A DNA stretch of 64,000 nucleotides, from the NCBI RefSeq assembly GCF_002272875.1, contig NZ_MLAN01000001.1, forward strand, positions 1 to 64,000, written 5' to 3'. This DNA is from Helicobacter sp. 11S02629-2. GTDB lineage: Bacteria > Campylobacterota > Campylobacteria > Campylobacterales > Helicobacteraceae. Shown piece after piece: positions 1-64,000 of this stretch (positions are counted from its first letter, which is position 1; each line of letters opens with the position of its first letter). A program made the translations under genes and the position numbers. The notes beneath the pieces were generated by a model. The model saw nothing but the letters and a program-made list of their open reading frames with translations, searched no databases and had not been told where the DNA came from.

Positions 1-1294
1 CAGATTTAATATCTTCAGATTGAGATATTACTTCATTAGTCTTATTAGATACATTTTGCATAGACTGAGTTATCTCTTCTATAGCAGTAGCAGATTGTTC
101 TAAAGAAGAAGCTTGTGCATTAGAGCTTTGTGATAGGTTTTTGATAGAGCCTTGTAAGGTTTCACACTCTTTAAAAAGATTATTAGCAACATCAAGCTGA
201 CCTTTTAGCATATTAGCTATCTCATCTCCTATGTTATTGGCATAAGATTCTATAGCACCCATTGCATTAGGTACTCTTTTTGTAAAGTCTAGTTTCTTGT
301 AAGAGTCAAATACACTAAGTAAGATATTTAAATCTGGACCAACGCCATTTCTTAGTATGTCTAAAAGACCATTTATCGCATCTCTTAGCTGCATAAGCTG
401 AGGGTTTTTTGAAGAGTTAAGTATAGTTCTATCTGCTTTTCTAGCTTCTGCTGTATGCTTAACTACATCTAGACCTTCTTGTACTAATACTCTATCATCT
501 TCTAAAGATTTAGCAGTTTGTTCTATATTTGTGTTTATAAGCCTTGCCATGTTGCCAAACTCATCTTTTGAGTTGATGTTTATTAACTGATGTTCTTTTG
601 TCTCGAAGTTTATAAAGCTAAAGAAGTTTACGATTCCTCTTTGGATTTTGGCTAGTTTTGTGACTATATCTCTAAACATAAAGACAAAAATTACAATCAT
701 TATGATGATAACTATGATGGCAAAGATGATGTTTGCTATGAAGTTAAACTCATATAAAGATCTGTTGTTATCGTTGTTTGCATTTACATTTTGTATCTTT
801 AAAGTAAGGATAGACTTAAAGTCTTTAGTTAGAGTTTCTGTTATCTCATAAAGCTCAGCTATATCACTAGTATCTAGCTTTGATATGTCTTTGCTTAAGT
901 CTAGCTTTGCATTTATCATATTATTTATTTGTGCATTAGCAGTTTTGATATCTCCTGCTATTTTATCTGCATAGCTTTTTTCACTAGGGTCAGTTACTGT
1001 GGCATAGTAGCTAGTCCAATCTTGGCTTATAGAGTTTTCTAGATTCTGAATAGTATTAGCTGCCTCTTTAGGAGTGATTAGATTAATAGTAGCTTTAACT
1101 ATAGTGTCAATAATAGATACTGAGTAAGTATTACTTACCTTTTGAAGTGTAAGATAGGGAACAACTTGTGTTTTATAAGTAAGATCAGTTCTTAAGTTAA
1201 TGTCTCTTAGAGCCTTCATGCTAAAGAATGCAACAAGGATAATGCCTATCATATATACTATAATTAGCAGCATCAGTTTCATTTTGGTGGTCAT
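1..1294 (-). CDS. methyl-accepting chemotaxis protein, N-terminal part (cut by window start)
   Basis: The reverse strand is open from an ATG at 1294 to the window edge, about 431 codons, so the C-terminal signalling tip is missing. A first membrane segment lies at about residues 8-25. It is followed by a helical periplasmic sensor domain of the four-helix-bundle type and a second, very hydrophobic membrane segment near residues 195-220. Then come HAMP-like sequence and a long Ala/Ser/Gln-rich coiled coil containing SSLEQSATAIEEITQSM, typical of the MCP methylation region. It should sense a ligand and control CheA through CheW or CheV, both encoded elsewhere in the window. The ligand cannot be predicted. 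The start has a GGAA Shine-Dalgarno and is divergent from pldA. Confidence 0.93.
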   Translation of the reverse strand, partial: MTTKMKLMLLIIVYMIGIILVAFFSMKALRDINLRTDLTYKTQVVPYLTLQKVSNTYSVSIIDTIVKATINLITPKEAANTIQNLENSISQDWTSYYATVTDPSEKSYADKIAGDIKTANAQINNMINAKLDLSKDISKLDTSDIAELYEITETLTKDFKSILTLKIQNVNANNDNNRSLYEFNFIANIIFAIIVIIIMIVIFVFMFRDIVTKLAKIQRGIVNFFSFINFETKEHQLININSKDEFGNMARLINTNIEQTAKSLEDDRVLVQEGLDVVKHTAEARKADRTILNSSKNPQLMQLRDAINGLLDILRNGVGPDLNILLSVFDSYKKLDFTKRVPNAMGAIESYANNIGDEIANMLKGQLDVANNLFKECETLQGSIKNLSQSSNAQASSLEQSATAIEEITQSMQNVSNKTNEVISQSEDIKS

Positions 1295-1524
1295 TATATT
1301 TCCTTAATGTTTGTTAGTAGTGTTTAAGTGCACGTTTTATTAACTCCTATTTTACTAAGAAAATAAAAGAAAATTCAACTAATTTGAAAAATGTATAAAG
1401 ACTTATTGTCTACTAGCTAGTTTTATCTAGTGTTTATGGTTGTTTTTGTCTTTACTTTTAAGTATGGGATTGGTCATTATTACTTTTGGATTATATTACT
1501 TACCACTTTAGGAAAAGGGACTAA

Positions 1525-2754
1525 ATGTATAGGGTAGCTATAGTATTTATTGGTTTATGTGCATTGTTGATGGCAGATTCTTTTGATAACCAAGCCTTAG
1601 AAGATATGAAAAACTATAAGGCAGAATCTAAAGCAAGAGAGGCAGCTAAAAATCCTGCTAAAGAAGACGCCAAAAAGCCTCCTAAAAGTACTTCTAAATT
1701 TAAGCAGTTTTTTTTAGAGCCTAGCTCAGTTTTTAGGCAGCAAAGCCATAAAGAAGAAGAAGCTAAAGACCAAAAAACTAAGCAAGAAGACAAAAAAGAC
1801 CAACTCCTAACTCCCACAAACTCCTCCCAAGCACAAAGTTTACAATCTACTCCTCCCCCAGCTACAACTCCAAGCCAAGATATAAAAAAAGATTCTAAGC
1901 CTTTAAGTAAGTATAGAGAGTATGTCAAAAGAAAAGAATCTCAAACCATCTTTACTATAGGCTCTGTTTCTATAGAGGAGTTAAATGGCAACTACATCAT
2001 GCCAGTTTATTACAACTTCTTACCGCAGTATGCTAGGTACTTGCAGCAAAATGAAGCTAAGATCCAGCTTAGCTTTAAAGTCGCCACTACTAGGAACTTT
2101 TTATGGACTGGAGGGACTTTATACTTTAACTATACTCAGAAGTTTTTCTTCCAGTTTTATAACTTTAGGCAAAGCTCGCCCATTAGAGATATAAACTTTC
2201 AGCCAGAGTTAATGTATAACTACCCACTTGATATTAAGTTCTTAGGTGGGACTTTTTCAGGCACTGGTATATCACTAACCCACCTTTCTAATGGCGAAGG
2301 TAAGGGTTATAGGACTCAAAGTGGTGCAGTTATAGGCTTTGAACGTGCTTTTAGTGACCCTGCACCAACTGGGGCAGATGTCATAGGCACAGCCTCAAAG
2401 AGTTCTAATAGAGTAGTCTTACATGGAATCTGGCACACTGATAACCTTAGAGTAGAACTAAAAGCTTGGGCACCACTTGGGCAAAGACGCACTAATCCAG
2501 ATCTTTATGACTACTTAGGCTATGGGCAGCTAGACCTTGCTTATAGACATAAACGCAACATCTTTGAAGCCACTCTCACAGGCCTTGGTGCTAAGAGGGC
2601 AAACTATCTAGGTTCACTACAGCTTGCTTATACTTATAAAGTTAATGCAAGGGCTGGTATTTATATACAGTACCATTATGGTTATATGGATAGCTTGTAT
2701 GAATATAACTTTTTGGTTAATCGCGTAGGCATAGGCTTTAGATTCATAAAATAG
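1525..2754 (+). CDS. pldA: outer membrane phospholipase A
   Basis: This is an outer-membrane phospholipase A (PldA/OMPLA) of 409 residues, longer than usual. A signal peptide covers about residues 1-17. A Lys/Glu/Gln/Pro-rich low-complexity stretch at about 30-140 precedes the barrel. The barrel carries family landmarks: NYIMPVYYNF, the SSPIRDINFQPEL strand, HLSNG with the catalytic His253 and Ser255, SSNR with the probable catalytic Asn295, and a C-terminal GYMDSLYEYN segment. The Ser-to-Asn spacing is about 27 residues longer than in the E. coli enzyme. The enzyme hydrolyses outer-leaflet phospholipids as a dimer. An AGGAAAAGGG Shine-Dalgarno supports the start, and lpxB follows after 19 bases, so both are probably cotranscribed. 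Confidence 0.9.
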   Translation: MYRVAIVFIGLCALLMADSFDNQALEDMKNYKAESKAREAAKNPAKEDAKKPPKSTSKFKQFFLEPSSVFRQQSHKEEEAKDQKTKQEDKKDQLLTPTNSSQAQSLQSTPPPATTPSQDIKKDSKPLSKYREYVKRKESQTIFTIGSVSIEELNGNYIMPVYYNFLPQYARYLQQNEAKIQLSFKVATTRNFLWTGGTLYFNYTQKFFFQFYNFRQSSPIRDINFQPELMYNYPLDIKFLGGTFSGTGISLTHLSNGEGKGYRTQSGAVIGFERAFSDPAPTGADVIGTASKSSNRVVLHGIWHTDNLRVELKAWAPLGQRRTNPDLYDYLGYGQLDLAYRHKRNIFEATLTGLGAKRANYLGSLQLAYTYKVNARAGIYIQYHYGYMDSLYEYNFLVNRVGIGFRFIK

Positions 2755-2773
2755 AAGGCTAGGGGGAAAAGGC

Positions 2774-3871
2774 ATGAAAATCTTTGTAAGTGCTTTAGAG
2801 CCAAGCTCTAATCTACACTTAAGGAATCTTAAAGCTAAGCTTTTAGAGTTAGATTCAAGTGTAGAGTTTATAGGTGTTTGTGATAGTGACTTAGGACAAA
2901 GTCTTTTTAAAGTGAGTGAGTTTTCTATCATGGGCTTTAGTGATGTTTTTAAAAGACTAAAGTTTTTAAAGCAGGCTATGGATGTACTAGCTAAAGAGGC
3001 TTTGAAGTGCGATAAGATTTTGATGCTTGATAGCTCTTCGTTTCATATGAGACTGGCAAAAAAGATTCTATCCATCAAGCCAGATGCTAAGATTATGTAC
3101 TATATCTTACCTCAGCTTTGGGCGTGGAAGCCTTGGAGGGCAAGAGAGCTTTTAAAAAACTTTACTAAGCTAGCTTATATCTTGCCCTTTGAAGGCAGCT
3201 TTTATGACTACTCTCCAAAGGCACGTTTTGTCGGTCACCCCTTGCTTGATATAAAAGACTATAACTCTAAAGAAGGCTTTGCTAACTTAGAATCTAATGT
3301 CTTTGTTTTTATGCCGGGTTCTAGGAAGTCTGAGATAAAAGCACATATGGGTGTTTTTAAAGAGGTGGCTTTAAGGCTAAAAGAGCGTCATAGTAACGCA
3401 GAACTAAGGCTAATCTTGCCTGCTAAGTTTATAAGCCAAGATGTTAGCACACTCTATGGTGATATAGATATCTTTACTAAGTTTTATGACACTGCAAGTG
3501 GACTAAAAGGGGCAAGCTTTTGTGTTGTGTGCTCTGGGACTGCGACGCTAGAGTGTGCGTTGATGCAGATTCCATTTTTACTAGTTTATAAGACTAAGTG
3601 GCTTGATTACTTCATTATTAGAAGCCTTGTTAATATAAAATATGCCGGCCTTGCTAATATCTTCTATCAAGCCTTACTAGGTGAAGCACCCGGGCGAGGA
3701 AAAAGTGTCTTACATGATGAGATAGTACAGTTTGGTTTTAATGCTACTAATATCTTGCAAAAGATAGATTCCTTTGACTATAAGCGCTACTTTGAAGGAG
3801 TTGCACTTTTAAAAGACTACTTAAAAGAAGGCAGCTCTAAAAATGTAGCTACTTGGCTACTAGAAGACTAA
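2774..3871 (+). CDS. lpxB: lipid-A-disaccharide synthase
   Basis: LpxB is a GT19 glycosyltransferase that joins UDP-2,3-diacylglucosamine and lipid X to form the lipid A disaccharide at the inner face of the cytoplasmic membrane. The 365-residue length is normal. Recognisable blocks are the N-terminal SALEPSSNLH (family S-G/A-E-x-SGD-like start), YYILPQLWAWKPWRA, a MPGSRKSEI motif near residue 180, and CSGTATLECAL with the following P-F-L-L-V-Y-K-T run. It follows pldA closely and overlaps the convergent glycosyltransferase by four bases. An LpxH-like phosphoesterase, the step before LpxB, lies 2.5 kb downstream. Confidence 0.95.
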   Translation: MKIFVSALEPSSNLHLRNLKAKLLELDSSVEFIGVCDSDLGQSLFKVSEFSIMGFSDVFKRLKFLKQAMDVLAKEALKCDKILMLDSSSFHMRLAKKILSIKPDAKIMYYILPQLWAWKPWRARELLKNFTKLAYILPFEGSFYDYSPKARFVGHPLLDIKDYNSKEGFANLESNVFVFMPGSRKSEIKAHMGVFKEVALRLKERHSNAELRLILPAKFISQDVSTLYGDIDIFTKFYDTASGLKGASFCVVCSGTATLECALMQIPFLLVYKTKWLDYFIIRSLVNIKYAGLANIFYQALLGEAPGRGKSVLHDEIVQFGFNATNILQKIDSFDYKRYFEGVALLKDYLKEGSSKNVATWLLED

Positions 3872-5205
3872 GCCTTAGAATCTAGACTAGATTCTAAAAG
3901 CTCTTTTATATATCTTCTGTCACGCTTGTGCCATGTCTTCATGTGGTTTAGTATATGAGGGCTAGTTTTTTCTACTCTAGCTAGTAAAAAGCTAGGACTT
4001 GCTTTTAGATAGTCACTTAGATGTATATAGTCTTTAAAAGGTCTCCCATCTATAAAGTAGTTTCTTTTTACTAAGCCAAAGTGTAGCCAGAAGATTCCAA
4101 GTGCTTTGATGATGGTGTTAGTATCAGTTGGCATTACTTCATAAGCAGCATTTGGTGCCATAGTGTATAGGTTATCTTTACTTACTTCTAGCAGTAAAAG
4201 CTCGCTTCCATTATAGGTTGGATATTCATTATTACTTAGAGGGACTAGGCACTTACTTAGCATGTTTTGCTGGTTTAAGTCCTTGCTAAAAAGGGCAAGT
4301 TTTAGTTTGGTGATATCTAGGTTTTTTAAAACTCCATTTTTAAAAGGCCCTGAAAAACTCCCAAGTGCATACTTTTCTTGTGCTTCTTTATCATTATAGT
4401 TTTTATAGATAGCTTTAAACTGTGCTTTACTTAAGCCTATATTTATCCCACCCATGGCAAAGGCGGCATTTTTGTAAGCTAGGTAGTTAGATAAGAATGT
4501 ATCTTCAAGACTATCTTCAAGACTGTTTTCAAGATGATTTTTAAGATTATCTTTTGGGGTTAGGTTAAAAAGATTAGCTAGTAGTTTATCTATCATGGAA
4601 GGTTTAAAAAGGGGTTTTGTCTTGGGGTTAGGCTGCTTTTTAAAGTTAGCAGTTAGTTTTATGGCTTCTTTTAGCTTTATACATTTACTAGTTAGATAGA
4701 TCTGGTCTGCATCTACTTTCATATAGTGGCTATATTTTATACGCACCATACCGTGGTTATAAAAGTGGGCTAAGGAGTGGATAGATTCTGAAGGGATGGT
4801 GCCTTTAAAGTTTTTTAGTATCTCTTTTGTCTTTTCATCTAGTCTTATATGTGAAGAGTGGGCAGGTAAGATGCTAGGTGTGTAGTAGATTAGATTAATC
4901 TTATCTTTATAGATATCTTTTAGCTTTAAGGCTAGCTGATAGGTTTTATCATCGCTTGGCTGGACTGAGAGGACTAGCTCATCTAAAGCTGGCATGACTG
5001 AGTGTATACTTGCTTCTAAGGTAGCTTCTTCGTTTTTAGCCCTCATATGTCCACTTAGCCCAGTAGGGCGCTTTGTGTCTAGGGCATCTACTTCTTCTTG
5101 TGTGATGGCAAAAGGAGAGGTGCTTTCTAGGGTATAAAACTTTTTATCTTTAAAGTCTTTTGTTTTAGCACTAGCTATTTGGAGACTTTTAATTAAGTAT
5201 CTCAT
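3868..5205 (-). CDS. GT-A-fold glycosyltransferase (family 2-like), possibly phase variable
   Basis: This 445-residue protein is not a gene I recognise. Residues 50-90 read like the nucleotide-sugar-binding start of a GT2 enzyme (GHMRAKNEEATLEASIHS, then DELVLSVQPSDD). YMKVDADQIY contains a DAD at 165-167 that fits the metal-binding DXD motif. The middle is Lys/Asn/Leu-rich with short repeats of the NSLEDSLED type at about 228-236. It converges on lpxB with a four-base overlap, so a role in lipooligosaccharide or other surface glycan assembly is plausible but inferred. A run of 14 C on the plus strand (G on the coding strand) lies 73 bases upstream of the start. The Shine-Dalgarno is weak (AGG). 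Confidence 0.7.
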   Translation of the reverse strand: MRYLIKSLQIASAKTKDFKDKKFYTLESTSPFAITQEEVDALDTKRPTGLSGHMRAKNEEATLEASIHSVMPALDELVLSVQPSDDKTYQLALKLKDIYKDKINLIYYTPSILPAHSSHIRLDEKTKEILKNFKGTIPSESIHSLAHFYNHGMVRIKYSHYMKVDADQIYLTSKCIKLKEAIKLTANFKKQPNPKTKPLFKPSMIDKLLANLFNLTPKDNLKNHLENSLEDSLEDTFLSNYLAYKNAAFAMGGINIGLSKAQFKAIYKNYNDKEAQEKYALGSFSGPFKNGVLKNLDITKLKLALFSKDLNQQNMLSKCLVPLSNNEYPTYNGSELLLLEVSKDNLYTMAPNAAYEVMPTDTNTIIKALGIFWLHFGLVKRNYFIDGRPFKDYIHLSDYLKASPSFLLARVEKTSPHILNHMKTWHKRDRRYIKELLESSLDSKA

Positions 5206-5506
5206 GCAAAAAACCTACATATAAAACTGATATTTTTTAATCTTTTTAAGATAAGGACTTGTAAAAGGGATGTTGAACCCCCCCCCCCCCCATATTTTGA
5301 AGTGTGAGGTCATAAAAACTAAGACTTTGTAAGAGGGCAAACACTCTAGCAAGCAAGGTGCTTTTTGTATGCATTAAAAGCAAGGTCATCCTTTTGTCAA
5401 GATTTTGTTAAGAAGGATTGTAGCTTAATTTAAAAGGGGGAGTTAGTGTGAAAAGTAGCTACTAGATGATATAGCATCATCTAGCTTATATGTGAAGAGT
5501 GTAAGG
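5206..5506. other. intergenic region with C14 tract
   Basis: This gap separates two reverse-strand genes and contains the start region of the glycosyltransferase. Its only striking content is the homopolymer at 5278-5291. I see no gene, RNA or clear hairpin. Confidence 0.6.
5278..5291. repeat. homopolymer tract C14 (G14 on the coding strand)
   Basis: Fourteen consecutive C occur between the DinB-like gene and the glycosyltransferase it faces. The tract is upstream of the glycosyltransferase ATG at 5205, and an in-frame TAG lies between them, so it is not inside that reading frame. Tracts of this length slip during replication in Helicobacter and Campylobacter. Here slippage would change a promoter or leader rather than the protein. 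Confidence 0.95.
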
Positions 5507-6022
5507 TTATATAGCCATTAAGCCATTAAAGTCATTTTCTACGCCCATAGCATCTAGCATGCCAGAGATTTCACCTCTGTGGTGGGTAGCGTGATTAAGC
5601 ACAGCTAGCATGACTTGGTATCTAGGCTTAATTATGTCTCTATTAGGAGTTTTTAGGTTGTACTCAGTGTAAAACTCATCAATTGATTCTATAACTTCTA
5701 TTATCATATCACTTGTAGCAGCCCTTGCTTTTTTGTAAGCATCAAAATCATTGGCTATTTCATCTTTTAAACTCATATCTTCTTTTAGATAGTCTAGTTT
5801 TTTTACGCCTTTGCCAAAAGTGCTAAATTTAGTGCCATACATTATAAGGTCTGCATTTAAGATGTGGTTTATAGTGCCTTGTAAGCTTTTAAAGTAAAGG
5901 CCTCTATCTTTAGTTAGGTCTTCTTTGCTAAGTTTTGATAGTATATTAGCTACATCTTCATTAGCTATCTTGTTGAACTTAGCCATAAGTTTTAGGGTGT
6001 CTTTTACGCCTTGATTTTTCAT
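5507..6022 (-). CDS. DinB-like four-helix-bundle protein
   Basis: A 171-residue protein of the DinB/YfiT-like metal-dependent superfamily. Three histidines sit where the family binds a metal: H53 in INHILNAD, and H144 and H148 in VLNHATHHRGEI. The HATHHRGE block is the usual signature near the C-terminus. These proteins are cytoplasmic, often dimeric, and mostly uncharacterised; some are thiol-dependent transferases. The start is supported by a GGAA Shine-Dalgarno. The substrate is unknown. It is separated from the flanking genes by its own intergenic spaces and is probably monocistronic. Confidence 0.8.
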   Translation of the reverse strand: MKNQGVKDTLKLMAKFNKIANEDVANILSKLSKEDLTKDRGLYFKSLQGTINHILNADLIMYGTKFSTFGKGVKKLDYLKEDMSLKDEIANDFDAYKKARAATSDMIIEVIESIDEFYTEYNLKTPNRDIIKPRYQVMLAVLNHATHHRGEISGMLDAMGVENDFNGLMAI

Positions 6023-6102
6023 TTTATTCCTTTTTGATTTTGGGTTAAGAAAGTATTTTAGTACTAAAATTTAAATTATCTAGCTTATCTAGCCTAAGAA
6101 GA

Positions 6103-6312
6103 TTATCTAGCTCCTCCACCCATAAAGTGAAGTAACTCTAAAGTATCTTTTTCTTTTAATGGAGTATCTCCCCATTTTTCTTTTTTTACTATCTCAGTAT
6201 TTAGGGAGATAGCTACGACTTGCTCTTCTATGTTTAAGGTTTTTAGTAGTTTTGAGATATCCAAGTTAGCTTCTTTAAAGCTTAGCTCTTTGCCATTTAT
6301 AGTTAGTTTCAT
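6103..6312 (-). CDS. thiS: ThiS/MoaD-like sulfur carrier protein with residues after the Gly-Gly
   Basis: I chose the ATG at 6312 (MKLTINGKEL) because an AGGAAT Shine-Dalgarno lies just upstream. The longer open frame to 6441 adds unrelated sequence over the divergent promoter. The 69-residue product is a beta-grasp sulfur carrier: strand 1 is MKLTINGK, VVAISLNTEIV is the ThiS core, and the C-terminus contains GGG. Most ThiS proteins end in Gly-Gly, which becomes the thiocarboxylate that donates sulfur to the thiamine thiazole. Here two further residues, Ala-Arg, follow. Either they are trimmed, or the protein serves another pathway. No other thi genes are nearby. Confidence 0.75.
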   Translation of the reverse strand: MKLTINGKELSFKEANLDISKLLKTLNIEEQVVAISLNTEIVKKEKWGDTPLKEKDTLELLHFMGGGAR

Positions 6313-6381
6313 TTTGATTCCTACTCTCAAAGTAAAGTGTATAAGTTTTATTATAATTGAAAAAAACATATAGGTTGATAT

Positions 6382-7125
6382 ATGCATTTTGTAGAGGACT
6401 TTTATATAAAAAAAGATGCTATTTTTATAGCAGATTCTCACTTTAAGATGGGTGAGATGGCTAGATTTATGGCTTTAAGTGCTATAAAAGATACTCAGGT
6501 ATTTTTGATGGGGGATATCTTTCATGTCTTAATGGGGAATCTAAAACAAAGCATAAAAGAAAACCTAAGTCTACTACATATCTTAAAAGAGCTATCTTTG
6601 AAAAATGAAGTCTATTATCTAGCTGGTAATCACGATATGCATTTGAAATGCATAGAAGAGCTTTCAAATATAAGGCTTTTCTCCCATGCAAGCCAGCCTC
6701 TTGTGCTTAAAGACTACAAAGGTGATATTTGCATACTAGCCCATGGTGACTTGTGGATTAATAAAGGCTATGATTTGTATGCGTGGGCTATGAGTAGTGT
6801 AATAAGTGGGTACTGCCTAGGATTTTTAGATAAAATCACTCTTGGAAAGCTTTATAAAAGGATAAGGAAGAAAGTCTATCTTAAGCCCATTATCAGAATG
6901 CCTTTTAGTGAAGAAAGGCTAAAAAGCTTTGCTAGATATAGGGTAGAACTTTATAAAAAGAGGATTTTTAGCATGGTTTTAAAGCACTACTTAGCACCTA
7001 AGGATTCTAAGTTTTGCATCATAGAAGGACACTTTCATCTAAATAGAATCTACAACTTTGACAATGTCAAATATGTAGGCTTAGATGCATTTTACTTTGA
7101 AGGGGAACCTTTTGCCTATAACTAA
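6382..7125 (+). CDS. calcineurin-like metallophosphoesterase, LpxH-like
   Basis: The 247-residue protein has the complete metallophosphoesterase motif series: IADSHF (D18, H20), MGDIF (D45), AGNHD (N83, H84, D85), LAHGD (H121) and GHFH near residue 223. The layout resembles UDP-2,3-diacylglucosamine pyrophosphatase LpxH, which makes lipid X for LpxB, and lpxB lies nearby. The usual GDIFDxW reads GDIFHVL here, so the LpxH assignment is likely rather than certain. A basic patch, YKRIRKKVYLKP, could bind membrane or substrate. An AGG Shine-Dalgarno precedes the ATG. cheV starts 15 bases downstream, suggesting a shared transcript with the chemotaxis genes. Confidence 0.75.
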   Translation: MHFVEDFYIKKDAIFIADSHFKMGEMARFMALSAIKDTQVFLMGDIFHVLMGNLKQSIKENLSLLHILKELSLKNEVYYLAGNHDMHLKCIEELSNIRLFSHASQPLVLKDYKGDICILAHGDLWINKGYDLYAWAMSSVISGYCLGFLDKITLGKLYKRIRKKVYLKPIIRMPFSEERLKSFARYRVELYKKRIFSMVLKHYLAPKDSKFCIIEGHFHLNRIYNFDNVKYVGLDAFYFEGEPFAYN

Positions 7126-7140
7126 GAAAAGAGACTGTGT

Positions 7141-8079
7141 ATGGAAAAAAGTATAAAAACAAAAAACTTGGTTAATGAGATAGAGCTTGTAGACTTTCGG
7201 ATAAATGAAAAGCTAGAAGATGGTGAAGTCTATGAAGGCATATATGGTATTAATGTAACTAAAGTTCAAGAGATAATCCAAGTGCCTGAAGTCTTTGAGC
7301 TGCCTGCAAGCCCAGACTATATACTAGGAGTTTTTGACCTACGTGGCACTGTCATGCCTTTAGTTGATCTTGCTACTTGGCTTGGAATCAAAGCTAGGGA
7401 GCTAGATGTCCCTTTGCATAAAAAAAGAGTGATAATTGCTGAGTTTAATAACTTACAACTTGGCTTTGTTGTCCATGAAGCTAAGCTGATACGACGCATA
7501 AGCTGGAGTAATGTAGAGCCAGCTAGCTTTAGTAGTAGTGATGCTATAGGTAAAGAAAGAGTTACTGCTGTCACTAGGATAGAAGATGGAAGGACTATGC
7601 TTATACTCGATTTAGAAAAAGTTTTAAGCGATTTAGACTTTTATAAAGATGTCATCTCTAAGCCAGAAGGTGAGGAGAAGAAAAGATTTAGCGGGACTGT
7701 TTTAGTAGTTGATGATAGCACTATAGCTAGAACCCTTATTAAAAAAAGCCTTAAAGGCATGGGCTTTAATGTAGTAGAGGCAAAAGATGGAGAAGCTGGG
7801 CTTAATGCCTTAGAGACCATAGCAAAAGAGCATCCAAACGACTTACATAGCTTTTTAAAGCTTATAGTTTCAGATGTTGAGATGCCGCGCATGGATGGCT
7901 TTCACTTTGCACAAAAGATAAAAGATAACCCTATACTAGCAAGTATCCCCTTAATCTTTAGCTCATCAATCTGTGATAAGTATAGTCAGCAAAGAGGCTT
8001 AGATATAGGTGCAGATGCTTACATAGTTAAGTTTAATGAAGATGTCTTTATCGAAGAGATAGCAAAAATTATGGAATAG
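7141..8079 (+). CDS. cheV: chemotaxis coupling protein CheV (CheV3 type)
   Basis: CheV couples chemoreceptors to CheA and carries its own receiver domain. Residues about 15-170 form a CheW domain (YGINVTKVQEII, GVFDLRGTVMPLVDL). Residues about 185-312 form a response-regulator receiver with the acidic pair in VVDDST, the phospho-acceptor Asp in VSDVEMPRMDG, and a conserved Lys in YIVKF. The 312-residue length is normal. It stands directly ahead of cheA and cheW, the order H. pylori has for cheV3 (HP0393), so it is probably that orthologue. In the family, phosphorylation tunes adaptation or drains phosphate from CheA. Confidence 0.95.
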   Translation: MEKSIKTKNLVNEIELVDFRINEKLEDGEVYEGIYGINVTKVQEIIQVPEVFELPASPDYILGVFDLRGTVMPLVDLATWLGIKARELDVPLHKKRVIIAEFNNLQLGFVVHEAKLIRRISWSNVEPASFSSSDAIGKERVTAVTRIEDGRTMLILDLEKVLSDLDFYKDVISKPEGEEKKRFSGTVLVVDDSTIARTLIKKSLKGMGFNVVEAKDGEAGLNALETIAKEHPNDLHSFLKLIVSDVEMPRMDGFHFAQKIKDNPILASIPLIFSSSICDKYSQQRGLDIGADAYIVKFNEDVFIEEIAKIME

Positions 8080-8176
8080 TAAAAGTATTTTAAACTTTTG
8101 CTTAGAATCTAAGATTACACTTGCAAGTGTGATATACTAAAAAACTGTTATTTTTAATGAAAAAGAGGTGCTTAAT

Positions 8177-10684
8177 ATGGATGAAATGCAAGAGATAATG
8201 GAAGACTTTCTAATCGAAGCATTTGAAATGATAGAACAACTAGATCAAGATTTGGTTGAGCTTGAAAACAATCCTGAAGATTTAGACTTGCTTAATCGTA
8301 TCTTTAGAGTAGCCCACACTATAAAAGGCTCTAGCTCTTTTTTAAACTTTGATATCTTAACTTTTCTAACTCACAACATGGAAGAAGTGCTTAATAAAGC
8401 TAGAAAAGGTGAGTTGAAAATCACCTCTGATGTTATGGATGTCGTCTTAGAATCTGTAGACTTGATAAAAGCTTTGCTTGTGGCTATAAGAAATGATGGC
8501 ACAGATGCTAATAGTGGCATAGATGTTAGTGGCTGTGTAAGTCGTTTACAAGCTATATCAAAAGGCGATGAGTCTATAAGTCCAAAAGGCACTAAGGCAC
8601 AAAATAGTGCTGATACGCAAAAAAGCAAAGATTTACAAAAAGATTCTAAAACTTTAGAAGTTGCAAGCAACACAGCAAGCCCTGCAGAGCAAAAAGTGCA
8701 AGAGAATGCAAGTAGTACTCCTTCTAGTGAAGAAGAAAAAGACTACAGCAAGATGAGTGATGCAGAAGTAGAAGCAGAGATAGCTAGACTTCTTAGCCAG
8801 AGGCAAGAAGAAGATAGAAAGCTTAGAGAAGAGCAAAAAAAGAAAGGCATAGTCTTAGATATACAAGCACCAAAAGATGTAGACGCTGAACCTAAGCCTC
8901 CTAAAAGTGAGGCTAGTAAGACTGAGATACCTAAAAGCTATGCGTCTAAAGATGAAGCTAAGCATAGTGATCATGATATCCATCATAAAGTGTTAAGTGC
9001 AGGCATGGGCTTAGATTCTAAGTCCAGCAAAGATGGTAAGTCTCCTTCAGTCGCAGTTGAGCCTACTGTAAGAGTAGATGTTAAAAGACTAGATCACTTA
9101 ATGAACCTAATAGGAGAGCTAGTTTTAGGCAAAAATAGGCTTATTAGGATTTATGGTGATGTTGAAGAAAGATATGAGGGTGAGCGCTTTTTAGAAGAGC
9201 TTAATCAAGTAGTGTCTTCTATAAGCACAGTTACTACTGACTTGCAACTTGCTGTTATGAAGACTAGGATGCTTCCAGTTGGAAAAGTTTTTAATAGATT
9301 CCCTCGTATGGTTAGAGACCTAAGCCGCGAGCTAGGAAAAAACATAGAACTAGATATAAGTGGAGAAGAAACTGAGCTTGATAAATCCATAGTTGAAGAG
9401 ATAGGCGACCCGCTAATCCACATCATAAGAAACTCCTGTGATCATGGTATAGAAAGGCCAGAAGATAGGTTAGCTGCAGGTAAAAGTGAAGTTGGTAAGA
9501 TAGACCTAAAAGCCTATAATGAAGGTAACCACATAGTCATAGAGATAAAAGATGACGGTAAGGGACTAGATGCTGAAATGCTAAGAAGAAAAGCTGTTGA
9601 AAAAGGTCTTATGTCGCAAAAAGATGCAGATAGCATGACTGATAAAGAAGCCTATGCGATAATCTTTAAGCCGGGCTTTTCTACTGCAACTACCATTACT
9701 AATGTAAGTGGTAGAGGGGTTGGCATGGATGTAGTTAAGACTAATGTTGAAAGACTAAATGGTCTTATAGAAATAGATTCTGAAAAAGGCATCGGAACTA
9801 CTTTAAAGCTAAAGATCCCTCTAACTCTAGCCATCATGCAAGCTCTTTTAGTAGGTGCACAAGAAGAGTATTACGCCATACCGCTTAGCTCAGTGCTTGA
9901 GACTGTAAGAGTAGGGCAAGATGAGATTTACACAGTTGATGGTAAGTCTGTTTTAAGACTTAGAGATGAGGTCTTAAGCTTAGTAAGATTAGCTGATATC
10001 TTTAAAATAGATTCTATATTAGGCAATATTAGTGAGGTCTATGTAGTCATTATAGGCTTAGCTGAACAAAAAATAGGCGTTATAGTAGACTATCTAATAG
10101 GGCAAGAAGAAGTAGTTATAAAGTCGCTTGGCTACTATCTAAAAGGCACTGAAGGCATAGCTGGGGCGACAGTTAGAGGAGATGGCAAGATAACTCTTAT
10201 AGCAGATGTTGCAGCTATGATGGATATGGCAAAACATGTAAAAGTAAGCGTTAATAATCTTATCTCTGAGGCTTCAAACTCTAAAGTAAAAAGTGCACCA
10301 AGTGACTATATAGTACTAGCAATTGATGATAGCACTACTGATAGGGCTATAATGAAAAAGTGCTTAAAACCACTAGGAGTTACAGTCTTAGAAGCGACTA
10401 ATGGCCTTGAAGCCTTAGACCTACTAAAAAATGGTGATAAGCAAATAGATGCAGTCTTAGTGGATATAGAAATGCCACGCATGGATGGCTATACTTTTGC
10501 CTCTGAAGTAAGAAAGTATAATAAGTTCAAAAACCTCCCTCTTATAGCAGTTACAAGTAGGACTTCAAAAACTGATAGGATGAGAGGGGTTGAAAGTGGT
10601 ATGACTGAGTATATAACTAAGCCATATACACCAGAGTATCTATTAAACGTAGTAAAACGTAATATAAATCTACCAAGTAGCTAG
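8177..10684 (+). CDS. cheA: chemotaxis histidine kinase CheA with C-terminal receiver
   Basis: I chose the ATG at 8177, preceded by AAAGAGG; an in-frame GTG at 8168 overlaps that Shine-Dalgarno. The 835-residue product has an Hpt domain with phospho-His47 (VAHTIKGSSSF) and a long Ser/Lys/Glu-rich linker at about 140-290. A dimerisation and kinase core follows, with HIIRNSCDHGIE (N box), DDGKGLD (G1) and GRGVGMDVV (G2). Next comes a CheW-like P5 domain, then a complete receiver domain (IDDSTTDRA, LVDIEMPRMDG, YITKPYTPEYL). The fused receiver (CheAY) is the normal form in Campylobacterota. It phosphorylates itself and passes phosphate to CheY and CheV. Confidence 0.97.
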   Translation: MDEMQEIMEDFLIEAFEMIEQLDQDLVELENNPEDLDLLNRIFRVAHTIKGSSSFLNFDILTFLTHNMEEVLNKARKGELKITSDVMDVVLESVDLIKALLVAIRNDGTDANSGIDVSGCVSRLQAISKGDESISPKGTKAQNSADTQKSKDLQKDSKTLEVASNTASPAEQKVQENASSTPSSEEEKDYSKMSDAEVEAEIARLLSQRQEEDRKLREEQKKKGIVLDIQAPKDVDAEPKPPKSEASKTEIPKSYASKDEAKHSDHDIHHKVLSAGMGLDSKSSKDGKSPSVAVEPTVRVDVKRLDHLMNLIGELVLGKNRLIRIYGDVEERYEGERFLEELNQVVSSISTVTTDLQLAVMKTRMLPVGKVFNRFPRMVRDLSRELGKNIELDISGEETELDKSIVEEIGDPLIHIIRNSCDHGIERPEDRLAAGKSEVGKIDLKAYNEGNHIVIEIKDDGKGLDAEMLRRKAVEKGLMSQKDADSMTDKEAYAIIFKPGFSTATTITNVSGRGVGMDVVKTNVERLNGLIEIDSEKGIGTTLKLKIPLTLAIMQALLVGAQEEYYAIPLSSVLETVRVGQDEIYTVDGKSVLRLRDEVLSLVRLADIFKIDSILGNISEVYVVIIGLAEQKIGVIVDYLIGQEEVVIKSLGYYLKGTEGIAGATVRGDGKITLIADVAAMMDMAKHVKVSVNNLISEASNSKVKSAPSDYIVLAIDDSTTDRAIMKKCLKPLGVTVLEATNGLEALDLLKNGDKQIDAVLVDIEMPRMDGYTFASEVRKYNKFKNLPLIAVTSRTSKTDRMRGVESGMTEYITKPYTPEYLLNVVKRNINLPSS

Positions 10685-10695
10685 GAGTTAAAATA

Positions 10696-11199
10696 ATGAC
10701 TGATAATAATGCACTAAAAGATGTATTTACCAAGCAGAGGGAAAGTGCTGAAGGTAGCAACAGGGTCGAAACTGAAAACGTAGTCCAAGTGATAGGATTT
10801 ATCATAGGTAGTGAAGAGTTTGCAGTGCCTATCTTAAATGTTAGAGAGATAGTAAAGCCTATAGAGTATACACGTGTTCCCGGTACGCCTGATTACGTAC
10901 TGGGTGTTTTTAACCTTAGAGGCAACGTTTTTCCTTTGATTAATCTAAGGATGAAGTTTGGCATACCTGCTATAAAACAAGACCAAGATACTAGATACCT
11001 AGTAGTTAACCATAATGATGATATAGCTGGCTTTGTTATAGATAAGCTTACAGAAGCTATAAGGATAGATGAAAGCGATATAGATTCCATCCCTGATACT
11101 TTAAATGAGCAAGATAACTTAATGTATGGTATAGGTAAGAGGGAAGATAGACTTATAACTATCTTAAAAGTTGATAGCCTTTTAAAAAGAACTTTTTGA
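10696..11199 (+). CDS. cheW: chemotaxis adaptor CheW
   Basis: A 167-residue single-domain CheW that bridges chemoreceptors and CheA at polar arrays. The family core is clear: VIGFIIGSEEFAVPIL, VREIVKPIEYTRVPG, YVLGVFNLRGNVFPLINL and ILKVDSLL. The start has a TAGGAG Shine-Dalgarno and lies 11 bases after cheA, so the two are translated from one transcript. It completes the cheV-cheA-cheW cluster. argC follows after 28 bases, possibly on the same message, although its function is unrelated. Confidence 0.96.
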   Translation: MTDNNALKDVFTKQRESAEGSNRVETENVVQVIGFIIGSEEFAVPILNVREIVKPIEYTRVPGTPDYVLGVFNLRGNVFPLINLRMKFGIPAIKQDQDTRYLVVNHNDDIAGFVIDKLTEAIRIDESDIDSIPDTLNEQDNLMYGIGKREDRLITILKVDSLLKRTF

Positions 11200-11227
11200 T
11201 ATTTTTTATTAAGAAGTAGATAAAAGT

Positions 11228-12274
11228 ATGATAGAAAAAAGCACTAAGATAAAAGCTAGTATAGTTGGGTCTACTGGCTATGTTGGATTAGAGTTAGTTC
11301 GCCTTTTAAGTACTCACCCTAACGTAGAGCTAGTGCGTCTTATAAGTCAAAGCTATGATAAAAAGCCTTTAGGTGATGTTTATGGAAGTTTTTTCCATAC
11401 AGACTATATCTGCTCAAGTGAAGATTTAGAAGAGTTAAGCCACTTAAGTGATGTTATCTTTTTAGCTTTGCCTCATGGAATCTCAAGTGCTAAAGTAAAC
11501 GCTGAAATCCTTTCTAGATGTAAGATTATAGACATGGGGGCTGACTTTAGACTAAGTGATGTTAAAGTCTATGAAGAGTGGTACTGCGAACACCACGCAA
11601 AAGATTTGCTAAAAGAAGCAGTTTATGGACTTTGTGAGCTTAATAGAGCTAATATCAAATCAGCTAGATTACTAGCAAATCCGGGCTGCTATACAACTTC
11701 AAGCATACTTCCTTTATATCCGCTTTTAAAAGATGGTCTTATAGAATCTAGTGGCATCATTATAGATTCTAAGTCTGGTTTTAGTGGGGCAGGTAGAAGT
11801 GCAAATGCTGATAGTGTCTTTAGTGAGGTTAATGAAAACTTTAAAGCCTATAAGCTTGCAAGCCATCGCCACACTCCAGAGATAGAAGAACACTTAAGCA
11901 TGGCACATGGCACAGCATTAAAAGTGCTTTTTACTCCTCACTTAGTACCTATGCAAAGAGGTATCTTAAGTGTTATGTACGCTAAGCCTTTATCTGGAGT
12001 GAGTTTAGATTCTATAAAAGAAACCTATGATATTTACTACGGATTAGAGCGTTTTATAAGACTACTTGATACTCCTCCAGAGACTAGATGGGTTAAGGGG
12101 ACTAACTACTGTGATATCTATGTGACACTAGATTCTAGGACTAATACTCTTGTAATAGTTAGTGCTATAGATAACTTAATGAAAGGTGCTGCCTCCCAAG
12201 CCCTGCAAAATCTAAACATTATGTTTGGCTTTGAAGAAAGCACAGGCTTACCACTTATAGCCCAACTGCCTTAA
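11228..12274 (+). CDS. argC: N-acetyl-gamma-glutamyl-phosphate reductase
   Basis: ArgC performs the NADPH-dependent reduction of N-acetylglutamyl phosphate to the semialdehyde in arginine synthesis. The 348-residue protein has an N-terminal Rossmann motif, IVGSTGYVGLELVRLL, and the catalytic Cys154 in LLANPGCYTTSSI. FSGAGRSAN and the downstream HRHTPEIEE block carry substrate-binding residues, including the conserved His. argF lies 5.5 kb away, so arginine genes are scattered but present. A hairpin with a T run at 12426-12474 ends this transcription unit. Confidence 0.96.
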   Translation: MIEKSTKIKASIVGSTGYVGLELVRLLSTHPNVELVRLISQSYDKKPLGDVYGSFFHTDYICSSEDLEELSHLSDVIFLALPHGISSAKVNAEILSRCKIIDMGADFRLSDVKVYEEWYCEHHAKDLLKEAVYGLCELNRANIKSARLLANPGCYTTSSILPLYPLLKDGLIESSGIIIDSKSGFSGAGRSANADSVFSEVNENFKAYKLASHRHTPEIEEHLSMAHGTALKVLFTPHLVPMQRGILSVMYAKPLSGVSLDSIKETYDIYYGLERFIRLLDTPPETRWVKGTNYCDIYVTLDSRTNTLVIVSAIDNLMKGAASQALQNLNIMFGFEESTGLPLIAQLP

Positions 12275-12425
12275 ATTTTAAGTAGCACTACTTACTATTT
12301 TTAACGCTATGTGTTTGGGCTGTGCTTATCTTTTTTGCACAAATCTTGCTTACGCAAATCCTTCTTTCACAAATCTTTTTTGCACAAAGAACTTAAAACT
12401 TATATATTTTAATGAGCCATATTTT

Positions 12426-12474
12426 AGATTCTATAAAAACTGATGGCTTACATACAGTTATAGAATCTTTTTTT
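12426..12474 (+). terminator. rho-independent terminator after argC
   Basis: AGATTCTATAA (12426-12436) pairs with TTATAGAATCT (12458-12468), giving an 11-bp perfect stem. The loop contains a further AACTG/CAGTT pairing. The right arm runs into seven T. The stem is built from an inverted pair of the AGATTCT heptamer that recurs through the window. Confidence 0.8.
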
Positions 12475-12652
12475 AACCTTTTGTCTTCTTAGAAAGTAAC
12501 ATCTAGGCACGTAAGGATTACATTTTGTAATATCACTAGTCTAAGCTTTTTTGAAGGGCACAAAAAGCAAGACTTGGAGAATCTGGCATTTTGATAAGTG
12601 ATTTAGGCTTACTTGCAAGATACTTTAAGCAAAAAATCCATTTAAAAATAGC

Positions 12653-12658
12653 TATAAT
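12653..12658 (+). promoter_or_regulatory. -10 box for ilvB-ilvN
   Basis: A perfect TATAAT lies 34 bases upstream of the ilvB ATG. A second TATAAA occurs at 12673-12678. No TTGACA-like -35 is visible, as is common in Campylobacterota. Confidence 0.5.
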
Positions 12659-12692
12659 CAAGCTTGTATCGCTATAAAATCAAAGGACGATA

Positions 12693-14423
12693 ATGCAAAA
12701 AGATATCATTAATGGCTCCTCTATGTTAGTAGAGGCCTTGCACAAAGAAGGAGTAAAAGTAGTATTTGGCTATCCCGGTGGGGCTGTTTTGAATGTCTAT
12801 GATGAGATCTATAAGCAGACTTATTTTAGACATATACTAGCACGCCATGAGCAAGGTGCCATACATGCTGCTGATGGCTATGCTAGGGCTAGTGGTGAAG
12901 TAGGTGTGGCTATCATCACTAGTGGGCCGGGTTTTACTAATGCTATAACTGGTATCGCTACTGCATATACAGATTCCATCCCTTTAGTGGTTATTAGCGG
13001 GCAAGTGCCTATAACGCAGATAGGGACTGATGCTTTTCAAGAGATAGATGCAGTTGGTATCTCTCGCCCTTGCACTAAGCACAACTATCTCGTAAAAGAT
13101 ATACATGACTTCCCTCGCATACTAAAAGAAGCCTTTTACATAGCACGTACTGGGAGGCCGGGTCCTGTGCTTATAGACTTCCCAAAAGATATAAGTGCAG
13201 CAAAAGCACCTTTTGTCTATCCTGATGAGATAAATATACCAAGCTATAAGCCAACTACTAAGGGCAACTCAAGGCAGATAAAAAAGCTAGCTAACTTAAT
13301 CATGGAATCTAAAGCGCCCCTTGCTTACATAGGTGGTGGGGCAGTTAGTAGTGATGCATATGATGAGATAAAGGCTTTTTTAACCCTAACTAAGATGCCT
13401 AGCGTTGAAACTCTTATGGGAAGGGGCGTTGCGCAAAATGACCCTAACTTCTTAGGCATGCTAGGGATGCATGGAACTTACGCGGCTAATATGGCAGTAA
13501 GTGAGTGCGACTTACTTATATCTCTTGGGGCTAGGTTTGATGATAGGGTAACTGGCAAGGTAAGTGAGTTTGCTAAGTTTGCAAAGATCGCCCATATAGA
13601 TGTCGACCCAAGTTCAATTGGCAAGATTATAGATGTTAAGTACCCAATAGTAGGCGACTTAAAGTTAGTCTTACAAGAGCTTAATAAAGAGCTTAGAATC
13701 CTAATTGGCGAGGCTTATATAGACCAAAGCAAAGAAGAAGTCAAGTCTTTTATAGAGCAAGAAAGCTTTTTAGCAAAGCTTACTAAGTGGAAGCAGCTTC
13801 ACCCTTTAAAGTATGTAGATAGTGATGAAGTACTAAAGCCTCAGTGGGTTATAGAAGAGCTAGGACGCACTTTAGGAAGCAAGGCAGTTATCGTAACTGA
13901 TGTAGGGCAACATCAGATGTGGACAGCACAGTTTTACCCACTAGATTCTAAAAGGCAGTTTATAACTAGTGGAGGACTAGGGACTATGGGCTATGGCTTG
14001 CCCGCTGCTATGGGTGCTGCAGTAGCACTAGAAGGGAGTGATAAGATAGTAGTTAGTATAAGTGGTGATGGTGGCGTGCTTATGAACATCCAAGAGCTTA
14101 TGACTTTAAAAGAATCAGGTATAAAGTGCATAAACATAGTGCTTAATAATGGCTACTTAGGTATGGTTAGGCAGTGGCAGGAGATCTTTTATGAAAATAG
14201 GCTTTCAAGTGTTACTTTAACCCAGCCAGATTTTATGATGTTAACTAGGGCATTTGGGCTTTTAGGTCTAAGTGCTAGCACTAAAGCTGGCTTTAAAGAG
14301 GCATTACAAGAAGCTATAGAATCTAAAGAAGCAAGCCTTATAAACGTAGCTATAGCACCTTTAGAGCAGGTTTTACCTATGGTTCCGGGTGGGAATCCAC
14401 TTTATAAGATGATACTTGAGTAA
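12693..14423 (+). CDS. ilvB: acetolactate synthase large subunit
   Basis: The catalytic subunit of acetohydroxyacid synthase, which condenses two pyruvates, or pyruvate and 2-oxobutyrate, in branched-chain amino acid synthesis. At 576 residues it is full length. Visible features are the thiamine-diphosphate activating Glu in RHEQGAIHAADGYARAS, the FAD-binding middle domain, and the GDG...NN thiamine motif (SGDGGVLMNIQEL to VLNNGYLGM). The start has an AAAGGA Shine-Dalgarno and a TATAAT box upstream. The regulatory subunit ilvN follows after nine bases. Confidence 0.96.
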   Translation: MQKDIINGSSMLVEALHKEGVKVVFGYPGGAVLNVYDEIYKQTYFRHILARHEQGAIHAADGYARASGEVGVAIITSGPGFTNAITGIATAYTDSIPLVVISGQVPITQIGTDAFQEIDAVGISRPCTKHNYLVKDIHDFPRILKEAFYIARTGRPGPVLIDFPKDISAAKAPFVYPDEINIPSYKPTTKGNSRQIKKLANLIMESKAPLAYIGGGAVSSDAYDEIKAFLTLTKMPSVETLMGRGVAQNDPNFLGMLGMHGTYAANMAVSECDLLISLGARFDDRVTGKVSEFAKFAKIAHIDVDPSSIGKIIDVKYPIVGDLKLVLQELNKELRILIGEAYIDQSKEEVKSFIEQESFLAKLTKWKQLHPLKYVDSDEVLKPQWVIEELGRTLGSKAVIVTDVGQHQMWTAQFYPLDSKRQFITSGGLGTMGYGLPAAMGAAVALEGSDKIVVSISGDGGVLMNIQELMTLKESGIKCINIVLNNGYLGMVRQWQEIFYENRLSSVTLTQPDFMMLTRAFGLLGLSASTKAGFKEALQEAIESKEASLINVAIAPLEQVLPMVPGGNPLYKMILE

Positions 14424-14432
14424 GGAAAGATA

Positions 14433-14900
14433 ATGCAAAAAAGAGTTATTTCAATAACAGTTTTAAATGAGCACAGTGTCCTAGCTAGAATCTCAGGGCT
14501 TTTTGCAGGCAGGGGTTATAACATAGAAAGCCTTACAGTTGCCCCTCTTATGGATAGCAATCTTTCTTATGTAAGTATCTCTACGCGTGGTGATGAAAAA
14601 GTCTTAGAGCAAATCATAAAGCAACTTCACAAGCTTATACCAGTAGTAAGTGTTGGAGAGTGCGAGGATGTGATAACTGAAGAGCTGGCACTTTTAAAGT
14701 TTGAGATAAATGAAAATTTAGAAACTATAAAGTCGCTAATCTCTTACTGCCATAACCATATAGTGAGTATGAACTCTCGCTACATAGTCTTTAGCGTATG
14801 TGACACACCTAAAAAGATAAGCGAGCTTAAAAACACACTTAAACAGTTTAATCCAAAAGATATGATACGAAGTGGTGTAGTTGTGATGGATAAAAGCTAG
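14433..14900 (+). CDS. ilvN: acetolactate synthase small (regulatory) subunit
   Basis: The 155-residue regulatory partner of IlvB. It carries an N-terminal ACT domain (ISITVLNEHSVLARISGLFAGRGYNIESL spans its start, at about residues 5-35) that normally binds valine for feedback inhibition, and a ferredoxin-fold C-terminal domain. Its position directly after ilvB and the GGAAAG Shine-Dalgarno indicate co-translation. The length is typical of the short IlvH/IlvN class. Confidence 0.95.
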   Translation: MQKRVISITVLNEHSVLARISGLFAGRGYNIESLTVAPLMDSNLSYVSISTRGDEKVLEQIIKQLHKLIPVVSVGECEDVITEELALLKFEINENLETIKSLISYCHNHIVSMNSRYIVFSVCDTPKKISELKNTLKQFNPKDMIRSGVVVMDKS

Positions 14901-14961
14901 TTTGTATTAAAATTAGTATTTACAAAAGCAATCAAATTAATCACAAAGGTAGCAGAAAGTT

Positions 14962-16224
14962 TTGTCAGACTTAGAGAACAAAGAAGGAAAAGTAGACCGG
15001 CAAGTAAAAATAGATGGGGAAACAAAGGCAGGCGAAGAAGTAAAAAATAGCAAAAAGAGACTTATAAGACTTAGGGTTTTAGACTGGTGGAATAATAACT
15101 TTGAAGATAACTGTGCAGTTGATATCTTAAAAAGATTCTATGAAGTAGAAGAGTGTTTTGAGCCAGAAAAGTTAGACTTGCTAATCTGTTCTGTCTTTGG
15201 GGTAGAGCATCAAAGAGATGAGTATAGAGACGTCAAAAAGCTACTAGTTATAGGAGAGCATATAACACCAGACTTTAATGAGTTTGACTATGCTATAGGG
15301 TTTGACTACATAACTTTTGATAAGCGTTATGTGCAGTGCACTATATCGCTTTTAGGTGAGTCAGGCTTACTTGCTAATAAAAAGCATGAAGGCATAACAG
15401 AAGATATGTTTGATAGAAAATTTGCTTCTTTTGTAGTTAGTAACAAATGTGCTAATGAGCGAAACTCACTTTTTACTAATCTTTCAAAATACAAGCCCAT
15501 CTTAAGTGGTGGAAAGTTTGCCAATAATCTTCCTAATAAAAAGCCAGTTGTTGATAAGATGGGCTTTTTAAAAGCTACTAAGTTTAATATAGCCTATGAA
15601 AACACTTCAGGACATGGCTATATAACTGAAAAGATAATCGATGCTTTTTCTGCTAAAACTGTCCCCATATACTGGGGTGATCCCTATATAGGGAAAGATG
15701 GTATCTATAATCCAAAGTCTTTTATAAACGCCCATGATTTTCAAAACGAAGCAAGCCTTATAGAGTATATAAAAGAAGTTGATAATAATAAAGATTTATA
15801 TCTAAGCATGTTAAAAGAGCCAGCCTTTTTAGATCCTAACTATGTGATAAATAAGAAGCGTGAAGTAGAAGCATTTATATGTGGCATCATAGAAGAAGGT
15901 GAGGTCTACTTTAAGGACTGGTACAATGCACGTCAAGATTACTTCTTAAAAAATTTAGTAGATATAAGACTTTCTGAGTATAACAACTTTGTGGAATATA
16001 GAAGGCTTATAAATGGCTATGAGAAGTTAAAACAAAACAAAAAAGCCTTTATGTTATTTAATATGGCTTTTAACTCTACTAGGGTTTTATATAGAGGTGC
16101 TAGCAAAGTAAAAAGGCTATTTTTCGGGGGGGGGGGGGGGGAGATAAGTCACAAAAAGATGATATTAACTACCTTGCAAATAGATTCTATGCAAATAGAT
16201 TCTATAAATCTTGACTTTTTTTAA
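14962..16224 (+). CDS. alpha-1,3-fucosyltransferase (GT10), phase-variable C-terminus
   Basis: This is a GT10 fucosyltransferase related to H. pylori FutA/FutB, which add fucose from GDP-fucose to make Lewis antigens on LPS. The diagnostic block FNIAYENTSGHGYITEKI, followed by DAFSAKTVPIYWGDP, lies near residues 210-245. The start is a TTG at 14962; no ATG occurs before the conserved region, and upstream AGGT and AGAAAG give only a moderate Shine-Dalgarno. A G16 tract near the 3' end encodes a poly-Gly stretch, and its length decides the tail: E-I-S-H-K-K... as sequenced, an immediate stop with one G fewer, or a DDINYLANRFYANRFYKS tail with one more. H. pylori enzymes carry a basic amphipathic membrane-binding tail, so the +1 form may be the natural one. 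Confidence 0.9.
   Translation: MSDLENKEGKVDRQVKIDGETKAGEEVKNSKKRLIRLRVLDWWNNNFEDNCAVDILKRFYEVEECFEPEKLDLLICSVFGVEHQRDEYRDVKKLLVIGEHITPDFNEFDYAIGFDYITFDKRYVQCTISLLGESGLLANKKHEGITEDMFDRKFASFVVSNKCANERNSLFTNLSKYKPILSGGKFANNLPNKKPVVDKMGFLKATKFNIAYENTSGHGYITEKIIDAFSAKTVPIYWGDPYIGKDGIYNPKSFINAHDFQNEASLIEYIKEVDNNKDLYLSMLKEPAFLDPNYVINKKREVEAFICGIIEEGEVYFKDWYNARQDYFLKNLVDIRLSEYNNFVEYRRLINGYEKLKQNKKAFMLFNMAFNSTRVLYRGASKVKRLFFGGGGGEISHKKMILTTLQIDSMQIDSINLDFF
16126..16141 (+). repeat. homopolymer tract G16 inside the fucosyltransferase gene
   Basis: Sixteen consecutive G encode Gly codons about 30 codons before the stop of the GT10 gene. Slippage by one base changes the reading frame of the C-terminal tail only. 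Confidence 0.97.
16176..16205 (+). repeat. 15-bp tandem duplication at the 3' end of the fucosyltransferase
   Basis: GCAAATAGATTCTAT occurs twice in direct succession. It encodes Q-I-D-S-M / Q-I-D-S-I in the current frame and A-N-R-F-Y twice in the +1 frame. It may vary in copy number, like the C-terminal heptad repeats of H. pylori fucosyltransferases. Confidence 0.9.
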
Positions 16225-16568
16225 TATCTACCATGCCTTGATATCTCCTATATCTTATTCAAGCTTAAAGACTTTTGTTTAATGGCTTAAAAAGTAATGC
16301 CGCCCAAAGTAGAATCTTAATTCTAAGAGGCTAAAAGCTTAGTGAAGCAAGTCTAACGCTTAAGTGATGTTTGCGTCAATGTAGCAAATATACTTTTATA
16401 TTCCACATTCTAACTCTACGTTATTGATACAAACTATTTTTATTATTATAAAAAGTGTATTTATTTCTCTTATGTTTACTTTTATGTATCAAATCTTGAC
16501 ATTTTTATATCCATTTGGGTTTAGTTCAACTAAGATTGAAGCACAAAAACTTGTAAAGGAGCTTTAAT
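16225..16568. other. intergenic region upstream of tsdA
   Basis: A+T-rich gap. A TTGACA at 16496-16501 could be a -35 element for tsdA, but the -10 position 17-18 bases on (TTTAGT) is poor. Widely spaced short arms, TTGATAC near 16425 and GTATCAA near 16486, are the only inverted repeat. No gene is seen. Confidence 0.4.
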
Positions 16569-17561
16569 ATGAAACTAAAAACCCTAGTGCTAACCTTTAG
16601 TATCCTTGCTTGTAGTGGAGCTTATGCCCTAACTCCAAGCGTAGTTAAAGAAAAACAAGCAACTGGCATAAACCTTCCTGCTGCAGAGTGGAAAGTACCA
16701 GATGCTATAAATAAAGATGATGGAAGCATAGATGCTTCAAAGCTTCCTAAGTCTCCTTATACAGAGGCAGTCATCTTAGGCTCTAAAATCATGAATGAAA
16801 CTCATAACTTTATAGGACCAGATGCAAAAGATAAAAGCAAACGTTTTGCGGGTAATCACCTTTCATGCTCAAGTTGCCACGCCCTTGGGGGTACTGTAGC
16901 TGGACAGTCTGGCTTTGTTGGAATCTTGGGTCGTTTTCCTGCTTGGCAGGCTAGAAGCGATAAAGTCACAACCTTAGAAGATAGGATAAATGGCTGTATG
17001 GTAAGAAGTATGAATGGCAAAATGGTACCAGTAGATTCTAAAGAGATGAAGGCTATGATGGCTTATATGCACTTTTTAAGTCAAGGTATACCAGTTGGGG
17101 CTAAGGTAAAAGGGCAGGGCTTACCAAAGATAGGAAATCTTGATAGGGCAGCAGACCCTAAAAAAGGAAAAATTGTCTATGATAACTCTTGCTCTGCTTG
17201 TCATGGGATAAATGGAGAAGGTATAAAAAATGTAGCTTCTGCTAAAGGCGACTACTATACTTTTCCACCACTTTGGGGTAAGGATAGCTATAACACAGGA
17301 GCTGGGATGTATAGACTTAAAAAGTGTGCAGCCTATGTCAAGGCTAATATGCCTCAAGGTAATGCTACTTTAACTTTAGAAGAAAGCTATGATGTGTGTG
17401 CTTTTATAAACACCCAGCCAAGACCTATTTTTGCACATAGAGAAAAAGACTTTCCAGACTTAAGAGTTAAGCCACTAGATATGGACGTAGGGTCTTATGA
17501 TGATAAATTTGATGTTAAACAACATAGATTTGGACCTTATGATGAGATGGTAAAACACTAA
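16569..17561 (+). CDS. tsdA: dihaem cytochrome c, thiosulfate dehydrogenase / tetrathionate reductase
   Basis: TsdA is a periplasmic dihaem cytochrome that interconverts thiosulfate and tetrathionate; in C. jejuni the enzyme acts mainly as a tetrathionate reductase. The 330-residue protein has a signal peptide (about 1-20), haem sites CSSCH (100-104) and CSACH (208-212), and the family blocks RINGCMVRSMNG and FPPLWGKDSYN. Cys143 in the INGC block is the likely unusual axial ligand of haem 1. Met247 or Met261 probably ligates haem 2. An AAAGGAG Shine-Dalgarno precedes the ATG. The gene stands alone, ended by a strong hairpin at 17600. Which direction dominates in this organism cannot be read from sequence. 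Confidence 0.9.
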   Translation: MKLKTLVLTFSILACSGAYALTPSVVKEKQATGINLPAAEWKVPDAINKDDGSIDASKLPKSPYTEAVILGSKIMNETHNFIGPDAKDKSKRFAGNHLSCSSCHALGGTVAGQSGFVGILGRFPAWQARSDKVTTLEDRINGCMVRSMNGKMVPVDSKEMKAMMAYMHFLSQGIPVGAKVKGQGLPKIGNLDRAADPKKGKIVYDNSCSACHGINGEGIKNVASAKGDYYTFPPLWGKDSYNTGAGMYRLKKCAAYVKANMPQGNATLTLEESYDVCAFINTQPRPIFAHREKDFPDLRVKPLDMDVGSYDDKFDVKQHRFGPYDEMVKH

Positions 17562-17599
17562 GTTTGCTAACAAATAGCGCTGCTTTTATTAAGTTAAGT

Positions 17600-17634
17600 G
17601 GTGCAACTTTAAAGTTTTAAAGTTGCACCCTTTA
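17600..17634 (+). terminator. rho-independent terminator after tsdA
   Basis: GGTGCAACTTT (17600-17610) pairs perfectly with AAAGTTGCACC (17619-17629) over 11 bp and is followed by CTTTAT. Confidence 0.8.
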
Positions 17635-17701
17635 TATACCAAAACTTATACTTTAAGCTTTAAAAAGCCTCCTATCAACTATATAGATTTTCAATATTCG
17701 A

Positions 17702-17707
17702 TATAAT
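17702..17707 (+). promoter_or_regulatory. -10 box for the argF operon
   Basis: A perfect TATAAT lies 33 bases upstream of the argF ATG, just after the tsdA terminator. No convincing -35 is seen. Confidence 0.5.
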
Positions 17708-17740
17708 CAACCATTTTATTAGACCACGACAAGGTGTGTA

Positions 17741-18709
17741 ATGCGACATTTTCTTACTATTAACGACTATACAAAAGATGAGATATTAGAGATCTTAAAA
17801 TACGCCTTAGACCTAAAAGCTAAGCATAATGAAGGCATAGATACTCCTGAGCTAAAAGGCAAAATCCTAGCTATGATCTTTGAAAAAAGCTCAACTAGAA
17901 CACGTGTTAGCTTCCAAGCTGGAATCTATCAGCTAGGAGGACTAGGCATCTTTTTATCTAACTCTGACTTGCAACTTGGACGAGGAGAGATCATAAAAGA
18001 TAGCTCAGCGGTTATAAGCTCTATGGTTGATATGATAGTTATAAGAACTCATGAACATACACGCTTAGAAGAGTTTGCAAAGTACTCAAGCGTAAATGTT
18101 ATAAATGGCTTAAGTCAAGACTATCATCCTATGCAAGTACTTGCTGACTACTTAACCATGATAGAAAATAAGATTTTTAAACAAGACCCTATATTAAATA
18201 TGGAAAGTGAGTATAAAGACCCGCTAGTTGCTTATATAGGCGATGGGAATAATATGGCAAACTCTTGGCTTATGCTAGCTTCAAAGCTTGGCTTAAGGCT
18301 TAATATCGCCTCACCTAAAGGTTATAAACCACAAGATAAGTTTGTAAAGATAGCCTTAGAAAATGCTAAAACTTCAGGAGCGATTATAAACATCATGGAA
18401 GACCCTAAAGAAGCAGTTGCTGGGGCTAATGTAGTGACTACAGATTCTTGGGTGTCTATGGGACAAGAAGCTGAAAAAGAAGAAAGACTAAAGGCTTTTA
18501 AGGGCTATATGGTAGATGAAGACTTGATGAAACTAGCCCATAAAGATTCTATCTTTCTTCACTGCTTGCCAGCTTATAGAGAGCTAGAAGTTGCTACTAA
18601 TGTGATAGATGGGAGTAAGTCTAAGATCATAGATGAAGCGCATAATCGCTTGCATGTACAAAAGGGAGTTATGTCATGGCTAAGTCGTCATCCGCACAAA
18701 AAGAACTAA
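17741..18709 (+). CDS. argF: ornithine carbamoyltransferase
   Basis: ArgF makes citrulline from ornithine and carbamoyl phosphate in arginine synthesis. The 322-residue cytoplasmic protein has the carbamoyl-phosphate-binding motif SSTRTR near residue 50, [11 protein letters not shown], and the ornithine-site HCLPAYR motif. It begins a five-gene forward-strand operon with overlaps or short gaps (argF, UPF0763-like, hemN, Fe-S protein, ATPase), in the same order as C. jejuni Cj0994c to Cj0990c. The next gene starts inside its last 34 bases. Confidence 0.97.
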
Positions 18710-19128
18710 TAAGAAGCTTACAAGATGCAAGTAATGTAGCCATAGCTACTTGTATAGATGATACTCATCTAAGCTTGGAGTTTCAGCAAGGAAGCTTTCA
18801 AGAAAAAGAGGCTTGGTTTATAAAGATGCAGCAAACTAGCCAAAGTGCAAGTTCAAGTGAGTTTGTAGTCTTACCAGAAACAGCACTTAATATTCTTTTA
18901 GATTCTTTAAAGTCTCAACACGAAGAAAAGCTTGTCTTGATGCTTCAAAAAGATATCTTAAATCTCATGCCACTAGACTTAGAAGACGCACTAGCTGTTG
19001 GACTAGAAGAGCTAGAAAAGCTAAGGGCTAAGGATGAGACTTTAAGAAATATAGACACTGAGCTTATAGCAAAGAGGATAAAGACTAACTATCCTAACTT
19101 ATTCTTTGATGTAAGTAAAATCTTATAA
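18676..19128 (+). CDS. conserved Campylobacterota protein (UPF0763/DUF2603-like)
   Basis: A 150-residue protein of unknown function. Its ATG lies within the 3' end of argF, so translation is coupled. It is soluble and acidic, with no membrane segment. The C-terminal half is helical and Leu/Glu-rich ([17 protein letters not shown]). From position and content I take it for the Cj0993c family, UPF0763/DUF2603, which is restricted to Campylobacterota; the family name is from memory and not proven by a motif. Its retention between argF and hemN suggests a conserved operon rather than a shared pathway. Confidence 0.75.
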
Positions 19129-19159
19129 ATATAAAACTTTATATGTGAGGATATTAAAT

Positions 19160-20548
19160 ATGGGTAAATCTTTAATTCAAATAGACTTTAGTAAGCTTGC
19201 CTCACACTCTAAGCCAGGACCTAGATATACAAGCTATCCAACTGCTAATGAGTTTAATGATGGCTTTACTGCAAGCACGCTAGAAGCTTGCTTAAGGCAG
19301 TCTGATCTTGCTAAGCCTAGTCTTCCTTTATCTATCTATGTGCACCTTCCTTTTTGTAAGTCAGCTTGCTACTTTTGCGGGTGTAATGTAATCTATACAA
19401 GCAAAGAAGACAAAAAAGATAGATATATAAGCTACCTTAAAAAAGAGCTAGAGCTACTAAAAACTAAGCTTGATACAAGCCGAGAGGTAGTGCAGTTTCA
19501 CTTTGGTGGGGGTACTCCTACTTTTTTTAACGCAGATCAGCTAAAAGAAGTTATAGACTTGATAAAAGGCACTTTTACTAACTTCTCTCCTAGTGCTGAG
19601 ATAAGCTGTGAGATAGACCCTAGACACTTTGATGAAAAGCAGATGATGGTTTTAAAAGAAGGTGGCTTTAATAGAATCTCTTTTGGTGTTCAAGACTTTG
19701 ATAGTGCAGTACAAACTGCTGTTAATAGAATCCAAAGTCTAGAGTTAGTAAAAGATAGTATGAATCTAGCTAGGAAGTACGGCATAAACTCTATAAACTT
19801 TGATCTAATCTATGGCCTTCCTTTTCAAAGTCTAAAAAGCTTCCAAGAAACTCTAAAAAAAGTAATAGCACTTAGTCCAGATAGGCTTGCTATCTTTAAC
19901 TACGCCCATGTGCCTTGGGTTAAAAAAAGTATGCGTAAGATTGATGAAAGTGCCCTGCCACTACCAAGTGTTAAGCTTGAGATACTAAAAGAGTGCATAA
20001 ACGTACTAGAAGATAGCGGCTATGAGATGATAGGTATGGATCACTTTGCTAAGAAAAGTGATGAGCTTTATAAAGCAAAGGCACAAGGTGAGCTAAGGCG
20101 TAACTTCCAAGGCTATACAACAAAGGGCTTTAGCCAAACTATAGGCATAGGTATAACTTCAATAGGCGAGGGTGCAAACTACTACACTCAAAACTACAAA
20201 GATATGCAAAGCTATGAAGAAGCACTTGATAAAGGAGTGTTACCAGTAAGTATAGGAATCTTGCTAAGTGAAGAAGATATGCTAAGAAAAGCAGTCATTA
20301 TGTCTTTAATGAACAACTTAGTAGTAAACTTTGAAACTATAAACAAAGAGTTTAATATAGACTTTAAAACTCACTTTGCAAGTGAGCTTAGTGCCTTAAA
20401 AGAGTATCAAGACGATGGACTTCTAGAGATAGAAGATTCTAAGATAGTAGTTAGTCCAACAGGTGGCTTTTTGATAAGAAATATAGCCATGGTGTTTGAT
20501 ACATTTTTGGTGCAAAACTTAGAAAGGAAGTTTAGTAAAACCATATGA
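19160..20548 (+). CDS. hemN: oxygen-independent coproporphyrinogen III oxidase
   Basis: I chose the ATG at 19160, with GTGAGGA upstream, over an in-frame GTG at 19145. The 462-residue product is a radical-SAM enzyme that decarboxylates coproporphyrinogen III to protoporphyrinogen IX without oxygen. The cluster motif CKSACYFC binds the 4Fe-4S. PRYTSYPTA at the N-terminus and FHFGGGTPTF are HemN hallmarks that separate it from HemW. The enzyme suits a microaerophile or anaerobe that makes haem for cytochromes such as TsdA. The stop overlaps the next start by four bases. Confidence 0.96.
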   Translation: MGKSLIQIDFSKLASHSKPGPRYTSYPTANEFNDGFTASTLEACLRQSDLAKPSLPLSIYVHLPFCKSACYFCGCNVIYTSKEDKKDRYISYLKKELELLKTKLDTSREVVQFHFGGGTPTFFNADQLKEVIDLIKGTFTNFSPSAEISCEIDPRHFDEKQMMVLKEGGFNRISFGVQDFDSAVQTAVNRIQSLELVKDSMNLARKYGINSINFDLIYGLPFQSLKSFQETLKKVIALSPDRLAIFNYAHVPWVKKSMRKIDESALPLPSVKLEILKECINVLEDSGYEMIGMDHFAKKSDELYKAKAQGELRRNFQGYTTKGFSQTIGIGITSIGEGANYYTQNYKDMQSYEEALDKGVLPVSIGILLSEEDMLRKAVIMSLMNNLVVNFETINKEFNIDFKTHFASELSALKEYQDDGLLEIEDSKIVVSPTGGFLIRNIAMVFDTFLVQNLERKFSKTI

Positions 20549-21882
20549 GTAGTAATGAGACTAAGAAGGCTGAAAGCATCTTAACTAGGACTAGCAACTC
20601 TTGTGTTAAGTGTGGCAAGTGTGTGCCAACTTGCACCATACATTCTATCAATCAAGATGAGACCACAAGTCCAAGAGGCTATCTAGACTTAGTAAGGGCT
20701 TATGCTGATGGTAAGCTTGCTATGGATAAAGGCCTTAAAAATGCTGTGGAGTCTTGCTTTTTATGTACAACTTGTGTGAGTGTGTGTCCTATGAGTCTGC
20801 CAGTAGATGTGGTTATAACTAAGGCTAGGGTTGATATAGCTAAGATTTATGGAATCCCACTTTATAAAAGACTAGCCTTTTACATGCTTTCTCATAGGAA
20901 GGTTTTAAACCTAGTTTTTGGACTTGGGGCGTCTTTTAGTTTTTGTGCTTTTAAAAAGGATAAAGATAAGTTTGTTTTGCGTTTTTCTTTTAAAGGCTTT
21001 AAAGATAGGGTTATGTTCCCGCTTAATAAAAAGAGCTTTTTGCAAAGTTATCCTGCTGAGATAAAAGCTAGCAAGAAAGATACTAGTGTTAAAACTTCTA
21101 AGCTAACTCATAATAAAGTAGCCATCTTTATAGGCTGTCTTGCAAACTATAACTATACAGGGGTTGGAAAAAGCTTAGTAGATATCTTGCAGTTTTTAGG
21201 AGTGGGTGTAGTTATACCTAAAAAGCAAGCATGCTGCAGTGCGCCAGCTTACTTTAGTGGGGACTTAAAGACAACGATAAAGTCTATAAGGTTTAATGTT
21301 AAGTACTTAAGTGAGTTTGTAGATAAAGTAGATGCAGTGCTTATACCTGAGGCGACGTGTGCAGCCCAAGTCATAACTGACTGGGAGCATGCCTTGCACT
21401 TAGATACTGAGATAAATGGTAATGATAACACTGCAATAATTGCTAAGCTAAAAACGATAACTTCTAAAACCTACCTAGCTTCAAAGTGGCTTTATGACTT
21501 TACTGATATAGATTCTATCCTTAAGACTAAAAAGATCTTTAATACTACAGTGACTTATCATGATCCCTGCCATGCCAAAAAGGTGCTAAAGGTTTATAAA
21601 GAGCCAAGGGCTTTACTTCAAAACTACCCTGTTGTGGAGATGGAAGGAAGTGATACTTGCTGTGGTTTTGGTGGAGTGACACTACAAAGTGAAAAATATC
21701 ACCTAGCTATAAAAGTAGGAGATAACAAAGCTAATCTTATAAAAGCTACAGAGGCAGACTATGTAAGTGCAGAGTGCAGTGCTTGCAGGATGCAGATAGA
21801 TAATGCCCTTTATAGAAATAAAGTAGATTCTAAGTTTGCCCACCCTTTAGAGTTGCTAGCTAAAGCCTTGCTTCAACCTTAA
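20545..21882 (+). CDS. two-[4Fe-4S] / CCG-domain oxidoreductase subunit (GlcF/GlpC-like)
   Basis: The 445-residue protein begins with two ferredoxin-type cluster motifs (CVKCGKCVPTC and CFLCTTCVSVCP). It ends with two cysteine-rich CCG domains (IGCLANYNYTG...QACCSAPA and DPCHAKK...DTCCGFGG). This arrangement is shared by GlcF, GlpC and the HdrD family, which pass electrons from a flavoprotein dehydrogenase to quinones. No flavoprotein partner is adjacent, so the substrate is unknown. The gene overlaps hemN by ATGA and corresponds in position to C. jejuni Cj0991c. Confidence 0.85.
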   Translation: MSSNETKKAESILTRTSNSCVKCGKCVPTCTIHSINQDETTSPRGYLDLVRAYADGKLAMDKGLKNAVESCFLCTTCVSVCPMSLPVDVVITKARVDIAKIYGIPLYKRLAFYMLSHRKVLNLVFGLGASFSFCAFKKDKDKFVLRFSFKGFKDRVMFPLNKKSFLQSYPAEIKASKKDTSVKTSKLTHNKVAIFIGCLANYNYTGVGKSLVDILQFLGVGVVIPKKQACCSAPAYFSGDLKTTIKSIRFNVKYLSEFVDKVDAVLIPEATCAAQVITDWEHALHLDTEINGNDNTAIIAKLKTITSKTYLASKWLYDFTDIDSILKTKKIFNTTVTYHDPCHAKKVLKVYKEPRALLQNYPVVEMEGSDTCCGFGGVTLQSEKYHLAIKVGDNKANLIKATEADYVSAECSACRMQIDNALYRNKVDSKFAHPLELLAKALLQP

Positions 21883-21887
21883 AAGGT

Positions 21888-22847
21888 ATGAAAACTTTAA
21901 TCTATGGGCCGCCTTTTAGTGCTAAGACTACCTTAGCTAGAGAGCTAGCTTCAAGATATAAAAGCAGCTTTTATATAGACCTTAGCCTTACTAAAACTTC
22001 CAAGCAAGAAAAACTTCTCCATGACGCCTTAGAAAAAGCTAGCTTCGATTTATCACATGGGGACAAAGACTTAGCTGAAAGCTATGATATATATATCTTT
22101 GATAACTTTGAAAATGAAGTCTCCTTGCTACAAGGACTAAAAAATGCCATAGTCATATCTAAGCAGTTTATAGACTTAAAAGACTATAAGGGCATAAAAA
22201 CTTTTAGTTTTGACTACGCGACTTTAAAAGAGAGATTTGAGTGTAGTTTGCCTAGTTTTATAAAACATGGTAACAATCCTAGCCTTTATGAAGCAAGTGA
22301 AGCAAAGCGATCAAATCTCAAATATCAAAGCCTAAAGCTAGCACTAGGTGAAGACTTAGAGGTGTTTTTACATCTATTAGAGTGGCAGTCTTGTAAGATT
22401 AGCTTTAATTTTTTATATAAAAAGCTAAGACTTCATATGAAAATATCAAAAGATAGAATCTACTTTATACTTCACAAGCTAGAAGACCAAAGTATCATTT
22501 TTACTAAGACTAATAGGCTTTATTTTTATGACTTTAGTTTGGGGGTGTCTTTAGGCCTTTCAACCTTTATGCAGTCTTTTGAAAATATGGTCTTTTTAGA
22601 GCTTGTAGCTTTAGGTTTTAAGCTTGAAGCTTCAAAGCTTGCCACTTTTGAAAGCACTAAGTTTTGCTTTTTATGTTTGCCTTTTGCAAGTGGGGATGTT
22701 TTAGAAAAAAGGCTAAAAAAACTTAGCCTACTTAACTCAAAAGTAGCCGTTGCCATAACTATGTCTTATGAGTTTAAAGGGGCTAATATACTAGCTTTGC
22801 CTTTTGAAAAACTTCCCTTGCTGTTAGATGAAAGGATAAGTGGTTGA
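21888..22847 (+). CDS. P-loop ATPase, AAA_14/DUF4143-like
   Basis: The 319-residue protein starts with a P-loop, LIYGPPFSAKTTLAREL, in which Ala replaces the usual Gly before Lys (GxxxxAKT). A Walker B-like YDIYIFDNFE lies at about 68-77. The C-terminal half (YKKLRLHMKISKDRIYFIL, then a FENMVFLELVALGF block) resembles the winged-helix and restriction-endonuclease-like end of DUF4143-type ATPases. The function is unknown. It closes the argF-hemN operon six bases after the Fe-S gene, the position of C. jejuni Cj0990c. The altered P-loop might weaken nucleotide hydrolysis. Confidence 0.6.
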   Translation: MKTLIYGPPFSAKTTLARELASRYKSSFYIDLSLTKTSKQEKLLHDALEKASFDLSHGDKDLAESYDIYIFDNFENEVSLLQGLKNAIVISKQFIDLKDYKGIKTFSFDYATLKERFECSLPSFIKHGNNPSLYEASEAKRSNLKYQSLKLALGEDLEVFLHLLEWQSCKISFNFLYKKLRLHMKISKDRIYFILHKLEDQSIIFTKTNRLYFYDFSLGVSLGLSTFMQSFENMVFLELVALGFKLEASKLATFESTKFCFLCLPFASGDVLEKRLKKLSLLNSKVAVAITMSYEFKGANILALPFEKLPLLLDERISG

Positions 22848-22940
22848 TTGGAGTGTGTATTTTAGATGCTTAGTTTATGTCTTAAGGCTAAAGAGTGTAA
22901 TAGACATGATGTGGCAATTTTTATCTATGTTATTTTTGAA

Positions 22941-22957
22941 GTTTGCCAAAGGCAAAC
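22941..22957. repeat. short hairpin repeat, copy 1
   Basis: GTTTGCC-AAA-GGCAAAC forms a perfect 7-bp hairpin. A related copy with a compensatory base-pair change and similar flanks (TGGCA downstream) lies at 25139-25154. Confidence 0.6.
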
Positions 22958-22990
22958 TGTGGCATGCACGATGCGGTAATGACATATTTT

Positions 22991-23020
22991 TAGATTCTAT
23001 AAGCTAATAGAATCTATTTT
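22991..23020 (+). terminator. rho-independent terminator of the argF-hemN operon
   Basis: TAGATTCTAT (22991-23000) pairs with ATAGAATCTA (23007-23016) and is followed by TTTT. It again consists of an inverted pair of the AGATTCT heptamer. Confidence 0.7.
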
Positions 23021-23050
23021 TATAAGCTTAGATTTTATATCTAAAAACCC

Positions 23051-24652
23051 CTATAGTTTCTTATAAGACTTTTTGGCAAAGTTAACTATTCCAGTTGAAA
23101 ATTTATAGTCTATGTAAAAGTAGGCATGGCTTCTATCATCAGTCCTGCCGGCAAAATTATTTGGTACATCAGCCCTAGATACTTGTCCTACCTTATAGCC
23201 ATTATTAGTGTGGACTTGTAGCCATTGTAAAGTTAAGCCAACTCCAAAAGTTTGAAACTGCTGATATAACTCTAATGAGATGGCATTTTCATCACTCTTA
23301 GTTGAGTTTGTATACCTGCCTAGTAAGTGCCAAGTAAGCGTGCCTATGCCTACGTCTTCATCACCTCCAAACCAGCCATAAGCACTAAAGGCGTTACGCC
23401 CTAAGATAGCAGACTGTGAAGGCCCTACTTCATAGATAGTGCTTGGGTAAACGTCTACGATAGAGTTTATGGTGCTATTACCTATGGTTCCTATGAAGGC
23501 ATTAGCATGGCCAAAGTTTTTATAAAGCCCAAGTCCAAAGTCATAGTTTTTATAAGTAAAAGTTTGTATTAAAGAAAGGTTATAAGAGGTTCTATCTATT
23601 TGTTGACCTAGGTTGTAGCGGATGTTGTTTATAAGCTCTAAGTTTTCATCTTCACCTGCTGCGTTCCACTCTTCATCATCTATACGAACTGCGTAACCTT
23701 CAAGAGTAGTATTAGAAGTAAAGTCTCCCCATGCATAAGTACCTACGACCTTACCACCAAAGGCTGTAAAGTCCAAAGGGGTAAAAACTGTAAATGGCCT
23801 AAACATGATGCTATTACCCCCATCTGCATTAGCTAAAAGCACATCTATGCCTGCTTGAAAGTAGCCAAGTAAGTTATAGCCACTGCCATCAAGGTTTGTA
23901 AGTCTATTAGTTCTTGATCTGCTAGTTGGTGAGAAACGCTGCCAGCCACCAGTTGCTGAAAAGTAGTCATTTAAGCCGTTACTATAAGCTTGCGCGCGAG
24001 CCCAAGAGGCCTGCATCCAAGCTTTTACTTGACTATTTTTGTTTTGTCCAAAGTTGTAGTGAAAGTCAGCGTCAAAACCTTGAGTATAACCACTTAGGTA
24101 GTCTGTAGTTGACTCATAGCGTCCACCTTGAAAGTCAAAGTACTTGCTAGTAAAGGCTACATAGGCGTTATGTACTAAGACGTTTCTAGTGTTATTACCA
24201 GTAGCGTTACCTGTCCCAGCAAAACCCGGCCATATACCTATCTCAGCAAAGACTTTTCCAGAATCGCTTGCAGTTTTTGTTGAGTCATAAGCAAGCCCTC
24301 CTAGAGTTGCACCCACGTCAAAAACTAGACTTGTATCTTGCCAGCCTAGCTTATCAGTTGGGTCTATGTTTAAGTCAAGCTGGGTTATTAAGGCGGTATA
24401 AGATTCTGTAGGGTACTTGCCTTTGTCATCATCTAGCCTTTGATTATTAAAGCCAAATTTTGAAAAAGTACCTACGTAGCCATCTAGCATGACCATAGGG
24501 CGCTTTGTCGTGTTTTCTTGTGTGGTGGTGGTAGTGTTTGTATCTGTTTGGGTGTTTGTAGTATCTGTAGTTGTAGTATCTGTAGAGTAGGCTAGGGTGC
24601 TAAAAAGTGTCAGAGCTAGCACTGAACCTTTAAAGAAGACAGCTGGTTTCAT
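23051..24652 (-). CDS. Hof/OprD-like outer membrane porin, paralogue 1 (iron-regulated candidate)
   Basis: I chose the ATG at 24652, with AAGGAG upstream, instead of the longer frame to 24685 that runs into regulatory DNA. The 533-residue precursor has a signal peptide and a Thr/Asp-rich low-complexity linker absent from its two neighbours. The shared core begins KRPMVMLDGYVGTFSKFGFN, followed by DVGATLGGLAYDSTK and GGRYES. The C-terminus is RSHAYFYIDYKFSTG, ending in a Lys-rich tail. This resembles the Helicobacter Hof outer-membrane family (OprD-like barrels, Pfam HP_OMP_2). It presumably forms a channel; the substrate is unknown. A Fur-box-like site and a sigma-70 promoter lie just upstream. 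Confidence 0.85.
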   Translation of the reverse strand: MKPAVFFKGSVLALTLFSTLAYSTDTTTTDTTNTQTDTNTTTTTQENTTKRPMVMLDGYVGTFSKFGFNNQRLDDDKGKYPTESYTALITQLDLNIDPTDKLGWQDTSLVFDVGATLGGLAYDSTKTASDSGKVFAEIGIWPGFAGTGNATGNNTRNVLVHNAYVAFTSKYFDFQGGRYESTTDYLSGYTQGFDADFHYNFGQNKNSQVKAWMQASWARAQAYSNGLNDYFSATGGWQRFSPTSRSRTNRLTNLDGSGYNLLGYFQAGIDVLLANADGGNSIMFRPFTVFTPLDFTAFGGKVVGTYAWGDFTSNTTLEGYAVRIDDEEWNAAGEDENLELINNIRYNLGQQIDRTSYNLSLIQTFTYKNYDFGLGLYKNFGHANAFIGTIGNSTINSIVDVYPSTIYEVGPSQSAILGRNAFSAYGWFGGDEDVGIGTLTWHLLGRYTNSTKSDENAISLELYQQFQTFGVGLTLQWLQVHTNNGYKVGQVSRADVPNNFAGRTDDRSHAYFYIDYKFSTGIVNFAKKSYKKL

Positions 24653-24675
24653 AAAACTCCTTTTAAGATTATTAT

Positions 24676-24690
24676 TGATAATCATTCTTA
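24676..24690 (-). promoter_or_regulatory. Fur-box-like operator of porin paralogue 1
   Basis: TGATAATCATTCTTA matches the 7-1-7 Fur consensus TGATAATnATTATCA at 12 of 14 defined positions. It lies between the -10 box and the start codon, so a bound repressor would block early transcription. The two neighbouring porin genes lack it. NikR is an alternative because of the flanking TATTA/AATAATA. Confidence 0.55.
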
Positions 24691-24703
24691 ATAATTGAAG
24701 TTT

Positions 24704-24732
24704 ATTCTAGTACTAAGTTTCTTTGAAGTCAA
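24704..24732 (-). promoter_or_regulatory. sigma-70 promoter of porin paralogue 1
   Basis: Read on the reverse strand: TTGACT, a 17-base spacer ending in TTAGTAC, then TAGAAT. The same layout and the AGTAC before the -10 recur at the other two porin genes. Confidence 0.7.
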
Positions 24733-25373
24733 TGGTATTTATTGAATATTTAGAAACTTTTGCATTAATTATTTTTCTTCTTAAATAGCCCTAAAAGTGG
24801 GAATTATAGCTTTATCATTATGAGTTAATCTTAGAGAAAAGATTCTCATTTTGACTAGAGTTTTGTTAAAAAGTAATATATTATTTTATTTTTTTATAGT
24901 TTTTGTTATTTTTATATTTATGGGATAAATTTTTGAATATTTTTTAATATTTGTAATGAAAGATACTTTTTATATGGAATCTCTAATTTTTAAGCTTGTA
25001 GTTTTTTATGTTTAAATTATATTTAGATGGTAATCTTTAGTCATGTTATGTAGCAAGAGGTAAAAGACTGATTTGGCAATTTTTATTTTTATTATTTTGC
25101 AGTTTGATACAGATAGTCTTTAACTTTATTATTTTGTAGTTTGCTAAAGCAAACTATGGCAAGGCAATTTTTCTATTTTCATAATATGCTAAGAGTGCTA
25201 AATGCATGATTTGATAATTAGATATTTATAGAATCTATATTAATGTATAGAAGTTATTTTTAGATTCTATATTTTTAACACTTTTTCCCTCCCCTTGTAG
25301 TTACTCTTGCAAAGGGAGGAGGAACTAATAAAGAAACTTTTAAGCCACACTTTTTAAGCTAGGGCTTAAAGCC
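24733..25373. other. A+T-rich spacer between porin genes 1 and 2
   Basis: The spacer carries no ORF of coding character. It holds a segment similar to 28808-28828 (both contain GATTCTCATTTTG), the hairpin repeat at 25139, an inverted heptamer pair near 25229-25271, and a purine/pyrimidine inverted repeat at about 25286-25330. No clear reverse-strand terminator with a U run is seen. Confidence 0.5.
25139..25154. repeat. short hairpin repeat, copy 2
   Basis: GTTTGCT-AA-AGCAAAC matches the hairpin at 22941-22957, with a T:A pair in place of C:G at the loop end. The flanks match too (TTTTGnAG before, CTRTGGCA after). Confidence 0.6.
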
Positions 25374-26909
25374 TTAGATTTTTTTGTAAGACTTTCTCAT
25401 AAAGGCTTTTACACCTGAAGAGAATTTATAGTCTATATAGAAGTAGATATGGCTTCTATCATCAACACGAGGGGCAAAGTTATCAGCTACTTTTGTGTAA
25501 GAGCCTACCATAAAGCCTCTGTTTGTATAGTCTCTCATCCACTCAGCTGTGAAACCTACGCCAAACATTTTGAATTGTTGGTAAAGATCTAGAGTTACAG
25601 CTGGTTCTTCTGCTCTATCACTAGTAGTGTATCTTCCTTGTAGTCTCCAAGTAAGCGTACCTATTTTTACATCTTGATTCCCACCAAGCCATAGGTAAGA
25701 AGTAAACGCCCTTCTTCCTACAACTGCTGATAAAGATTGACCTATCTCATAAACTGAGTTTGAGTAAACATCTATATCGCTTAAAGCACTATTACCAATT
25801 GATCCCATGTAGGCGTTAGCCATACCAAAGTTTTTATAAAACCCAACTCCAAAGTCATAGTTTTGGTAGTTGAACTTTTGTATAAGGGCTAGGTTGTAGC
25901 TGTTTTGATCTATGACTTGACCTTTGGCGTAGCGTATATCGCCTTGTTTTTCTAAGTTACCAGCAGTTCCTGCTAGATTCCACTCTTTGTCATCTACTTT
26001 TACCCAGTAGCCTTGAAGTGTAGTAGTAGACTTAAAGTCTCCACTTGCATAGCTTCCTACTGCTTTACCACCTACTGCTGTGAAAACACCCGGTGTAAAG
26101 TAAGCAAAAGGTCTTAAAAGTAAGCTGTGGCTTCCATCTGCATTTTGTGCATAGATATCTATACCGCCAGCGTGAACTCCTAGCAAGTTAGGGTTGCTTG
26201 TGCCACCTTGAGCAGTGTGCTGCCAGCCTGAAGTTGGAGCATAGTAGTCATATAGCCACTCACTATATGCTTGAGCCCTTCCCCAAGAGCTTTGCCACCA
26301 AAGTCTTAACTCGTGATTCCCTGCAAACTTAGTGTGTAAGCTAGTAGTGAAACCTTGTGTATAACCGCTAAAGTAGTCAATCTTTGATTCATAACGTCCG
26401 CCTTTGAAGTCAAAGTACTTGCTTTTGAAGTCTAAGTAAGCGTTGTGGACTACTATATTTCTTGCAGTGTTGCCATTTAGTGTTTGGTTTTGAGCGTAGC
26501 CTCCCCAGTAACCTACATAGTTATAGCTTAGACCACCTTCAGAGCCGGGAAAATTACCGTTGTTTGCAAACTTAGTTGAGTCATAAGCTAGCCCACCTAG
26601 AGTTGCACCCACGTCAAAGACTAAGCTTGTATCTTCCCAGCCAAACTTTTGGCTAGGGTCTATGTTTAAATCAAGCTGGGTTATTAAGCTAGTGAAAGAT
26701 TCTGTAGGGTATTGACCTTTTGTAGTATCAACAGGGGCGTTATTAAAGCCAAACTTTGAAAAAGTCCCCACATAGCCATCTAGCATAACCATAGGCCTTT
26801 TAGCTGTAGTAGTTGTGCTTGTATCTGCATTATCTGCGCCTAGTGCCAAAGTCCCAACAAGGCTTGCTGCTAAGACTATAACAGAGCCTTTTATTAAAAT
26901 ACTTCTCAT
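25374..26909 (-). CDS. Hof/OprD-like outer membrane porin, paralogue 2
   Basis: A 511-residue precursor with signal peptide (about 1-24, ending TLALGAD). The core matches the flanking porin genes nearly word for word in places: KRPMVMLDGYVGTFSKFGFN, QLDLNIDPSQKFGWEDTSL, GGRYESKIDY and the C-terminal RSHIYFYIDYKFSSG. The middle loops differ, as expected for surface loops under selection or for different pore properties. The start has TAGGAG. Its promoter is the clearest of the three. The function is inferred from family only: an outer-membrane channel related to Helicobacter Hof proteins. Confidence 0.85.
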   Translation of the reverse strand: MRSILIKGSVIVLAASLVGTLALGADNADTSTTTTAKRPMVMLDGYVGTFSKFGFNNAPVDTTKGQYPTESFTSLITQLDLNIDPSQKFGWEDTSLVFDVGATLGGLAYDSTKFANNGNFPGSEGGLSYNYVGYWGGYAQNQTLNGNTARNIVVHNAYLDFKSKYFDFKGGRYESKIDYFSGYTQGFTTSLHTKFAGNHELRLWWQSSWGRAQAYSEWLYDYYAPTSGWQHTAQGGTSNPNLLGVHAGGIDIYAQNADGSHSLLLRPFAYFTPGVFTAVGGKAVGSYASGDFKSTTTLQGYWVKVDDKEWNLAGTAGNLEKQGDIRYAKGQVIDQNSYNLALIQKFNYQNYDFGVGFYKNFGMANAYMGSIGNSALSDIDVYSNSVYEIGQSLSAVVGRRAFTSYLWLGGNQDVKIGTLTWRLQGRYTTSDRAEEPAVTLDLYQQFKMFGVGFTAEWMRDYTNRGFMVGSYTKVADNFAPRVDDRSHIYFYIDYKFSSGVKAFMRKSYKKI

Positions 26910-26942
26910 AATGTACTCCTAAGTAATATTTTTGGTGTGGGC

Positions 26943-26971
26943 ATTGTAGTACTATGGATAATTTATGTCAA
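26943..26971 (-). promoter_or_regulatory. sigma-70 promoter of porin paralogue 2
   Basis: On the reverse strand there is a perfect TTGACA, a 17-base spacer ending in AGTAC, then TACAAT, 34 bases upstream of the ATG. This is unusually close to consensus for Campylobacterota and suggests strong expression. Confidence 0.8.
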
Positions 26972-27168
26972 TATCATTTAATAAGCATTTATGTAACAAT
27001 GCTAAATGCGTTAGTGATTAAATTTAAGTTTTAGTTAAGAGAAAAAGATTTAAAAATGCTATTAAAGTAAAGATAAGTTGTATAAAAAGTAAAAATAATT
27101 GATCTAGCCCTCATAGGCTAGATCTTTATAGAAGCTATTTTAAGTATAAAAGTAAAATTTTTATTATC

Positions 27169-28671
27169 TTATAGTTTTGTATAAGATTTTTTCATAAAGT
27201 TTTTAACTCCACTGGAGAATTTGTAATCGATATAGAAGTAAGCGTGGCTTCTATCATCATATCTACGTCCAAGTGTAGAAGGATTTCCGGCAAATAGTTG
27301 TCCAACTGCATAACCTGCATTTGTTTGTACACCAAGGTAAACTAGGTTAAGCCCTACGCCAAAGTCTTTAAACTGTTGGTAGATATCAAGTGATAGTGAG
27401 TTTTCTTCTGCCCTTGGAGCTGTTGTATATCTGTACTGAAGATTCCAAGTGAGATCACCTATACCTACATCGTGAGTACCACCTACAAAGCCATAAGCAC
27501 TAAAAGCGTTTCTTGCTAAAGCGTTAATGTAGTCACGTCCATAGGCATAAACTGAGTTTGCATTAACATCTACATAGGAGTTAAAGCTAGCATTCCCTGT
27601 AGTACCTATGATGGCGTTAGCAAAGCCGAAGTTTTTATATAGACCTAGACCAAAGTCAAAGTCTTTAACATAGAAGGTTTGGATTAATGCTAGGTTAAAG
27701 CTGTTTTTATCTAGTGTCTCACCAAAAAGTTTTGCATTAAGCCCTGTGCCAACTGCACTAAGCTTAGAAGGATCATTCATAGTAGCATTACTTAGTCCTA
27801 CCCAGTAGCCTTGAAGATGAGTTTTAGACTTAAAGTTAGAATCTCCAAAAGTAGCTACTACCTTACCACCTACTTGAGTGAAGATATTATTAGCAAACTC
27901 TACAAAAGGTCTTACTAGGATGTTTCTAGTGTTATCAGCATTGCCAAAAGTTAGATCAAGTCCTGCAAAGTGAAGTCCACTGAAGTTGTCTTTTTGCCAG
28001 CCGCCACTTTCTGAGTAGAAGTCATAAAACCATCTACTATAAGCTAGACCCCTTCCCCATGAGCTCATCCACCAAAGCTTAGCTTCGTTGTTATCACCAA
28101 ACTTATAGTGTACGTTAGTGCTAAAGCCTTGGTTGTAACCGCTTAAGTAGTCAGCATCAGATTCATAACGACCACCTTTGAAGTCAAAGTACTTGCTTTT
28201 AAAGTCTACATAGGCGTTATGTACGATGATGTTTCTAGTGTTGTTCCCAGTAGCTTCTTGGGCATTTCTAAAGTAGCCATCACGATAGCCAAAGTAGTTA
28301 AAGGCTAAACCGCCGCCATTAGTGCCATTATTATCAAACTTAGTTGAGTCATAAGCTAGCCCTCCTAAAGTCGCACCCACATCAAAGGTTAAAGAAGTAT
28401 CTTCCCAGCCAAACTTTTGACTAGGGTCTATGTTTAAATCAAGTTGAGTTACAAGGCTAGTAAAAGACTCTGTAGGATATCTGTCTTTTGTGGCATCAAC
28501 TGGAGTTTGGTTAAAACCAAACTTTGAAAAAGTACCCACATAACCATCAAGCATAACCATAGGTCTTTTGGCAGTAGTAGTGGTGCTAGCAGCCTCATCA
28601 CCTAGGGCTAAAGTCCCAACGAGACTAGCAGCTAAAATCAAAAACGAACCTTTTAGAAAAACAGCTTTCAT
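27169..28671 (-). CDS. Hof/OprD-like outer membrane porin, paralogue 3
   Basis: A 500-residue precursor whose signal peptide (LAASLVGTLALG) is almost identical to paralogue 2, showing a recent duplication. Core blocks are the same: KRPMVMLDGYVGTFSKFGF, DVGATLGGLAYDSTK, GGRYESDADYLSG and RSHAYFYIDYKFSSG. The central region diverges and has its own insertions and deletions. An AAGGAG Shine-Dalgarno precedes the ATG, with a near-consensus promoter behind it. It is the first of the three in the direction of transcription, but each gene has its own promoter. Confidence 0.85.
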   Translation of the reverse strand: MKAVFLKGSFLILAASLVGTLALGDEAASTTTTAKRPMVMLDGYVGTFSKFGFNQTPVDATKDRYPTESFTSLVTQLDLNIDPSQKFGWEDTSLTFDVGATLGGLAYDSTKFDNNGTNGGGLAFNYFGYRDGYFRNAQEATGNNTRNIIVHNAYVDFKSKYFDFKGGRYESDADYLSGYNQGFSTNVHYKFGDNNEAKLWWMSSWGRGLAYSRWFYDFYSESGGWQKDNFSGLHFAGLDLTFGNADNTRNILVRPFVEFANNIFTQVGGKVVATFGDSNFKSKTHLQGYWVGLSNATMNDPSKLSAVGTGLNAKLFGETLDKNSFNLALIQTFYVKDFDFGLGLYKNFGFANAIIGTTGNASFNSYVDVNANSVYAYGRDYINALARNAFSAYGFVGGTHDVGIGDLTWNLQYRYTTAPRAEENSLSLDIYQQFKDFGVGLNLVYLGVQTNAGYAVGQLFAGNPSTLGRRYDDRSHAYFYIDYKFSSGVKNFMKKSYTKL

Positions 28672-28703
28672 AAAAACTCCTTATGTAATTTTGGATTGGG
28701 GTC

Positions 28704-28733
28704 ATTGTAGTACTAGGGATAATTTGATGTCAA
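28704..28733 (-). promoter_or_regulatory. sigma-70 promoter of porin paralogue 3
   Basis: TTGACA, an 18-base spacer ending in AGTAC, then TACAAT on the reverse strand. About 40 bases, including the spacer and the upstream ATTAAATGATA, match the promoter of paralogue 2. Confidence 0.8.
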
Positions 28734-29163
28734 TATCATTTAATCTTTGTTTAATCTTCTCTGTACGAGTATGCGAATACAAAGGGGGGTTTTGCTGTGT
28801 TACAAAAGTGACTTTAGATTCTCATTTTGGCTAGGAAAACTACCTAATTTGTGGAGAAAATAAGACTTGAAATTTTTTAAAAGTATTTGATCTAAGTCAA
28901 AAAAAGCCTTAGCTAAATTTATATAAAAATAAACGAAACATTTTCTTATTATATTTTTGCACTTTTTACTATAGGTAACATAATCAGTATAGTTTTTATA
29001 TGAAATTTTTACTTTGCTTTTATTTGCCAAAGATTTTTTAAAAGCTAGAGTAGGCCTTTGATTCTTATTTTTAATTAAAAATTACTTTTATTTGTCTTAA
29101 AAGGCTTGCTTTTAATCTACTTTATAGTTAATCTTTTGAAAATTAACATGAGGAAGGAAGATA
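28734..29163. other. divergent intergenic region between porin 3 and lutA
   Basis: A+T-rich spacer. Near the lutA side it holds a possible -10 (TATAGT, 29123-29128) with an overlapping palindrome. An open frame at 28800-29030 on the reverse strand has no coding character. Confidence 0.5.
29127..29147 (+). promoter_or_regulatory. palindromic operator candidate upstream of lutABC
   Basis: GTTAAT and ATTAAC lie 9 bases apart, with partly complementary inner sequence (CTTTT/GAAAA). The site overlaps the end of a possible -10 box and ends just before the Shine-Dalgarno. The position suits a repressor; which one is unknown. Confidence 0.35.
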
Positions 29164-29901
29164 ATGCCAAAAGTTTATTTTTTTGCTACCTGTGTGGGTA
29201 GTGCGGTGTATGCAGATACATGTGTAAATGCCATTAAGCTTTTACAAGATGCAGGCGTAGAAGTCATCTTTAAAAAAGATCAAACCTGCTGCGGTCAGCC
29301 AAGTTTTAATAGTGGTTACTATGATGAGACTAGAAAGATAGCACTTCATAATATTAAAGTTTTTGAAGGAGACTATCCTATAGTTACTATAAGTGGTTCT
29401 TGTGCTGGTGTTATGAGAAAAGATTATGAAGAGCTTTTTGAAGGAAGATCAGAGATAGATGAAGTAAGAAAGTTTCAAGCTAGGATGTTTGAGCTTAGTG
29501 AGTATTTAGATTCTGTATTAAAGATAAAGTATGACACTAGAGATAAAGGTGAAAAGATAAAAGTTACATGGCACTCTAACTGCCATGCTTTGCGCGTTGC
29601 TAAGTGTATACCTAGTGCTAAAAACATACTTAGGTCTTTGTCTAATGTAGAGCTTATAGAGCTTGAAAGAGAAGAAGAGTGCTGTGGCTTTGGCGGGACT
29701 TTTGCCGTTAAAGAGCCTGAGCTTAATAAGGCCTTAGTTACTAGTAAGATAGAAGATATAAGATCAAGAAACGTAGACTTGATGTTAGCTGCTGATGCAG
29801 GCTGTCTTTTAAATATATCAGATGCTATGAAAAAGCAAGGCTACAACCTTCCAACGATGCATTTTTATGACTTCTTAGCTAAACGCTTACAACTTGCATA
29901 A
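29164..29901 (+). CDS. lutA: L-lactate utilisation protein LutA (CCG-domain subunit)
   Basis: LutA is one of three subunits of the LutABC L-lactate dehydrogenase complex, which feeds electrons from lactate into respiration. The 245-residue protein has two cysteine-rich CCG domains: FFATCVGSAVY with TCCGQPSFNSGY, and WHSNCHALR with EECCGFGGTFAV. The start has a strong AGGAAGGA Shine-Dalgarno. lutB begins 10 bases after the stop. The equivalent H. pylori genes are HP0137-HP0139 and those of C. jejuni are Cj0075c-Cj0073c. No lactate permease is adjacent here. Confidence 0.93.
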   Translation: MPKVYFFATCVGSAVYADTCVNAIKLLQDAGVEVIFKKDQTCCGQPSFNSGYYDETRKIALHNIKVFEGDYPIVTISGSCAGVMRKDYEELFEGRSEIDEVRKFQARMFELSEYLDSVLKIKYDTRDKGEKIKVTWHSNCHALRVAKCIPSAKNILRSLSNVELIELEREEECCGFGGTFAVKEPELNKALVTSKIEDIRSRNVDLMLAADAGCLLNISDAMKKQGYNLPTMHFYDFLAKRLQLA

Positions 29902-29911
29902 AGGAGATAAG

Positions 29912-31363
29912 ATGAGCGGACATTCTTTATATCATTCAAAAAAAGACTATCACGATAAGGTTATACAAAAGCTAGGCGATAAACAACTTGGCACTAACTT
30001 AAAGTCTGGGATGGATACCTTAAAGGCTAATAGAAAAAAAACCATAGCAGCAAGATACTTTGACTGGGAAGGCTTAAGAGAAGAGGGTAGTAAGATAAAG
30101 CAAAATGCTTTAAGGAATCTTGATACCTTGCTAACTACCTTTGAAGAAAAGGCTAAACAAAATGGCATGAAAGTGCACTGGGCTAGCACTCCAGATGAGG
30201 CTAATGATATCATCTACAAACTAGCTGTAGAAAAGCAAGTAACTACCATACTTAAAGGTAAGTCTATGGCTAGTGAAGAGATACAGCTTAATGCCTACTT
30301 AAAAGATAAGGGTGTAAAAGCAGTAGAAACTGACTTAGGTGAGTTAATAATCCAGCTTATAAGCGAGCCACCAGTTCATATAGTAGTACCTGCTATACAT
30401 AAAAATAGAAATCAGATAGGACAGATTTTTGTTGATAAGCTAGGAAGTGAGTATGTTAGCGAGCCAGAAGAGTTAAATAAGATAGCACGCAAACACTTAA
30501 GAAAAGAGTTTGAAGGCTTTAAGATGGGAATCTCAGGAGTAAACTTTGCTGTAGCTAATGAAGGTGCTATATGGCTAGTTGAAAATGAAGGTAACGGAAG
30601 GATGAGTACTACTGCTTGTGATATCCACGTGGCAATATGCGGTATAGAAAAGATAGTAGAAAGCTTTGAAGATGCTTGTATATTAGATTCTCTCCTTGTG
30701 CCTTCAGCAACTGGAGCAGTTTTAACTTGCTACAACAACATCATCTCTTCTCCTAGAAAGGTAGATGAGCTAGATGGGCCAAGAGAAGTCCATATAGTAA
30801 TGTTAGATAACAATAGATCTAATATGCTTTCTCAGCCTCACTACTGGAAGGCTTTAAGCTGCATAAGATGTGGTACTTGCTTAAATCACTGTCCAATTTA
30901 TGACAAGATAGGAGGGCATGCTTACTTAAGTACTTATCCAGGACCTATAGGAGAGGTGGTAAGCCCTCAGCTTTTTGGACTTGATAACGTCTCTCCTATA
31001 GTTAATCTTTGCAGTCTTTGTAATAGGTGTAATGAAGTCTGCCCAGTTAAGATTCCACTAGCTGACTTGATACGCGACTTAAGGGCTGAAAAAGCACACG
31101 AGTATGAAGGAAAAATAGCAGGCTATAAAAATACTAAAGTTAATCGCATAGAAAAAACTATCATGGGTAAGTTTGCAGACTTTGCAAGTAGCGGGTCTAA
31201 GTGGCGCTTTGCTATGAAGATGGCAACTCTTGCACCACTTGCTAAACCTTTTGGAGGTGCTGTGCCTATACTTAATAAGTGGCTTGCAAACCACTCCTTT
31301 CCAGAGATGAGTGGGAACTTGAACTCAAAAGTCAAAAATATGAAAGGAGTTATCTATGAGTAG
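29912..31363 (+). CDS. lutB: L-lactate utilisation iron-sulfur protein LutB
   Basis: I chose the ATG at 29912 because AAAGGAGATAAG lies just before it; an in-frame ATG at 29894 is inside lutA. The 483-residue product has an N-terminal LUD-type domain (FKMGISGVNFAVANEGAI). Two ferredoxin motifs follow at about 310-370, CIRCGTCLNHCP and CSLCNRCNEVCP, which bind two 4Fe-4S clusters. The C-terminal tail contains a DUF3390-like region. It transfers electrons within LutABC. Its last eight bases overlap lutC. Confidence 0.95.
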   Translation: MSGHSLYHSKKDYHDKVIQKLGDKQLGTNLKSGMDTLKANRKKTIAARYFDWEGLREEGSKIKQNALRNLDTLLTTFEEKAKQNGMKVHWASTPDEANDIIYKLAVEKQVTTILKGKSMASEEIQLNAYLKDKGVKAVETDLGELIIQLISEPPVHIVVPAIHKNRNQIGQIFVDKLGSEYVSEPEELNKIARKHLRKEFEGFKMGISGVNFAVANEGAIWLVENEGNGRMSTTACDIHVAICGIEKIVESFEDACILDSLLVPSATGAVLTCYNNIISSPRKVDELDGPREVHIVMLDNNRSNMLSQPHYWKALSCIRCGTCLNHCPIYDKIGGHAYLSTYPGPIGEVVSPQLFGLDNVSPIVNLCSLCNRCNEVCPVKIPLADLIRDLRAEKAHEYEGKIAGYKNTKVNRIEKTIMGKFADFASSGSKWRFAMKMATLAPLAKPFGGAVPILNKWLANHSFPEMSGNLNSKVKNMKGVIYE

Positions 31364-32000
31364 CAGAGAAGATATATATAGTAAAGTAAAAGATGCTTTA
31401 AAAGTTAACTACATACCAGAAGTACAAGTAAGCCATACAGACCGTATGGTCTATGATAAAGATAAGCTACTAGATACTTATATAGAGTATCAAAAGGCTA
31501 ATCAAGGCACAGTTTTACTCTCCAGCAAAGAGACTTTAAAAGAAGATGTCAACAAACTTATAGCTGAGCTTGGCGTAAAAAGACTACTTATAGCTAGAAA
31601 TATAGAATCTGGCTTTGGTATAGATGACTTAAATGTAGATGAAAAGATAGTCTATAACAAGACTGTAGAAACTCAAAGAAGTGATCTTTTCAACATAGAC
31701 TTTAGTATACTGCATGCAAATCTAGGTGTGGCAAACTTAGGGATTTTGGGCTTTTCTACTGATGAAGACTGCCCAAGACTAGCAAGCCTTATAGTTAGTA
31801 GCTGCATAGTTTTGCTTAAAAAAGAAGACGTTGTGGCTAATCTTTTTGAAGCTATAAATAAGCTAAAAGGCACTAGGAAAGATGGGCACTTGCCTACTAA
31901 TATAGTTTTTATACTAGGTCCAAGCAGGACTGCTGATATAGAGCTTATAACAGTTTTAGGAGTCCATGGTCCAAGGAATGTACATGTAGTTTTATACTAG
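31356..32000 (+). CDS. lutC: L-lactate utilisation protein LutC (LUD domain)
   Basis: A 214-residue LUD-domain protein, the third member of the lactate oxidation complex. Characteristic segments are LLIARNIESGFGIDDL, LGVANLGILGFSTDEDCPR and the C-terminal VFILGPSRTADIELITVLGVHGP, which includes the conserved G-P-S-R-T-A-D-I-E. It overlaps lutB and shares its transcript. A long A/T-ended stem-loop follows at 32023. Confidence 0.93.
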   Translation: MSSREDIYSKVKDALKVNYIPEVQVSHTDRMVYDKDKLLDTYIEYQKANQGTVLLSSKETLKEDVNKLIAELGVKRLLIARNIESGFGIDDLNVDEKIVYNKTVETQRSDLFNIDFSILHANLGVANLGILGFSTDEDCPRLASLIVSSCIVLLKKEDVVANLFEAINKLKGTRKDGHLPTNIVFILGPSRTADIELITVLGVHGPRNVHVVLY

Positions 32001-32022
32001 GACTTTGGAGTTTTGAGAAGCA

Positions 32023-32053
32023 TTTTTAAGATGCCTTTAGGGCGTCTTAAAAA
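32023..32053 (+). terminator. stem-loop after lutC
   Basis: TTTTTAAGATGCC (32023-32035) pairs with GGCGTCTTAAAAA (32041-32053) around a TTTAG loop, with one G-U pair. The U run lies within the stem rather than after it, so termination is likely but not certain. Confidence 0.5.
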
Positions 32054-32083
32054 GCTAGGATTTGATTAGGATTAGTAAGATTT

Positions 32084-32236
32084 ATGAAAAAAGTCTCATT
32101 ATTTTTGCTTTATAACGATTTATTACATTTTGTTACCTTGCTATGCTTAGTTTTATGTGGCGTTATATTTTATGCTTTCATATTTTTAAGTTTACTTCAA
32201 AACCTATTATTAAATAAGATTAATGTTTTAGTCTAA
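32084..32236 (+). CDS. candidate 50-residue hydrophobic membrane peptide
   Basis: An uninterrupted 51-codon frame from ATG at 32084 to TAA at 32236, between lutC and the NYN gene. After M-K-K it reads as one long hydrophobic segment (LLHFVTLLCLVLCGVIFYAF and onward) and ends in a short polar tail, as in single-pass small membrane proteins. AGGATTAG lies 10-16 bases upstream as a possible Shine-Dalgarno. In A+T-rich DNA, Leu/Phe-rich frames arise by chance, so this is a candidate only. I do not recognise a family. Confidence 0.3.
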   Translation: MKKVSLFLLYNDLLHFVTLLCLVLCGVIFYAFIFLSLLQNLLLNKINVLV

Positions 32237-32338
32237 TAGTTTTAGAAACTTAAGTATCCTTGTGATAAGAGTTATACTGTTAAGAATAGGGATTATTTTC
32301 AATAAGTGTGCTACGCAAAATGCAATTAAGGATATTAC

Positions 32339-32977
32339 ATGAGCAAAAAAGTTGTTATCTTCATAGACTGGGAGAACTTAAGAAAAGAGATCGAAAAGAT
32401 ACAAAAAGATAAAAAATGCACACATTTCAACAAAAACACGCTTAACTACAACAACGCCACTCACATAATGGCACTAATTTACTCCTTTATAGAAAAAGAT
32501 GACGACTTGCAGAAGATATTTTTCTACACTGCCCCGCCAATTGACATGGATGATAATATGTGTGCGAGTGTAGAGATAAAGCCTAGGATTCCACAGTATG
32601 CAAAAGATTTTTTAGATAGCATAGTAAAGCAGCCCTATGTCGCTTCAAGACTTGGAATCTCAAAGTTTAGAGGCTTTGATGAAAGTGGCAAGCCTATATT
32701 TATACAAAAACAAGTTGACATGCTTTTAGGGCTTGATATAGCCCATGTAGTTTATAACAAGCTAGCAGATAGAATCTTAATCTTTTCAAAAGATATAGAC
32801 TTAGTCCCAGCCCTTAAATGCGCTAGAACTCAAGGTGTCATAACCATACTTGCTAACATTAAAGAAGGCTTTGATATGAACTCAGAGCTTATGAAGCACT
32901 CAGACTTAATCCGCACAAGAAGCTGTGAAAATATAGTTGGCTATATATCAAATAAGATGCAAGAGTTGCAGAAATAG
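32339..32977 (+). CDS. NYN-domain (PIN-like) protein, LabA/DUF88-like
   Basis: A 212-residue protein with the NYN fold, a PIN-like putative RNase. The first motif, VVIFIDWENLRKEI, carries the leading catalytic Asp (D10). A central block, KQVDMLLGLDIAHVVYNK, and LIFSKDIDLVPALKCAR supply the further acidic residues that normally bind metal. The C-terminal helix is Lys/Gln-rich. An AAGGAT Shine-Dalgarno supports the start. It is monocistronic between lutC and a small coiled-coil gene. NYN proteins process RNA or occur in defence and stress loci; nothing here fixes the role. Confidence 0.8.
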   Translation: MSKKVVIFIDWENLRKEIEKIQKDKKCTHFNKNTLNYNNATHIMALIYSFIEKDDDLQKIFFYTAPPIDMDDNMCASVEIKPRIPQYAKDFLDSIVKQPYVASRLGISKFRGFDESGKPIFIQKQVDMLLGLDIAHVVYNKLADRILIFSKDIDLVPALKCARTQGVITILANIKEGFDMNSELMKHSDLIRTRSCENIVGYISNKMQELQK

Positions 32978-33104
32978 AGTTTGGTTTTAAAGATTTTGCT
33001 ATTTTGCTAGTTTTGCCTTGCTAGTTGCTTGTGTACTTTTATAGTACATGGCATCTTGTTTTCATAAGTTCAATTACGTATATTTGATTAAAAAGGAAAA
33101 AACC

Positions 33105-33371
33105 ATGACTAATATTGATTACAGCAAATACTCAAACAAAAACAGTCGAGAGCTTTTAAATTATCTATTAAAAGCACAAGAAAAACAAAAAAAGTTAAAA
33201 GCAGAAATGGAGGAAAAGATTAAGCAACAATCAATGCTTGTAAATTTTTTAAAAGCAAAAGTAAAAGAGAGTATAGACACGCCAAACTTATACACACTTG
33301 AAACATCTCCAATCATACAAAAGCATAGACAAGAAAGGGAAAAAATCCAGAGGAAGCAGAACAAATTCTAA
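33105..33371 (+). CDS. small coiled-coil protein, frameshifted near the 3' end
   Basis: I chose the ATG at 33105 (MTNIDYSKYSNK) because AAAAAGGAAAA precedes it; the open frame begins at 33048 without a Shine-Dalgarno. The 88-residue product is a Lys/Glu/Gln-rich helix (LLKAQEKQKKLKAEMEEK). It ends in IQRKQNKF after a run of six A at 33340-33345. A -1 shift at that run restores a coherent acidic helix, NPEEAEQILKELQEEIQSYS, with a stop at 33424, so one A has been lost or a programmed frameshift operates. The micro-ORF at 33405 overlaps that extended end. I do not recognise a family. Confidence 0.55.
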   Translation: MTNIDYSKYSNKNSRELLNYLLKAQEKQKKLKAEMEEKIKQQSMLVNFLKAKVKESIDTPNLYTLETSPIIQKHRQEREKIQRKQNKF

Positions 33372-33404
33372 AAGAACTACAAGAAGAGATACAAAGCTAT
33401 AGCA

Positions 33405-33527
33405 ATGAAAATTCTGATTCCTAGCAAGATTGAAAAATACCTATCAAAGCTAGAAAAAAGTAACCCAAAAATATCAAATAAAGTTATAGATTTAGTATTC
33501 TTTGATGCTATGCCACGCAAGGGCTAG
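33405..33527 (+). CDS. candidate 40-residue micro-ORF overlapping the coiled-coil gene
   Basis: ATG at 33405, TAG at 33525-33527. The basic peptide begins MKILIPSKIEKYLSKLEKSN and continues KISNKVIDLVFFDAMPRKG. The pattern of a short beta strand followed by a Lys-rich helix is reminiscent of the start of a RelE-like toxin. Its start overlaps the frame-restored end of the upstream gene by 20 bases, as in toxin-antitoxin pairs. It is too short for a complete toxin and could be a remnant. GAAGAGA at 33382-33388 lies about 17 bases upstream, too far for a good ribosome site. Confidence 0.3.
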   Translation: MKILIPSKIEKYLSKLEKSNPKISNKVIDLVFFDAMPRKG

Positions 33528-35445
<1,918 letters not shown>

Positions 35446-35473
35446 GATTCTAAAAAGACTTTAAGTCTTTATG

Positions 35474-35493
35474 GGCGCCACTTTGGTGGTGCC
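35474..35493 (+). terminator. terminator after gdhA
   Basis: GGCGCCAC pairs with GTGGTGCC around TTTG with one G-U pair, followed by a pyrimidine-rich TTCTTCAT. Confidence 0.55.
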
Positions 35494-35881
35494 TTCTTCA
35501 TATAGTTCTTCTTTTATATAGCCCTTTCATTGATAGATATGTATTTCACATTTTATAAGTCAGCATATTTTTATTAAGAAAACTGCTTTTACTTGCCTAT
35601 TTGCGTGGTAATGGTGGAAGCATCTAAAACATGGCAATCAAATATAATTTATAATCACATTTTTAGCTTTAACTATTTAATTACTTCACTTTGCATGAAC
35701 GCTTCTAGTTAATGACATAAACCCTCATCTAAGACATTAGTAAATATTTTATTTACTAATGTCTTAGTAAGAGTAAATTAATATTTTTCTAATATGTTAA
35801 GCCATCAACAAAAAATCATATAAGTTAAGAAAGTATTTATCAAATATCAAGTTATCTTTTTATATCCAGAGCTAGACATTA

Positions 35882-35896
35882 TAATAATCACTATTA
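35882..35896 (+). promoter_or_regulatory. Fur box of the TonB-dependent receptor gene
   Basis: TAATAATCACTATTA matches the H. pylori Fur consensus TAATAATnATTATTA at all but one defined position. It lies 45 bases upstream of the receptor ATG, predicting iron repression. Confidence 0.75.
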
Positions 35897-35941
35897 ATAT
35901 AAATTATTAATAAAAATTATAACTATTCTTAAAGGGACTGA

Positions 35942-38212
35942 ATGAAAAAATACGCAACCTTAGCCCTAACCTTAGGACTACTCTTCGCGCAAGATGATAT
36001 TCAAAAGACAGATGACAAAGAACAAAATACTAACCACACTAGACTAGATAAAGTCGTCGCCACAGCTAGCGGTTTTGAACAAAACATCAGCCAAGCTCCA
36101 GCGTCCATATCCGTAGTCACTCCAGAAGACTTAAGTGCTACTCCAGTTAGAGATATAGCAGAGGCCCTCCAAGATGTCCCTGGCGTATCTATAGATAGTG
36201 GAGTTGGAAAAACAGGCGGTTGGGGGATAACTATAAGAGGTATGCCCCAAGCTTACACTCTCTTTTTGCAAGATGGAAAAAGGCTTAATGTAACTACAGG
36301 CACACTTCCTAATGGCTTTTCAGAAACCTTAACTTCTTTCATGCCTCCACTTAATGCAATAGAACGTATAGAAGTTATAAGAGGGCCTATGAGTACGCTT
36401 TATGGCAGTGATGCCATAGGTGGGGTTGTAAATATCATCACTAAAAAAAGCTTTGATAAGTGGGGTGGGAGTATAACAATGGATGGCTTAGTGAATGAAG
36501 ATAAGGCCTTTGGTAATACAGCCTCACTTGGAATCTATACAGCAGGACCACTTGATAAGGCTAAGTACTGGGGGTTAACCTTGCGTGCTAGAGAGTTTTA
36601 TAGAACCAAGGTTAATGTCAATGACTTTAAGAGGATTCCAAACCTAACTTTTAATAGCACTGGCATAAATGCTGCTGCAAGAAATAACGTAGTAGGCCTT
36701 TCAGAATCTAATATCTACAATATAGGCTCTAGACTTATCTATACTCCAAGTGCGCAAAATAGCTCTTATATAGACCTAGACTGGGGTAGCCAGTGGTATG
36801 ATAACTCTTTAAGTCAGTTAGGTACTATAGGTGCAGGATATGGCCCTTCACTAACTTTTGATAGGCTTAATGCCATAGCAGCCCACGATGGTAAGTATGA
36901 AGTAGGCGGGCTTTTAAGAAGGATCTCTACTGATACTAGCTTACAGCTAAACTATGCTTCTAACTTTGGGCGGCAACTAACAGCAGATGTTTTTACTAAT
37001 AGACCTGCTGAAAGGCATCTAACTGGTCAGTCACGTGACATCTATGGAATCGATGTTATAGCTGATCAAAACACTAAGTTTGATTATGAGACAGTAAAGC
37101 TTACAGTGGGTGGTCGCTACTGGTTTAACTCTATGAATGATAGGGTGATACCTAATACTTCTTTTATCTACCAACATAACGCAGCCATCTTTGCAGAAGC
37201 CCAAATAGAGATAATTGATAATCTCCTTTTAACCTTAGGCAATAGGATAAACTATAACTCAGCCTTTGGTTTTAATAACTCTCCACGTGTTTATCTAGTC
37301 TATAACCCACTAGAGTGGCTAACTGTAAAAGGTGGGGTTGCCCAAGGCTATAAAACTCCTAACGTTAACCAACTAGTACCGGGTGTTATAAATCTAACTG
37401 GTCAAGGACAAGTGCTAGTTTATGGGAATCCTACCTTAAGACCTGAGACTTCAACTAACTATGAGTTAGCTGTAGCGACTGATAATGACTGGTTTGAAGC
37501 AAGTTTGACAGGATTTTATGTTGATTTTAGGGATAGGATAGGGAATGTTAATGTATCTCCACAAGCTGCTTTACCCGGTGGAGGTGGAATTTGTACTCCT
37601 ATAAGAACTATGACTAATGGTAATGCAGTAAATAGTAATGTCAATAGATGTCAGACTCAAGAAAACCAGTCAAGTGCTTTAAGCTATGGCGCAGAGGTCT
37701 TTTTTGGTCTTAAGCCAGTAGATGTAGGAGTTGGTGCTATTAAATTTAACGCAAGTTATACTTTTAATAAGACTGAAGCTGTGCCTGCTCAAAGTGCAAG
37801 GAATCAGTTTAGGGTTCCTTTTACAGATGTACCACTTCACACTTTAAACTCAGCTATAACTTATATATTAGATGAGTTTAATATCTTTTTACGTGGTGAG
37901 TTTAGAGGAGATACCTTTAGACAAGAGATAACCTCAGCCGAGCAACAACAAAAATTTATAAATGCAGGTGTTAGTCAGTACTACAAAGACTACTTTTTAC
38001 TTCATATAGGGGCTAACTATACTTATAAGATAACAAAAGACCAAAGTATAAAGCTAAGTCTAGGTATTAATAACCTCTTAAATCAAGACTTCTTTGACTA
38101 CACAGTAAGAGACCCTCTAGCAAGCAATGGAAGCACTGCCCAACCGTTAAATGCTTACAATTATATCCGTGAAGGTCGACGCTATTATGGTTCAGTGACT
38201 TATAACTTCTAG
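35942..38212 (+). CDS. TonB-dependent outer membrane receptor, ferric-siderophore type
   Basis: A 756-residue TonB-dependent receptor. After a short signal peptide comes a TonB-box-like DKVVATASG, then the plug domain (ASISVVTPEDL, EALQDVPGVSID, IRGMPQAYTLFLQDGKR, IERIEVIRGPMSTLYGSDAIGGVVNI). A 22-strand-type barrel follows, ending in GRRYYGSVTYNF. The plug resembles FepA/CirA and the Campylobacter enterobactin receptor CfrA. CTPIRTMTNGNAVNSNVNRC could form a disulfide-closed surface loop. A Fur box upstream fits iron uptake. The actual ligand is not determinable. No exbB, exbD or ABC transporter genes are nearby. Confidence 0.9.
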   Translation: MKKYATLALTLGLLFAQDDIQKTDDKEQNTNHTRLDKVVATASGFEQNISQAPASISVVTPEDLSATPVRDIAEALQDVPGVSIDSGVGKTGGWGITIRGMPQAYTLFLQDGKRLNVTTGTLPNGFSETLTSFMPPLNAIERIEVIRGPMSTLYGSDAIGGVVNIITKKSFDKWGGSITMDGLVNEDKAFGNTASLGIYTAGPLDKAKYWGLTLRAREFYRTKVNVNDFKRIPNLTFNSTGINAAARNNVVGLSESNIYNIGSRLIYTPSAQNSSYIDLDWGSQWYDNSLSQLGTIGAGYGPSLTFDRLNAIAAHDGKYEVGGLLRRISTDTSLQLNYASNFGRQLTADVFTNRPAERHLTGQSRDIYGIDVIADQNTKFDYETVKLTVGGRYWFNSMNDRVIPNTSFIYQHNAAIFAEAQIEIIDNLLLTLGNRINYNSAFGFNNSPRVYLVYNPLEWLTVKGGVAQGYKTPNVNQLVPGVINLTGQGQVLVYGNPTLRPETSTNYELAVATDNDWFEASLTGFYVDFRDRIGNVNVSPQAALPGGGGICTPIRTMTNGNAVNSNVNRCQTQENQSSALSYGAEVFFGLKPVDVGVGAIKFNASYTFNKTEAVPAQSARNQFRVPFTDVPLHTLNSAITYILDEFNIFLRGEFRGDTFRQEITSAEQQQKFINAGVSQYYKDYFLLHIGANYTYKITKDQSIKLSLGINNLLNQDFFDYTVRDPLASNGSTAQPLNAYNYIREGRRYYGSVTYNF

Positions 38213-38221
38213 TTTTATAAG

Positions 38222-38246
38222 CTAGCTACTTTATAAAAGTAGCTAG
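38222..38246. terminator. bidirectional stem-loop between convergent genes
   Basis: CTAGCTACTTT pairs perfectly with AAAGTAGCTAG (11 bp, ATA loop) in the 47-base gap between the TonB receptor and the convergent barrel gene. The T run is short. Confidence 0.55.
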
Positions 38247-38259
38247 TTAACTAAACTCA

Positions 38260-39942
38260 CTAATTACCAAAGTAGTAAGTGTAATTAAGTGTTATATCAC
38301 TACTTCCAAAGTTGGCATTAGTGTTTCTAAAATAGTGTTGATACTCTAAAGATATGCTTTGATTCTTACCTATAAAGGCGATAAGTCCAAGCTTAATAGT
38401 TGGCATGATGCTAGGGGTTTTATCAGGGTTTGTCTCATTTGCTTGCACAGCAGTTTTTGCCCTTTTGCTATCTTGTGTTGCAGCTAGGGCGACTAGGGCA
38501 TCTTTTTGTTTTTTAGCCTGTGTGTTTGCCTCAGCTATAGCGCTTTGTGCATTAGCTATGACTTCTTTAGACTGGGCGATAAGCTTTTGTGTGGCTGCAT
38601 CATCTTTTGCTATGGTAGCACTTTGAAGTTGTGCTACTACATTTTGTGCTGAGTTTATGATATCTTGATAGCGTTTTATGATGTCTTGTTGACTCGTAAG
38701 CTGGTTTTTAAGTATGTCTATGGTGTTTCTATAGACGTTTATGGTCTGACCTTGTGCAGTTCTTGTAGAGACTAAGCCTCCATACTTTTGAGATGCTACC
38801 TCATACTCTGGATCCAGTTTAGCAAGGGCTGCCCTTGCGTCTCTTATCTCTTTGGCTCTCTCTCTTATGTTAGCTAACCCTACACCAAGTGTGAATAAAT
38901 TATCACTCCACTTTCCGTTTCTAAATTCTCCAGTATCTGGGTCTATAAAGTCAGTTAGAGGCTGGGCTGTGCCTCTATTAGTCCTTATAAAGTTACCTGC
39001 GTCATTTGCCTTGGCAAGCTGTTCGCTTACTTGTGCCCTCAAGCTATTAGCTACTGCTCTTGCAGCTTCAGTTTGATTAAAAGTGCCTATATATTCTTTT
39101 TGTTTTTGGGTAAGTTCGTCATTTTGCTGGTTTATGATATTTTGCAAGTTATTTATATTAGAACTCATCATCTGGCTAACACTACTTAGATTAGAGATAG
39201 TCCCTCTAAGCTGGTTTATCTGTGCGTTTGCTGCAGAAAGCCTTGCATTAGCCTCAGATAAAGCGGCACTATTTGCATTACTTGCAGCTGGGCTTATGAT
39301 AGTAGTTGGAGTTGAAAAACTTGGGCTTGTAAAGCTTGGAGTTATGCTAGAAGTTCCAAAGCTGTTTGTAGAGCTACCTCCATTTAGTCCATTACCCATA
39401 AGGTAGGGTAGTAAAGCTAAAAGGGCTGCGTTTTGATTAACCCTAGTGCTGGCAACTGGCGTGCCTTGTGCGGGAGTGTTAATCTCACCACTACCTGAGT
39501 TTATAGCATCATTATTCCTTATAGCAAGACCTACTCCTGCTATGTAGCCTAGTTTGATGTGGCCATTTCCTATTTTAAAAGCTTGGATAAAGTCAAGGTT
39601 AAAAGAGTACTGAGGGTAGAAAGATGAAGAGACCTTATTAACCCCAACGCCAAGTGTTGCTTGAAGTCCAAGTGTGCTATTAGCCGTGGTAGTAAAGATC
39701 CCAGTTCCTAGTGTTAGCTTTGTGTTTAAGCCAGCCCCTGAAAATCTTATAGCTTGCTCATCTCCATCTTTTACATTGTGTGCACTTATACTAGTTCCTA
39801 GACCACCACCTAGTAAGAACTTTATGCCATTTATATCATTGTTTGTTTGCTTGTCTGTAGCGTTTCCATCTTCTGCTAAGGCTATAGTACTTAGGCTTAA
39901 TATAAGTGAGGCTGAAAGTAAGATTTTAGTGACTTTAGACAT
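38260..39942 (-). CDS. outer membrane beta-barrel protein with large coiled-coil insert
   Basis: A 560-residue protein with a signal peptide (about 1-23). Residues about 38-150 look like five or six barrel strands (LLGGGLGTSISAHNV, GLNTKLTLGTGIF, LGLQATLGVGV, FKIGNGHIKLGYIAGVGLA). Residues about 155-210 are Ser/Thr/Asn-rich. A long Ala/Gln/Asn heptad region follows to about 500 (SEANARLSAANAQINQLRG). The last 60 residues return to barrel strands (LGLIAFIGKNQSISLEYQHYF, ending LNYTYYFGN). This implies a small barrel with an exported coiled-coil loop or stalk. I recognise no named family; adhesin-like surface display is an inference. Confidence 0.7.
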   Translation of the reverse strand: MSKVTKILLSASLILSLSTIALAEDGNATDKQTNNDINGIKFLLGGGLGTSISAHNVKDGDEQAIRFSGAGLNTKLTLGTGIFTTTANSTLGLQATLGVGVNKVSSSFYPQYSFNLDFIQAFKIGNGHIKLGYIAGVGLAIRNNDAINSGSGEINTPAQGTPVASTRVNQNAALLALLPYLMGNGLNGGSSTNSFGTSSITPSFTSPSFSTPTTIISPAASNANSAALSEANARLSAANAQINQLRGTISNLSSVSQMMSSNINNLQNIINQQNDELTQKQKEYIGTFNQTEAARAVANSLRAQVSEQLAKANDAGNFIRTNRGTAQPLTDFIDPDTGEFRNGKWSDNLFTLGVGLANIRERAKEIRDARAALAKLDPEYEVASQKYGGLVSTRTAQGQTINVYRNTIDILKNQLTSQQDIIKRYQDIINSAQNVVAQLQSATIAKDDAATQKLIAQSKEVIANAQSAIAEANTQAKKQKDALVALAATQDSKRAKTAVQANETNPDKTPSIMPTIKLGLIAFIGKNQSISLEYQHYFRNTNANFGSSDITLNYTYYFGN

Positions 39943-40476
39943 ATTTCATCCTTTGTATGTTTGGTTGTATGTTTAATTTTAAAAAAGGAAGCTATGTCGC
40001 TTTTTGCTTGTAACTAATAGTGCTTAGTTGGCAAAAGATAAAGCGATATAAGTTCAAAGAGGCATTATGTCTAAAGGTGTTTTTAATAGAACTTTTTAGG
40101 TCTTAGATTCTAAAAAAACACTAGATGTTTTAGGTTAAGTAAAGTTAAGGTTTATCAAGTTTAAAGCCACTAGTAAAAATATAAAAGCTTTATCTTACTT
40201 ATCTAGTCTTAAAAAATGCAGTAAAAATAAGATAGTAAAAATACTTAGAATCTTAAGCTTTTTGAGTAAAAAAGATACGCTTTAAGTCTTGATATTAGAT
40301 TTTATAGTTAAGGTTTAGCTTACTTATAGCCATGTTTTTGGAATCTATAGCTTATAAAGGAGTTTATTACAAAGCTTTTGTGTAGTATAGAAGCATTTAT
40401 AAAGCTTTAAAAAGAATATATGGAATCTAATATATTTTAGATTCCATATACTTAAAATACTTAACCTAAAAAGGCT
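39943..40476. other. intergenic region, regulatory and terminator sequence only
   Basis: A+T-rich gap upstream of the barrel/coiled-coil gene on the reverse strand, ending with the NlpC/P60 gene terminator at 40409-40450. Only very short open frames are present. No RNA gene is recognised. Confidence 0.5.
40409..40450 (-). terminator. rho-independent terminator after the NlpC/P60 gene
   Basis: TATATGGAATCTAA (40417-40430) pairs perfectly with TTAGATTCCATATA (40437-40450) over 14 bp. On the reverse strand it is followed by TTCTTTTT. Confidence 0.8.
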
Positions 40477-41925
40477 TTACTCCATAATATTACTTATACC
40501 TATAGCGCGACTTAGCAAGGTCTTTTTGCTGCTTTCTCCATCAAAAGATGCACCAACTGTCATAGTAGTTATATGAACTCCACCTAACATGATGACTTCT
40601 TTATTGGTATCTGAAGAGCCAGTAACTGACCAAGCATCGTGGGCTACAAGTGCGCGCTGCTTGCCATCTATAGTAGTAGTGCCAATGTATATCATGATAT
40701 GACCCTTAAGCCAGATGATAGATCTAAAAGGCACTCCATTAGCTATGATATAGCTTTCTTTTTGTTCATTAGTCATCTTGCTTAGGTCTTGTAAGTTGCC
40801 AGTGTAGTTTGCTTGCGAGGCTGAGTTACGCGGTAAGAAGATGCCAAAGTTTGCAAAGCTATCGCGCGTAAAAGCAGAGCAGTCTCTATTACCAAAGATT
40901 CCACCCCAGCCGTACTTTTCACCCATCATAGTATTTATTAAATTAGCCATCATGTCATCACTAAAAGGGATGGGGAAGTCTTTAAAGCTAGTTTTAGGGT
41001 AGGCTATCTCAACCTTTTTAGCATAGCCATCAAGCCCTTTTTTAAAAAGTATAAGCTTATCGCTAGTCTTATCGTAAGGGAAAAGCTGGCCGATTTTTGC
41101 ATCTATGAAAAAAAGTCTTTTTGGGTCGTTTAGTGGGGTGTTATCTTCATTAGTAACTTTGTAGTTTTTTAGTTTAAGCAAAAAGTCTTGTAATTTAGGG
41201 TCTACTAAGGCTACATCATTACTTAACACCCAGCCATCTACATAAGCACTGTGTACGTGGGCAAACTTGCCATCAGTGCTAAACTGAGTTATAACGACTG
41301 GAGTGCCTTCAAACATGGAGCTGTTTTGCCACCTATCAAAAGGGAAGTTGTGTCTGTTTTTATAGCGTGGCTTTAAGGTAGGGACTGCCCTAACGTTAGT
41401 ATTGTTTACTATGATTGCATTTTGTGGGTTTTTATAAAAGCTATCTACGTTCATATTAGCTATTAGCTTTTTAAAGTCACTTATAGTATTTGGCATGAGG
41501 TTTTCACCAAAGCCTAAGAGAGAATCTCTTTTAGCTATAAGCTTTTTTATATCTTCATCTCTTTTTAGCTTTTCGCTTAAGCTAAGATGGCTTGAATCTT
41601 CAGCTATTAAAGCATTTGCATCATCATCTGCTTTGATGGCGTTTTGTAAGCTTGGGATTATCCAAAAAGTCTCTGCCTTAGTAGCTGTTGGCTTAGTAGT
41701 CCAAACTGAGTAGTAGATACCTAAGTACTTATCTTTTAAGTCTTTAAAAACTTCTTGTGTTTGTTCTAACTTAGCGTAAGTTGTGGCATCTTGAGAGATG
41801 TTAAAAAGCTTATTATCTACAACTTGTGGGTAGTGTATATCTGTCTTGATAGACTTAGTAGGGAGTGAGCAAGCAATGATTAATAATGCAAAAGCAGCAG
41901 CAAGTACGTACTTTATATATTTCAT
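40477..41925 (-). CDS. NlpC/P60 peptidoglycan peptidase lipoprotein with SH3 domains
   Basis: A 482-residue predicted lipoprotein (lipobox LIIAC, Cys19). The N-terminal helical part (about 40-160) resembles the stabilising domain of NlpC/P60 enzymes. SH3-like segments follow (NNTNVRAVP, then AYVDGWVLSNDV). The C-terminal NlpC/P60 domain has catalytic Cys in GNRDCSAFTRD, His in LKGHIMIYIG and a third residue in VAHDAW. Such enzymes cleave gamma-D-Glu-diamino-acid bonds in stem peptides. It sits in a reverse-strand run with mraY and murD, so a cell-wall role is well supported. A perfect 14-bp hairpin terminates the run. Confidence 0.87.
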   Translation of the reverse strand: MKYIKYVLAAAFALLIIACSLPTKSIKTDIHYPQVVDNKLFNISQDATTYAKLEQTQEVFKDLKDKYLGIYYSVWTTKPTATKAETFWIIPSLQNAIKADDDANALIAEDSSHLSLSEKLKRDEDIKKLIAKRDSLLGFGENLMPNTISDFKKLIANMNVDSFYKNPQNAIIVNNTNVRAVPTLKPRYKNRHNFPFDRWQNSSMFEGTPVVITQFSTDGKFAHVHSAYVDGWVLSNDVALVDPKLQDFLLKLKNYKVTNEDNTPLNDPKRLFFIDAKIGQLFPYDKTSDKLILFKKGLDGYAKKVEIAYPKTSFKDFPIPFSDDMMANLINTMMGEKYGWGGIFGNRDCSAFTRDSFANFGIFLPRNSASQANYTGNLQDLSKMTNEQKESYIIANGVPFRSIIWLKGHIMIYIGTTTIDGKQRALVAHDAWSVTGSSDTNKEVIMLGGVHITTMTVGASFDGESSKKTLLSRAIGISNIME

Positions 41926-41926
41926 T

Positions 41927-42262
41927 TTAATCCTTAAAGATGTTTTCTAAAGTGTCTATGTGAAAGCTAGCTTTGTACTTTACAAGAGGTCTTTTAATGG
42001 CACTTGGTTTTTCACATAAAAATCTTAAAATCTCTTCTTCCCCACTAGGTTTAACATCTAAGGACTTATAAGTAGTGCCTTTTTTGTTTAAAAGTATATC
42101 TATGCTTATATCTTTTAGCACTTCTTTTAAAAACTCTAAGCTTGGAGGGGTTTTTTTATAGTCTATAAAAGTGTAGGGGATGCTTTTAGAATCTAAAAAG
42201 CTAAAGGCTTTTTTCATGGTGTTGCAGTTTTTTATACCATATATCTTTACTTCATCTTGCAT
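41927..42262 (-). CDS. ArsC/Spx-family thioredoxin-fold protein (YffB-like)
   Basis: A 111-residue thioredoxin-fold protein of the ArsC/Spx family. The active-site region KIYGIKNCNTMKKAFSFL has a single Cys (position 13), not CxxC. The C-terminal RPLVKYKASF resembles the R-P-hydrophobic motif of ArsC/YffB. YffB-like proteins are thought to be glutathione-dependent reductases; true Spx regulation is a Gram-positive trait. It lies between murD and the NlpC gene, one base before the latter, so it is cotranscribed. Confidence 0.82.
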   Translation of the reverse strand: MQDEVKIYGIKNCNTMKKAFSFLDSKSIPYTFIDYKKTPPSLEFLKEVLKDISIDILLNKKGTTYKSLDVKPSGEEEILRFLCEKPSAIKRPLVKYKASFHIDTLENIFKD

Positions 42263-42280
42263 CTTTGCCCCTTTGTGTAT

Positions 42281-43504
42281 TTAGCTTTTAAGTGTCTTTG
42301 CTAAGTTTATAAACTCTTCTCCTCTTTTGGCATAAGAAGGGTACTGATCTAGGCTAGCACAAGCTGGGCTTAGTAAGACTAAGTCATCTTTGTTAAGACT
42401 AGATTCTATAAGGCACATGGCTTCTTTTAAAGTCTCTTTGTAAATAGAATCTATAGCACTATCTTTTAAAGTTTTAGATATAGCTAAGCCATCTCTTCCT
42501 ATGGTGTAAATCTTTATCTTAGGGTTTTTAAGTAGAGGTATGATTAAGCTTATATCAGCACCTTTTAAGTCACCTCCGAGGATTAAAAAAAGTGTGCTTT
42601 TTAGGGTGGATAGGTAGTGTGTTAGGGCGGCGTGTGTTGCGTGTGGATTAGTAGCTTTAGAGTCATCTATAAAAGTAACTCCATTAAAACTATACTCTTC
42701 CATCCTATGCCCACCTATCTTAAAGTCATCTATATCTTTTATTATAGGAAGCTTTGCAAGCTTATAGCTACTTAGTGCAAGGGTGGCATCAAGAGAGAAA
42801 GGGAAGGCAAAGTTTATGGAATCTTTTATATCAAAGTGGCTTTTAAGATCGCTTTCATCTTCATATAAAAAGATTCTATCTTTGTGGCATTTTAAAAAGG
42901 CTTTAACTATCTTTGTATCTTCAAGACTACTTGGGATGATGCACTTAAAGTCTGACTTTTTTTCTTGAGCTAGAAATATACTAAGTGGCTTTAACTTATC
43001 ATCTATATAGTTAGAAAAGCTTTCATGCCAGCTTATATGATCTTGTTCTACTGGTAGTAAAAGGTAGATATCAGGCAGGGCAGTTTTGGTGTAGTGGAGG
43101 GTAAAAGAGCTAGTTTCTATGGCTAGGATTTTTTTGTGTTTAGTGAGTGCCTCACTTAAAGGAAGTCCTATATTGCCACAGGCTAGGGAATCTTCATTTA
43201 AAAAAGCACACATCTGCGTAGTAGTAGTCTTGCCATTAGTCCCACTTATCCATATACTAAAAGGAAGTTTATAGTTAGAGTAAAGATACTCATAGTCACT
43301 AATAACTGGATGTTTAAGCTTAAAAGGTGGGATGCCCGGGCTTACTATGTTTATATCATCTTTATTTAGCACTAGAGCGTTAAAGTCTTTTAAAGTGGAA
43401 GCACTTATAGAATCATCATAGACTTTATAAGCTAGATGTTTAGATTCTAAAAGCTTAGCAAGGGCTTTATTAGTTAGTCCATATCCTATTAGATTTATCA
43501 TCAT
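42281..43504 (-). CDS. murD: UDP-N-acetylmuramoylalanine-D-glutamate ligase
   Basis: MurD adds D-glutamate to UDP-MurNAc-L-Ala. The 407-residue enzyme has the Mur ligase P-loop [12 protein letters not shown] near residue 90, [24 protein letters not shown] (split by the conserved D-D-S-K-A-T-N), and a C-terminal [21 protein letters not shown]. It is somewhat short, as usual in Campylobacterota. The start overlaps the mraY stop through ATGA, giving translational coupling. Two consecutive ATG codons are available. Confidence 0.95.
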
Positions 43505-44565
43505 CTTATCTTTAATGATAAAAGTGCCACTAGGTTGCTAAGTATAGCCACTATCCAAAATCTAACTATGATCTTGTTTTCCGCCCAGCCCTTCACTTCA
43601 AAGTGGTGGTGCAAAGGTGCCATGAGAAAGATTCTCTTTTTCCTTAGCTTGAAGCTTCCAACTTGCAAGATGACAGAAAGTGTTTCGATGACAAAGACAA
43701 AGCCTATGATTATAAGTAGTATCTCACTATTAGCAATAATTGCACAGTATGCTACAAAGCCACCTATAGCAAGGCTTCCACTATCTCCCATAAAAACTTG
43801 TGCAGGGTGGCAGTTATACCAAAGGAAGCCAAAAAGAGAGCCTATTAAAGCTAGACTTATGACCATAACTTCTCCAGCTCCATAAACCCTAGGCCAGAAA
43901 AGATACCTTGACCACTCATAGTTCCCTGCTACATAGACAAAAACACTAAGGCTTGCTAGAGCACAAATACTTGGCACTGTTGCTAGACCATCTAAGCCAT
44001 CAGTGATATTTACAGCATTAGTAGTAGCTAAAAAGACCAGCATCCAAAATATGATGGCGATGTAGGGATAGTTAGTCACATCAATGACAGGGTGTTTTAA
44101 AAATGGCAGATACAAGCTAGTGTTAAGCCCAGAGTAGTACATACCAAGACTTAAGATTAAAGCTATAACTGCAAGGAGTGAAAACTTGACTTTAGCACTC
44201 ATGCCAGCATTACTCTTAGCGGCTATCTTAACGTAGTCATCACGCGCGCCAACTAGACAAAAAAGCAGTAAGCAAAGCATGCCAAGAAGTGCGTAGGTGT
44301 TATCAAGCTTTATAGTAAGTATGCAAGCTATAAGTGTTGAAAGCACAAAGACTAACCCTCCCATAGTAGGAGTGTTTTTCTTTTGAGCGTGTGCTTTTAT
44401 GAAAGTAGATATAGGCTGGTTTGCTTTTTTGCTAGCAGCCCAAGCGATAAACTTTGGCAGCAAGAAAGCAGAGAGCAAAAAGCCTATGATAAAGCTTGTG
44501 CCAGCACGGACAGTGATATATTGAAATATATTAATATCTAGATATTCATAAAGATAATAAAGCAT
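43501..44565 (-). CDS. mraY: phospho-N-acetylmuramoyl-pentapeptide transferase
   Basis: MraY moves phospho-MurNAc-pentapeptide onto undecaprenyl phosphate, forming lipid I. The 354-residue integral membrane protein has about ten transmembrane segments and the signature motifs: [14 protein letters not shown] near residue 45, [25 protein letters not shown] and the C-terminal [13 protein letters not shown]. It is the first gene of the mraY-murD run on the reverse strand, and three tRNA genes lie 170 bases upstream. Confidence 0.97.
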
Positions 44566-44731
44566 TGGCTACCTTACAAGGTGAGTATGTAAACTTGGAG
44601 TATAGCCAATTTTGAAATTCTAAGAATCATAAAAGGCCAAAAAACATGCTTTGAGTAATGTAAAAGTGGATTCCATAAAACTTATAAAGTAAAAGTTAGA
44701 AAGGTAAATTGATAATTAAATGTAAAGAAAG

Positions 44732-44808
44732 TGGTGTCCTAAGCAGGACTTGAACCTGCGGCCTTATGATTAGGAATCATACGCTCTATCCGGCTGAGCT
44801 ATTAAGAC
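44732..44808 (-). tRNA. tRNA-Arg (anticodon CCT)
   Basis: A complete cloverleaf reads from 44808 down. Acceptor GTCTTAA pairs with TTAGGAC with one G-U. The D arm includes AGCCGGATA. The anticodon stem is TATGA/TCATA with loop TTCCTAA, giving CCT. The T arm is GCAGG-TTCAAGT-CCTGC. The 3' ACCA is encoded. It decodes AGG, a common Arg codon here. Confidence 0.95.
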
Positions 44809-44816
44809 AAAAACTA

Positions 44817-44903
44817 TGGTGCCGAAGGTCGGACTCGAACCGACACAAGGTTGCCCTTACTAGATTTTGAGTCTAGCGCGTCTACCAGTTTCACCACTCC
44901 GGC
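44817..44903 (-). tRNA. tRNA-Leu (anticodon CAA)
   Basis: An 87-base class II tRNA including encoded CCA. Acceptor GCCGGAG pairs with CTTCGGC. The anticodon stem is CTAGA/TCTAG with loop CTCAAAA, giving CAA for TTG codons. A long variable arm precedes the TTCGAGT loop. Confidence 0.95.
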
Positions 44904-44923
44904 TAAATATATAAAAAAGCAAA

Positions 44924-45008
44924 TGGTGCACTGAGCGAGACTTGAACTCGCACGAACGAAGTTCACCACCCCCTCAAGATGGCGTGTCTACCATTCCACC
45001 ACCAGTGC
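44924..45008 (-). tRNA. tRNA-Leu (anticodon GAG)
   Basis: An 85-base class II tRNA with encoded CCA. Acceptor GCACTGG pairs with TCAGTGC. The anticodon stem is CCATC/GGTGG with loop TTGAGGG, giving GAG for CTY codons. It is the first of a three-tRNA cluster with 8-20 base spacers, likely one precursor. Confidence 0.95.
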
Positions 45009-45150
45009 CACCTAAAAAAGCATCTTTAAAAACTTAAAATATGCCAAAGAACCTAAGATTTTAAAATAAAATCAAGAGTTGAATTTTAGCATATTTTCTG
45101 TGAAGATTTAGACTTTTGTAAGCGAGGCTTTTAGAATCTAAATCCAAACT

Positions 45151-45726
45151 TTACTTATCAAATAGCTTTACTAACTCACTACTTGTGATAACTTTTGCCC
45201 CATAAACCATCTTTAAGTACTCTAGACCTTCTTCATAGTCTTTTTTAGTAAAGGCGTTAGTAGCATCACTAGGAACTACTATCTTATAGCCTAGACAAAA
45301 GCCATCTGCACAAGTGTGCCTTACGCAGATATTAGTATGAAGGCCAGTTATGATAAGCGTGTCTACTTTTAGCTCTCTTAAAAGTATGTCAAGGTCTGTG
45401 CCAAAAAAGCCACTATATCTTCTTTTAGGGACTACATAGTCTTTTTCACATACTCCAAGCTCAGGGATGACTTTAGCCCCATCAGTGCCAGCTATACCGT
45501 GATCACCCCATAGGGCTAGTTCATGATCTATGCCTTTTATATGGGCGTCATTTGAAAATATAACAGGGATGTTATGCTTTCTTGCAGAATCTAAAAGGCT
45601 AACTGTACTAGCTATAATGTCTTTGGCACCCTCGCACTTTAAAGCACCAGTTACAAAGTCATTAAGCATGTCTACAACTATGATTGCAACTTTTTTGTTA
45701 TCAATATTTTCTAGTTTATCTTTCAC
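45151..45726 (-). CDS. isochorismatase-family cysteine hydrolase (nicotinamidase-like)
   Basis: A 191-residue cysteine hydrolase with the family triad: Asp in IIVVDMLNDF (D19), Lys in VVPKRRYSGFFGTDLD, and Cys in HTNICVRHT. The metal-site DAH follows IFSNDAHIKG. Members include nicotinamidase PncA, isochorismatase and ureidoacrylate hydrolases. The sequence around the triad leans towards the nicotinamidase-like subgroup, but the substrate cannot be fixed. It stands alone between the tRNA cluster and atpE. Confidence 0.85.
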   Translation of the reverse strand: MKDKLENIDNKKVAIIVVDMLNDFVTGALKCEGAKDIIASTVSLLDSARKHNIPVIFSNDAHIKGIDHELALWGDHGIAGTDGAKVIPELGVCEKDYVVPKRRYSGFFGTDLDILLRELKVDTLIITGLHTNICVRHTCADGFCLGYKIVVPSDATNAFTKKDYEEGLEYLKMVYGAKVITSSELVKLFDK

Positions 45727-45854
45727 TTTTATATCCTTTTGCTTGGGTTAGTTTAAGGGAGTATTTTAGACTAAAAAGACTATAAGTCATAATATGAATG
45801 ATAAAACTTATTACTTGCTAAGGAAAGAATAGGGTGTTTGGTAAAGAAGTAAGC

Positions 45855-45899
45855 AAGATGAGAAAGCTTCTAACTTTATGTATTAGGCTATCTCATCTT
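45855..45899 (-). terminator. candidate terminator after atpE
   Basis: AAGATGAGA (45855-45863) pairs with TCTCATCTT (45891-45899) across a 27-base loop, with further weak inner pairing. On the reverse strand a TTGCTTACTTC stretch follows. It is a moderate candidate. Confidence 0.4.
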
Positions 45900-45932
45900 A
45901 GTGTTTTAGTTTTTAAGATTTATATTTAGATT

Positions 45933-46238
45933 CTATAAAAACGGGTTTGCATATAAAGCGATGATGGCAAAAACAAGTGTATAGATAACTTGCGCTTCAA
46001 TAAGAGCTATGGCGATAAACATAGTCGCTTGAAGTTTTGAACCAAGTGCTGGGTTTCTAGCTGTACCAGTTATAGCTGCAGCTGCTGCGTGTCCCATACC
46101 TATACCACCACCAAGAGCGGCTATACCTAAGCCTACAACTGCTCCAACTACAGAAAAGGCTTGTATAAACTCTTTTCCACCTATCTCACCTGCAAATGCA
46201 AAGCCGGTTATGGCAAGCACAGTAAATAATAACTTCAT
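45933..46238 (-). CDS. atpE: ATP synthase F0 subunit c
   Basis: Subunit c forms the proton-driven rotor ring of ATP synthase. The 101-residue protein has an N-terminal signal-like extension (MKLLFTVLAITGFAFAGE), found in Campylobacterota c-subunits. Two transmembrane hairpin helices follow: a Gly-rich GLGIAALGGGIGMGHAAAAA, then the helix FIAIALIEAQVIYTLVFAII, whose Glu binds the proton. The polar loop GTARNPALGSKLQ contacts F1. It stands apart from other atp genes, as is usual in this group. Confidence 0.97.
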   Translation of the reverse strand: MKLLFTVLAITGFAFAGEIGGKEFIQAFSVVGAVVGLGIAALGGGIGMGHAAAAAITGTARNPALGSKLQATMFIAIALIEAQVIYTLVFAIIALYANPFL

Positions 46239-46694
46239 TAAGTCTCCTTATATATCAAAGTCGTTCGGATCAATACCCCTACTTAAACTCTGTAAGGTGG
46301 ATTATGTACTAAGTTTGATTAAGAAAAGTTTAAAGTTAAAAGACTTTAGGCTTGTAGGCTTAGCTTTTAAGGGTGGAATCTAATATTTTATATTTTGCTT
46401 TGTATTTAAAAGGGAGTGTTATTGCATTAGATAACTCCTTTTTACCTAGTGCTTTAAAAATAAAACTTTTTGCATGGCAATACTCAAATTTAAGCTTACT
46501 TTAATCAAAAAAAAAAAAACGGCTTACAATATCTCGCATTTTCAAATAATGAAAGCTAGCAAAGTTAACCTTTGTTAAATCAGATAGCTACATGTCATTG
46601 CCATAGCTTATAACAACAAGACATTAAAAGCATATACCACGCCTTAACTCAAAAAATTAAAAAAAATACAAAACGCCAACGAGGAGAATTAAAA
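46239..46694. other. intergenic region with A13 tract, divergent promoters
   Basis: The gap separates the divergent atpE and the barrel/coiled-coil gene. It holds the A13 tract and TACAAT box at 46507-46530 and a CATGTCATTGCCA sequence related to the dispersed repeat remnants. No gene is seen. Confidence 0.5.
46507..46530 (+). promoter_or_regulatory. A13 tract directly upstream of a -10 box
   Basis: Thirteen A (46507-46519) are followed by CGGCT and TACAAT (46525-46530). A -35 element at normal distance would fall at about 46501-46507, so the tract forms most of the spacer. Length changes would alter promoter spacing for the outer-membrane gene that starts at 46695. Confidence 0.5.
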
Positions 46695-47735
46695 ATGAAA
46701 AAAAGTGTAGTAAGTATAATAGCCCTAATGGCAATACTAGGAATAGGTAGTCTAGCAAATGCTAATGAAGCACAAAGCGGGAATCTAATATGCAAACAAA
46801 GTAATGATGGGTCAGGTGAGCTTATCTGCCATAAAGCGATAATCATCCAAAGTCCAAACACTCAAGTACAAAACACTCAAACTCAAAATGCCGATGAGAT
46901 AAGAACTATAAAGAGAGTAGAGTATAGCGATGATACTGGCACTAGCAGAGCTAAAAAAGAAGGTAATAGCGGGTTTTTGCTAGGCATTGATCTAGGGATT
47001 ACTAGACCACTTGGCTATGGTGCAGGCTTGCGTATAGGAGGTCAGAAAGCTTTCACTCATAATATGGGCTTAAGATTCTACCTTAGTGATAATTTTGCTG
47101 TATCAAGTGGTTTTTTCGATAATGGCTTGGCTGCTAATATAGACTACTACTATAACTTTGTTAAAGGCTTTGGATTCTATATAGGATCTGGCATAGGCTA
47201 TGAAACTGTTGTAGGTGGTTTTGGTAGCAGTAGGGTTGATTTTGGTGATAGTGGTGGTGGAAGTTTTATGTATAGTAGCAGTAGCTATGCTTCTGGTGCT
47301 GGTAGTCCTAATGGTATATCTAATGAGCAAACAGTAAGAGCCTTAACAACGATGGGTCGCTTAGACCAACAGAGGAATAGAATAGAACAAGACCAAACAT
47401 TATCAGATGAGGAAAAGTCTACTAAAATTGAAGCTCTAGAGAATAAAAGTAGCAACATAGCTGCTGACTTAGCTGCTGGAGATTCTGCATCATTAGAAAG
47501 AGATATAGCTAATGCTGCAACAAGAGTTTCTGCAAGTGTTGTACAGCCACAAACTACAGAAAGTTCTGGTATATATTCTGTTAGTAGTTTTTACGTCCCT
47601 ATAAACTTAGGACTTCAGTATGACTTTGGACATAGCATACTTAATCTAGGTATAAAAGTGCCTTTATATGTTGGAGGGGGAAGTATAGCCTCTGGAGGTC
47701 TTACAGTCATAGGGGGCTATACCTATGTATGGTAG
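46695..47735 (+). CDS. small outer membrane beta-barrel with extracellular coiled-coil insert
   Basis: A 346-residue protein with a signal peptide (about 1-23) and a GAGGAG Shine-Dalgarno. Residues about 95-185 are alternating barrel strands (LLGIDLGITRPLGYGAGLRIGG, MGLRFYLSDNFAV, GFGFYIGSGIGYETVVGG). A Gly/Ser-rich run (GDSGGGSFMYSSSSYASGAG) leads into a charged helix (LDQQRNRIEQDQTLSDEEKS). The last two or three strands end GGYTYVW. This is an eight-stranded-type barrel with a helical surface loop, the same plan as the protein at 38260-39942 on a smaller scale. Family unknown; surface exposure inferred. Confidence 0.7.
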   Translation: MKKSVVSIIALMAILGIGSLANANEAQSGNLICKQSNDGSGELICHKAIIIQSPNTQVQNTQTQNADEIRTIKRVEYSDDTGTSRAKKEGNSGFLLGIDLGITRPLGYGAGLRIGGQKAFTHNMGLRFYLSDNFAVSSGFFDNGLAANIDYYYNFVKGFGFYIGSGIGYETVVGGFGSSRVDFGDSGGGSFMYSSSSYASGAGSPNGISNEQTVRALTTMGRLDQQRNRIEQDQTLSDEEKSTKIEALENKSSNIAADLAAGDSASLERDIANAATRVSASVVQPQTTESSGIYSVSSFYVPINLGLQYDFGHSILNLGIKVPLYVGGGSIASGGLTVIGGYTYVW

Positions 47736-47858
47736 AAGTGTGTGGTAAGAAGAAAGATTGCAATGTTGATTAATATGTCAGCACTTTATAGTGATATAAA
47801 TACATCTTTTTAGTATATGAAACTCACTTGCATTATTGAAAGATAAGTAAGCACTAGC

Positions 47859-47948
47859 TTGCGTGGTAATCAATCACAAGGGGGATATAAAATCGCCATC
47901 TTAATAAAGGCATCTTTTTGTGATGATAATGTTTAGATTACCACGCAA
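47859..47948. repeat. 90-base structured inverted repeat
   Basis: TTGCGTGGTAATC (47859-47871) and GATTACCACGCAA (47936-47948) are perfect 13-base inverted repeats. Nested inside are TCACAA (47874) and TTGTGA (47918). The left arm recurs almost intact at 35601, and CTTAGTGCATGAT next to it recurs at 33610. It is probably a dispersed non-coding repeat and may also act as a transcription stop between two convergent genes. Confidence 0.65.
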
Positions 47949-47989
47949 ACTTTTAATCTTTTAGCGTTAATCTCTTAGTGCATGATATT

Positions 47990-49198
47990 TTAAGCCCTAC
48001 CTTTTATAACCTTGCCATCTTCTAGCACTACCCAAGGAAGCCCTTGCTTATCAAGCTCACTCATAAAAGGATCAGGGTTATTTTGCTCCATATTAAACAC
48101 ACCCTTACCACTCCAAACTTTTGTAGCTATAAGCTTTGCGCCAATGACAGCTGGTACACCTGTAGTGTAGCTTACACCTTGTGCATTTACTTCTTTATAA
48201 CACTCTTCATGATCACAGACATTATAGATATAAATAGTTCTTTGTTTACCATCTTTTTTGCCTTTAAAGTAGCAGCCAATATTAGTTTTACCTTTGGTTC
48301 TAGAAGCTAGACTTGCAGGGTCTGGAAGCAAGGTTTTTAAAAACTGCATAGGGATGATTTTTACACCATTATGCTTTACTTCATCAATGCGCAACATTCC
48401 TACATTTTCAAGGCACTTCATATGAGTTAGATAGCTTTGTGAAAAAGTCATAAAAAATCTTATGCGTTTTAGCCCTTTTATGTGTTTTACTAGACTTTCT
48501 AGCTCTTCGTGATAAAGAAGATAGGAATCTTTTTTACCAACTTCTGGATAGTCCCAAACTTGCATTATCTCCATAGGCTTAGTTTCTATCCACTTGCCTT
48601 CTTCCCAGTAGCGGCCATTTGCACTAACTTCTCGTAAATTTATCTCAGGGTTAAAGTTAGTGGCAAAAGCATAGCCATGATCACCTGCATTGCAGTCTAG
48701 AATGTCTATAGATTCTATAGAATCAAAGTAGTGTTTTTGAGCATAGGCACAAAAGACATTAGTAACTCCTGGATCAAAGCCACTTCCTAAAAGCCCATAA
48801 ATCCCAGCTTCTTTAAACTTAGCATCTAGTGCCCACTGCTCTTTGTACTCAAACTTAGCAGTGTCTGGATGCTCATAGTTTGCAGTATCAAGGTAGTTAG
48901 TCTTAGTTTTTATGCAAGCTTCCATAATGCTTAAGTCTTGATAAGGAAGGGCTACGTTTATAACCACTACTGGCTTATACTTTTCTATCAAAGCTACTAG
49001 GGCGCTTACATCATCAGCATCAACTGCTTCTATGCTTATCTTACCTAGCCCTTTAGATTCTATACTTTTGGCTATGGCACGAGGTTTATCAAGCGTGCGA
49101 CTTGCTAGGATGATATTAGAAAATACATCTTTGTTCATAGCTAGTTTATGGGCTACTACACCTCCAACGCCTCCAGCGCCTATTTGTAATACTGTCAA
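47990..49198 (-). CDS. carboxynorspermidine dehydrogenase (saccharopine dehydrogenase family)
   Basis: The 402-residue protein begins with a Rossmann motif, VLQIGAGGVGGVVAHKL, and follows the saccharopine-dehydrogenase fold with INVALPYQDLSIMEACI and GFDPGVTNVFCAYA. The closest family I know in Campylobacterota is carboxynorspermidine/carboxyspermidine dehydrogenase (CASDH; C. jejuni Cj0172c). It condenses aspartate semialdehyde with a diamine for spermidine synthesis by the alternative route. The decarboxylase partner is not in the window. cysE lies 67 bases upstream on the same strand. Confidence 0.85.
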   Translation of the reverse strand: MTVLQIGAGGVGGVVAHKLAMNKDVFSNIILASRTLDKPRAIAKSIESKGLGKISIEAVDADDVSALVALIEKYKPVVVINVALPYQDLSIMEACIKTKTNYLDTANYEHPDTAKFEYKEQWALDAKFKEAGIYGLLGSGFDPGVTNVFCAYAQKHYFDSIESIDILDCNAGDHGYAFATNFNPEINLREVSANGRYWEEGKWIETKPMEIMQVWDYPEVGKKDSYLLYHEELESLVKHIKGLKRIRFFMTFSQSYLTHMKCLENVGMLRIDEVKHNGVKIIPMQFLKTLLPDPASLASRTKGKTNIGCYFKGKKDGKQRTIYIYNVCDHEECYKEVNAQGVSYTTGVPAVIGAKLIATKVWSGKGVFNMEQNNPDPFMSELDKQGLPWVVLEDGKVIKGRA

Positions 49199-49265
49199 TT
49201 TAGTTCCTTTATTAGAAGTTTATTATTTATATAAGATGGCATTATAAGTGCTAAATGTTACCAAA

Positions 49266-50192
49266 CTACTGCATTTTTATGGAATCTTGCTCTGTAGCTT
49301 CTTGCTTGCTAGCATCTTCTTTTAAATCTTTTTTAGATTCTGTCTTAATATCTTCTTTTGTGTCTGTTCTTATCTCTTCTTTGTTGTCTGCTTTTTCATC
49401 TTGCTTGATGGCTTTTAAAAATATGTCATAGACCTCATCAAGCTTAGCTTGCTCAAATCTATACTTACCATGCTCTTTGCATAAGTCTTTTATGTTGATA
49501 TTACCGTGTTCATCACTTACTGCATTAACTATTTGCTCATAGAGTTTTAGTTTACAAAGTATATAAGCAAACATCTCTTTATCGATATCTGGAAGCTTGG
49601 TAGTAGTAGTTTTTTCTTCTTTTTCTTTGGAATCTTCAGTCTTATGCTTATTAATAATCCTAGCTGGGATTCCAACTGCCACACAGTCATCTGGCACATC
49701 TTTTACTACGACTGAGTTAGAGCCTATTTTTACATTTTTCCCTATAGTGATATTACCTAGTACTTTAGCACCACTACCTATAACTGCACCTTCTAAGATA
49801 GTAGGGTGCCTTTTAGTCTTTTCTAGGCTTACTCCTCCTAAAGTTACTCCCTGATAGATAGTGACATCATCACCAATGATAGCAGTCTCACCAACTACTA
49901 AGCCTATACCATGGTCTATAAAAACCTTTCTTCCAACAACTGCTGCAGGGTGCAAGTCTATGTTATAGGCAAACTGACAAAAGCCCATGATGATGCGTCC
50001 TAAGACTTTCCAGTTTTTGAGATAAAGTCTATGTGCTATCCTGTGAAAGACTATAGTCATAACGCCGGGGTAGTTGAAAAAAAGCTCGACCTTGCTTTTA
50101 AAAGCTGGGTCTTTTAGTCTTGGTATGCTGAAGTCTTCTTTCATAAGTGAAAATATATTTCTGTTTAATGGATCTATTTGTGTTGTCATCAA
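49266..50192 (-). CDS. cysE: serine O-acetyltransferase with long charged C-terminal extension
   Basis: CysE makes O-acetylserine for cysteine synthesis. Residues 1-190 are the standard catalytic unit, with a left-handed beta helix and the active-site FIDHGIGLVVGETA block, GVTLGG and GNPAR-like VGIPARIINK. The 308-residue length exceeds the usual 170-270 because of two additions: a helical segment at about 205-265 and a Lys/Glu/Asp-rich tail to the end. In the family the free C-terminus normally docks into CysK, so the extension may alter that complex. Two ATG codons are adjacent, with AAGGATA upstream. Confidence 0.93.
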   Translation of the reverse strand: MMTTQIDPLNRNIFSLMKEDFSIPRLKDPAFKSKVELFFNYPGVMTIVFHRIAHRLYLKNWKVLGRIIMGFCQFAYNIDLHPAAVVGRKVFIDHGIGLVVGETAIIGDDVTIYQGVTLGGVSLEKTKRHPTILEGAVIGSGAKVLGNITIGKNVKIGSNSVVVKDVPDDCVAVGIPARIINKHKTEDSKEKEEKTTTTKLPDIDKEMFAYILCKLKLYEQIVNAVSDEHGNINIKDLCKEHGKYRFEQAKLDEVYDIFLKAIKQDEKADNKEEIRTDTKEDIKTESKKDLKEDASKQEATEQDSIKMQ

Positions 50193-50403
50193 TATATCCT
50201 TATTTAAATTTATAATTTTTAGCTTGCTAAATTAGAGGCAATTGCTACATTATAGCGTGGCTTTAAAATTAAGCTTTATTTATACTCTCTACAGTGTTTT
50301 TTTGTTAGAATAGCCCAAGTTTTAGATTCCACCACACGCTATTTTGAGCTTGGTTTAACCTTGTGACAAATTAAAGCATTTTATATAAGCCTAGGAGCGA
50401 TTT

Positions 50404-51375
50404 TTGATAAGCAGTATAGACAAAACTACCTCTTTGCACCTGCATAATGAAGCACAGTTTTTATGTTTCACCTTGGAAGAAGATAATAAGGATAGTAACC
50501 AGCTTTATGCGATGAATGTTTTTAAAATAAGAGAGATAATCTACTATGATGGTGACTTAGCAGAAACTGCCGGGGAGAATGATGGCATAGTGCTAGGCTT
50601 TCTAACAGTAAGAGGAGAAAGCATACCCTTGCTAGATATGAGAAGGTGGCTTTACTATAATCCAAAAGAGCCTAATAAAGACTTAAAACCTTACTCAGTA
50701 GACAACTCTAAAAAAAGCCTAGTTGTGATATGTAACTTTTCTGAGCATACAGTTGGGCTAAAGATTCACAGTGTAAAACGCATCATACAAAAGAGTTGGA
50801 GTGAGATATCAGTTGGCAGTGAGTTAGGCTTTGGCGGGAGTGATGATAAGATAACTGCTACTACTAAGTTTGATGATGGTAGTGTAGTCCAGATCTTAGA
50901 TGTAGAAAAGATGCTACTTGATGCCTTCCCTCATATAGATGATTCTAGAGACTTGGAGTTAAGCTCGCTTAAGTTTATAGATAGTGATAAGATTATCTTG
51001 CTAGCTGAAGATTCTAAGCCTGCACAAAAGTCTTTGCAAACCATCATGGAGCATCTTGGCTTAAAGTACTTTACTTTTGCTAATGGTAAAGCCTTACTTG
51101 AGTACCTTAACAGTCCGGGGGCTTTAGCACAAGTTGGCGCGGTTATCACAGACTTAGAGATGCCAGTGATATCTGGCTTTGAAGTCTTAAGAAGCATTAG
51201 AAATAATCCAAAAACTAAAGACTTGCCAGTTATCATAAACTCATCTATGAGTAATGATTCTAATATGGAAAAGGCTAGGGAGTTAAGGGCTAGTGCTTTT
51301 ATAACGAAGTCTAATCCTAGAGAAGTAGAAGATGCATTAAAAAATGCATTACATATAGAAGTAAAAACACATTAA
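50404..51375 (+). CDS. cheV2: chemotaxis coupling protein CheV (CheV2 type)
   Basis: A second CheV of 323 residues. The start is TTG at 50404, supported by an ideally spaced TAGGAG. A CheW domain (LYAMNVFKIREII, VLGFLTVRGESIPLLDM) is followed by a receiver with LLAEDSKPAQ, the phospho-Asp in VITDLEMPVISGFEV, and Lys in AFITKSNP. It directly precedes aspS and adk, the H. pylori arrangement HP0616-HP0618, which identifies it as CheV2. It diverges from the CheV at 7141 both in sequence and in linker length. Confidence 0.93.
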   Translation: MISSIDKTTSLHLHNEAQFLCFTLEEDNKDSNQLYAMNVFKIREIIYYDGDLAETAGENDGIVLGFLTVRGESIPLLDMRRWLYYNPKEPNKDLKPYSVDNSKKSLVVICNFSEHTVGLKIHSVKRIIQKSWSEISVGSELGFGGSDDKITATTKFDDGSVVQILDVEKMLLDAFPHIDDSRDLELSSLKFIDSDKIILLAEDSKPAQKSLQTIMEHLGLKYFTFANGKALLEYLNSPGALAQVGAVITDLEMPVISGFEVLRSIRNNPKTKDLPVIINSSMSNDSNMEKARELRASAFITKSNPREVEDALKNALHIEVKTH

Positions 51376-51389
51376 TTTAAGGTAGGGAT

Positions 51390-53159
51390 ATGCTTAGAAC
51401 AACTTATAACGCAGATTTAAGTTTAAAAGATATAGGAAAAGAAGTAAGGCTTTGTGGTTGGTGTAACACTTATAGGGATCATGGAGGGCTTATCTTTATA
51501 GACCTTCGTGATGTTAGTGGACTAGTACAACTAGTCTGTGATCCAAGCTCTAAGGCACACGCTATAGCTTCAAGCGTAAGAGACGAGTACGTTTTACTAG
51601 CACAGGGAAAAGTGCGCGCGCGTGGCGAAGGACTAAGTAACCCTAAGCTAAAAACTGGAGATATAGAAGTAGTGCTAGATTCCCTAACTATAGAAAATAA
51701 GTCTTTAACCCCTCCTATAAGCATAGGGGATTTTAGTGTTAATGAAGAGCTTCGCTTGAAGTATCGCTATCTTGACCTCCGTGCCCCTAAAAATATAGAA
51801 ACTTTTAAGCTTAGATCTAAAGTTAACAACCTTACTCGTAACTTCCTAGCAGAAAACAACTTTATAGAAGTAGACACACCTATACTTACTAAGGCCACGC
51901 CTGAAGGAGCTAGGGACTATTTAGTGCCTTCGCGTGTGCATGCTGGAGAGTTTTACGCACTACCTCAAAGCCCTCAAATCTTTAAACAGCTTTTAATGAT
52001 TGGCGGGTTTGATAGATACTTTCAGATAGCTAAGTGTTTTAGAGATGAAGACTTGCGCGCTGATAGACAGCCAGAGTTTACACAAATTGACATAGAGATG
52101 AGTTTTTGCAAGGAAGAAGACATCATAGAGTTAGCTTCAAATCTTATAAAAACCATCTTTGAAGGCTGCGGTAAAAAGGTCAATCTTCCAATCCCACGCA
52201 TGCTTTATAAAGATGCTATGAATTTATATGGAAGTGATAAACCTGATATGAGATTTGGCTTACCTTTAGCTGAGGTAAGTGAATACTTTTTAGATTCTGA
52301 AAATGATATATTTAAAAATATAGCCTTACTTGCCAAAGATGAAAACAACCTTAAAGGTGGTGGTAACACTATAAAAGCCTTAGTTGTGCCGGGTGCTGAT
52401 AGCATCTTTACTCGTAAAACTTATGGCGAGCTTGAATCTTTTGTGCGTGACTTTGGAGCAAAAGGGCTAGCTTACATACAGCATAAAGAAGATGGCTTAA
52501 AAGGGCCACTAGTTAAGTTTTTAAGTAAAAGCAGTTTAGATTCTATGATTAAAGCTTTAAATTTAAAAGTTGGCGATGTGGTCTTTTTTGGAGCTGGAGT
52601 TAAAAACACTGTGCTTGATTACATGGGGCGTTTAAGGCTAAAACTAGGAAGCGACTTAGGGCTTATAGATGAAGATGAGCTTAGCTTTTTGTGGGTAGTA
52701 GACTTTCCTATGTTTGAAGAAGATGAAGAAGGACTTAAAAGCTTACACCACCCTTTTACCATGCCAAAAGACATTAATGCTAATCCTTTGAAAATGGACT
52801 CAGTAGCCTATGATATCGTGTTAAATGGTATAGAGTTAGGTGGTGGAAGTATAAGAATCCACAAAGAAGACATCCAAGCAAAAGTCTTTGACCTCTTAGG
52901 TATAAGTAAAGAAGTGGCACAAGAGAAGTTTGGCTTTTTACTAGAAGCGTTACGTTTTGGAGCACCACCCCATGGTGGTATAGCTTTAGGGCTTGATAGA
53001 TTAGTCATGTTACTTAGCAAGTCTAGTAGTATAAGAGATGTTATAGCCTTCCCTAAAACGCAAAAAGCTACTTGTCTCTTAACTGATGCACCAAGTCATA
53101 TAGATTCTAAGCAGCTGCGTGAGCTTCATATAAAAACTAATACAAAGGATGCAAAGTGA
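51390..53159 (+). CDS. aspS: aspartyl-tRNA synthetase
   Basis: A 589-residue bacterial-type class IIb synthetase. The N-terminal OB fold ([23 protein letters not shown] spans residues 19-41) is followed by motif 2 ([18 protein letters not shown]), the bacterial insertion domain, and motif 3 ([13 protein letters not shown]). In H. pylori this enzyme is non-discriminating and also charges tRNA-Asn for transamidation; the same is likely here but cannot be seen directly. It overlaps adk by four bases. Confidence 0.97.
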
Positions 53160-53728
53160 AGAAGTTGTTTTTAATCATAGGAGCCCCAGGTAGTGGTAAA
53201 ACTACAGATGCTGAAAAGATAGCTGCTAACCGTGCTGATATAGCAGTACACTACTCAACTGGCGAGCTTTTAAGAAGTGAGAGTGCAAGCGGAAGTGAAA
53301 GAGGCAAACTTATAGAATCTTTTACTTCAAAAGGTCAGCTTGTGCCTCTTCATATAGTTGTACAAACTATAGTTCACGCTATAACTAACGCACCAAAAGA
53401 TGTCATACTAATAGATGGCTATCCAAGAAGTGTAGAGCAAATGAATGAGCTTGATAGCGTTTTAAGCATGAAAGATGATGTAAAACTTACAAGCGTCATA
53501 GAAGTAGAAGTAAGTGAAGCTGTAGCAAAAGATAGAGTTTTAGGACGTGCTAGGGGGGATGATGATAATGCTGAAGTGTTTAAAAACCGCATGCAAGTTT
53601 ATCTTGAACCACTACCTGAGATAGAAAAGTTCTATACTCATAAGAAGATATTACATAAGATAAATGGCGAAAGAAGCATAGATGAGATAGTCTCTGAGAT
53701 GCAAAAATATATAGAATCTAAAATATAA
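53156..53728 (+). CDS. adk: adenylate kinase
   Basis: Adk equilibrates ATP, ADP and AMP. The 190-residue short-lid form has a P-loop, [17 protein letters not shown], the AMP-binding [12 protein letters not shown] and DGYPRS motifs, and a short lid, [16 protein letters not shown]. In place of the usual P-R-S-x-x-Q-x it reads [10 protein letters not shown]. It is coupled to aspS by an ATGA-type overlap and is followed after 21 bases by ppa. Confidence 0.96.
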
Positions 53729-53749
53729 TCAAATAAAGAAAGGCTAATA

Positions 53750-54268
53750 ATGAATATAGAAAATATAAGTTATGGAAAAGATATAAATCACATAAACGCA
53801 GTTATAGAGATACCTTATGGGTCTAATATAAAGTATGAGCTAGATAAAGAAACTGGGGCTATAGTAGTAGATAGAGTTATGTTTTCAGCTATGTTTTATC
53901 CAGCAAACTATGGCTTTATACCCCAAACACTAGCTGATGATGGCGACCCGCTTGATATCTTAGTGTTAAATGAGTATCCACTAATCCCCGGAAGCGTTAT
54001 AGCATGCAGGGTTATAGGCATGCTTATAATGGAAGATGAAAAAGGTATGGATGAAAAGCTACTAGCTGTGCCAGTTAGTAAAGTAGATGCTAGATATGAA
54101 AATATTAAATCTATGAGTGACTTGCCTAAGATAACACTAGATAGAATCAAAAACTTTTTTGAAACTTATAAAATGCTAGAGCCTAATAAATGGGTAAAAG
54201 TTAAAGACTTTGTTGATGCAAAGCAAGCTGATATAGTTTTACAAAAGTCATTGAAGGCATATAAGTAA
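53750..54268 (+). CDS. ppa: inorganic pyrophosphatase
   Basis: A family I soluble pyrophosphatase of 172 residues that drives biosynthetic reactions by hydrolysing PPi. IPYGSNIKYELDK, YPANYGFIPQTLADDGDPLDIL (shown across its metal-binding Asp cluster) and KWVKVKDF are all family motifs. An AAAGAAAGG Shine-Dalgarno lies upstream. It is part of the cheV2-aspS-adk-ppa-gpmI forward cluster, and gpmI starts nine bases on. Confidence 0.97.
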   Translation: MNIENISYGKDINHINAVIEIPYGSNIKYELDKETGAIVVDRVMFSAMFYPANYGFIPQTLADDGDPLDILVLNEYPLIPGSVIACRVIGMLIMEDEKGMDEKLLAVPVSKVDARYENIKSMSDLPKITLDRIKNFFETYKMLEPNKWVKVKDFVDAKQADIVLQKSLKAYK

Positions 54269-54277
54269 GGTTTATAC

Positions 54278-55747
54278 ATGGGACAAAAGGTAGTTTTAGT
54301 TATAACAGATGGCATAGGTTACAGTGATAAAGAAGCTTATAATGCCTTCGTGCATGCTAAAAAGCCAAACTATGACTACCTTTTTAAACATGTCCCAAAC
54401 TCATTAGTTAGCACGCACGGTCTAAGTGTAGGGCTTCCAAGCGGGCAAATGGGTAATAGTGAAGTAGGACATATGTGCATAGGAAGTGGGCGCGTGCTTT
54501 ATCAAGACCTAGTTAGGATAACTAAGGCACTAGATAGCGGAGAGCTTTCTCAAAGCGAAGTTTTAAAAGACTTTTTAGAGCCACTAGATTCCCTTCATAT
54601 CTGTGGTCTTTTAAGCGATGGTGGTGTGCACTCCCATATCTCTCATCTTAAAGGTCTTCTTAATATCATCAAAGACAAAAAGATATATCTACATCTAATA
54701 ACTGATGGCAGGGATACTAAGCCTTTAAAAGCACTAGAATTTATAAAAGAGATGGAATCTTTTTTAGATGATAGAGTAAAGATAGCTACTATTATAGGGC
54801 GCTTTTATGCCATGGATAGGGATAATAGATGGGATAGAGTAGAGCTAGCTTATAAGAGTATAGTTGAAGGTGCTAATAAAACTTTTTTAACTCCAAGTGA
54901 GTATGTAAAAGCCTCTTTTGAAAATGAGATCTTAGATGAGTTTATAGAGCCTGCTAGCTTTTTTGACTATGAAGGATTTAATAAAAATGATGGCTTTTTG
55001 TTTTTTAACTATAGAAGTGATAGAGCAAGAGAGCTTGTTGGGGCTATAGGACTAAAAGAGTTTTCTCACTTTAAAAGAGATAGAGGAAGCTTTAAAACAC
55101 TTTGTATGTGTGAGTATGATGAAAACTTTAACTTTCCCATCCTTTTCCCAAAACAAAAAGTCAAAGATACTTTAGCTGAGATAGTAAGCAAGCATGGATT
55201 AAAACAAGCCCATATCGCTGAGACTGAAAAGTACGCGCATGTGACTTTTTTCCTAAATGGAGGAGTTGAAAGTGCTTTTCTTGGTGAAGAGCGATTTTTG
55301 GTTGCAAGTCCTAATGTTAAAACTTATGATTTAAAACCAGAGATGAGTGCTTATGAAGTTAAAGATAAAGTTATAGATTCCATGCAAAAAGGCTTTGATT
55401 TTATCGTAGTAAACTTTGCTAATGGCGATATGGTAGGACACACTGGCAACTATGAAGCAGCTATCAGTGCAGTTGAAGTGGTAGATAAGTGTATAGGCGA
55501 GATATTTAAAGAGAGTGAAAAGCTTGATTATGCCTTTGTTATGACTAGTGATCATGGTAACTGTGAGGCTATGAAGGATGAAAACTTAAAGCCTTTAACC
55601 AATCACACAGTAGGCGATGTCTTTTTATTTATAAACGCAAAAGGTGTTAGCAAGGTAGAAAATGGCGCACTAGATAACATAGCCCCAAGTGTACTTAAAA
55701 TCATGGGATTACCTATAGACCCTAAAATGAGTAAGCCTTTGATATAA
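54278..55747 (+). CDS. gpmI: 2,3-bisphosphoglycerate-independent phosphoglycerate mutase
   Basis: GpmI interconverts 3- and 2-phosphoglycerate using a phosphoserine intermediate and two Mn ions. The 489-residue protein has the metal-binding LVITDGIGYSDK, the active Ser in SGQMGNSEVGHMCIG, ITDGRDT, and the C-terminal TSDHGNCEAM and NHTVGDV histidine motifs of the alkaline-phosphatase superfamily. It ends the forward cluster and converges on mfd. Confidence 0.97.
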   Translation: MGQKVVLVITDGIGYSDKEAYNAFVHAKKPNYDYLFKHVPNSLVSTHGLSVGLPSGQMGNSEVGHMCIGSGRVLYQDLVRITKALDSGELSQSEVLKDFLEPLDSLHICGLLSDGGVHSHISHLKGLLNIIKDKKIYLHLITDGRDTKPLKALEFIKEMESFLDDRVKIATIIGRFYAMDRDNRWDRVELAYKSIVEGANKTFLTPSEYVKASFENEILDEFIEPASFFDYEGFNKNDGFLFFNYRSDRARELVGAIGLKEFSHFKRDRGSFKTLCMCEYDENFNFPILFPKQKVKDTLAEIVSKHGLKQAHIAETEKYAHVTFFLNGGVESAFLGEERFLVASPNVKTYDLKPEMSAYEVKDKVIDSMQKGFDFIVVNFANGDMVGHTGNYEAAISAVEVVDKCIGEIFKESEKLDYAFVMTSDHGNCEAMKDENLKPLTNHTVGDVFLFINAKGVSKVENGALDNIAPSVLKIMGLPIDPKMSKPLI

Positions 55748-55839
55748 GATTTAAAGCTGGGTTGTGTGGCTATAGGTACCTTATAGCTACTTAATGGCTT
55801 TATATATCAGTGCTTACTTGTAATAAAAAAGTAGCATTT

Positions 55840-55872
55840 AAAGCTAGACTTACTTAAAAACTAGCTTTTATA
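55840..55872 (+). terminator. candidate terminator after gpmI
   Basis: AAAGCTAG (55840-55847) pairs with CTAGCTTT (55861-55868) and runs into TTTTA. It overlaps the last codon of the convergent mfd gene. Confidence 0.4.
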
Positions 55873-58800
55873 TCTTAAAGTATGTTTTCAAAGCTTCCAT
55901 GATGCTTGTGTCATCTCTACCTTCTGCGGTGACTAAGATGCTATTGGTATCACTTTTTAAAACTATACTACTAGCGTTATTACCTATATAGTTTATACCT
56001 TGCTTTTTAGCTTCAAGCTTAATCCTCATAAGATCTAAAAACTGCAAAGTATTAGAATCAAGCCTCCCAAAACGCTCTTCTATTTCCATTTCTATATTAT
56101 CTATATCAGCTTTGGTGCTTGCAAGGCTTAGTCTTTGATATAAGTCTAGTCTTAGTCTATCTTGCTCTATTAAAGTAGGGCTTAAGTAGGCGTTAATGCC
56201 AAGTTTTATATCTAGTTTACTGTCTTTATCACTAAGCTTGTTTTTAGAGTGCTTTACGCTTTCTATACACTCTTTTAAGAGACTTGAGTACAGCCCAAAA
56301 CCAACTTGCTTGATATGTCCGCTTTGCTCTTTGCCTAGTAAGTTCCCTCCACCTCTTATCTCTAAGTCTTGATTAGCTAAGGCTGCTCCACTTCCAAGAT
56401 AAGAGTTTTTTTCCATAGCCAGTAGTCTTTTATTAGCATCTTCATTTAAGTCATCCTCACTTAAAAGATAGCAAAAACTAAAGACATTACCCCGTCCTAC
56501 TCTGCCTCGAAGCTGATGGAGGTCAGCTAGGCCAAAAGTTTTGGCATTATCTATGATTATCGTGTTTGCGTTAGGAAAGTGAAGGCCACTTTCTACTATT
56601 GAGGTGCTTAAAAGGATGTCATATTTTTTCTGCATAAAATCAAGCATGCCAGCTTCTAGCTCCTTAGGTGAGACTTTAGAGTGCAAGCTTAGTATCTTTA
56701 CATCAGGCAAGAGTGTTTGCAAGTGAGAGTGCACAGCAGGCATCTTTTCTATGTTGTTATAGATATAAAATACTTGCCCACCACGCCTTAGCTCACGGTT
56801 TATAACTTCTTTTAAGAGGCTATCGCTTTTTAGTTTAACAAAGGTCTTGCTTGGTGCTTTGTAGCTTGGGGGAGTTTTAAGGTAGCTTAAAGACTTAAGA
56901 TTAGAAAATGCCATATGAAGTGTTCTAGGGATAGGAGTAGCTGACATGCTAAGCATGTGTATATGGCTTCCTTTTTGTTTTAAAAGCTCTTTTTGCTTAA
57001 CGCCAAACTTATGCTCTTCATCAACTATGATAAGGCCAAGATTTTCTATCTCTACATTAAAGATAGCCTGTGTTCCTATAAGGCAAATAGGCTCTTTTTT
57101 GGCTATGCACTCTAAGATTAGATCTTTTTCTTTTTTGGTTGTATTAGAATCTAGTCTAAAAACTAGCTCATCTCCTAAACCTTCTTTTTTAAGCCTTTCT
57201 TTTACTGAGTTAAAGTGCTGATAGCTTAGTAAGGTAGTGGGGACTAGGAGGATAGAAGAGTAGTTATTAAGCAAGGCTAGCTTTATAAGACTTAGTGCTA
57301 TCTCAGTTTTTCCAAAACCTACATCTCCGTTTAAAAGCCTATCCATAACTTTTCCACTACCTAGGTCTTCTAAACAGTCTTTTAGACAAGCTTCTTGATC
57401 TGGGGTTAGTATAAAGCTTCTTTTAGCATTAAACATATCCCAAGCAAGCTTTTTTTGCTCTGTATCAAGTAAGAACTTTGGCGCTTCTATCAAGGCTCTT
57501 TTAGCTTGAAGGTCTATTATCTCACCTGCCATGTGCATAAGGTCTTGTTTTACTTTTTGCTTTATAGCAGTAAGTCTCATCTTGCCTAGTCTATCAAGCT
57601 TTATGTTTTCTTGGGCTATGTAGCGCTCAATCATATTTAGATTATAAATTGGTAGTAGTAAAAACTCTTCTTTATCATATTCGATATTTAAGACATCTTG
57701 CACACCACCTTGAAGCTTTATCTGCTTTATGCCACGAAAACGCCCTATGCCATAGTCTTGGTGTAGAACATAGTCATCTGGCTTTATGGAATCTAGGCTT
57801 AAAGTGCTTCTAGCTTTAAAGTTTCTTTTATGTTCTTTTAAAAGTGAGACTACGCAGTGTTCTTTGCTATAGATATTAACTACTAAACTTCTTAACATGT
57901 AGTTAGTCTCTTCTAAGTCATTAGCCTTTAAAGAAGCAAGTGTTGGGGTTAATATATCAAAGCTTTTTTGGCGTGCTAAAAAGTCTTTTAGATTCTTATA
58001 ATCTGGAGTAAAGTCAGTATAAGCTTTAGCATCACTTAAGATATAAAAGCTTTCTATCTTTTTAGTTTCACTTTCTATATCTAAAAGGTCTTTGTACTCT
58101 TTGAAGGCCTCTTTTGTCCATAGACTTTTAAGCTCTTTTATTAGATCTAGCCCGCCTAGGTTTTCTAACTCCCAAAAGCACTTGCTTTTATAGTCTAAGT
58201 CAAACTCCTCATACTTTAAAGAATCACTTAAATCTAAGTTGGCATTAAAAAGGGCAGGGTAGATATCTATACTATCTATCTCATCTTTTAAAGAAAGCTG
58301 GGTTGTTTGATCAAAGTATCTAATACTTTCTATCATGTCGTCATAAAAGAGGATTCTAATAGGCAGTTTTGTATCAGGTATATAGATATCTAGTATATCC
58401 CCACGCAGGCTAAACTCACCTTCTAGCTCTATGATATCCACACTTTCATAGCCAAAGTCTAAAAGCTTAAGCTGTAAGTCTTCGATGTTTAAGATATCAC
58501 TAAGGCTTACTTTAAAGCTATCAAGGTGTTTTGGGCTTGGCATGTAATTAAGTAGGGTTTGAAAAGGCGATATAAGGATAGAAGATTCCATATCGCTATA
58601 AAACTTAGTTAGCTGGGTTATACACTCTCTTATCTCTTCATAAAAGCTACTTAGTCTATCTCCAAAGTGAAGCCTTATATCTGGCAAGGTGTAAAAGTGT
58701 TTTATACCAAGGCTATGTTTTAGGTTTGCATACTCTAAAGTATCCCTTACTTTTAAAACTTCGAAGGGAGCACATAAGATTAGCCTTGGCTTAAAGTGCT

Positions 58801-58930
58801 TAGAATCTAGCTTTGTAGTAGTGCTATCTTTTGGGTAATTGTTATCTTTGTTGTCTTTTTGATTTTGGTGTGTTAAAACAGTGAGGTTGGTTATAAATTC
58901 ATAAACTTCACTTTGGATGTTAGAACTCAT
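55868..58930 (-). CDS. mfd: transcription-repair coupling factor
   Basis: Mfd removes stalled RNA polymerase from lesions and recruits UvrA. The 1020-residue protein is a little short of the usual ~1150. The UvrB-like N-terminal module is followed by the RNA-polymerase-interacting domain (YVLHQDYGIGRFRGIKQIKL). The RecG-like translocase has LLNGDVGFGKTEIAL (motif I), IIVDEEHKFGVKQ (motif II), MSATPIPRTLHMAF and QLRGRVGRG (motif VI). The TRCF C-terminal domain ends the protein. It is the last gene of the cell-shape run, as in H. pylori (HP1541). Confidence 0.96.
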   Translation of the reverse strand: MSSNIQSEVYEFITNLTVLTHQNQKDNKDNNYPKDSTTTKLDSKHFKPRLILCAPFEVLKVRDTLEYANLKHSLGIKHFYTLPDIRLHFGDRLSSFYEEIRECITQLTKFYSDMESSILISPFQTLLNYMPSPKHLDSFKVSLSDILNIEDLQLKLLDFGYESVDIIELEGEFSLRGDILDIYIPDTKLPIRILFYDDMIESIRYFDQTTQLSLKDEIDSIDIYPALFNANLDLSDSLKYEEFDLDYKSKCFWELENLGGLDLIKELKSLWTKEAFKEYKDLLDIESETKKIESFYILSDAKAYTDFTPDYKNLKDFLARQKSFDILTPTLASLKANDLEETNYMLRSLVVNIYSKEHCVVSLLKEHKRNFKARSTLSLDSIKPDDYVLHQDYGIGRFRGIKQIKLQGGVQDVLNIEYDKEEFLLLPIYNLNMIERYIAQENIKLDRLGKMRLTAIKQKVKQDLMHMAGEIIDLQAKRALIEAPKFLLDTEQKKLAWDMFNAKRSFILTPDQEACLKDCLEDLGSGKVMDRLLNGDVGFGKTEIALSLIKLALLNNYSSILLVPTTLLSYQHFNSVKERLKKEGLGDELVFRLDSNTTKKEKDLILECIAKKEPICLIGTQAIFNVEIENLGLIIVDEEHKFGVKQKELLKQKGSHIHMLSMSATPIPRTLHMAFSNLKSLSYLKTPPSYKAPSKTFVKLKSDSLLKEVINRELRRGGQVFYIYNNIEKMPAVHSHLQTLLPDVKILSLHSKVSPKELEAGMLDFMQKKYDILLSTSIVESGLHFPNANTIIIDNAKTFGLADLHQLRGRVGRGNVFSFCYLLSEDDLNEDANKRLLAMEKNSYLGSGAALANQDLEIRGGGNLLGKEQSGHIKQVGFGLYSSLLKECIESVKHSKNKLSDKDSKLDIKLGINAYLSPTLIEQDRLRLDLYQRLSLASTKADIDNIEMEIEERFGRLDSNTLQFLDLMRIKLEAKKQGINYIGNNASSIVLKSDTNSILVTAEGRDDTSIMEALKTYFKI

Positions 58931-58940
58931 ACTTTAAAGT

Positions 58941-59363
58941 TTATTTGCCTGCTATCTTTTTGCTAGCATCTTCTAGCTTTTTGCCATCATCTAGCAGCTT
59001 GGTTGCATTGCCATTTTTGCTTTCACCTATGAAGGTTCCTTTTCTTTCTATTACTAGCTCTTCAGTAAGTATCATGCCTTCAAAGCGACCATGTGACATT
59101 ATCTCTATAGTTTTAGATTCTGAAGTACCTATAAACTTCCCACTGACAATTAGCTTTTGTGCGTAAATCTCACCTCTTGCTATACCGCCTTTGCCTATCA
59201 TGACCGTATTTTTAGACTTTAAGATTCCATCAAACTCACCATCTATATGTAAGTGGCAATCTGTATCTATATCACCTTTTATCCTAGTGCCAGCAGCTAT
59301 GATAGTGGCGGCTCCTGCGACTTTGTCATTAATCGGTTTATTATCACTAGTAAAGATTGCCAT
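58941..59363 (-). CDS. ccmA: bactofilin CcmA, cell-shape scaffold
   Basis: A 140-residue bactofilin. The central beta-helix shows regularly spaced Gly and hydrophobics (GTRIKGDIDTDCHLHIDGEF, GKGGIARGEIYAQKLIVSG, GRFEGMILTEELVIERKG), with a charged tail. CcmA polymerises under the membrane and, in H. pylori, works with Csd1 and Csd2 to set helical curvature. Its start lies 67 bases inside csd1, behind a strong AGAGAGGAA Shine-Dalgarno, so the two genes overlap in different frames and are coupled. Confidence 0.95.
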   Translation of the reverse strand: MAIFTSDNKPINDKVAGAATIIAAGTRIKGDIDTDCHLHIDGEFDGILKSKNTVMIGKGGIARGEIYAQKLIVSGKFIGTSESKTIEIMSHGRFEGMILTEELVIERKGTFIGESKNGNATKLLDDGKKLEDASKKIAGK

Positions 59364-60241
59364 GCTATGTTCCTCTCTTTTGTAAAAATATCATCAAAGT
59401 TTCCTAGATCCCATCTTATAAAACCTATAGGATTTATAGGCTTTCCTAAGAATCTTATCTCATAGTGGAGGTGGGGACCAGTGCTTGCTCCAGTAGTTCC
59501 ACTATAAGCTATAGTCTGCCCTTTTTTTACAAACTCCCCAGCCTGTACTAAAACCTTGCTAAGATGGGCGTAATAAGTCCTAAAACCAAAACTATGAGAT
59601 ATTTTTACTAATTTTCCATAACCGCCATTATAACCATTATTTGCGTAATCCACCACGCCATCAGCACTAGCATAAACGGGCGTTCCTACCTTTGTAGCTA
59701 GGTCAATACCTGCGTGGAATCTTAGTATATGCAAGATTGGATGCATCCTCATGCCAAAGGGAGCAGAGATGCGGCTATAGTGCTCTAAAGGCACTCCATT
59801 GGGGATTAGCTTAAGTAAGAAGACCTTCTGTAAGGCTGTGATTTGTGCTGTATCTATCCTATTAACTAAACTAAAATCAGTGCCTTCTATATTGTCCATA
59901 TTTTCTAACTGAGAATCTTTTGGTATACCAAGCCTATCTTCTAAATCCTCTATCTTTTCGCCAACTAGTATAGTTTCTTCTTTCTTTTGTTCTATTTCAT
60001 TATTCAAGTCAGCATTTTGATTTTGCATCCTTACATATTCCATAGAGATAAAAGAGTTTTTATGTCTTATCTCTCTTATCTCGCTATTTATAACTGTGAT
60101 GCTTACATAAGCAAAGATGGTTAGGGTGATAAGAGTTAAGATGACATACATAATAATATGTCTAAAAACCATGCTTACATTGATGTACCTGCTGCCATTT
60201 TTATCAGTTATCATGATAACTAGGCGTTTATCAAACTTCAT
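59297..60241 (-). CDS. csd1: cell-shape M23 endopeptidase Csd1
   Basis: A 314-residue LytM/M23 peptidase. A transmembrane segment (about 27-50) and a coiled-coil stretch (about 65-105) precede the catalytic domain. That domain has intact zinc ligands: His and Asp in FHAGIDLATKVGTPVYA, and HLH in STGPHLHYEIRF. Csd1 is the DD-endopeptidase that relaxes peptidoglycan crosslinks to allow helical shape in H. pylori (HP1543). It overlaps csd2 by one base and ccmA by 67. The C-terminal end encoded in the overlap (TKSQEPPLS) is not part of the domain. Confidence 0.95.
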   Translation of the reverse strand: MKFDKRLVIMITDKNGSRYINVSMVFRHIIMYVILTLITLTIFAYVSITVINSEIREIRHKNSFISMEYVRMQNQNADLNNEIEQKKEETILVGEKIEDLEDRLGIPKDSQLENMDNIEGTDFSLVNRIDTAQITALQKVFLLKLIPNGVPLEHYSRISAPFGMRMHPILHILRFHAGIDLATKVGTPVYASADGVVDYANNGYNGGYGKLVKISHSFGFRTYYAHLSKVLVQAGEFVKKGQTIAYSGTTGASTGPHLHYEIRFLGKPINPIGFIRWDLGNFDDIFTKERNIAWQSLLVIINRLMTKSQEPPLS

Positions 60242-61317
60242 TACTTAGCTTCGCTTTTAGTTTTATGAGGTTTGTCTTCTTTAGATTCTATGGTTTGGCT
60301 TTTTTTAGAATCTATTTTATTTGTTTTAGAATCTATTTGGCTTTCTTTAGATGTTGGCTTTGTGTTTTGCAAGGCTTCTTTTACATAGTGCGTGCTAATA
60401 GCTTTTAGTTTTAATATATCATCCATAGCCCAAAGTAAGCTTTGAAAGTCTATGATGGAGTTATCATCTGCAGTAAATATAGAAGAGAAGTTTTCTGCAT
60501 TCCAGTCTATGAAAGAGAGGTTATCAAGCCCTCTACTTAAAAATCTCACTTCATAGTAGAGGCTTATCACATTAGGATTAGCACTAGGGGTGCTATAGCC
60601 TATGATCTGACCTTTGCTTACAAACTGACCTCTTTTAACTGTTATGCTACTTAAGTGGGCATAGGCTGAGCTAAAGCCTGAGGTGTGCACTAGCCTTATG
60701 ATGTTCCCATAGCCATAGCGGTAGTTTTTTCTTACAAACTCTACTAATCCATCAGCAGTTGCAAAAACTGGCTCTTTTTCTTTAGTGTAGTAGTCATAGC
60801 CTTTATTAGTGACATTACCTACTTGATAGTCACTAGATTTTATACTTTGGTCTTTTTGTCTTTTATGGGAAGTCTCTTGCATCTTTGTGTATCTTTCTAA
60901 TGGGGAGCCATTAGGTATGATTTGAAGCATGAGTGCTTTTTGAGGCTTAGTTATAGAATCTAGTTTTATGCTTTTTCGTTCAGCGTCATCTTTACTAAAG
61001 TGTCTTATGTTTACAACGCTTTGTAAGTCGTTAATCTTATTATTAATTATTTCTAGTTCATTAGCCTTATCTTGGATGTTGCTTTTTAGAATCTCATTTT
61101 GCTCATAGATTTGATGATACTCGCCTAAGGCATCTATCCTTTTAGATTCTATGTCTTCTAGCTTAGAGATGATATTTGCCATTAAAAAGTAACCAAGAAT
61201 TAAGATGATGATAAAGATGATGCTTCCATAGATTATTATCTTATGGAGAAACTTAGTAACTGAAAACTGCTTACTACCGTTTTCATCAACTATAGTTATC
61301 ATCAGATTATCTTGCAT
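60241..61317 (-). CDS. csd2: degenerate M23 homologue Csd2
   Basis: A 358-residue paralogue of Csd1 with the same N-terminal membrane segment and coiled coil. The LytM fold is recognisable (VFATADGLVEFV, AYAHLSSITVKRGQFVSKGQ), but the zinc ligands are gone: GYDYYTKEKEPVFA replaces the H-x-x-x-D motif, and VISLYYEVRF replaces H-L-H. H. pylori Csd2 (HP1544) is likewise inactive and pairs with Csd1. A Lys/Ser/Asp-rich tail with repeated S-K-x-x-S/I-D-S-K units follows. It begins six bases after the acetyltransferase stop. Confidence 0.93.
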   Translation of the reverse strand: MQDNLMITIVDENGSKQFSVTKFLHKIIIYGSIIFIIILILGYFLMANIISKLEDIESKRIDALGEYHQIYEQNEILKSNIQDKANELEIINNKINDLQSVVNIRHFSKDDAERKSIKLDSITKPQKALMLQIIPNGSPLERYTKMQETSHKRQKDQSIKSSDYQVGNVTNKGYDYYTKEKEPVFATADGLVEFVRKNYRYGYGNIIRLVHTSGFSSAYAHLSSITVKRGQFVSKGQIIGYSTPSANPNVISLYYEVRFLSRGLDNLSFIDWNAENFSSIFTADDNSIIDFQSLLWAMDDILKLKAISTHYVKEALQNTKPTSKESQIDSKTNKIDSKKSQTIESKEDKPHKTKSEAK

Positions 61318-61323
61318 GGGCGT

Positions 61324-61821
61324 TTAACTCCTACTATCTTGTATCTTTTTGCCTTTTTTATTTACAAAGCCTACTACTCTAGCAGGATTCCCAAAGGCTA
61401 AGGCAAAAGGTGGTATGTCTTTAGTTACCACACTTCCAGCACCAACTACTGCATATTTTCCAATCTTTGCTGGGGCTATAAGTGTAGTATTAGCACCAAC
61501 TGAAGCACCTTTTTTAACAACTATCTTCTTATAGATATAGTTTTGACCATTACAGTTACTAGGATTACTGGCATTTGCAAAGACTACGCCTGAGCCTATA
61601 AAGACATTATCTTTTAAGACTACTCCTTCATAAAGTATGGTGTTATTAGCCATGGTTACATTATCTCCCAAAGTGGCACTTCCAATCATACATCCTTGTC
61701 CTATGTAGCAGTTTTTTCCAATCTTAGCCTTACTTGTTATGTGACAAAAGTGCCCTATATCACAGCCTTCACCAATAATCGCACCTTCATCTATACAAGA
61801 ACTTTCATGTGCTTTATACAT
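61324..61821 (-). CDS. hexapeptide-repeat acetyltransferase (sugar N-acetyltransferase-like)
   Basis: A 165-residue left-handed beta-helix acyltransferase. Hexapeptide repeats start with SCIDEGAIIGEGCDIGHFCHI and run through to AKIGKYAVVGAGSVVTKDI. The insertion VFANASNPSNCNGQNYIYKKI and the end AFGNPARVVGFV resemble the WbpD/WlbB group, which acetylates UDP-3-amino sugars for O-antigen or capsule. It sits between metX and csd2; the link to surface sugar synthesis is a family-based inference. No other sugar-pathway genes adjoin it. Confidence 0.85.
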   Translation of the reverse strand: MYKAHESSCIDEGAIIGEGCDIGHFCHITSKAKIGKNCYIGQGCMIGSATLGDNVTMANNTILYEGVVLKDNVFIGSGVVFANASNPSNCNGQNYIYKKIVVKKGASVGANTTLIAPAKIGKYAVVGAGSVVTKDIPPFALAFGNPARVVGFVNKKGKKIQDSRS

Positions 61822-61856
61822 ACCTTACCTTACTCCTTTGCTTTTAGCCATGTTTA

Positions 61857-62966
61857 TTACGCCTCTAAGGCTTTTTTTATGATATGTCCATAAAGCAAAA
61901 CTTCCACTAAAAAGCTATCATGCCCATAATTAGATTCTATAATCTCTAACTTGCAATCTTTTTTCAGGGCTTTTAACTCTTCATATAAGATCTCATGCTC
62001 TTTTAGAGTAAACATATAATCTCCAGTAAAGCAAATTAGCAAGATTTTATTTTGTACTCTTGAAAGTGCGCTTTGCAAACTATCAAAATGTAAGCTTACA
62101 TCATAAATATTAAGAGCCTTTAATAGATAAAGATAACTTAGCGGGTCAAAGTACTTAGTGAAGTTTTGACCGTTATACTCTAGATATCTATCTATCTCAA
62201 AGCGGCCAAACATGTCATAGTAGCCTTCATTACTAACATACTTTCTTCCAAACTTAGCTTCCATGGTATGAGAAGATAGATACTGAGTAAAGCCAAGCAT
62301 ACGTGCAGTTTCAAGACCCTTAAACTCTGGCTTATCTTTCATGTTATAAAGTCCGTTTTTAAACTCAGGATCTAAAAAGATGGCTTCTTTCATGACTTTA
62401 TTAAGCGCTATAACCATAGGCGAGGTTTTATAAGTACAAGATATAGGGATAAAAAGCTTAGCTGTGCGAGGATACTCAACTGCATAGCTTAAAGTCTGCA
62501 TCCCCCCCATAGAGCCGCCAATAACTGCGTGTAAGGTCTTTATCTGCAAAGAGGCTATAAGGGTGTTTATAGCTTTTATCATATCTTGTATGGTTATGAC
62601 TGGAAACTTGAATCTATAAAAGTTTTCATTATCAAACATAAGGCTTGCAGGCCCAGTTGAGCCATAGCATGAGCCTAAGACATTAACACAGATGACAAAA
62701 AACTTAGTTGTATCTATACTTTTAGCTTCACCTATCATGGAATCCCACCAGCCTTTTTTTCTATCTCCGGGATAGATTCCAGCTGCGTGATGTGAGCCAG
62801 TTAAGGCGTGCATAACAAGTACTGCGTTAGTTTTGTCTTTATTTAGCGTGCCATAAGTTTCATAGACTAGGTCATAAGGGTCTATTATCCTTCCGCTATC
62901 TAGGTAGAGTGGATTTTGAAAGTGGGCTTTTTTAGTGACTAGGTTTAAGTTGTTAGGAGTTTGCAT
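61857..62966 (-). CDS. metX: homoserine O-acetyltransferase
   Basis: MetX acetylates homoserine, the first committed step of methionine synthesis by sulfhydrylation. The 369-residue alpha/beta hydrolase has an oxyanion region, VMHALTGSHHAAG, and the nucleophile Ser152 in GGSMGGMQTLSYA. The catalytic Asp lies in ICFTGDYMFTLKE and the His in SNYGHDSFLVE. NVLGSCYGSTGPAS is a signature of this subfamily. The start overlaps the stop of the upstream outer-membrane gene by one base (TAATG), so they are translationally coupled despite unrelated roles. Confidence 0.95.
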   Translation of the reverse strand: MQTPNNLNLVTKKAHFQNPLYLDSGRIIDPYDLVYETYGTLNKDKTNAVLVMHALTGSHHAAGIYPGDRKKGWWDSMIGEAKSIDTTKFFVICVNVLGSCYGSTGPASLMFDNENFYRFKFPVITIQDMIKAINTLIASLQIKTLHAVIGGSMGGMQTLSYAVEYPRTAKLFIPISCTYKTSPMVIALNKVMKEAIFLDPEFKNGLYNMKDKPEFKGLETARMLGFTQYLSSHTMEAKFGRKYVSNEGYYDMFGRFEIDRYLEYNGQNFTKYFDPLSYLYLLKALNIYDVSLHFDSLQSALSRVQNKILLICFTGDYMFTLKEHEILYEELKALKKDCKLEIIESNYGHDSFLVEVLLYGHIIKKALEA

Positions 62967-63571
62967 TAAAACTTAAACTCATAGTTAAAACTAAGTCTTG
63001 GTTTATATTCAAAGTTTTTAGAAAAAACTGCAGCAAGTGAGACTGCATTTTTATCATTCATCTCATAAAAAAGTCCACCTTGAAAACGTAGACCTTGGCT
63101 TATAGGACCAGTGAAAAAAGGAGTTATATCTAAGGCTTCATTTATGCGTTCAAACCCAACACCTCCAAAGGGATAAAGTTTAAACTTATAAGCCCCTATA
63201 TAAAAGAGGGCATCTACTCCTGCCATCTTATAAGAGTTAGTAAAGTCACCAACAGGGATAAACCCTAGACCATAGCCTAGTTCTATCTTAACTCCCATAG
63301 CCATGTTTATACTTGGGAGGTTAAGCCTTTGGTCTAGACCAATTGCGGCTTGTATGATGGGTAGGGGTAAAAACTTCTGCTCGTCAAAATAAGAGCCCGG
63401 AGGTATGCCATTTTTTAACTTTAAAGAAGCGTCATTTTTTAAAAGACCAACAGAGCCTCCAGCTTGCACATAAAATCTTGTGCTTGCATAAGAGACACTA
63501 AAAGATAGCAGCACTAAGGCTGCTAAGGTTTTAATGTAGTTATATTTATGTATTCTATTCTTCTTTTTCAC
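62966..63571 (-). CDS. small outer membrane beta-barrel protein
   Basis: I prefer the GTG at 63571 (M-K-K-K-N-R-I-H-K-Y...) because it gives a normal signal peptide, basic then LAALVLLSFSVSYA. The longer frame to 63628 adds an unlikely leader inside the preceding gene. The mature part of about 170 residues alternates like a barrel of eight strands (FYVQAGGSVGLLKN, GVKIELGYGLGFIP, ALFYIGAYKFKLYPFGGVGFE, ending LSFNYEFKF with a terminal Phe). It overlaps the response-regulator gene by 17 bases and metX by one. The family is not recognised beyond Helicobacter-type OMP. Confidence 0.7.
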   Translation of the reverse strand: MKKKNRIHKYNYIKTLAALVLLSFSVSYASTRFYVQAGGSVGLLKNDASLKLKNGIPPGSYFDEQKFLPLPIIQAAIGLDQRLNLPSINMAMGVKIELGYGLGFIPVGDFTNSYKMAGVDALFYIGAYKFKLYPFGGVGFERINEALDITPFFTGPISQGLRFQGGLFYEMNDKNAVSLAAVFSKNFEYKPRLSFNYEFKF

Positions 63572-64000
63572 TATCGTCAAAATCTTCTTTGTCTTTGGAA
63601 TCTTGTTCTGATATATTATCATGATCATGGAGACTGTTGGAAAGAGATTCTATGTTGTTGTGAAGTTTGTAGACCTTATTTTTAACACGTATTAAAAGTC
63701 CAGTTTCTATTAACTGTTTAAAAGTTTTTACAATAGTTGGCTTACTTACATTTAGCTTTTCCATGATATCTTCATAGCTTCCATAAAAAACTTTATCTTT
63801 ATCACAGTTATCTAATAAGAACTTTATGATATCTATCTTTCTACCACCTATAAAGGCTGCTATGACGTTGATTAGTAAGTTTTTGTACTCTATCTCCATG
63901 GCTTGAAGCTTAGGAGTAAGGACTTTTTTCATAGTGTAAAGCACTTCTACCATATCTAGTGGTTTTAATATATAGCCATCACACCTTAACTTTATAGCTT
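63555..64000 (-). CDS. response regulator with RepL-like winged-helix output domain (cut by window end)
   Basis: The frame stays open from the stop at 63555 to the window edge, and no upstream start is inside the window; the ATG at 63953 is internal. The first codons read A-I-K-L-R-C-D-G-Y-I-L-K-P-L-D, the beta-5 end of a receiver domain with its conserved Lys-Pro. After a short linker, about 80 residues form a winged helix: IKFLLDNCDKDKVFYGSYED, then IMEKLNVSKPTIVKTFKQL as the recognition helix and GLLIRVKNKVYKL as the wing. This resembles plasmid RepL proteins. An acidic Ser/Asp/Glu tail ends the protein. It heads the OMP-metX-csd run. The histidine kinase is unknown. Confidence 0.75.
   Translation of the reverse strand, partial: AIKLRCDGYILKPLDMVEVLYTMKKVLTPKLQAMEIEYKNLLINVIAAFIGGRKIDIIKFLLDNCDKDKVFYGSYEDIMEKLNVSKPTIVKTFKQLIETGLLIRVKNKVYKLHNNIESLSNSLHDHDNISEQDSKDKEDFDDSEKEE

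Follow-up and report, generated by a model that had tools for sequence, protein, structure and literature searches.

The window, that is, the whole stretch of 64,000 nucleotides analysed from Helicobacter sp. 11S02629-2, ends inside a gene for a response regulator. The frame at 63555-63998 on the minus strand was open through the window edge, and reading its continuation from the same contig (G000:C12) gave an ATG-started protein of 253 amino acids, with the upper end of its gene at 64316 on the window's scale. Downstream of the regulator is a gene resembling those of outer-membrane beta-barrel proteins. The features of this region are as follows.

63555-64316 (window scale; L002:3555-4316), minus strand: response regulator gene, 253 aa (Pfam and contig sequence)
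63555-64000, minus strand: part of the regulator gene in the window, the C-terminal 147 codons and the stop
63939-64262 (window scale; G000:C12:63939-64262), minus strand: whole receiver domain (Response_reg match)
63939-64000, minus strand: 3' end of the receiver in the window, beta-5 with the conserved K118-P119 (Response_reg match)
63855-63953, minus strand: long helix joining the receiver to the winged helix, residues 122-154 (AlphaFold model of the 96%-identical sister protein)
63648-63866, minus strand: RepL-type winged-helix output domain, residues 151-222 (RepL match, plasmid RepL matches and profile comparison)
62966-63628, minus strand: outer-membrane beta-barrel-like gene downstream of the regulator (OMP_b-brl, 8.5e-6, just under the cut-off), starting at ATG 63628 or GTG 63571

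The earlier note had proposed, from the portion in the window, that a receiver is fused to a RepL-like winged helix, and had named a missing remainder of the receiver as grounds for giving the proposal up. The rest of the receiver does sit in the DNA upstream of the window end, and matches to both Response_reg and RepL in the one protein bore the proposal out. Residues 19-125 are an intact, full receiver (Pfam Response_reg, 1.6e-20). The acidic pair, the phospho-acceptor Asp, the Thr/Ser and the Lys of a receiver are all present, and in the alignment of the regulator family E23/D24, D67, T96, K118 and P119 were invariant or nearly so. The AlphaFold model of the sister-species regulator (96% identical; mean pLDDT 83.5) has a canonical receiver, then the long helix 122-154, followed by three more helices (158-169, 181-188, 192-205) and a wing of two strands. 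A fold search with the full regulator model matched receivers and ordinary response regulators.

The best Pfam match of residues 151-222 was to RepL (4.8e-8; 33.1 bits versus a cut-off of 20.3). No OmpR, NarL, NtrC or LytTR output was among the Pfam matches, with the C-terminal fragment scanned even at E=1. The suggestion that the output is not of the OmpR, NarL or NtrC kind was upheld by Pfam and by profile comparison, neither of which assigned an ordinary response-regulator output family. The regulator is a real fusion of a receiver and a RepL-type DNA-binding domain. With the standard response regulators (OmpR, NarL, NtrC and LytTR classes) it shares the receiver, the conserved phosphorylation residues and an upstream kinase partner, but its output domain matches none of those families.

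Resemblance of the output domain to RepL proteins

RepL proteins (PF05732) are replication-maintenance proteins of plasmids and phages. With the output domain (residues 139-221) as query, 11 of 72,556 plasmid records (7.3 billion bases) matched at E<=0.01. Ten of the matches carry an annotation as RepL or plasmid replication protein and are on Campylobacter and Priestia plasmids; the other is unannotated at that place. Phage matches were fewer and weaker, and included one RepL and one replication-initiation protein. When a profile of the regulators was compared with five RepL proteins, 78 columns aligned at a probability of 98.9%, and these took in the helix that precedes the winged helix. This core and its preceding helix could be aligned with RepL proteins such as those of pCjH61 of Campylobacter jejuni and pPmC-142-9 of Priestia megaterium over about 78-80 residues at about 30% identity. 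Unlike in RepL, the core is attached to a receiver here, in a chromosomally encoded protein that has a kinase partner. In addition, the regulators lack the N-terminal TGE motif common to the five aligned RepL proteins and the C-terminal NP/FKG stretch found in most of them. Based on the absence of these motifs, the output domain is a RepL-type DNA-binding core and not a whole RepL.

We considered whether the RepL label might be a database accident, the output domain being a generic winged helix of MarR, TrmB or HTH_36 type with no special tie to RepL. Weak matches to HTH_36, HTH_11, MarR and TrmB, the restriction of the Pfam match to RepL positions 46-119 of 164, and the lack of any significant fold match for the output domain alone, whose isolated model was poorer than the full-length one, are all in keeping with such an origin of the label. 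That model did have the plasmid initiator structures 4pt7, 4pql and 5kbj among its top, non-significant matches. Against a generic domain, the next Pfam family for the C-terminal fragment was more than three orders of magnitude behind RepL, and the plasmid search at E<=0.01 found nothing other than RepL-type genes and the one unannotated place. The profile comparison extended beyond the winged helix itself, and Response_reg and RepL were both present in all 37 homologues scanned, some of which had been gathered through RepL. We therefore think it unlikely that the label is accidental.

A replication factor whose RepL-type domain binds an origin, with the receiver gating initiation, is a most improbable reading, although the closest relatives by sequence are RepL plasmid proteins and the best PHROG matches, like most of those with a known function, were to replication-initiation or DnaD-like families. 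The motifs common to RepL proteins outside the winged helix are missing from the regulator, its gene is part of an ordinary run of genes on a contig of 327 kb, and many related genomes lack it altogether. Thus, of the replication-initiator-type domain that the earlier note had described, the RepL-type core stood while the replication role was left unsupported. The RepL-annotated protein SEN1990, of the Salmonella Enteritidis island ROD21, was found not to be required for the island to replicate or to be maintained, and was linked to oafB expression; its RepL membership was doubted by its authors (PMC10655114). By its description SEN1990 is like the regulator studied here in being chromosomal, RepL-annotated and a winged-helix protein implicated in gene expression, not in replication or maintenance (PMC10655114), but no receiver is reported for SEN1990. 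SEN1990 is a precedent for RepL-annotated proteins acting outside replication. The regulator is most likely a transcription regulator.

Other Campylobacterota families were seen to have stand-alone winged-helix proteins of 76-97 aa that have no receiver and match RepL and the output domain (L010:1468-1719, L018:1459-1710, L030:1477-1707 and L007:1477-1770; RepL matches of 4e-11 to 8e-10 for three of the four). The genes at L018 and L030 are convergent with a gene resembling that of an MntP-type transporter.

Distribution of the family and its partner kinase

The survey of Campylobacterota for the same fusion and its kinase that the earlier note had called for found both a fusion family and a single kinase family directly upstream of it. 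Among about 85,000 species genomes searched, 80 loci were found, in Campylobacterota only, many of them from Helicobacter, Sulfuricurvum, Sulfurospirillum and uncultured Campylobacterales; the search patterns were drawn from this regulator family, and could miss remoter fusions elsewhere. Two candidates were ruled out as OmpR-type, namely the tetrachloroethene regulator of Sulfurospirillum and a match of 28% identity on a Sulfurovum plasmid. No receiver-RepL regulator was described in the literature searched, which comprised open-licence papers and part of the census literature. We rate the architecture as so far undescribed, and the whole as a two-component system of the ordinary type whose output domain is unusual and specific to its lineage.

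In 65 of 79 loci, the gene immediately before that of the regulator encoded a member of one histidine kinase family, and nearly all the other loci were at contig edges or had kinase sequence nearby. The sole clear exception was the locus of the sister species, Helicobacter sp. 13S00401-1 (L085). These kinases combine a HATPase_c domain with a HisKA helix that contains HQWRQP, and some members have a 4HB_MCP-like sensor region. A clear regulator orthologue was identified in 32 of 59 related genomes; 31 of these also encode a full-length kinase and one does not, and no genome has a full-length kinase but no regulator. The Fisher value for this co-occurrence (6e-16) overstates independence as the genomes are related. 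In 18 loci, none of them in Helicobacter, the gene immediately before that of the kinase encodes a Peripla_BP_6 protein, suggesting a small molecule as the stimulus. The Sulfurospirillum loci (L118:4815-10552, L138:3375-9020 and similar) have, in this order, genes for a binding protein, the kinase, the regulator and a peptidyl-prolyl isomerase, then a glnK-like and an amt-like gene; the association with ammonium genes might point to a signal connected with nitrogen.

In one clade of uncultured Campylobacterales (L111, L120, L126, L128, L130-L131, L133-L136 and L139), in which up to about 280 bases separate kinase and regulator, the region upstream of the regulator contained a conserved palindrome (TTTATTA-N5-TAATAAA and variants of it) immediately followed by a conserved TATAGT. 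Its outer 5-mer pair recurred at the same spacing in 11 of 32 upstream regions versus a shuffle maximum of 6, the sequences being related and AT-rich. The palindrome is a candidate autoregulatory site, or alternatively it may be a promoter element. The Helicobacter upstream regions had nothing comparable and no convincing shared operator beyond AT-rich repeats.

Separation of regulator and kinase, and the present neighbours

In Helicobacter sp. 11S02629-2 no kinase or binding-protein gene lies upstream of the regulator. The kinase orthologue was found on another contig (C24:205432-206937; L149:7433-8938, minus strand), scoring 376 bits versus 34 for the next match in the genome, and adjoins pepF and a gene for a protein of 148 aa. 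There was no binding-protein gene beside it, and this genome does not have the operon of Peripla_BP_6, kinase and regulator genes seen in relatives of Sulfurospirillum and Sulfuricurvum. In 9-10 other loci pepF and the 148-aa gene occupy positions -3 to -5 relative to the regulator gene; there they are encoded on the other strand, upstream of the kinase-regulator pair. Since these two genes flank both the kinase here and the intact pair elsewhere, the kinase kept the ancestral site beside pepF and the regulator moved to its present place. In the family tree this regulator fell within a Helicobacter group, a position consistent with vertical descent; L112 was a rogue branch, its gene being miscalled. 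Between the two sister species, the regulator had a dN/dS of 0.025 and the kinase one of 0.051, below the other genes compared (0.060-0.147). Both genes are under purifying selection, and the separated pair remains constrained.

The pairing of the regulator with the C24 kinase is predicted from orthology. Assigning the pair by elimination was ruled out, since this genome has further kinases and regulators that are likewise dispersed and unpaired. Other two-component genes without an adjacent partner were two OmpR-type regulators and two histidine kinases (G000 contigs C2, C3, C16 and C49; L155-L158), and separated pairs seem to be common in this lineage. HP1021/CemR and HP1043/CosR are atypical Campylobacterota regulators that likewise have no kinase gene next to them, but the regulator described here has an intact receiver and a cognate kinase family exists. 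The likely counterparts of HP1021/CemR and HP1043/CosR, which by size we take to be a 296-aa frame at C12:205829 and a 220-aa gene at C40:121740, are separate genes in this genome.

The regulator had been thought to overlap an outer-membrane gene and to head a run of metX, csd, ccmA and mfd genes that it might control. The overlap is 74 nt if ATG 63628 of the outer-membrane gene is used but only 17 nt with GTG 63571, which just precedes a signal-peptide-like stretch. The regulator does not head an operon; it is internal to a longer same-strand run, in which it follows lnt, yraN and a ferric-reductase-like gene. Control of its present neighbours (the outer-membrane protein, metX, csd-type peptidases, a ccmA-like bactofilin and mfd) would accord with their being co-directional with the regulator and close enough for possible co-transcription. 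However, among the 79 loci that of the sister species is the only one in which the outer-membrane gene, metX, the ferric-reductase-like gene and lnt are next to the regulator, and the usual place of the family is behind the kinase, in other surroundings. Control of this run was not supported, and we regard it as distinctly unlikely. As the regulator has been relocated and its surroundings were seen only in a genus of two species, the window neighbourhood gives no basis for inferring targets; the outer-membrane gene is a neighbour and not a demonstrated target. Two overlapping large genes without Pfam matches (L002:6789-8831 and 8828-11131) may be a dynamin-like protein pair.

Proposed function and origin of the regulator

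Together, these data lead us to consider it quite likely that the regulator belongs to a two-component system conserved among Campylobacterota and not encountered outside that phylum. Its histidine kinase, a membrane protein with an N-terminal sensor region, the HQWRQP phospho-acceptor helix and an ATPase domain, would read a periplasmic signal, which in Sulfurospirillum, Sulfuricurvum and related lineages is probably delivered by the periplasmic binding protein encoded before the kinase. The signal would cause the kinase to autophosphorylate and to transfer the phosphoryl group to D67 of the receiver, and phosphorylated receivers would then dimerise. The long helix after the receiver would set two RepL-type winged helices on DNA, and transcription would be switched in this way. 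In the genus of Helicobacter sp. 11S02629-2 the regulator gene has left the kinase-regulator operon, with both halves of the system kept. The data establish the make-up of the domains, their conservation, the linkage and co-occurrence with the kinase, the relocation and the purifying selection; phosphotransfer, dimerisation, DNA binding and a role in transcription are predicted. We have good confidence in this account as a whole.

As to origin, a Campylobacterota ancestor may have acquired the DNA-binding core of RepL from a plasmid or phage and joined it with a receiver. The outcome would be a phylum-specific class of regulators reading RepL-type palindromic sites, each accompanied by a kinase and, in certain lineages, also by a periplasmic binding protein. 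We offer this scenario tentatively, as possible but somewhat doubtful.

The finding would add to the response regulators a DNA-binding output class that is built on a domain of plasmid-replication type and has spread phylum-wide, in Campylobacterota, whose gene control is thinly known. Because the kinase-regulator pair is present in many Helicobacter species and jointly missing from others, it may mark a difference in lifestyle. The lineage of Helicobacter sp. 11S02629-2 provides a natural case in which the genes of a kinase and its regulator have been separated and both are still under selection.
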